Shown here: piece by piece, positions 1 to 32,259 of the stretch
How the letters are laid out: each line of letters starts with the position of its first letter
Position numbering within the stretch: the first letter of the stretch is position 1
From: Clostridia bacterium
Lineage (GTDB): Bacteria > UBA6262 > WVXT01 > JAUXBS01
Reading direction: 5' to 3'
NCBI GenBank assembly: GCA_030618495.1
Contig: JAUXDE010000004.1
Span: forward strand, 1 to 32,259
DNA length: 32,259 bases
The notes under the pieces: model-generated
Databases searched by the model: none
Told to the model about the DNA's origin: nothing
The model's input: the letters and a program-made list of their open reading frames with translations, nothing else
Made by a program: the position numbers and the translations under genes

Positions 1-23
1 GTTGAAGTATTTCATACAATAAT

Positions 24-52
24 ATTATACTACAATGTGTGCCTATTGTCAA
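24..52 (-). promoter_or_regulatory. Sigma70-type promoter reading out of the left edge
   Basis: Minus strand TTGACA (52-47), 17 bp spacer, TATAAT (29-24). An ATG (15-13, ATGAAATACTTCAAC) follows 9 nt after the -10 box at the window edge. Confidence 0.7.
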
Positions 53-276
53 CACTTTTTATTTTTCGTTTTTAAGGAAAGGTTTTAAATCACTGCTCAC
101 TACTGTCGTTATGCGGAACGAAGTAAAACCGATAAGTCGTGGGGGCTGGGGTTTTCCCGGGGTTTTGACATCTTGAGCAACCCCGGCAGTCCTGAAGGGA
201 CTTGCGAAAGAGAAATGCCGCCTTTTCCGTACGGTGCTGGAAATATGTGTGCGTGGGATTTGTTTTACATTACATC

Positions 277-558
277 TTACTTGTATTCTGGAAAATAATC
301 TGCAATATTTTTACCCTTAAAATAAACATCACATAACAATCTTCCACGAGTAATCATAACCATATCTCTAAGTTCAACTTCTTTTCCTGAAATCAGTTCA
401 GTAAGACGGTCCTTTGCGCTATTGTCTCCGGGACTTACTTGTTCTGGATGTTTGTATCCACTTATTAGCACAGTGTCCCCGGTCTTATTATCAAATACCC
501 ATTCAGGAGATATCTTAAATATATCACCAGTAATGACTTCTTTAACCTTGCGATTCAT
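277..558 (-). CDS. Small degenerate staphylococcal-nuclease-like (SNase/thermonuclease fold) protein
   Basis: 93 aa ORF. Order of motifs resembles SNase: VKEVITGDIF..., ...HPE, AKDRLTELISGKEVEL, RGRLLCDVYFKGKNIADYF. Confidence 0.55.
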   Translation of the reverse strand: MNRKVKEVITGDIFKISPEWVFDNKTGDTVLISGYKHPEQVSPGDNSAKDRLTELISGKEVELRDMVMITRGRLLCDVYFKGKNIADYFPEYK

Positions 559-718
559 TTTGCCCTCCTAATACGTTGCGTTTTATTATTCTTCTGAAAA
601 CTCGATGTTTTTTTAAATAACATTTAATCGGTATAATTGGCGCGCAATTAAACAATGCTTTTAATTATCTTTGGTTTTTTGGGCCCATCATTAACTCAGC
701 ACTTAATGTCTATTGATG

Positions 719-970
719 TTAAGGTAGTATCTTTTTATTTTTTTCCGCAAAATCCGGTAAACAATGGATACAGCCATGATAGTCCGGGTTTTTTAGAAAC
801 CACTTACTAAGTTCTTTCTTACTTATACAATCTAGATACTTGATATTATCACTTTTAATGATATCTTTTATATGACAATAAGACCCCTGGTTTCTACGGT
901 CATGGACCTCTAATACTTTAGGGTGAGTATTTATAATATATCTCTTAATTTTAGCATCTTTATTTAGCAT
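719..970 (-). CDS. Hypothetical small protein with CxxC (HGCIHCLPD) motif
   Basis: 83 aa ORF; one upstream Cys plus C-terminal HGCxHC. No family recognised. Confidence 0.4.
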   Translation of the reverse strand: MLNKDAKIKRYIINTHPKVLEVHDRRNQGSYCHIKDIIKSDNIKYLDCISKKELSKWFLKNPDYHGCIHCLPDFAEKNKKILP

Positions 971-1708
971 ATATTACTCCTTTATTTGTTGTCATCTATT
1001 GAGATTGTCGTTGTATTTAATATAAATGAAATATATATTATACAAACCAATACATAGTTTATATTACTAAAATGACTTGGTAGATATCAGAATATGCTGA
1101 ATTTAGCTGGAGAAATGTTACCAAACTGTTATTGGGTATTTATTGGAGGGGGATGCATTACAAAGGATATAGTTATTAAAATCAATGTTTTTTGAACAGT
1201 GATAATTAGATTACGTGCTATTATTTTATTTATATTATTAGCCATGTTAGTAATTTATTACTATGGGCTTTCAGCATTAGTTTGAGATCATGTCATTTAT
1301 ATATTACTTAAAAAACAATTAAGGAGAATGTTCTTTTTGTATATTAAATGTAGGGGAAATTCTATCTTCCCTTTTTTCTCATTTTTATCATTGATTGGGT
1401 CAATCGAAATCAAGATAACTTATTCCCGAATTTACTTTTATAAAATTCTTCATAAAATATCTTTCTGAGTAATTGTACTAAAAAAACATACAAGTATCAA
1501 GCATAAAATTGTCAAGAAATATATAAAATAAAATGTTTTTAATGGTTTTGTGAGCGACATTATGAGCCGGAGTTTATCCTGTGGAATCTTGGCACAGGGA
1601 TTAAGCGACATCTTGGGCGTAGCAATATCGATTCCTGCTAAACTATATTTCCACAGCTATGATGAATCTCCATGACCCTTGACATGTCAGTTTTTTTTGT
1701 ATAAACTT

Positions 1709-4700
1709 ATGAACATGAGGCATATTTTATTAGTAATCCTTTTTTTATTCACCTTTAACATCCCCCTTCACTCCGCGCAGGGTAACTTCAGTAATTCCGG
1801 AAACGGCTGTTGGCGCTATAGTGAAACCGTCATTATCAACAACACCTCATCCGAACTTATCGATTACCAGGTTTTCATAAGCGCGTCCGCGCTTAATACG
1901 GGAAAACTTGTAAGCGACGGAGTGCTGCAGCCTGACCTTGACGATGTAAGGTTTGCCGACGCGGGCGAACGCGAACTCCCTTACCTGATAGAACCCGATA
2001 CGATTAATCCCCTGGGATTTTATGTAAGAATTCCCGCCATAGAGGTTTCCACCGGGACCACGATATCCTTTTATTACGGCAATTCCTCGGCAACGGCAAC
2101 CAGCAGCGCGTATGACACCTTCCTTTTCTATGATGACTTTGAAAACCTGGACTGCTGGAAAACCAGGAAAGGTTCCTGGGAAATACTTGACGGGACGCTT
2201 CACGGCACGGATGAAAAAATAAATACCCTCAGAAGTTCAAGAAAACGCAACCATTCAAACGTTTGCATCAGCTTCAGGGCGCTGAGCGCGTTAAACAACG
2301 ATATTTCCCTTGAATGGAAGAAGAGCGGCAGAAACAGTTACAGGATTACCTATTCTTCAACAAATCCGAATATAGCAAGGATAACAAGAGCAGGCATTAC
2401 GGGTGGAATTTCCCTCCCTCCCGTAGAAACAAAAAACTGGAGAACATATGAAATCACGGACCTGGGAGGCAGGATTGAAACAACCTGCGGCGCAGCCGCA
2501 TCAATCTTCGTTGACAGCCAACCCTTCGTTTCGGGAGATTATTTTACCCTGAACTCAAACGGCCGGGCCCGCTTCGATGATTTTATAGTCAGGCGCTACA
2601 CACAACCTGAACCGTCCGCCGGCGTGGACAGGGAACTGCTTGTTCTTGCGCCGGGAACCCCGCTGTGCGAAGGTAAACCCAACCCCGAAGGAGTCGTGGA
2701 CGGTACTCCTGAATTCTCCTGGAAGTTCATTTACCGGGGCGATTACGCCCATGAGAGTATGCCACAGTATGCATACAGAATACTGGTATCCACCAGTTCT
2801 ACCGATTTGAACAACAATATCGGAAACGCCTGGGACAGCGGCAAAACCAAAAATCACGAAGAAACTTCCGAATATGCCGGCAAGCGGCTGCTTGCGGGGC
2901 CCACGTATTTCTGGAAGGTGCAGGCCTGGATAACCGGCGCTATAAGTTCACCCTACTCCGTAAACCGGTATTTCAACTACGCATTGAACAGTCCTCCAAA
3001 TGAACCCGCAAACCTTCTATGTGACGGGAAAACTAATCCCGTGAAAATGGTAAAGGTCAAGCCTGAACTTTCCTGGAAGTTTTCCGACCCTGATAAAATG
3101 AGTTCACAGGAGTATTACCGGATTCTGGTATCACTAAATCTCAATGAACTGAATAAAAACGCCGCAGACGTCTGGGACAGCGAAAAAACCCGCTCCGCGG
3201 TCCCGGGGGCGGTTTACAATGGCCTTTCACTCATTCCGGATACAACCTATTATTGGAAGGTAATGACCTGGGACGACGGCAGGTCATCCGGCACTTACAG
3301 CAGCGCCCAGGCGTTTCACTTCATATACGATTCCGCCCTTTATCCTGAAGCCGTAAAGAATCTCACTGCGGTTTCTTTAAAGGGCCGTAAAATACGGTTA
3401 AGGTGGCTTCCTTCCAAATCAAAAGATACGGCAGGATATACGATTCTATGCTCAACGGGAGGGTTTGAGAAGGAATACCCGGTTTACGAAGAGCAGGTTT
3501 CAGCGGAAAGTATTTCATGGACATCACCGCCATTCGACGAGGACGTCATGTACAGTTTTATCGTAAGGACACGTAATGTGGAAGGCTACGAGGAAAGAAA
3601 TGAAAATATCATCACCGCGGCGGCTTTCAAGGAACCTCCCGATATATTGAAAACCCTCGTGCGCGCGCTGCCCAACGGCAAGAAAATCAGCGGAAACAGG
3701 TTCACATTAATGGCGGAAACAGGGAAGAATATACTCAAGAAAACGGAGGAACTTCGTTTTGAGTTCAAGAAACCCCATGACAGGCAATGGACGGGGATAC
3801 AAAATTCCTTCAAGCCGAAAAACAAATCCGGATACGCCTGTTTCTGGGACGCAACTCTTATGGAAGAAGGAAGGTATAACCTGAAAATCCTGTTGGATGA
3901 TAAAAAGGGCAAAAAAAACCTGAGCGTCTCCTGTGTAACCGTTATTGTGGACCACGACAATCCCGACATAGAAGAAACCGTTGACGGTAACCGGGCAAAG
4001 AAAACGGAAAAACTTGACAACAGGATTGACAACAACATAAGACTGTTAAGAAGTTCGGACAAAAACATGACTGAAATTCTTATTACTGCCGGCTCTCTGA
4101 GCAATGACCAGGCAAGCCTGACGGTAATAGACAATCCGGGTAAAATCCCCGAGACACAAACCGATGAAATGGTCCCGGTCGGAGAATACAGGCAGATAAC
4201 CCTTGAGGGTGCCCAACTCAACGAACCGGCAGTAATCAGAATCCCTTACAGGGACGAAGACGGCAACGAAGTGGTTGACGGCACCTATCCTCCCGTACTC
4301 GAATATGATTTAAAACCATTCGTTTACAACAATGACCTTAACCTCTGGGAGATGATTTACGACCATGAAATTGACAGGGAAAACAACCAGGTGGTTTTTA
4401 AAGCAGAGCATTTCTCGCTGTTCTGTCTCATGGGGCGCGGGCTGTCAACCCTGACGCACCCTTTCAACTACCCCAATCCTTTCGGTGATGACGGAACAAC
4501 CTTCATATACGAACTTGCCGAGGATAGTAACGTGACCATAAAAATCTATTCCGTTTCAAACAGGCTCGTGAAAGTTTTACTTGATAACGAACCGAGATTC
4601 ATAGGCGCGCAGGAGGAATCCTGGGACGGAACTGACGACAGTTCACCTCCGGCAAGACTGGCAAACGGGAATTACTTCTACAGGATAATTGTCAATATGT

Positions 4701-4750
4701 CAAGCGGCAAGACACTGCAGAAAACGGAAAAACTCGTAATAATGAGATAG
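1709..4750 (+). CDS. Secreted multidomain surface protein: DUF2341-like N-terminus, fibronectin-like repeats, T9SS/FlgD-like C-terminal domain
   Basis: ORF track starts at 1679; the signal peptide MNMRHILLVILFLFTFNIPLHSAQ suggests a start at 1709 or 1715. Repeated 'PELSWKF..YRILVS...YYWKV' units; C-term FNYPNPFGDDGTTFIYEL...GNYFYRIIV...KLVIMR. Confidence 0.8.
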   Translation: MNMRHILLVILFLFTFNIPLHSAQGNFSNSGNGCWRYSETVIINNTSSELIDYQVFISASALNTGKLVSDGVLQPDLDDVRFADAGERELPYLIEPDTINPLGFYVRIPAIEVSTGTTISFYYGNSSATATSSAYDTFLFYDDFENLDCWKTRKGSWEILDGTLHGTDEKINTLRSSRKRNHSNVCISFRALSALNNDISLEWKKSGRNSYRITYSSTNPNIARITRAGITGGISLPPVETKNWRTYEITDLGGRIETTCGAAASIFVDSQPFVSGDYFTLNSNGRARFDDFIVRRYTQPEPSAGVDRELLVLAPGTPLCEGKPNPEGVVDGTPEFSWKFIYRGDYAHESMPQYAYRILVSTSSTDLNNNIGNAWDSGKTKNHEETSEYAGKRLLAGPTYFWKVQAWITGAISSPYSVNRYFNYALNSPPNEPANLLCDGKTNPVKMVKVKPELSWKFSDPDKMSSQEYYRILVSLNLNELNKNAADVWDSEKTRSAVPGAVYNGLSLIPDTTYYWKVMTWDDGRSSGTYSSAQAFHFIYDSALYPEAVKNLTAVSLKGRKIRLRWLPSKSKDTAGYTILCSTGGFEKEYPVYEEQVSAESISWTSPPFDEDVMYSFIVRTRNVEGYEERNENIITAAAFKEPPDILKTLVRALPNGKKISGNRFTLMAETGKNILKKTEELRFEFKKPHDRQWTGIQNSFKPKNKSGYACFWDATLMEEGRYNLKILLDDKKGKKNLSVSCVTVIVDHDNPDIEETVDGNRAKKTEKLDNRIDNNIRLLRSSDKNMTEILITAGSLSNDQASLTVIDNPGKIPETQTDEMVPVGEYRQITLEGAQLNEPAVIRIPYRDEDGNEVVDGTYPPVLEYDLKPFVYNNDLNLWEMIYDHEIDRENNQVVFKAEHFSLFCLMGRGLSTLTHPFNYPNPFGDDGTTFIYELAEDSNVTIKIYSVSNRLVKVLLDNEPRFIGAQEESWDGTDDSSPPARLANGNYFYRIIVNMSSGKTLQKTEKLVIMR

Positions 4751-4755
4751 TCCTG

Positions 4756-4773
4756 GTGTGGTGCTTCTAACAT
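4756..4773 (+). repeat. Gene-end repeat, copy 1 (divergent)
   Basis: GTGTGGTGCTTCTAACAT; 15/18 identical to copy 4; between convergent gene ends. Confidence 0.5.
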
Positions 4774-5279
4774 TAGTAGAAGCCGAATATCCTTCCTTCT
4801 ACATCCTCAAGTTTGATGAAAGGCATTGGTTCGTTGGTTTTCGGGTCAATCCAGTTCCTGCTGTCATTACTTTCATCCCGGTTGTCTCCCAAAACAAAAA
4901 CACTGCCTTCCGGCACAATTTGAGATAAAAAATTATCATCCAGAAACTTTTCCCCTTCTCTTGTATGCTGAACGTACAGTTCCTCAATTTTCTTCCCGTT
5001 TAACCATACCGCTTTATCCACCATCTCCACCCTGTCGCCTTCTATCGCTATCACCCTCTTGACAAGCTTTTTATCGTCTGCCGGCGATTTGAATGCGATT
5101 ATCTCCCCTCTTTTCGGCCTGCCGGTTTTGTACACCAGCTTGTTGACAAAAAGCCGCGTGTTCACATGCAGGGTCGGCTCCATCGAACCGGATGCGATGT
5201 ATATCCATTCAACCACGTGCGTCCTGAGAATATAAGCCAGCGATAATCCTATAATGAGCAATCCCAATAATTTCTTCAT
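4773..5279 (-). CDS. lepB: Signal peptidase I
   Basis: SGSMEPTL (catalytic Ser), KRVIAIEGD (catalytic Lys), GDNRDESNDSR box, one N-terminal TM segment. Confidence 0.93.
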   Translation of the reverse strand: MKKLLGLLIIGLSLAYILRTHVVEWIYIASGSMEPTLHVNTRLFVNKLVYKTGRPKRGEIIAFKSPADDKKLVKRVIAIEGDRVEMVDKAVWLNGKKIEELYVQHTREGEKFLDDNFLSQIVPEGSVFVLGDNRDESNDSRNWIDPKTNEPMPFIKLEDVEGRIFGFY

Positions 5280-5375
5280 AATAAATTTCCTCCGGTAAAT
5301 TACACAATCAATAATTTTATCTTCATAGAATTATACTAAATTATCGGGCAGGAATACAACTATTTTTGAAAGGAT

Positions 5376-5429
5376 AAAAAAAGTAGACTCACTTTATCTT
5401 CAGGGGGTTGAAGACAGAAGTAAGTCTAC
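5376..5429 (-). ncRNA. Short hairpin transcript / intrinsic terminator in the lepB leader
   Basis: Minus strand: GTAGACTTACTT...CTTC-AACCCCCT-GAAG...AAGTGAGTCTAC then TTTTTTT (5382-5376). The stem starts about 8 nt after the -10 box. Confidence 0.55.
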
Positions 5430-5436
5430 AGGGCAT

Positions 5437-5465
5437 ATTATAATTATTATTTTTGAACTTGTAAA
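5437..5465 (-). promoter_or_regulatory. Sigma70-type promoter for the hairpin RNA / lepB
   Basis: Minus strand TTTACA (5465-5460), 17 bp spacer, TATAAT (5442-5437). Confidence 0.7.
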
Positions 5466-5596
5466 GGAAAAAATTAATTTATTTTTAGTTGGACTATAAT
5501 TATGTCAGTACTTGTGGGATATTTATTTATAGCTGATTAAAATAAAATTGACTTGACCAACAATATTAAGTAGGATAATGGAAAAAGGATATCATC

Positions 5597-6787
5597 ATGC
5601 CATTGATTAAACTTCTAGGAAAAAAATCCATAGACTCACATAAAAAAGTCCTTCTGACTCCTTATTTTGAGGAGATCGCCTGTTCGGGCAAACCCTATGA
5701 TATGGGTTTCCAGCAGGGCAAACGGTACAGGCGTAAAATAGCAAGAAACGATAAAATTCTTACAGAAACAGAACTCTTCCGGAAATTCGTGCCGCATTTC
5801 ATCCCCCTGCCATTCCTGATCAGCACTGCAAAGAAAGTACTGCCCATATTCGTTCCAGCAATACTGGCGGATGAAAAGGATACCTTCCTACGACTTAACG
5901 GAATTGCAGATGGGGCTGGCGTGAACAGGGAACTGATATTCCTCACCCAGGCGCTTGAAATCATCCTTGACCACATCCCGTACAACATGGGCTGCACCAC
6001 CGTGGCAATCACCCCGGGAAGGTTCATAACCGGGGAACCGGTAATAATCAGGAACTTTGATTTCCTTAATAATTTTCGGACATTTAATATTATAAGGAAG
6101 AGTAAGCCGGAAGGGAAAATACCCAGCATGGAGCTGTCCTTCACGTCAATTGCCGGCTCGCATACGGGCATGAACAGCGAAGGTTTAACACTTTCGTATA
6201 ATTACGGTTATTCAAAGGAGCCCGTGCAGGCAAGAGTCCCCCTGACCTGCCACGTACAGACCGCGCTGGAACGTTTTAAAACAACCCAGCAGGCGGTAAA
6301 TTTTTTCCTCAACAAACCCTTCTCCAGCGGCGCCATACTTACCATTTGCGATTCAAGGGGAAATATGGTCACCCTGGAGGGCAGCCCGACAAAGAAAGCG
6401 TTAAGATATCCTGACAAGAACGGCCTTATAATAAACACCAACCGCTACATGACGGATGAAATGCAGACTGCAAATATCCCCGGGGACGCCCTGTTTGACA
6501 GGAACATGCCTTACGGTCTGGACAAAATCAGGGTTCATGAGTCAAATGAAATACGAGCAAACTCCATTGAAAAACTTCTAAACAGCACCAAGGTATTACC
6601 GGTAGATACTCTGTTCAAGGTGCTGTCCCACCATGGTGATGATAACAATGCATACGATAACTGCACCTGCAGGCACCTGCCCATCTTCCATACGGTTGCT
6701 TCTGCAATACTGTTCCCGAAAAGAAAGACAGCTTACTTCCTAATTGGTTCCCCCTGTAGGAAAAAGTACCATAAGTATTGTTTCTAA
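5597..6787 (+). CDS. C45 / acyl-CoA:6-aminopenicillanate acyltransferase-like Ntn-hydrolase
   Basis: YNMGCTTVAI (candidate N-terminal nucleophile Cys), EPVIIRNFDF, GMNSEGLTLSYN, MVTLEGSPTKKA..; typical linear amide C-N hydrolase layout. Confidence 0.75.
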   Translation: MPLIKLLGKKSIDSHKKVLLTPYFEEIACSGKPYDMGFQQGKRYRRKIARNDKILTETELFRKFVPHFIPLPFLISTAKKVLPIFVPAILADEKDTFLRLNGIADGAGVNRELIFLTQALEIILDHIPYNMGCTTVAITPGRFITGEPVIIRNFDFLNNFRTFNIIRKSKPEGKIPSMELSFTSIAGSHTGMNSEGLTLSYNYGYSKEPVQARVPLTCHVQTALERFKTTQQAVNFFLNKPFSSGAILTICDSRGNMVTLEGSPTKKALRYPDKNGLIINTNRYMTDEMQTANIPGDALFDRNMPYGLDKIRVHESNEIRANSIEKLLNSTKVLPVDTLFKVLSHHGDDNNAYDNCTCRHLPIFHTVASAILFPKRKTAYFLIGSPCRKKYHKYCF

Positions 6788-6791
6788 TAGT

Positions 6792-8204
6792 CTATTTCGG
6801 CAGGGTAACTATAAACGTGGAGCCCTTATCGAGTTCGCTTTCAACCCGGACTTTTCCCCTGTGGGCTTCAACTATGGATTTTACTATTGGCAGACCCAGG
6901 CCGGTCCCCTTCTGGCCCGGGATGGTATCCCTGATACTTCTAACCTGTTCAAACTTTTCAAAGATTTTACCGATACTTTCTTTCGGAATCCCCGCCCCGT
7001 TATCTATCACGCTTATCCTGAGGTTTTCAGCGCTATCGGCTACATCAACCTTTATCTTCCCGTTCTTTTGAGTGAACTTTATGGCATTACTCAAGAGATT
7101 CGTAATAATCTGGCCGATCCTTTCCGGGTCGGCATTTATCTTGGGCAAATTATCCGGAGCATTCACGCTTAATTCTATCTCCTTTGAATCAGCCTGGGGT
7201 TGCATGAGCTTGATTATTTCCTGCACAGAATCAAGTATATTGAAAGATTCTTTTCTTATCGTCATCTTACCACTTTCTATCTTCGATATGTCCAGAAGGT
7301 CATCAATGAAACGGGCAAGCCTGTTCGTGCTCTTCTTGATAACATTAAGGCATTCCGCCTGTTTTTCAGAGAGTTTGCCCCCTGCGCCCCTGAACAGAAG
7401 GCCTATGTACATCCTTATGGAAGTCATGGGGGACCTTAACTCGTGTGTAACGGAAGAAACAAAATCCTTTTTCATATCATCAAGTTCCTTCAACCTCCGG
7501 GCCATCCTGTTGAACTCCCTTCCTAACATGCCCAGTTCGTCTGTCTGCTTCACCTTGATTTGATAATCAAGCTCACCCTTGCCGATATGTTCTACCGCGC
7601 GGGACAGGCGGTTAATGGGCCTTATCATCATCCCCGCCATAATAAGCGAACCGATAAAACCAATGACCAGGGATATCACCGCAATGATTAATATTCTGTT
7701 GCGCGTCTTATTCAGGTTTCTCTCGATTTTTCCATCAAGGACAGCGCAGGAAAACCCGATTCTTACCACGGCCTCTTTTTTCCCGCTAATAAAAACCGGC
7801 ATGCTCACTTCATAGACATCATTACCCTTCCCGTCCGAATGGCGCTGTACCAGTAACCCTTCAGCATCCTTCACCCTTTCCCCCACCTCATCCCTGTATA
7901 TGTTACCCAGGAGACTTAAATCAGTATGCCCGAGTATCCTGTCATTCATGTCAATCAGCATCGCGTACATGACGCCTTCTGTTTTCCCGATGAGTTTCAG
8001 GTAATTCACAAGCGCTATTTCATTTCTTGCTATAAGAGATTCCTCGCCCATTCTGACAAAACCCTTTACAATATTCTCCTGGTTTGCCCTCATCTCGTCA
8101 AGCAGCATTTGCCTCTGTGAAAAGAAAAGCATGACGCTAACGCCTGTTATTACAATAATAACCAGCAGGCTTGCCATTAAACTGAATTCTGTTCTTAATT
8201 TCAT
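6792..8204 (-). CDS. Membrane sensor histidine kinase (HAMP-HisKA-HATPase)
   Basis: N-terminal TM and extracytoplasmic sensor, second TM, HAMP, H-box SSVTHELRSPMTSI, N-box NLLSNAIKFT, G boxes DNGAGIP and GTGLGLPIVKSIVEAH. Confidence 0.93.
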   Translation of the reverse strand: MKLRTEFSLMASLLVIIVITGVSVMLFFSQRQMLLDEMRANQENIVKGFVRMGEESLIARNEIALVNYLKLIGKTEGVMYAMLIDMNDRILGHTDLSLLGNIYRDEVGERVKDAEGLLVQRHSDGKGNDVYEVSMPVFISGKKEAVVRIGFSCAVLDGKIERNLNKTRNRILIIAVISLVIGFIGSLIMAGMMIRPINRLSRAVEHIGKGELDYQIKVKQTDELGMLGREFNRMARRLKELDDMKKDFVSSVTHELRSPMTSIRMYIGLLFRGAGGKLSEKQAECLNVIKKSTNRLARFIDDLLDISKIESGKMTIRKESFNILDSVQEIIKLMQPQADSKEIELSVNAPDNLPKINADPERIGQIITNLLSNAIKFTQKNGKIKVDVADSAENLRISVIDNGAGIPKESIGKIFEKFEQVRSIRDTIPGQKGTGLGLPIVKSIVEAHRGKVRVESELDKGSTFIVTLPK

Positions 8205-10132
8205 TTCTTATCGCGTTCCTCTTTTGCCCTTATTAAATTCTTCCTGGAGCTGACATGGTCCGGGAATAACCTTAAAACCTCTTCCCACAACTCTATTGCC
8301 TCGTCTATCTTGCCGTCGCTGTACTTGAGAAGCGCCTCCTTGTTGATTTCGTCCGCCCTGCTCCCGCATATTTGCTTCAGGGACTCCGCCGCCCGGCTGT
8401 TACCGGGGTTCAGTTTGACGGCATGTTTTAACTTTTCTATGGATTCATCAAAGTTGCCCACATCAAACAGTTCTTTTCCCTTGGAAAAATATTCATCTGA
8501 CAGTTCTTTTTTTGCCTTCTTTAAGAGCCCCACGGCGCTTTCATGCTTCGGGTTGAGCTTAACGGTTGACTCAAGAGTTTTCACTGCCTTATCATAATCC
8601 TGTTTCTCATATTGTTTCAGCCCTTTTTTATAAAGGACATCGGCCTGGCTGTACTCCCGGGCAAGTATTTCAATTTCTTCTGCCTTTCTTGTCTCCTCCT
8701 GTTTTGCCTCCGCCGCCACAATAAAATCCCTGCTTTCCTTGTGTCCCGGTTTTATTAAAAGAACCTTCTTCCACAGTTCAATAGCATCCTTGTACTGTTT
8801 CTTCCTGTAATACTCAAGTCCGTCGTCAAACATGATATCAGCCATTTTTTGTTTTTCGGTAACAATCCTATCCTTGAGCTTTTCGATATAATCCTCTGCC
8901 TGGGGGTGACCCGGGAAAAGGGAAAGTATGTTCTCAAACTCCTCCTTTGACTCCAGGAGTTTGTTCTCCTCAAGGTATCTTCGCCCCTTTTCAAGGTACA
9001 ATTCAACCTTTATATCCTTCACCGTTGAAGCAATCATCCCCAGGTATTTCTTCGCATCCTCATGGTTCGGGTCAAGCACCAGCACATTGTTAAACAACTT
9101 GTTCGCTCTTACGTAATCTTTTCTCCCGTAATACTTCTTTCCCCTGAGGAAATACTTATCTATCTTTTCAAAAATCAATCCTCTTTCAAACCGGTTTCCA
9201 AAACGGTAACTCAGGCTGAACCTGTGGGCCTCCCCGAGAAAACCGTAAGGCGTATAGGCATAGTCAACATCGACAATATCGCTTATAAATCCCATGCCGC
9301 ACCTCAGCCCCTCGTCAAGGTCATACTGGGCAGGTTTTATTTTGTAACCCGCCCTGAGGGCAAACAGATTGCTAATCCTGTATTCACAGCCCACGTTCAT
9401 GCTGATTCTATTATCGTTCGGCAGGTTGAAATCAAGAGCCACCAGGAGATCATCGCCTAATAACCTTGAGGAAAAACCCAGCCTGTAATTCAAGGGCAGA
9501 GGATAGCCGGCAGACGAATGGTTCAACTCAGTTCCCAGGTTCTGCATACTGAACCCGATATTGAACTTTTCCCCGCTTAATTTATAAAGAACGCCCGCAT
9601 CAAGAGCAAACACAACGGCCTGACTCTCATGAAGTGTTTCCCCTATGTACTTTACATTGACCCCCAGGTGGAATGTCCTCCCCTTTTCCCTGTCCAAAGT
9701 TACCTTGTGCGCGTATGTAAGAGCAATTGCCGTATCAGACACGCCTATATTTCCAATGGAAGCTCCATCGTTTCCATATCCCGCAATATCGTTTTTTGAA
9801 AGGCTTGTAATACTGAGCCCGAACGCCCCCGATTTCTTAACAGGCATCACTCCCGAAAGGAAACCGAAACTCATACCACCGAGCCACTGAACGAGCATCC
9901 CCGATACCTCCCACCGGTTTAACTGAGACAACCCCGAAGGATTCCAGTAAAAAGCGCTGGCGTCATCGCTCACGGCGACAAAAGCCTCCCCCATACCTAT
10001 CGCCCTGGGACCCACCCCTAACTTAAGGAAGTTCAGGCCCGTACCGCCCGTTTCCACCGAATAAGCGGTTCCATATATAAAAGGAAACAACAGACAAACT
10101 ATAATAATAAATTTCTTCATTGACATAATCAT
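8201..10132 (-). CDS. PorV/PorQ-like outer-membrane protein with C-terminal TPR array
   Basis: N-term GTGLNFLKLGVGPRAIGMGEAFVAVSDDASAFYWNPSGLSQL is PorV/PorQ-like, followed by beta-barrel-like sequence to about residue 315; then repeated 'YxKAxxLxxxxLxLxPxHxxA' TPR units. 4-nt overlaps with both neighbours. Confidence 0.85.
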   Translation of the reverse strand: MIMSMKKFIIIVCLLFPFIYGTAYSVETGGTGLNFLKLGVGPRAIGMGEAFVAVSDDASAFYWNPSGLSQLNRWEVSGMLVQWLGGMSFGFLSGVMPVKKSGAFGLSITSLSKNDIAGYGNDGASIGNIGVSDTAIALTYAHKVTLDREKGRTFHLGVNVKYIGETLHESQAVVFALDAGVLYKLSGEKFNIGFSMQNLGTELNHSSAGYPLPLNYRLGFSSRLLGDDLLVALDFNLPNDNRISMNVGCEYRISNLFALRAGYKIKPAQYDLDEGLRCGMGFISDIVDVDYAYTPYGFLGEAHRFSLSYRFGNRFERGLIFEKIDKYFLRGKKYYGRKDYVRANKLFNNVLVLDPNHEDAKKYLGMIASTVKDIKVELYLEKGRRYLEENKLLESKEEFENILSLFPGHPQAEDYIEKLKDRIVTEKQKMADIMFDDGLEYYRKKQYKDAIELWKKVLLIKPGHKESRDFIVAAEAKQEETRKAEEIEILAREYSQADVLYKKGLKQYEKQDYDKAVKTLESTVKLNPKHESAVGLLKKAKKELSDEYFSKGKELFDVGNFDESIEKLKHAVKLNPGNSRAAESLKQICGSRADEINKEALLKYSDGKIDEAIELWEEVLRLFPDHVSSRKNLIRAKEERDKK

Positions 10133-11484
10133 TTAATTATAACCAGCTGACCGGACTTGCTCTTCTCGGCATTAAATATGTAGTACAGGTACACCCCGCT
10201 TGAAAACTTATCCACGTCAAGCGTATCATTAGAACCGTCCCCGTCAACTTCTTCTATGGTCTGGACAAGTTCCCCCGATAAGGTGTATACCTTAATCGTT
10301 GCCTGTGACGATAAACCTGTAAATTTAATCTCCGTATGATTTTCCGGGCTATTTGCTATAAAAGGAACGGGATACGCGTAAGCGCCTGATAAATTGGTCT
10401 CATTAACGCCCATGAGCGTATATATAGAAAAATGATTGACCTTTGCGGTGACTGTATTTGCCGATGTATCGACCACGGAACCCGGTATTTTTACCCATAT
10501 ACTGTCATCCTCGTTTAGCCAGTATATTGCCAGGGTTTCCTCCCTCACGGGAGGCGATGTTCCTTTTACATAATTGCCATCCATCTTATACGGAATTGTT
10601 AACTCAACATCAGAAGAAAAATCATCGTGGGAAAGCGCCAGCGGATTGCCTTTATAAACCTTGATGTCCCTCAGGGTGCTGTCAACAGGCATAAAAAACC
10701 TGTCATCACTGTTATCAGCCTTGATATTAGCGGCAATTATCTGTGAAGTAAAAGCAGGATTCGTATCAATAACAATATAATAACTATTATTACCGAACGG
10801 AAACGGAGGTAATTTTATTTTTGTTTTACCGTCATTGGCGGTAATCGTATGACTACTAGTATTCATTATGGTTAAAAACTCATATGCCCTATAATACCCA
10901 TTGAAATCCCCTCCCGCTCCTATCTCATCCCAGTCATATCCCTGTTCATCGCTAAGTGATACTGTTGCCGTGGGAACACCCACATCCAACCACCACCCGT
11001 ATCCGTCCGTTTGACTTGTATTGGTACTTTCCACACATATCCAGTATGTTGCTCCACTGATTAATTTTGGAGGATTATCCAGGAAAAATTCATGCCAGTG
11101 ATATGTTGTTGTACTGACATTTGCAGTAATTGAATAAAGTGCCGGGGTGGGTTTTGAATCAGGTCTCAAAAAACCATTATCGTTTCTGATTTCCACCGTA
11201 ATATAATCAGTTGTTGATTCAACATTTCTTATCCGTAACTCAACCTTTCCTAAATAGAAATCCTTGGGAGCAACAAAATTCTGGGCAACCCAGCCATAAG
11301 TAGTATTTGCAACTCCATACCAAATAGATATTCCTCCGCTGCTTGTACCAACATGATATTGATGAGAAGATATGGGTGTGGTATATGCTTGCCCGCCGTG
11401 GTCAACCGCAAGAACATTAGAAGTGAACAATAGACATGATAATGAAAGAAATAATATTATTTTAATATAATTTAACCTTAACAT
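10129..11484 (-). CDS. Secreted protein with T9SS-like C-terminal sorting/FlgD-like domain
   Basis: ORF track starts at 11616, but the signal peptide MLRLNYIKIILFLSLSCLLFTSNVLA starts at 11484. C-term AYAYPVPFIANSPENHTEIKFTG...GVYLYYIFNAEKSKSGQLVIIK. Confidence 0.78.
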   Translation of the reverse strand: MLRLNYIKIILFLSLSCLLFTSNVLAVDHGGQAYTTPISSHQYHVGTSSGGISIWYGVANTTYGWVAQNFVAPKDFYLGKVELRIRNVESTTDYITVEIRNDNGFLRPDSKPTPALYSITANVSTTTYHWHEFFLDNPPKLISGATYWICVESTNTSQTDGYGWWLDVGVPTATVSLSDEQGYDWDEIGAGGDFNGYYRAYEFLTIMNTSSHTITANDGKTKIKLPPFPFGNNSYYIVIDTNPAFTSQIIAANIKADNSDDRFFMPVDSTLRDIKVYKGNPLALSHDDFSSDVELTIPYKMDGNYVKGTSPPVREETLAIYWLNEDDSIWVKIPGSVVDTSANTVTAKVNHFSIYTLMGVNETNLSGAYAYPVPFIANSPENHTEIKFTGLSSQATIKVYTLSGELVQTIEEVDGDGSNDTLDVDKFSSGVYLYYIFNAEKSKSGQLVIIK

Positions 11485-11754
11485 TTTAAACCCTGGAGAA
11501 TTATACAACAGTTTTAACCAGGTAGCAAGGATTTTTTTTAAAACCTTTCCCCGCACTGCCGGAAAGCCAGAAAAAATGTGAGGGTTCTTATTTTTATATG
11601 AACCTTCCAGAAACATATAATACCAAGAATATCAGTGTTTTTCAGGTTTTTCATGAAACATTTAAAACAACAGATTTTGTCACTAATGTTACAAAATTAT
11701 TACTGAATATGAACTATATAGCGACGATAAACGAAATATTTACGAAAATAATAC

Positions 11755-11783
11755 TTGACAAACCAAAATACCTGTGATATAAT
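11755..11783 (+). promoter_or_regulatory. Consensus extended -10 sigma70-type promoter for the riboswitch transcript
   Basis: TTGACA (11755-11760), 17 bp spacer, TATAAT (11778-11783), preceded by TGA (extended -10). Confidence 0.88.
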
Positions 11784-11831
11784 TTACATTGAAAGGACAA
11801 AGTAGAAAGGACAATTTAATATTTAACAGGT

Positions 11832-11930
11832 TTATCCGATAATAGCAAACCATTCCGAAAGGGTGGGACGCAAAGCCACGGAACTAAATCCCGGGAAACC
11901 GGGACAAGCAAGCCGGGTTACCGAAGATAA
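11832..11930 (+). ncRNA. GEMM-I (cyclic dinucleotide) riboswitch aptamer
   Basis: GCAAACCATTCCGAAAGGGTGGGACGCAAAGCCACGG...TCCCGGGAAACCGGGA...GCCGGGTTACCGAAG. P1 TTATC-CG / CG-AA-GATAA, GAAA tetraloop on P2, GGGACGCAAAGCC core. Confidence 0.95.
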
Positions 11931-11970
11931 GATTATTGTTAATTCTTATTTGTGGTAACCCGGTTTTTTT
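11913..11970 (+). terminator. Riboswitch expression-platform intrinsic terminator
   Basis: 10 bp perfect stem CCGGGTTACC (11913-11922) / GGTAACCCGG (11954-11963), then T7 (11964-11970). The 5' arm is part of the aptamer. Confidence 0.92.
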
Positions 11971-11981
11971 GGAGGCTTGAA

Positions 11982-13709
11982 ATGAAAATTAAAAGAATAT
12001 TAATACTTAGTTTATTCTTCATGATTTCAGGTCTACTTATATACCCGCTTAATGCTGAATTCGTTGTTGTCGTGGAACCCGAAGATGAAGTCACCGTGGT
12101 TTTTGACAACGATATTCCTGCTCCCCCCCCTGTCGAAGAACCTCCCGCTGAAGAACCCACCGTTGAAGAGCCTGCAGAAGTCCCCGGAACTGATACCGTG
12201 GATTTGACTGTAGATGACACTAATTCAAACATTGTATACAAGAAGCTGGTTTTTAACCTCAGTGATTACATTTCCGAGAACACAACGATTATAGAAGGCA
12301 GGATCTGGTTCAGCCGCAGTAAGAACGACACCGACAAATACTACGAACAGGCAAGATTATGGATCAAGCAGCTGCCCAAGAAGAATAAAGAATCAATGAA
12401 AGTTTCTTTAAAGAAGAAATGGAGCAAACCATACACGTCTAACTGCAAGAAGGGCGGATACGAATGGAATGTTACGGATGAACTAATAGGCCTAATAACT
12501 GACGGCAATGATAGTTTTGAAATTAACGTTAAATACTATAACAAGGAATCATTAAGTAAATCATTCTTATTGATTACTTATGAAAACGAAGAATCCAGTG
12601 AAACCGGCGCCCTGATTAGCGCATCCGTTGATGTTTATCCAAAAACCATTAACCTCAAGAGCAGGCGTTCATGGATCAAAGCCCATATAGAACTTCCTGA
12701 AGAATACGATGCGAACGAAATAGACATTTCAAGTGTAAAGATCACAGAAATCGACGGTTCACAGATAGAGGCAATATCCATCGCTAACGGATATAAAAAG
12801 GCCTCAGGTTTAATGGTCCGGTTCCCCAGAGAAGAGCTAAAGAAAGTCCTTTCACCGGCAGTAAATGTATCCATAACCGTTGCCGGCAGTCTTGCCAGTG
12901 GAGAAAAATTCGTTGGCAAAACGCTGGTAAATGTTATAGAGCCGGGAATAAATAAGCTGATATCGGTAAGCGGCGGCGGAGTCGGTAATCTCAAGAATGC
13001 GAATATTAACATCCCGCTGGGAGCCCTTGACGAAGCAACGGAAATCACCATAGCTACAGATGAAGAAACTGAGGAAGAGGATTCCGATGAAGATCAGGAT
13101 TCAGACAATGCCTTGGATGAACAGGAACTTGAAGGAATTGGTAAGGGCTGTCACTTCGGCCCCGAAGGAACACAGTTTAATAAGCCGGTTCTTATAACTC
13201 TTTATTATGACGATATAGAAGGGAATGATTCCCGGAATTTGAATATTTACTATTGGAACACAGCGCTTAGGTTATGGGAAGTTCTCGCTAATTCTGAAGT
13301 TGATACCGCGAACAATTCAGTAAGCGCCGAAGTGAAACATTTTTCACTGTACCGGGTACTTTCAACCAAAGCGGCCGAATCCAACGAAGACTATCTTGGT
13401 TCATCCTTTAGGCTGGGCGAGGTATACTGCTATCCCAGCCCGGCAAGAGAAGGAATAGACCCCACGTTTCATGTTGAAGCCGACAACGCAAATGAAATTC
13501 AAATAAGGATCTTTAATGTTGCCGGAAATGAAGTTAATGCAATCCTTCTCGATGGTTCCAATATTGTCTACAAGAATTCAATACCGGCATATGAGTATGT
13601 CTGGAACACAGCAGGTGTTGCCTCGGGTGTTTATGTATACTCCGTTACGGCAGTAAAAGAAGGCCATCAGTCTCTGCGGGTAATCAAGAAAATGGGGATT
13701 GTAAAATGA
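11982..13709 (+). CDS. Riboswitch-controlled secreted protein (Pro/Glu-rich segment, ZU5-like segment, acidic stretch, T9SS-like C-terminus)
   Basis: ATG 11982 after GGAGG (11971-11975); the listed GTG start at 11952 lies in the terminator. Signal peptide MKIKRILILSLFFMISGLLIYPLNA. C-term YCYPSPAREG...GVYVYSVTAVKEGHQSLRVIKKMGIVK. Confidence 0.8.
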   Translation: MKIKRILILSLFFMISGLLIYPLNAEFVVVVEPEDEVTVVFDNDIPAPPPVEEPPAEEPTVEEPAEVPGTDTVDLTVDDTNSNIVYKKLVFNLSDYISENTTIIEGRIWFSRSKNDTDKYYEQARLWIKQLPKKNKESMKVSLKKKWSKPYTSNCKKGGYEWNVTDELIGLITDGNDSFEINVKYYNKESLSKSFLLITYENEESSETGALISASVDVYPKTINLKSRRSWIKAHIELPEEYDANEIDISSVKITEIDGSQIEAISIANGYKKASGLMVRFPREELKKVLSPAVNVSITVAGSLASGEKFVGKTLVNVIEPGINKLISVSGGGVGNLKNANINIPLGALDEATEITIATDEETEEEDSDEDQDSDNALDEQELEGIGKGCHFGPEGTQFNKPVLITLYYDDIEGNDSRNLNIYYWNTALRLWEVLANSEVDTANNSVSAEVKHFSLYRVLSTKAAESNEDYLGSSFRLGEVYCYPSPAREGIDPTFHVEADNANEIQIRIFNVAGNEVNAILLDGSNIVYKNSIPAYEYVWNTAGVASGVYVYSVTAVKEGHQSLRVIKKMGIVK

Positions 13710-14677
13710 AGAGAATAATCATTACCGTCTTTTTGCTCCTGGGCCTGGTATCCGGCAGTCATTCTCTTGCCGGGACCGCAGCAACAGGCGCGTCCTTCCT
13801 CAATATAGGCACGGATGCAAGGGCAATGAGCATGGGAAATGCATTTACAGGCATGGCCAGCGGTATAAGCGCGATTCACTATAACCCTTCCGGGATTGCC
13901 GGTCTTCAGGAAAAGGAATTTCAGGCCAGCCATTCCGAATGGATGTCCGGCATGCATTACGAGTGCATGGGATTTGCATCGCCGGTGGAAATAAGCATCG
14001 GTGACGCCTTTGAAACAAAAGGCGCCGCGGGAATCAGTTTGATATATTTCTCAACAGGCGAAATAGAAAGAAGAAGCCTGTCAGGAGAAAAACTTGAAGG
14101 GAATTACAGCGCTTCTGATATGGCTCTCGCATTCTCTTACGGCCAAAAACTTAACAATAGAACGGCCCTTGGAATGAATTTCAAAATAATCAGCCAGACA
14201 ATTGACACTGAGAATGCCGGGGGATTTGCAGTTGACCTGGGGAGCACTCACAAAACATCTGTTCCGGGCCTTTCTCTCGGAATAGCCATGAGGAACCTGG
14301 GGCCGCAAATGAGATTCATTCAGGCGGACTACCGGCTCCCATTGGAACTCTCCATCGGCGGAACCTTCATGTCCCGGGACATTAACGGTTATACAATCGG
14401 AATGGATATCAGTTACCAACCGTTTGAAGAAAGAACAAACATATCTTTTGGCGGCGAATACAACTTCAACAGCATATTCAGTTTCAGGACAGGCTATTCG
14501 CTGGATGCCTTTAAATCAGGCCTCGCTTCTGGGAATATCGGCGGGCTGCTGTCTTCCGCCGGCGGGCTGTCGGGAGGAATAGGGTTAAACTTCCCAAAAT
14601 ACAGTATTGATTATGCCTTCCTGCCGATAGGAGAACTCGGCATAACACATCGCATAACCTTCTCAACCAGATTTTAG
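13706..14677 (+). CDS. PorV/PorQ-family outer-membrane protein
   Basis: GTAATGASFLNIGTDARAMSMGNAFTGMASGISAIHYNPSGIAGL; barrel-like C-terminus ending ITFSTRF. ATGA overlap with the upstream gene. Confidence 0.85.
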   Translation: MKRIIITVFLLLGLVSGSHSLAGTAATGASFLNIGTDARAMSMGNAFTGMASGISAIHYNPSGIAGLQEKEFQASHSEWMSGMHYECMGFASPVEISIGDAFETKGAAGISLIYFSTGEIERRSLSGEKLEGNYSASDMALAFSYGQKLNNRTALGMNFKIISQTIDTENAGGFAVDLGSTHKTSVPGLSLGIAMRNLGPQMRFIQADYRLPLELSIGGTFMSRDINGYTIGMDISYQPFEERTNISFGGEYNFNSIFSFRTGYSLDAFKSGLASGNIGGLLSSAGGLSGGIGLNFPKYSIDYAFLPIGELGITHRITFSTRF

Positions 14678-14841
14678 AAACAACTTCAAACATTCACTAA
14701 ACAACTTTAAATTTCCCAATTAAGATTTATTAACGTAATTATTTCTTTTCTCGCCACTTTTTTATCATGGTATAATTCCAGATACAGTTAATTATATTCT
14801 ATATTATAAACAGTATAATTTATATAAAAATAATAATTGTG

Positions 14842-14870
14842 TTGAAAAGAATCCATTTCTCACCTATAAT
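14842..14870 (+). promoter_or_regulatory. Sigma70-type promoter
   Basis: TTGAAA (14842-14847), 17 bp spacer, TATAAT (14865-14870). The implied TSS near 14877 favours the ATG at 14896. Confidence 0.65.
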
Positions 14871-14895
14871 ATAGATGAATCCGGAAGGTTGTTAT

Positions 14896-17832
14896 ATGAA
14901 TAAAATAAAAACCACCCCAAAAATTATGCTTTTGTTGTTTTTTATTTCAGGAGCCACTGCGCTTATCTATCAGGTAATCTGGGTAAGATTGTTTGGTATG
15001 GTATTCGGGGTTACAGCTTTTGCCACAGGCACAGTCCTGAGTTCATTCATGGCGGGGCTGGCTCTTGGCAGTTATTATTTTGGAAGGTTTATTGAAAAAA
15101 ATAGGAATCCTCTCAGGGTTTTTGCCTTTCTGCAGGCTGGGATTGGTATCTTCGGGCTGGTTTTCCCATTTCTCCTGTCGGCGCTTACTTCTTTATATGG
15201 CCATGTTTACCACCAGTTTCATGTTAGTTTTTATTTATTCAGCCTGATCCGTTTTATCCTTGCTTTCGGTTTACTTATAATCCCCACAACGTTGATGGGG
15301 GGGACCCTGCCGGTAATCAGCAAATTCTTTATCAGGAAAATGAAGAACCTGGGCTGGAGCATAAGCGTATTATACGGGGTCAACAACGCGGGCGCGCTTG
15401 TTGGTTGCTGCCTGGTGGGATACTTTCTAATAAAGACGATAGGGATAAGAGCTTCCCTTTACTCTGCCAGTATTATTAACCTGTTGATAGCTGTTGTGGT
15501 ACTGATAATACAAAAGAAACAGAAGGATGAGAATAAAGCGGCTCAAAACATGGATGATACCAGTGAGGCGTCCCTAGCGAATGAATCAGTCTCCTACCCC
15601 AGGCATATTATCTATATCGTCATGGGAGTGTTTGCCGTTGAAGGCATTGCCTCCCTGGCTTACGAGGTTATCTGGGCGCGGATCCTTGTTTTCTTTCTTG
15701 GTTCAAGCGTTTATGCCTTTACTACAATTGTCGCAACGTTCATCTTCGGGCTTGCCCTGGGCGGTTTCCTGATGGCAAGGCTGGTTGACGGGAAGAAGGA
15801 CCTGGTAGGCATATTCGGGCTGGTTGAAATCCTGATAGGGATTTCCGCTGTGCTTGTGGTGCCCCTTCTCGGCAGATTGTATTATGTACTGGAAGGGGTA
15901 AGCGGGTTGTTCGGCAAGAAATCACTATTCATGGTCGTAACAGGTGAATTTGTCTGTTCCTTCCTGATAATGCTGATACCAGCCGTTCTCATGGGGACCG
16001 TTTTTCCTCTGGCCGCAAGGATATATACAACAAATTTAAAGGGCATCGGAAAAAAGATGGGGAACGTGGGAGCAGTTGATACCATAGGTTCCGTATTTGG
16101 TCCGTTTCTAGCGGGTTTTGTGCTCATCCCCCTTGTCGGACTGCAAAAGAGCGTTTTCTGGATTGCGCTGTTGAACATAATGCTTGGGATAACCCTCATA
16201 GTTTTTAATCCTGCCATGAAGCGTCTCAAGAAAATAATAATACCGGTAGTTGGTTTCCTGGCTTTTCTGGCAATAAGAATTTTTGTGCCTGTCAATGAGC
16301 CCCTTATAACCTATTCCGGGATTACCAAGAGGACGATACCACAGAGACTGCTTTATTATAAGGAGGGAATAGAGGATACGGTGTCGGTGATAGAAACCAT
16401 AGAGGGACTGGAAATGAATAAAACGAGGGAGCTATACAGCGATATAAACCAGGCAATATCCGATTCACGGTGGGACCTGCCCTCAAATTCGATAATAGCG
16501 CACCTCCCGTTATTATTACACCCTGACCCGAAAGCAGCGCTTGTCATAGGTTATGGAATGGGGGGTACCTCCTGGTCTATAATTCAGCATGGCGTGACGG
16601 TGGATGCTGTTGAGCTGTCGCCGCAAGTTGTAGAAACGAACAGGAAGGGCTATTTCCCGAACGCTAATTTCAATGTTCATGATGACCCCGGATTAAACCT
16701 TGTGGTGAATGATGGCAGGAACCATGTCCTTGTGACCGACAGGAAGTATGACATGATTTCCGTGGGGATTATACACCCCGTGCTGAACACGGGGAGCGCC
16801 TCGTTCTACAGCACGGAATTCTATGAATTATGTAAGGAAATATTAACCGAGGACGGCATAGTATGCCAGTGGCTTCCCCTGCATCATGTCCTGGTAAATG
16901 ATTTCAGGATGCTTGTAAGGACATTCGTACAGGCGTTTCCACATACAACAATATGGTATAAATATACGCCGGATTTCCTGATATTAATAGGCACTCCTGA
17001 GAAACTCAGTATAGATTTCCGGGCTCTCAGGGAAAGGATGGGAGTTGACAGGATTGAAAGGGATTTAAAGAGGTCCAGCATGAGCAATGTGTTTGACCTG
17101 CTTGATTCCTTTATGATGGACGAGGATACAGTCCGGGAATATGCCGGTAGCGGTCCGATGCATTCTGATTACCATCCCCATATTGAATTCTCCACACCCA
17201 TGGTCAGGTTCGTAAAGGATACCACCTATGCCAACCTGCTGGGTATAAGCAGGTACAGAAAGCGGGTGTTCCCGGTTCTAACCAATACGGGGACTACGGC
17301 TGAAGCCACCGAAACAAAAGATTCCCTGGAGCGGTATTTCCTTGGAACACAGCGCGCTATAAAAGCGCAGCTGCTGCATTCCCTGCTCAGGAAAACGGAG
17401 GCAATCCGGGAATACAGGAAAGCATTATTAATCAATCCCGATGATATGAATACCCGATATATATTGGAATGTCTCGAGGAAAACGAAAAATCAAGTTTCT
17501 TCATCCTGGGTGAAAAAAAACGGCAGGAGGGCAACGTAAAGGAAGCAATTATGCTGTATATTAAAGCCCTGGAAGTGGACCCGGATTACCTGGTGGCGCT
17601 TAACAGCCTGGGGGTTGTATATTATGAACTACGTCAGCTTGAAGAGGCGCTTGCTGTATACAATAAGATTATCAAGCAGTATCCTGATTATGCTATTGGC
17701 CATTATTCAATTGCTGCTATTTATAACGACAGGGGCATGTTCGGGAAAGCAAAAACCAGTTTAAAAGAAGCATTAAGGCTTAACCCTGAATTCAAAGAGG
17801 CTGAAACAGCCTTAAAAATATTAGACAGATAG
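14896..17832 (+). CDS. Polytopic membrane domain / spermidine-synthase-like domain / TPR fusion protein
   Basis: Many TM segments (FFISGATALIYQVIWVRLFG, repeated later as VEGIASLAYEVIWARILVFFLG), methyltransferase-like GYGMGGTSWSIIQHGVTVDAVELSPQVVE, C-terminal TPRs. GGAAGG SD before ATG 14896. Confidence 0.85.
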   Translation: MNKIKTTPKIMLLLFFISGATALIYQVIWVRLFGMVFGVTAFATGTVLSSFMAGLALGSYYFGRFIEKNRNPLRVFAFLQAGIGIFGLVFPFLLSALTSLYGHVYHQFHVSFYLFSLIRFILAFGLLIIPTTLMGGTLPVISKFFIRKMKNLGWSISVLYGVNNAGALVGCCLVGYFLIKTIGIRASLYSASIINLLIAVVVLIIQKKQKDENKAAQNMDDTSEASLANESVSYPRHIIYIVMGVFAVEGIASLAYEVIWARILVFFLGSSVYAFTTIVATFIFGLALGGFLMARLVDGKKDLVGIFGLVEILIGISAVLVVPLLGRLYYVLEGVSGLFGKKSLFMVVTGEFVCSFLIMLIPAVLMGTVFPLAARIYTTNLKGIGKKMGNVGAVDTIGSVFGPFLAGFVLIPLVGLQKSVFWIALLNIMLGITLIVFNPAMKRLKKIIIPVVGFLAFLAIRIFVPVNEPLITYSGITKRTIPQRLLYYKEGIEDTVSVIETIEGLEMNKTRELYSDINQAISDSRWDLPSNSIIAHLPLLLHPDPKAALVIGYGMGGTSWSIIQHGVTVDAVELSPQVVETNRKGYFPNANFNVHDDPGLNLVVNDGRNHVLVTDRKYDMISVGIIHPVLNTGSASFYSTEFYELCKEILTEDGIVCQWLPLHHVLVNDFRMLVRTFVQAFPHTTIWYKYTPDFLILIGTPEKLSIDFRALRERMGVDRIERDLKRSSMSNVFDLLDSFMMDEDTVREYAGSGPMHSDYHPHIEFSTPMVRFVKDTTYANLLGISRYRKRVFPVLTNTGTTAEATETKDSLERYFLGTQRAIKAQLLHSLLRKTEAIREYRKALLINPDDMNTRYILECLEENEKSSFFILGEKKRQEGNVKEAIMLYIKALEVDPDYLVALNSLGVVYYELRQLEEALAVYNKIIKQYPDYAIGHYSIAAIYNDRGMFGKAKTSLKEALRLNPEFKEAETALKILDR

Positions 17833-17878
17833 CGATGATTCCTTTGTTTTATGTAACTGAGGGAAATTGCAGGCATAA

Positions 17879-19132
17879 ATGATGAATAATACAAATGACA
17901 GAAAAATATGGATGTATGTTATTGTTGCGTTGTATGGAGTATTTCTATTTAGAATACTGCTATTACGGGAAACGGGGTGTTATCCTTTCTACTATAATTC
18001 CATACAACTTTCAATAAATGGTTCCCCGGAAAAACCCTATTTGGAAAAAGGGTTTTCATACATGCCTTTTGCCTATCTGTTTTTCCATTACATGGGCTTG
18101 TTTTCCATGAAGATAGCTAGGACGCTTCATCATTTCATGGAATTATTCCTTCTTATAATTACATGTATTATGTTTCGTAATCTTGCCCTGAAAAACGAAA
18201 AATATCTTCCATTTCTTGTGGGTATCACTCTTTTACAAATATCAAGATACCTCCATAGAAATGTTTGTATGAGTCAAATCAATGTCATAATTCTATTTTG
18301 TATAGTTGCCTGTATATTCTTTTATCATAAAAACAATGTATATTTATCAGCCTTGTTTTTGGCCTGCGCCATTTCCTTTAAAATGACCCCGGGGCTTATT
18401 CTGCTTTATTTTCTATTGAAGAGGGAATACCGGGTATTTATATATACTTTAGCAATAATTGCAGTTTTAAATTTTCTGGTGCCTTTTGCCTACTGGGGAG
18501 TTGGCGATAGCCTGGGTATATACAGAGCCTGGGTACGTTCATTGTTCATCTTATCGGGATATGCAGAGCAGTTTGAAAGTTCAACTTTCCTGTCGTTTCT
18601 TTTCCGCTATCTGACTGAATACTCCAGAAGCTGGTGGGGCAGGTATGAAATGGTGAACATACTCTCTCTTTCAAAAAATACTGTAATCTATATCTATTTA
18701 ACATGCAGCACGGTAATATTATTGCTATTGGCAAAGGTTTTCTATGTAAGGAAAGATGAACTTAAAAAGGATATTCCCGGAGATAAGACGTTTATGAAAA
18801 TGCTGCCTGATTATTCCCTTATTATAATTATTATGCTTTTATTATCTCCTATTTCCTGGCAGCATCATTATGTTTTATTGTTCATCCCATGTTTTTATTT
18901 CAGCATGTATATCCTGAGAAACGGCATTAAACACGATAAAATAACTTCTGCCCTGGTAATTGTTCCATTTTTAATTACAGGATTAACCTCTCCTATATTC
19001 GTGGGGGCGGAAGCGGATAGGGTTTTTAAAGCTTATGATGTTTTCAGCATAAGCGCATTTATGCTTCTTGCTGCTCTTATAAGAATAAGAATAGTCTCGG
19101 GAAGAAAGTCCGGTAATAAACAAATAGTGTAA
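17879..19132 (+). CDS. DUF2029/GT87-like polytopic membrane glycosyltransferase
   Basis: Multi-TM protein with FLACAISFKMTPGLILLYFLLKREYRVFIY, typical of GT87/DUF2029 proteins. Confidence 0.65.
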   Translation: MMNNTNDRKIWMYVIVALYGVFLFRILLLRETGCYPFYYNSIQLSINGSPEKPYLEKGFSYMPFAYLFFHYMGLFSMKIARTLHHFMELFLLIITCIMFRNLALKNEKYLPFLVGITLLQISRYLHRNVCMSQINVIILFCIVACIFFYHKNNVYLSALFLACAISFKMTPGLILLYFLLKREYRVFIYTLAIIAVLNFLVPFAYWGVGDSLGIYRAWVRSLFILSGYAEQFESSTFLSFLFRYLTEYSRSWWGRYEMVNILSLSKNTVIYIYLTCSTVILLLLAKVFYVRKDELKKDIPGDKTFMKMLPDYSLIIIIMLLLSPISWQHHYVLLFIPCFYFSMYILRNGIKHDKITSALVIVPFLITGLTSPIFVGAEADRVFKAYDVFSISAFMLLAALIRIRIVSGRKSGNKQIV

Positions 19133-19199
19133 CGGCGCGTGACTTTATAAAGATATCAGCCCACAAATCAAAAGGAAAAGGATTCAGGGAGGCTTCAAC

Positions 19200-19376
19200 A
19201 TGAAAAAACTTATTGTTGGGAAAGTCGTTGTTCTTTGCCTGGCGTCTCTTCTGCTGCTGCAGATGGGGTGCGCTACTTCAAAAAAGAAAAAGGCATCAAG
19301 CGACAAAAAGAAAGGATTGATTGAGTCAATACTTGACGGTCCTCTTAAATCGTTAAGCGAGAAAAAGAAAAAGTAA
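19200..19376 (+). CDS. Small Lys-rich lipoprotein (58 aa), absent from the ORF track
   Basis: GGGAGG SD then MKKLIVGKVVVLCLASLLLLQMGCATSKKKKASSDKKKGLIESILDGPLKSLSEKKKK*; lipobox LQMGC. Confidence 0.75.
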   Translation: MKKLIVGKVVVLCLASLLLLQMGCATSKKKKASSDKKKGLIESILDGPLKSLSEKKKK

Positions 19377-19389
19377 GGTTAGGTTTCTC

Positions 19390-19404
19390 GTGTAGCGTTA
19401 CTAA
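19390..19404 (+). repeat. Gene-end repeat, copy 2
   Basis: GTGTAGCGTTACTAA; 14/15 identical to copies 3 and 4; between the lipoprotein and archease 3' ends. Confidence 0.65.
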
Positions 19405-19814
19405 ATATCGAAGATTATCCTGGCTTCCCAGCAGGATTTCTTTTCTACTTGCAGTTGATGGTAGGTTGCCGCCTTTATCTCTCTTTCAATAACATGCCTG
19501 CTGTTATCGTATCTTTCACCTTTGACTTTTGCATTGAGGCCGGACTCGCTTATCTGCAGTATATTATATTCTGAAGGTATGATTTGATCCACGGCAAAAC
19601 GGTAAAGCAGTTCGTTGAGCCAGTTTACCATTAACTCTTCTCTGTTTCTACCCTGCGCCGATATTTTAAATGCTTCCTTTTCTTCTACTTTCTCTAAATC
19701 CGTTATAAGACTGAACATGCCGGTTGCGGCGTTACTGAAAAGTTCCGCTGTGTCCTTCCCGAAAGCCCTTACCCCTATATCCGCGGTGTGCTCTATAATC
19801 TCAAACTTCATCAC
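19401..19814 (-). CDS. Archease
   Basis: [37 protein letters not shown]...[10 protein letters not shown]...[15 protein letters not shown]...ARIIFDI. Confidence 0.93.
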
Positions 19815-22290
19815 TGCCCGAGAGCTTCGCGATAGACACCAGTTTGTCCTCCGGCTGCAACCTGATAAGCCTCACGCCCTGGGTTGCCCTGCCAGCCGAG
19901 CGGATTTCCTTTACTCGCTGCCTGTTTACTACGCCCTTTGACGTCACCAGAACAATTTCATCGGAATTTACAACTTTTTTTATACCTATTACTTCACCCG
20001 TTTTATCGTTCACCTTCATGTTTTTAACGCCCTTGCCGCCTCTTGTTTGTAGCCTGTATTTTTCAACTATCGTTCTTTTACCATAGCCGTTTTCGGAGGC
20101 AACGAGGAAAGCGTCCTTTGGCTTTACCACTTCCATTCCAATGGTATAATCGTCTTCGGCAATCCTCATCCCCCGGACTCCTCTTCCGCTCCTGCCTATA
20201 ATCCTGATTCCCTCTTCCTTGAAGCGTATCGCCATCCCTTTCCTGGTTGCAATTACTATCTCATTCTTCCCATCGGTATACTGTACGACTATGAGACTGT
20301 CTCCTAAATCAAGGTTTATCGCGATAATCCCTGATTTTCTCGGGTTGGAGTACGCGGAAACCGCCGTTTTCTTGACTACCCCGTTCTTCGTCAACATCAT
20401 GAGATAGCCCTTGTCCACTTCCTTGTCTTTTTCCGGAACAAGGTTCCTTATTGCCACAATGGCGGTTACGCGCTCATCCCTGGAAGACAGGTTCAGGAAG
20501 TTGACTATTGCCTTGCCCTTTGACGTTCGGGTTGCTTCGGGAATTTCATAAATCTTCAACCAGTAAACTCTTCCTAAACTGGTGAAACAAAGCATGTAAC
20601 TGTGTGTTGTCGTTATAAATATATCTTCCATGAAATCTTCTTCGCGCGTGGTCATGCCCACAATACCCTTGCCGCCCCTGCGCTGGCTCTTGTAAGTATC
20701 TATCGGCATTCTTTTAATATACCCCGCCTTTGACATTGTTACTACAACCTCATTATCGGGAATCAGGTCCTCTATGCCCATTTCAACGGACCTTGCCCTT
20801 ATCTGGGTTCTGCGGGGGGTTTTATATTTTTCCCGTATTTCATTCAGTTCTTCCTTAATAATTTTAAATATTTTCTTTTCGCTCCCAAGAATTGCTTTCA
20901 GTTTTTCTATTAACTTTATCATTAAAAGGTATTCATCCTCTATTTTTTTCCTTTCAAGTCCCGTCAGCTGGTGTAATCTCATGTCAAGAATCGCCTGCGC
21001 CTGGATTTTTGTCAATTTAAAATTTTTCATCAGGGCTTCCCTGGCTTCATCAGCGTCCTTCGACTGCCTGATGGTTTTTACAATCTTGTCCATGTTGTCT
21101 ATGGCAATTTTAAGCCCTTCCAGTATATGAGCCCGGGCTTCGGCTTTTTCAAGGTCGAACTTCGTTCTCCGGATAACAATATCCTTCCTGTGGTTAAGGT
21201 AATGTGTCAGGACTGTCTTGATATCCATTACTTTTGGGACATTGTTAACCAGCGCAAGCATTATGACGCCAAATGAAACCTGCATCTGCGTGTGCTGGTA
21301 AAGCTGGTTCAATATTATTTGTTCATGCTCATCGCGCTTCAACTCAATGACAACCCTCATTCCATCCCGGTCCGATTCGTCGCGCAGGTTGCTTATGCCC
21401 GTCATTTTTTTACTTCTTATCAGCCCGGCAATGGTTTCAAGAAGGTTTGACTTGTTAACCTGGTACGGAAGCTCCTTGATAATAATCGCTTTCCTTGCGT
21501 TCTTTATATCTTCAAAATCCACCACCGCCCTAACGCGCATCGAACCGCGGCCCGTGTTGAAATATTCCTTTATCCCCTTCACGCCGTAAATGATACCTCC
21601 CGTGGGGAAATCCGGTCCTTTTATGATTTTTGACAGCGCGGCTATATCCATGTCCGGGTTATCTATAATTTCTGTCAGCCCGTCAATTATCTCTGAGGGG
21701 TTGTGCGGCGGGATGTTGGTCGCCATACCAACGGCAATACCCGATGATCCGTTAATAAGAAGATTAGGAATGGCTGACGGCAGAACCGAGGGTTCAGTAA
21801 GGGAACCGTCAAAGTTAGGAACAAAATTAACTGTATTTTTATTTATATCGGCAAGCATTTCCGCCGAGATTTTGGCAAGTTTCACTTCAGTGTAGCGCAT
21901 CGCCGCGGCAGAATCGCCATCCACGCTTCCAAAATTGCCCTGACCGTCAATGAGCGGACATCTCAGCGAGAAATTCTGTACCATCCTCACCATTGTTTGG
22001 TAAACGGCAGCATCCCCGTGCGGGTGATACTTACCAAGCACCTCACCGACAATTCGCGCGCTCTTCTTGTAGGATTTATTCGACGTAAGGCCCAGGTCCT
22101 GCATCCCGTAAAGTATCCGCCGGTGAACGGGCTTAAGCCCGTCCCTCACATCAGGCAGCGCCCTTCCCACAATGACGCTCATGGAGTAATCAAGATAAGA
22201 TTCCTTCATCTCGTCAGCGATGTCCCGGTGGCTGACGCCCGGGGCTAATATTTCCTGCTTTTCAATATCGTTATTTTTCTCATCCGCCAT
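19801..22290 (-). CDS. gyrA: DNA gyrase subunit A
   Basis: [28 protein letters not shown] catalytic Tyr, GyrA-box QRRGGKG, CTD blade repeats. Confidence 0.98.
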
Positions 22291-22313
22291 AATAATAAAT
22301 CCTTTCCGTGTCT

Positions 22314-24752
<2,439 letters not shown>

Positions 24753-24974
24753 TTATTTATTTTCCTTTCCGTTATGATTTATCGGGGTCAAAGCGCCCCT
24801 TTCAATGCGGTGCTTTAACGTTGATGAATTTATCCGCGACGAATGTTCCTTCCCATCGGTTAACAGTATAATCGATTTCGTGCCGGCTTTTTTCTTCTTC
24901 GCATTTCTGACATCAATTATCATTAATATCTTTTTTTCATTAATTATAACGTTATCGCCCGCATGTAAAAACAT
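24753..24974 (-). CDS. RemB/DUF370-like protein
   Basis: MFLHAGDNVIINEKKILMIIDV...INSSTLKHRI resembles B. subtilis RemB (YaaB), which also lies between recF and gyrB. Confidence 0.75.
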   Translation of the reverse strand: MFLHAGDNVIINEKKILMIIDVRNAKKKKAGTKSIILLTDGKEHSSRINSSTLKHRIERGALTPINHNGKENK

Positions 24975-24983
24975 ATAAACACC

Positions 24984-25000
24984 TTAGTAACACTACACTA
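24984..25000 (-). repeat. Gene-end repeat, copy 3
   Basis: TAGTGTAGTGTTACTAA on minus; TAG is the DUF721 stop codon. Confidence 0.8.
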
Positions 25001-25282
25001 TATACTGCCCTGCTTGAACCTTATGTCTTTTATGGTTTTACCTTTTAATCCTTTGTTGAGTTTTTCAAGAATCTCCTTTTTTCTCAACGTAAGCTCCTGC
25101 AGGTAAACAGAGTTATCAACGTTAACGACCATAAGATCATTTACTACCGAAACCACCTGGGCGTGCTTTGCAAACTTGCCCATCTTCTTGTCCCAGGCAT
25201 CATAAACATCCCTGGCCGACCCGTCTATCTTGAACTTATACAGCGTGTTCTGTAGTATCTCTTTGATTGAAACAAGGGGCAA
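24998..25282 (-). CDS. DUF721 / DciA-like protein
   Basis: IKEILQNTLYKFKI..VYDAWDKKMGKFAKHAQVVSVVNDLMVVNVDNSVYLQELTLRKKEILEKLN; position downstream of recF. Confidence 0.82.
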   Translation of the reverse strand: MPLVSIKEILQNTLYKFKIDGSARDVYDAWDKKMGKFAKHAQVVSVVNDLMVVNVDNSVYLQELTLRKKEILEKLNKGLKGKTIKDIRFKQGSI

Positions 25283-26372
25283 TTTTTTCCACCTTAATAA
25301 TATTAATGTTGTTTTTTATTGATTCAAACGGTTTCAATCCCGTTGTCGTAATAAAGGATTGGATAGGGCCGTTGTCCCCTCTTTTCCCGCTGAGAATTTC
25401 CAGAAAATACTCGCGTCTTTCATCATCAAGCTCTGACATAACATCATCAAAAAGGATTATCGGGTATTCGTTAAACTCTTCCTTCATAAGTTCAAGCTCC
25501 CCGAGCTTCATGGAAAGAGCCACCGTCCTCTGCTGTCCCTGTGAACCGAATTGACGAAGGTTCATCCCGTTAAAAAAAATATAAACGTCGTCTCTGTGCG
25601 GCCCCGTAGTGGTTATTCCCTGTTCTATTTCCTGTCTTTTTTTCTCTTCCAGCTTTTTCCTGTAAGAATCTTCTGTTCCGGCGGACGGGGAATATTCCAG
25701 GGAGATTTCCTCATTGCCGCCGGTCATCTCCCGGTGTATTACCAAACAGATGCGGTTGAGTTTTGAAACGATGTCCTGTCTCCTGCGGATGATTTCCATC
25801 CCGGCGCCTATCACCTGCTCATCCCATACATCCAGCATCTTAATATCAAGGACCCTTTCCCTCACCTGACTCAATGCTCTGTTTCTTTCAATAATTATTT
25901 TCTGATATTTTTGCAGATTTAACAGGTACCGGTGGTCTATCTGGGAAATAAGTATGTCAAGAAATTTCCGCCGGAAAGAAGGGTTTTCTTTTACCATATA
26001 AAGATCTTCGGGAGAAAAGAAAACCACCGGCATCTGGCCTACAATATCCCTCCGGGCGCGTATTTTTTGATGATTCAGTTTTATTGCCTTTTTCCCACCC
26101 AGCGAACAACCAATTTCAAGGATGAGGGAGCTTCCGTTTTTTACCGCTTCGCCTTTGATATAGAAGTTCTTACTGTCCTTGTTTATCAATTCCTTTGTCA
26201 CAGAGGTTCTGTGAGATTTAGTTGTTGATAAAAAAAAGATGGCTTCAAGAATATTAGTTTTACCGCTGGCATTCCTGCCAGTCAGAACGTTTACCTTTTC
26301 GCTAAAACTTACTTTCAACGCCCTGTGGCACCTGAAATTATTTAAAACAATATATTTCAGATTCAATATCAA
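25236..26372 (-). CDS. recF: DNA replication and repair protein RecF
   Basis: LKYIVLNNFRCH, TGRNASGKTNILEAIFFLS (Walker A), GPHRDD, GSQGQQRTVALSMKLGE, ILFDDVMSELD. TTG 26372 overlaps the dnaN stop (TTGA); ORF track starts at 26429. Confidence 0.93.
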   Translation of the reverse strand: MILNLKYIVLNNFRCHRALKVSFSEKVNVLTGRNASGKTNILEAIFFLSTTKSHRTSVTKELINKDSKNFYIKGEAVKNGSSLILEIGCSLGGKKAIKLNHQKIRARRDIVGQMPVVFFSPEDLYMVKENPSFRRKFLDILISQIDHRYLLNLQKYQKIIIERNRALSQVRERVLDIKMLDVWDEQVIGAGMEIIRRRQDIVSKLNRICLVIHREMTGGNEEISLEYSPSAGTEDSYRKKLEEKKRQEIEQGITTTGPHRDDVYIFFNGMNLRQFGSQGQQRTVALSMKLGELELMKEEFNEYPIILFDDVMSELDDERREYFLEILSGKRGDNGPIQSFITTTGLKPFESIKNNINIIKVEKIAPCFNQRDTTEHAV

Positions 26373-27472
26373 ACTCTCATGGGCATTATTACGGCAAGGT
26401 AATCGCCCGAAGACGGTTTTATAACGCACGGGTTCAAAGAATTCGTCAGTTCAAGCGTGACTTCCTCGCTGCCGATATTGTTCAGCACATCTATGATAAA
26501 AACAGGATTATAACCGATTTCAAAGTCCTCGCCGTCAAAGCTTACGTCAAGCTTATCCTGCGCTTCTCCCATGTCCTGTGTTTTTGCGGATATTACCAGG
26601 CTTTTCTTTGAAAATGAATACTTTACGGATTGTGACTTTTCGCTGCTCATGAGGGCAACTCTTCTTGTGGTGCGAAGCAGGTCTTCCGTTTTTAATGTGA
26701 GCTTAACCTTGCTTTCCTTGGGAATCACCTGTTCATAGTTTGGAAATTGTCCGTCAATAAGCCTTGACGTAATGGTAATGTTTTCCGCTTTAAAACTTAT
26801 CTGGTTTTCTTTGACATCTATACTGACGTTAATATCATCGCCCAGCTGTTCAAGTATCTTCATCAATTCGACAACCGCTTTGTTGGGAATTATAAGTTTC
26901 AATGATTTCTTTTTATCAACTGAAATGCTGTTCTGTATAAAAGAAAGCCTTCTTCCATCCGTAGAAACCATTTTAATCTTTCCTTTTTCAATAGACATGT
27001 AAATTCCGCAAAGTACGTATCTGGTTTCATCCGTGGACACCGAAAACCTTGTTTTTCTAATCATCTCTTCCAGCATATCCTTCTTCATGGAAAAAGAGCT
27101 TGACTCACTGAATTGCGGAATCACGGGAAAATCCTCTTTTGACATGCCGACCAGTTTGTAAACAGCGTTTTTAGACGTTAACTTTACCTGGTTATTGGTA
27201 GTTACTTCCAGGTCGAATTCTTTTGAAGGAAGTTCCCTGACGATTTCAAACAATTTTCTGCCGGGAATAGTTGTTGCCCCGGGTTTTGATATTTCTGCCT
27301 TTATAACGCAGGTAACGCTTAATTCAAGATTGGTTGAGGAAAGCACTATTTCTTTATCCGTCGTTTCAATCATAATGTTCGTGAGTATGGGCAGGGTGCT
27401 TTTTGACGAAATTGCTGATTGAACAATGTGCATTCCTTTTGAAAACTCTTCCTTTTTGCAACTGATTTTCAT
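26369..27472 (-). CDS. dnaN: DNA polymerase III beta sliding clamp
   Basis: MKISCKKEEFSKGMHIVQSAISSKSTLPILTNIMIE ... FIIDVLNNIGSEEVTLEL ... YLAVIMPMRV; AAGGAGG SD. Confidence 0.97.
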   Translation of the reverse strand: MKISCKKEEFSKGMHIVQSAISSKSTLPILTNIMIETTDKEIVLSSTNLELSVTCVIKAEISKPGATTIPGRKLFEIVRELPSKEFDLEVTTNNQVKLTSKNAVYKLVGMSKEDFPVIPQFSESSSFSMKKDMLEEMIRKTRFSVSTDETRYVLCGIYMSIEKGKIKMVSTDGRRLSFIQNSISVDKKKSLKLIIPNKAVVELMKILEQLGDDINVSIDVKENQISFKAENITITSRLIDGQFPNYEQVIPKESKVKLTLKTEDLLRTTRRVALMSSEKSQSVKYSFSKKSLVISAKTQDMGEAQDKLDVSFDGEDFEIGYNPVFIIDVLNNIGSEEVTLELTNSLNPCVIKPSSGDYLAVIMPMRV

Positions 27473-27503
27473 CTAATGTTCCTCCTTTTTAATAGACCTT
27501 CAG

Positions 27504-27554
27504 GCCTTCTATTACTATTAATTATTCTAAATATAGTTTATAGTAATAGTAGGC
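27504..27554. repeat. Long inverted repeat in the dnaA-dnaN gap
   Basis: GCCTTCTATTACTAT (27504-27518) / ATAGTAATAGTAGGC (27540-27554): 14 bp plus one mismatch, in the dnaN 5' leader. Confidence 0.75.
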
Positions 27555-27740
27555 ATTGTTAATATCTGTAAAAGTCGGGTACGGTCGTTAAATGTCCGCT
27601 TAAAGATAGAATTTCAAAGTTTCCTTAAAGTAAATAATTAAGTGGAAAACAAACCATAGTTATTAACACTGTTAACAAAGAACGGTAAAACCCCAAAGTT
27701 ATTAACTTATTATTTAATTATGAACAACTTTTTCCCGGAA

Positions 27741-29120
27741 TTATTCACCGGACTTAATTTCACCCGTTATTTTATTAACCAGGGCGGAAAAGTATGGATC
27801 AACGGACAATTTATTCTTTATTTTTTCATTTGCGTACATAACCGTAGTATGATCTCTTCCGCCAAAAGAATCGCCTATTTCAGTCGTTGAGAACTCTGTC
27901 AGTATCCTTGCAAGATACATAGCAATTTGCCGCGGGAAAGCCAGGGCTGCGGTTCTTTTTTTGCTTTTCATGTCCCTTATGTCGATTTTAAAGTGCCTTG
28001 CAACGATTTTCTGTATGGATTCTATGGTAATCTGTCCTATTATTTCTTCCTTTATTATTATATCCCGTAGAATTTCCTTTGCCCGGTCTATCGTTATTTC
28101 TGTTCCAGTAACATGTGAAAAGGCGACTATTCTTATAAGCGCGCCCTCAAGGTCCCTTATGTTGGCTTTTATTTCACCCGCTATGAAAAGAAGAACATCA
28201 TCCGGAACAAAAAGGTTCTCGGATTCGGCCTTTGCCCGCAAAATGGCTATTCTCGTTTCAAGATCCGGTGGTTGTATGTCCGCAATAACGCCCCACTGGA
28301 ATCTTGAGCGGAGCCGTTCCACAAGATTCTGTATTTCTTTCGGCGGCCTGTCGGAGGCGAATGCCACCTGGTTGTGAGTGCCGTAGAGGGAGTTGAATAT
28401 ATGAAACAATTCTTCCTGGCTGCTGGGTTTGTCGGAAATAAACTGGACGTCATCTATAAGAAAAAGATTAAGATTGCGGTATTTTGCCCTGAAATTTATC
28501 ATTTGTTTCTTCTGGATTGACTCTATAAATTCATTGGTGAACCTCTCTGCGGTAATATAGAAGACGGATAAATGAGGAAACTTTTCTTTAACATGATGGC
28601 CTATTGCCTGAAGAAGGTGGGTTTTACCAAGGCCGACACCGCCATATATAAATAAAGGATTGTATACTTCACCGGGAGCATTTGCCACCGCTTCGGCAGT
28701 TGCCTGCGCAAAACGGTTTGACCCGCCAACCACAAAGTTTTTAAATATGTACTTAGGATAAAGGTCCTCCGACCTGTTGAAGGAGGTTTCCGGAACGGGG
28801 CTTGGGATTGCTTCTTTCTCCGGGGGCGCCGGTTCTTCAATGTCTTTTTCAATAATCAGTTTCTTGGAGTTAGGGTCAAGGGAAAAAATAACCTTAACAT
28901 CCTTATCAGTAACATTCTTTACCAGTTTTTCAAGTTCTTCCTGATAATGGTCTTGAAGCCAGTCTGAGAAGAACTTATTAGGCACGCTTAAGTTAAGGAA
29001 TTTATCGTCAAATGAAGCCGGGGTTATCGGTTTGAACCAGAGTTCGTAGCTTTCCCGGGAAATGTTGTTCTTCAGATGAGAAAGGACTTCGTCCCAGAGT
29101 TGTTCGGGGTTTAATGGCAT
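27741..29120 (-). CDS. dnaA: Chromosomal replication initiator DnaA
   Basis: YIFKNFVVGGSNRFAQATAEAVA, GGVGLGKTHLLQAIG, FLIDDVQFI, C-terminal GGRDHTTVMYA. Confidence 0.98.
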   Translation of the reverse strand: MPLNPEQLWDEVLSHLKNNISRESYELWFKPITPASFDDKFLNLSVPNKFFSDWLQDHYQEELEKLVKNVTDKDVKVIFSLDPNSKKLIIEKDIEEPAPPEKEAIPSPVPETSFNRSEDLYPKYIFKNFVVGGSNRFAQATAEAVANAPGEVYNPLFIYGGVGLGKTHLLQAIGHHVKEKFPHLSVFYITAERFTNEFIESIQKKQMINFRAKYRNLNLFLIDDVQFISDKPSSQEELFHIFNSLYGTHNQVAFASDRPPKEIQNLVERLRSRFQWGVIADIQPPDLETRIAILRAKAESENLFVPDDVLLFIAGEIKANIRDLEGALIRIVAFSHVTGTEITIDRAKEILRDIIIKEEIIGQITIESIQKIVARHFKIDIRDMKSKKRTAALAFPRQIAMYLARILTEFSTTEIGDSFGGRDHTTVMYANEKIKNKLSVDPYFSALVNKITGEIKSGE

Positions 29121-29619
29121 AAATAATCCTTAATCTTGTATAGAGTAAACTTGAACCCCGAATTACGCGGCTGGTCTGTATGAGTTTTCCACCGTTGGAT
29201 TTGGGGCATTCTCTATCAAGGCATATATAAGTTTACATACGAGTCAACATAAACGGCTAAAAGTTATTCACAAGTTATAAACAATTGTGGATAACTCGTT
29301 AAGAACTTCAAGGTATTTTAGGTTTTGTAGAGAATAAAACATTTGGGATGAAAACAATTCCTTCTTATCGTTAACAATATAATTTTCGGATTTAAGCTGA
29401 ATCCAAGCTCAGTCTTTAATATGGAATTAAGACTGTTTCTATAAGACGATTATAGTATTTTGGATAATTTAAGTCAAGGATAAATTAAAAAAATAATTAA
29501 CGATTAAAACGGGTGAATATTTTATGGATTTATTATTCTTGACATGGCCGGTATTATAATATATAATTCCCGACTATTAAACAAACACGAGAGAAAAAAC
29601 TATATTTGGGGAAAATAAA
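29121..29619. other. Putative oriC region
   Basis: Between divergent dnaA and rpmH. DnaA boxes TTATTCACA (29264-29272, +) and TGTGGATAA (29286-29294, = TTATCCACA on -), 13 bp apart; AT-rich tract about 29440-29540. Confidence 0.75.
29539..29567 (+). promoter_or_regulatory. Sigma70-type promoter for rpmH
   Basis: TTGACA (29539-29544) with TATATA (29562-29567, 17 bp spacer) or TATAAT (29564-29569, 19 bp). Confidence 0.6.
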
Positions 29620-29754
29620 ATGAAACGCACTTTTCAACCGAAAAAAAAGAGAAGAAAAAGACGGCTTGGTTTTAGGAAAAAAATGACAACAAGCGGAGGG
29701 CGCAGAACAATAAAAGCCAGGAGAAAAAAAGGCCGGAAGCGCTTGACTGTTTAA
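29620..29754 (+). CDS. rpmH: 50S ribosomal protein L34
   Basis: [44 protein letters not shown]; 44 aa, absent from the ORF track. Confidence 0.97.
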
Positions 29755-29832
29755 CGCAACAACAGATTCCTTAGAGACGCCAGTAACAACCCACGAGTAA
29801 GGCCACGCTAAAAATGCCGGGATGGTTTAGAT

Positions 29833-30192
29833 TTGGAGAAAAGATTTTCTTTCAATAAAAACGAACACATCAGGAAAACGGAAGATATTAAAAACGTATA
29901 TAACTACGGGAAATCATCCGCTAACCAATATGCTGTTATGTATATACTGGATAGAAAAGACGGGAAACAGACGAGAATGGGCTGGGTGCTGTCAAAGAAA
30001 GTCGGTAAAGCCCATCATCGCCTGAGGGTGAAACGCCTTATAAGGGAAGTATTCCGGCTTAATAAAGCGGTTTTGAAAAAAGGGTTTGATATAATATTAC
30101 TGCCGCGCAGAAAGATTTCGGAATTGCGGAATTATTCGGCCGTTGAAAAGATGCTTCTTGAGTTCTGGGGTAAGAGAAAAATAACAAGGTGA
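29833..30192 (+). CDS. rnpA: Ribonuclease P protein component
   Basis: TTG start; MEKRFSFNKNEHIRKTEDIKNVYNYGKS...GWVLSKKVGKAHHRLRVKRLIREVFR; between rpmH and yidD. Confidence 0.93.
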   Translation: MEKRFSFNKNEHIRKTEDIKNVYNYGKSSANQYAVMYILDRKDGKQTRMGWVLSKKVGKAHHRLRVKRLIREVFRLNKAVLKKGFDIILLPRRKISELRNYSAVEKMLLEFWGKRKITR

Positions 30193-30431
30193 TTAAGAAA
30201 ATATTAGTATTCCTTATCGGGGCTTACCGGGTTTTTTCGGGACTAACCAATCGAAGGTGCAGGTTTTATCCCACTTGCTCAGAATACATGCTGGAAGCAA
30301 TAAATAGTCGCGGACCGGCCAGGGGGATAGTTCTTGGCCTGGGGAGAATAATCAGGTGTCATCCTTTTAACAGCGGTGGCCACGACCCCGTGCCGTCGTT
30401 TCGGCCGGGGAAGCGTAAAGATAAGGAATAA
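30189..30431 (+). CDS. yidD: Membrane protein insertion efficiency factor YidD
   Basis: GTG start overlapping the rnpA stop; RCRFYPTCSEYMLEAI...RCHPFNSGGHDPVP. Confidence 0.95.
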   Translation: MIKKILVFLIGAYRVFSGLTNRRCRFYPTCSEYMLEAINSRGPARGIVLGLGRIIRCHPFNSGGHDPVPSFRPGKRKDKE

Positions 30432-30466
30432 GAGAAGGCAATAACGAAAGGAAGAAAACAAGGAAA

Positions 30467-32137
30467 ATGGAAAAAAATGTGATAATAGCCGTTGTTCTGT
30501 CAACGTTAATTCTGCTGGTATGGTTCAGAATAAATCCGACTCCGCCGGCGCAGAACCAGCCTTTTACCCGGGGACAGGTCATGACATCGGAGCCGCGCGA
30601 AGAGTCGCGGGCGGTCATGGAAGAAGAATCCGCTAAAAGCAGGACAACAAGGGCGGGAGGGACTCGCGAAAAGGGAAAAACAATAACAGTGCAGACAGCC
30701 GAAGACATAATAGAACTAACTTCCAGGGGGGCGGGGATTAAACACTGGTATATAAAGGAAAGACACAAGGAAAAGGAGAACATGCCGGACCTGATATTCA
30801 TGAAGGAAGTTGACATTATCCCGCTACAGGTAAGCGCGAGGAATATTGAGGATATTTCCGACGTGATGTTTAAGGTCGGCAAATCCCCGGGACGTACTGA
30901 CGGCAGGATAGTACTGAATGAAGGGGAAAACGCCAGGATACAGTTTGATTATCTTACGAATTCAGGGATTAAAATATCCAAAATATACGATTTTTCCTAT
31001 AGCGGGGGTATGCATAATTTTAAGTTAAAGATAACCAACAAGTCAAAAAATGTTCAAGAACTTAAGAATTTAAGCGTCCTGTGGAATTCGGGCCTCGGTA
31101 TAATCGGCGAGGGGATTACGAGCAGGGAAAAGAAGCTCAGCGAAAGCCTTAACAAGGAGAATTACATGAACATGAAGGTGCTGAGTTTCGTGGATGGAAG
31201 GCTGCGGAGGAAGCTGAAGGATGGCATAGTATCCCCGGCAATAGACTGGACGGGGATAGGCAACAGGTATTTTGTAAGCGCGCTTATTAACCGGGATAAG
31301 GATTTCTCAAGGATAATAATAAACAAATACGAAACAGGAAAACGCGGCAAGAAAGTCCCGCAAACGGGACTTGGAGCCGAGGCGTTCAGCCTGAACCCCG
31401 GGGAATCAAAGACCTTTAATATCGATTTATTCGTTGGCATCAAAGACAGTGATAAAATGAAGGTGCTGGGCATTAACCTGGAAAAAATAATAAATTACGG
31501 GTTTTTTGACCCGATAAGCAAGCTATTCATGGTAATGCTTAAATTCTTCTATAAATTAACGCGTAACTATGGTATTGCAATCATACTGCTGACCTGCGTA
31601 CTTCACCTGCTTACGTTTCCGCTTTCAAGGAAGAGCCTGAAGGCTACTCAGAAGATGAAGGAACTCCAGCCCCAGATGAAAGAAATGCAGGCGAAGTACA
31701 AGGACGACCCGAAGAGGCTTAACGCTGAAACGATGAATTTCTACAAAAGTAAAAAGGCTAATCCTTTAGGCGGCTGCCTGCCCATGATATTTCAAATACC
31801 CATATTCTTTTCGCTGTTCAGGATGCTCCAGGGAGCGACAGCCCTGCGCTATGAAGGCTTCCTGTGGGTGATAGACCTGTCCATGAAGGACCCGTACTAT
31901 GTATTTCCCGTTCTCATGGGCGTGTCCATGTTTTTCCAGCAGAGAATATCCTCCCCCGGAGGAGACCCGGCGCAGCAGAAGATGATGATGTTCATGCCGG
32001 TATTTTTTACATTTATATTTTTAAAATTCCCGGCGGGTTTAACCCTGTACTGGCTGACCAACAACATATTGACTTTGACACAGCATCTTATCATGAGCAT
32101 GAAGGAAAAGAAAAAAAGGGAACTCGTGGTTCCCTAG
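30467..32137 (+). CDS. yidC: Membrane protein insertase YidC/Oxa1
   Basis: N-terminal TM, periplasmic domain, KLTRNYGIAIILLTCVLHLLTFPLSRKSLKATQKMKELQPQMKEMQAKYKDDP, GGCLPMIFQIPIFFSLFRML. Confidence 0.96.
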   Translation: MEKNVIIAVVLSTLILLVWFRINPTPPAQNQPFTRGQVMTSEPREESRAVMEEESAKSRTTRAGGTREKGKTITVQTAEDIIELTSRGAGIKHWYIKERHKEKENMPDLIFMKEVDIIPLQVSARNIEDISDVMFKVGKSPGRTDGRIVLNEGENARIQFDYLTNSGIKISKIYDFSYSGGMHNFKLKITNKSKNVQELKNLSVLWNSGLGIIGEGITSREKKLSESLNKENYMNMKVLSFVDGRLRRKLKDGIVSPAIDWTGIGNRYFVSALINRDKDFSRIIINKYETGKRGKKVPQTGLGAEAFSLNPGESKTFNIDLFVGIKDSDKMKVLGINLEKIINYGFFDPISKLFMVMLKFFYKLTRNYGIAIILLTCVLHLLTFPLSRKSLKATQKMKELQPQMKEMQAKYKDDPKRLNAETMNFYKSKKANPLGGCLPMIFQIPIFFSLFRMLQGATALRYEGFLWVIDLSMKDPYYVFPVLMGVSMFFQQRISSPGGDPAQQKMMMFMPVFFTFIFLKFPAGLTLYWLTNNILTLTQHLIMSMKEKKKRELVVP

Positions 32138-32151
32138 TGTAGTGTTACTAA
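32135..32151 (+). repeat. Gene-end repeat, copy 4
   Basis: TAGTGTAGTGTTACTAA, 17/17 identical to copy 3; TAG is the yidC stop codon. Confidence 0.8.
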
Positions 32152-32166
32152 CATATCTTGACATAT

Positions 32167-32243
32167 GCTGAAAGTATTTTGTTTCAGCGTCAAGGAACGA
32201 AGAGTGAGAATACTGTACGTATGTGAAAGATGAGTGACGCTGA
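32167..32243 (+). promoter_or_regulatory. Two mutually exclusive inverted repeats downstream of yidC
   Basis: GCTGAAA (32167-32173)/TTTCAGC (32182-32188), and TCAGCGTCA (32184-32192)/TGACGCTGA (32235-32243); they share TCAGC. Confidence 0.55.
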
Positions 32244-32259
32244 CGATGGACAAAAGACG

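Follow-up and report, generated by a model that had tools for sequence, protein, structure and literature searches.

Which cyclic dinucleotide is read by a GEMM-I riboswitch that carries adenine at the position where c-di-GMP-I aptamers have guanine? This question is raised by a leader in the window, i.e. the whole stretch of 32,259 nucleotides from a Clostridia bacterium analysed here, for which the initial annotation had proposed a GEMM-I riboswitch at 11832-11970, a span that proved to comprise the aptamer plus a terminator. In a covariance search, RF01051 (c-di-GMP-I, GEMM-I family) matched positions 11834-11925 of the forward strand with 70.4 bits (E 4.6e-12) over model positions 1-87 of 87, and our own model R1 gave the GEMM-I aptamer 78.5 bits. 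The full-model score, which exceeds the gathering score of 35, and its position in a 5' leader that also holds an expression platform place the element in the c-di-GMP-I/GEMM-I family, as had been annotated. The match is the only one in the window and the only one in the whole 1.69 Mb genome (98% complete).

The covariance alignment indeed places A, and not the G of the family consensus, at model position 11 (11844), with a high posterior probability. In the Vc2 numbering, the pocket consists of G14 (11838), A18 (11842), U19 (11843), A20 (11844), G21 (11845), C46 (11871), A47 (11872), C92 (11921) and C93 (11922). The pairs G14-C93 and G21-C46 as well as the retained A18 and C92, which had been numbered by hand before, are the same in the alignment. 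The specificity site U19-A20-G21 spans 11843-11845 (+), and G21 pairs with C46 as in ordinary c-di-GMP-I aptamers. All contact bases besides position 20 are intact, and A20 occurs together with C92, the combination that serves as the GEMM-Ib criterion. Since the GATAATAGCAAACC core is also present in a genome of the same genus (G001), and an A20 aptamer with the core GAYAATAGCAAACC in four of four genomes of the sister family, A20 is not a lone sequence error. From this we conclude that the aptamer and its A20 are real.

The surrounding leader is organized as a switch. A sigma-70-like promoter with extended TG (TTGACA-17-TATAAT, 11755-11783, +) matches 12 of 12 consensus bases and its core is kept in G001; transcription would start there, about 50 nt upstream of the aptamer. 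Helix P1 is closed in the predicted fold of the RNA from 11820 to 11935. When the RNA is extended to 11972, the 3' strand of P1 re-pairs with GGTAACCCGG as an intrinsic terminator (11911-11969, +), which is followed by seven U, and the whole extended RNA reaches a predicted -57.7 kcal/mol (z -5.9). The left arm of this terminator (GCCGGGTTACC...GGTAACCCGGTTTTTTT) includes the 3' strand of P1, and predicted folds that include or omit the right arm indicate that P1 and the terminator are mutually exclusive, one strand being common to both. A GGAGG ribosome-binding site and the ATG start (11982) lie at 11971-11984 (+). Because the strong terminator draws its left arm from the 3' strand of P1, ligand binding should switch the gene on: a bound cyclic dinucleotide would close P1 (5' UUAUCCG with 3' CGAAGAUAA), the 3' strand would become unavailable to the terminator, and the polymerase would read through into the downstream genes, while in the ligand-free state the GCCGGGUUACC/GGUAACCCGG hairpin would halt it. 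Control of a surface-protein operon by a transcriptional ON switch is therefore the likely mechanism, with the ON direction suggested by the predicted folds. In G001, the aptamer, P1, the terminator arms and the ribosome-binding site are conserved, while the loops and the upstream DNA have diverged.

The product of the regulated gene (11982-13709, +) is a secreted protein of 575 aa with a signal peptide and a type IX-like C-terminal sorting domain, which matches TIGR04183 with 27.0 bits (cut-off 23); a match to Pfam PF18962 is below its cut-off. The second gene (13706-14677, +), which overlaps the first by 4 bases, encodes an outer-membrane protein of the PorV/PorQ family (NF033709, 169.8 bits, cut-off 90). 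The sorting tail and this neighbour support an envelope target, which the initial annotation had expected. In G001, the A20 aptamer precedes the same two genes, and the orthologue of the secreted protein is 52% identical. A weak match to SprA_N elsewhere in the genome hints at a possible type IX-like system. The adjoining divergent operon (8201-11616, -) encodes another protein with a type IX-type sorting tail and a PorV-family/TPR protein.

With regard to the ligand, we searched the genome for enzymes of cyclic-dinucleotide metabolism. Eight GGDEF matches were found, namely five intact Asp-type domains (three of them with the motif GGDDF instead of GGDEF), one Asp-type fragment and two without the motif, and in addition eight PilZ and three HD-GYP matches, so that, as judged from these domains, c-di-GMP signalling is present. 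The initial annotation had suggested looking for a HyPR cyclase; by a strict Ser pattern for the known Ser-type Hypr GGDEF, the genome has no match, although a gene could have been missed at 98% completeness. SMODS-type cyclases were likewise not found in it, and neither type was detected by motif searches in the draft genomes of the order, which we sampled with six genomes (that of the window, G001 and four of the sister family). The top GGDEF match of the window's genome, L031, has His in place of the cross-dimer Arg of canonical cyclases. It belongs to a group of paralogous GGDEF proteins (L031, L033, L034, L035, L100, L105 and L108), most of which are fused to a sugar-binding-protein-like domain and several of which have lost the GGDEF motif. 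A GGDEF protein with several receiver domains, in which the Hypr position is Asn (NDTRGHLxGN...RYGGDEF; L098, L099, L103 and L106), occurs in four of four sister-family genomes. We rejected this Asn-type protein as the missing cGAMP synthase for want of an association: the window's family does not have it, and DNA matches to the Asn pattern are present in Geobacter-type genomes as well.

We also scanned GTDB representatives with an A20-aptamer pattern that requires U19, and all subtype frequencies given here apply to the matches listed and are not population estimates. These matches mostly belong to Geobacter relatives, but also to Firmicutes, Omnitrophica, Elusimicrobia and Planctomycetota. 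Covariance-model alignment separated two forms among them: the Geobacter group has U19-A20-C21-U22 (90 aptamers), whereas the window, the other phyla and one Desulfuromonadales genome (L166) have U19-A20-G21-C22. The window aptamer, with C46 opposite G21, accordingly does not have the Geobacter-type UACU core with its swapped lower P2 pair, a core which, taken as a criterion for GEMM-Ib, characterizes the validated lineage in our comparison and is not a published definition. The strict DNA pattern for Ser-type GGDEF was found in 18 of 18 Geobacter-type genomes tested (the GGDEF protein was confirmed by translation in 16, with a DNA match alone in two), compared to one of 24 genomes of the G21-C22 form, namely that of L166 (protein confirmed), again among the matches listed; six of the 24 belong to the window's order, and lineage is confounded with A20 form in this comparison. 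A Paenibacillus match to the Ser pattern (L230) was discarded, as its 71-aa frame does not encode a GGDEF protein. A tandem GEMM-I element is also present in a Firmicutes MAG (L139:636-863, -), where the aptamer downstream of an A20 aptamer differs at positions 19-20 by a CC variation and the loss of one base.

Within the order, the sister-family genomes harbor 9-16 GEMM-I elements each, mostly with G20. One per genome is the A20 aptamer, which in four of four genomes is followed in tandem, about 240 nt downstream, by a near-identical G20 aptamer; this arrangement would be a two-input gate if the two ligands are different. A terminator-like hairpin follows each aptamer of these tandems (L048, L050, L051 and L066) where the contig allows. 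In four sister-family genomes, homologues of the window's secreted protein are preceded by G20 aptamers. A degenerate aptamer (core GCAAC instead of GCAAAC) alternates between A20 and G20 at an orthologous locus of sister species. Another apparent A20 aptamer (L075 in G004) was rejected because its 5' part is damaged by Ns. In the leaders L041, L042, L045 and L046 (aptamer core at 305 to ATG near 469), the aptamer 3' end is duplicated (GAGCCGGGTTGCCGAA); the duplicate is the left arm of a terminator, and the two copies are possibly alternative 3' halves. The order thereby offers a clean test of position 20: four of its genomes carry near-identical A20/G20 tandems, and the homologous surface-protein genes follow A20 in one family and G20 in the other.

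From these results, we slightly favor the joint reading of a working ON riboswitch whose A20 relaxes specificity and whose ligand in the cell is c-di-GMP. Most likely, the aptamer binds both c-di-GMP and 3',3'-cGAMP, and its signal is probably c-di-GMP or either of the two; c-di-GMP is the most likely ligand in the cell because it is the sole dinucleotide with a visible synthase. The G21-C46 scaffold that sets the aptamer apart from those of Geobacter, the homologues of the same protein behind G20 and, by analogy, an A20 aptamer of Desulfobacca that still binds c-di-GMP speak for this relaxed-specificity reading. Against it, both families of the order have retained U19-A20 though the remaining leader diverged, the A20/G20 tandem is puzzling if both aptamers read one ligand equally well, and the apparent lack of a cGAMP cyclase derives from motif searches of draft genomes. 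A narrower version of the same reading, a real possibility if below even, is a switch tuned in affinity that does not respond to cGAMP, in which A20 weakens binding and the gene is on at high c-di-GMP only. This would fit a genome in which c-di-GMP machinery alone is visible, the control of the same protein family by G20 aptamers and the alternation of A20 and G20 at the degenerate locus; however, an aptamer without the canonical GCAAACC core is a poor guide, and tuning of affinity does not need the joint retention of U19-A20.

That the aptamer is instead selective for cGAMP, as a GEMM-Ib-type ON switch fed by a cyclase without the known Ser signature, e.g. a promiscuous GGDEF, appears less likely than not to us. 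A20 is the published marker for cGAMP (PMC6456294; PMC9481103), U19-A20 is common to the window and the Geobacter aptamers, and the tandems, the Asn-type GGDEF of the sister family and the His of L031 would also be consistent with such a signal. On the other hand, the six genomes of the order yielded neither known cyclase type, the Ser-type enzyme is missing by motif in 23 of 24 genomes with the window's A20 form but in none of the 18 Geobacter-type genomes among the matches listed, and the distribution of the Asn variant does not follow the aptamer. The initial annotation, which took A20 as a sign that this chromosome uses cGAMP, or both dinucleotides, is thus partly supported: the base is there, but in a G21-C46 scaffold and without a detected Ser-type enzyme. 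We regard it as unlikely that the U19-A20-G21-C22 form of several phyla and the window's order senses cGAMP from a synthase other than Ser-type Hypr GGDEF. If true, cGAMP signalling would extend well beyond Geobacter and its relatives, and a novel class of cGAMP synthase would exist in several phyla; if the non-Geobacter A20 aptamers read c-di-GMP, A20 alone would be unfit for annotating cGAMP riboswitches. Very improbable, finally, is a decayed element in which A20 is due to neutral drift and the gene is in practice either constitutive or off. It would agree with the single GEMM-I element of this genome as against the many of each sister-family genome, but not with the elements kept in G001 despite the divergence around them, nor with an otherwise intact pocket.

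Compared to known systems, position 20 is regarded as a selectivity factor and not as a hard filter (PMC9262584). The cGAMP selectivity of Geobacter GEMM-Ib aptamers is strong and reaches about 1200-fold in the pgcA riboswitch, while Gmet_0970 is converted to c-di-GMP by A20G (PMC6456294). The window aptamer shares U19-A20 with Gs1761, Gmet_0970 and pilM, and an ON architecture with terminator overlap with pilM; it differs in having G21-C22 where the Geobacter aptamers have C21-U22 with the swapped lower P2 pair, and in a genome without a detected Ser-type GGDEF. The cluster-3 aptamer of Desulfobacca acetoxidans has A at the specificity position in an otherwise c-di-GMP-I-like aptamer, as in the window, and there c-AMP-GMP affinity was increased and c-di-GMP affinity perhaps slightly decreased (PMC9481103), from which it follows that selectivity for cGAMP is not established by A20 where the P2 change of Geobacter is lacking. 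It is, however, paired with an AdoCbl riboswitch and its ligand data come from in-line probing, while the window aptamer is known from its sequence. The Rfam variants c-di-GMP-I-GGC (RF03167) and c-di-GMP-I-UAU (RF03168) have clan and fold in common with the window aptamer, which nevertheless scores best with RF01051. With members of that family such as Vc2, it shares P2 with a GAAA loop, G21-C46, A47, C92 and the closing pair of P1, and it differs from them by A instead of G at position 20 and by U at position 19.
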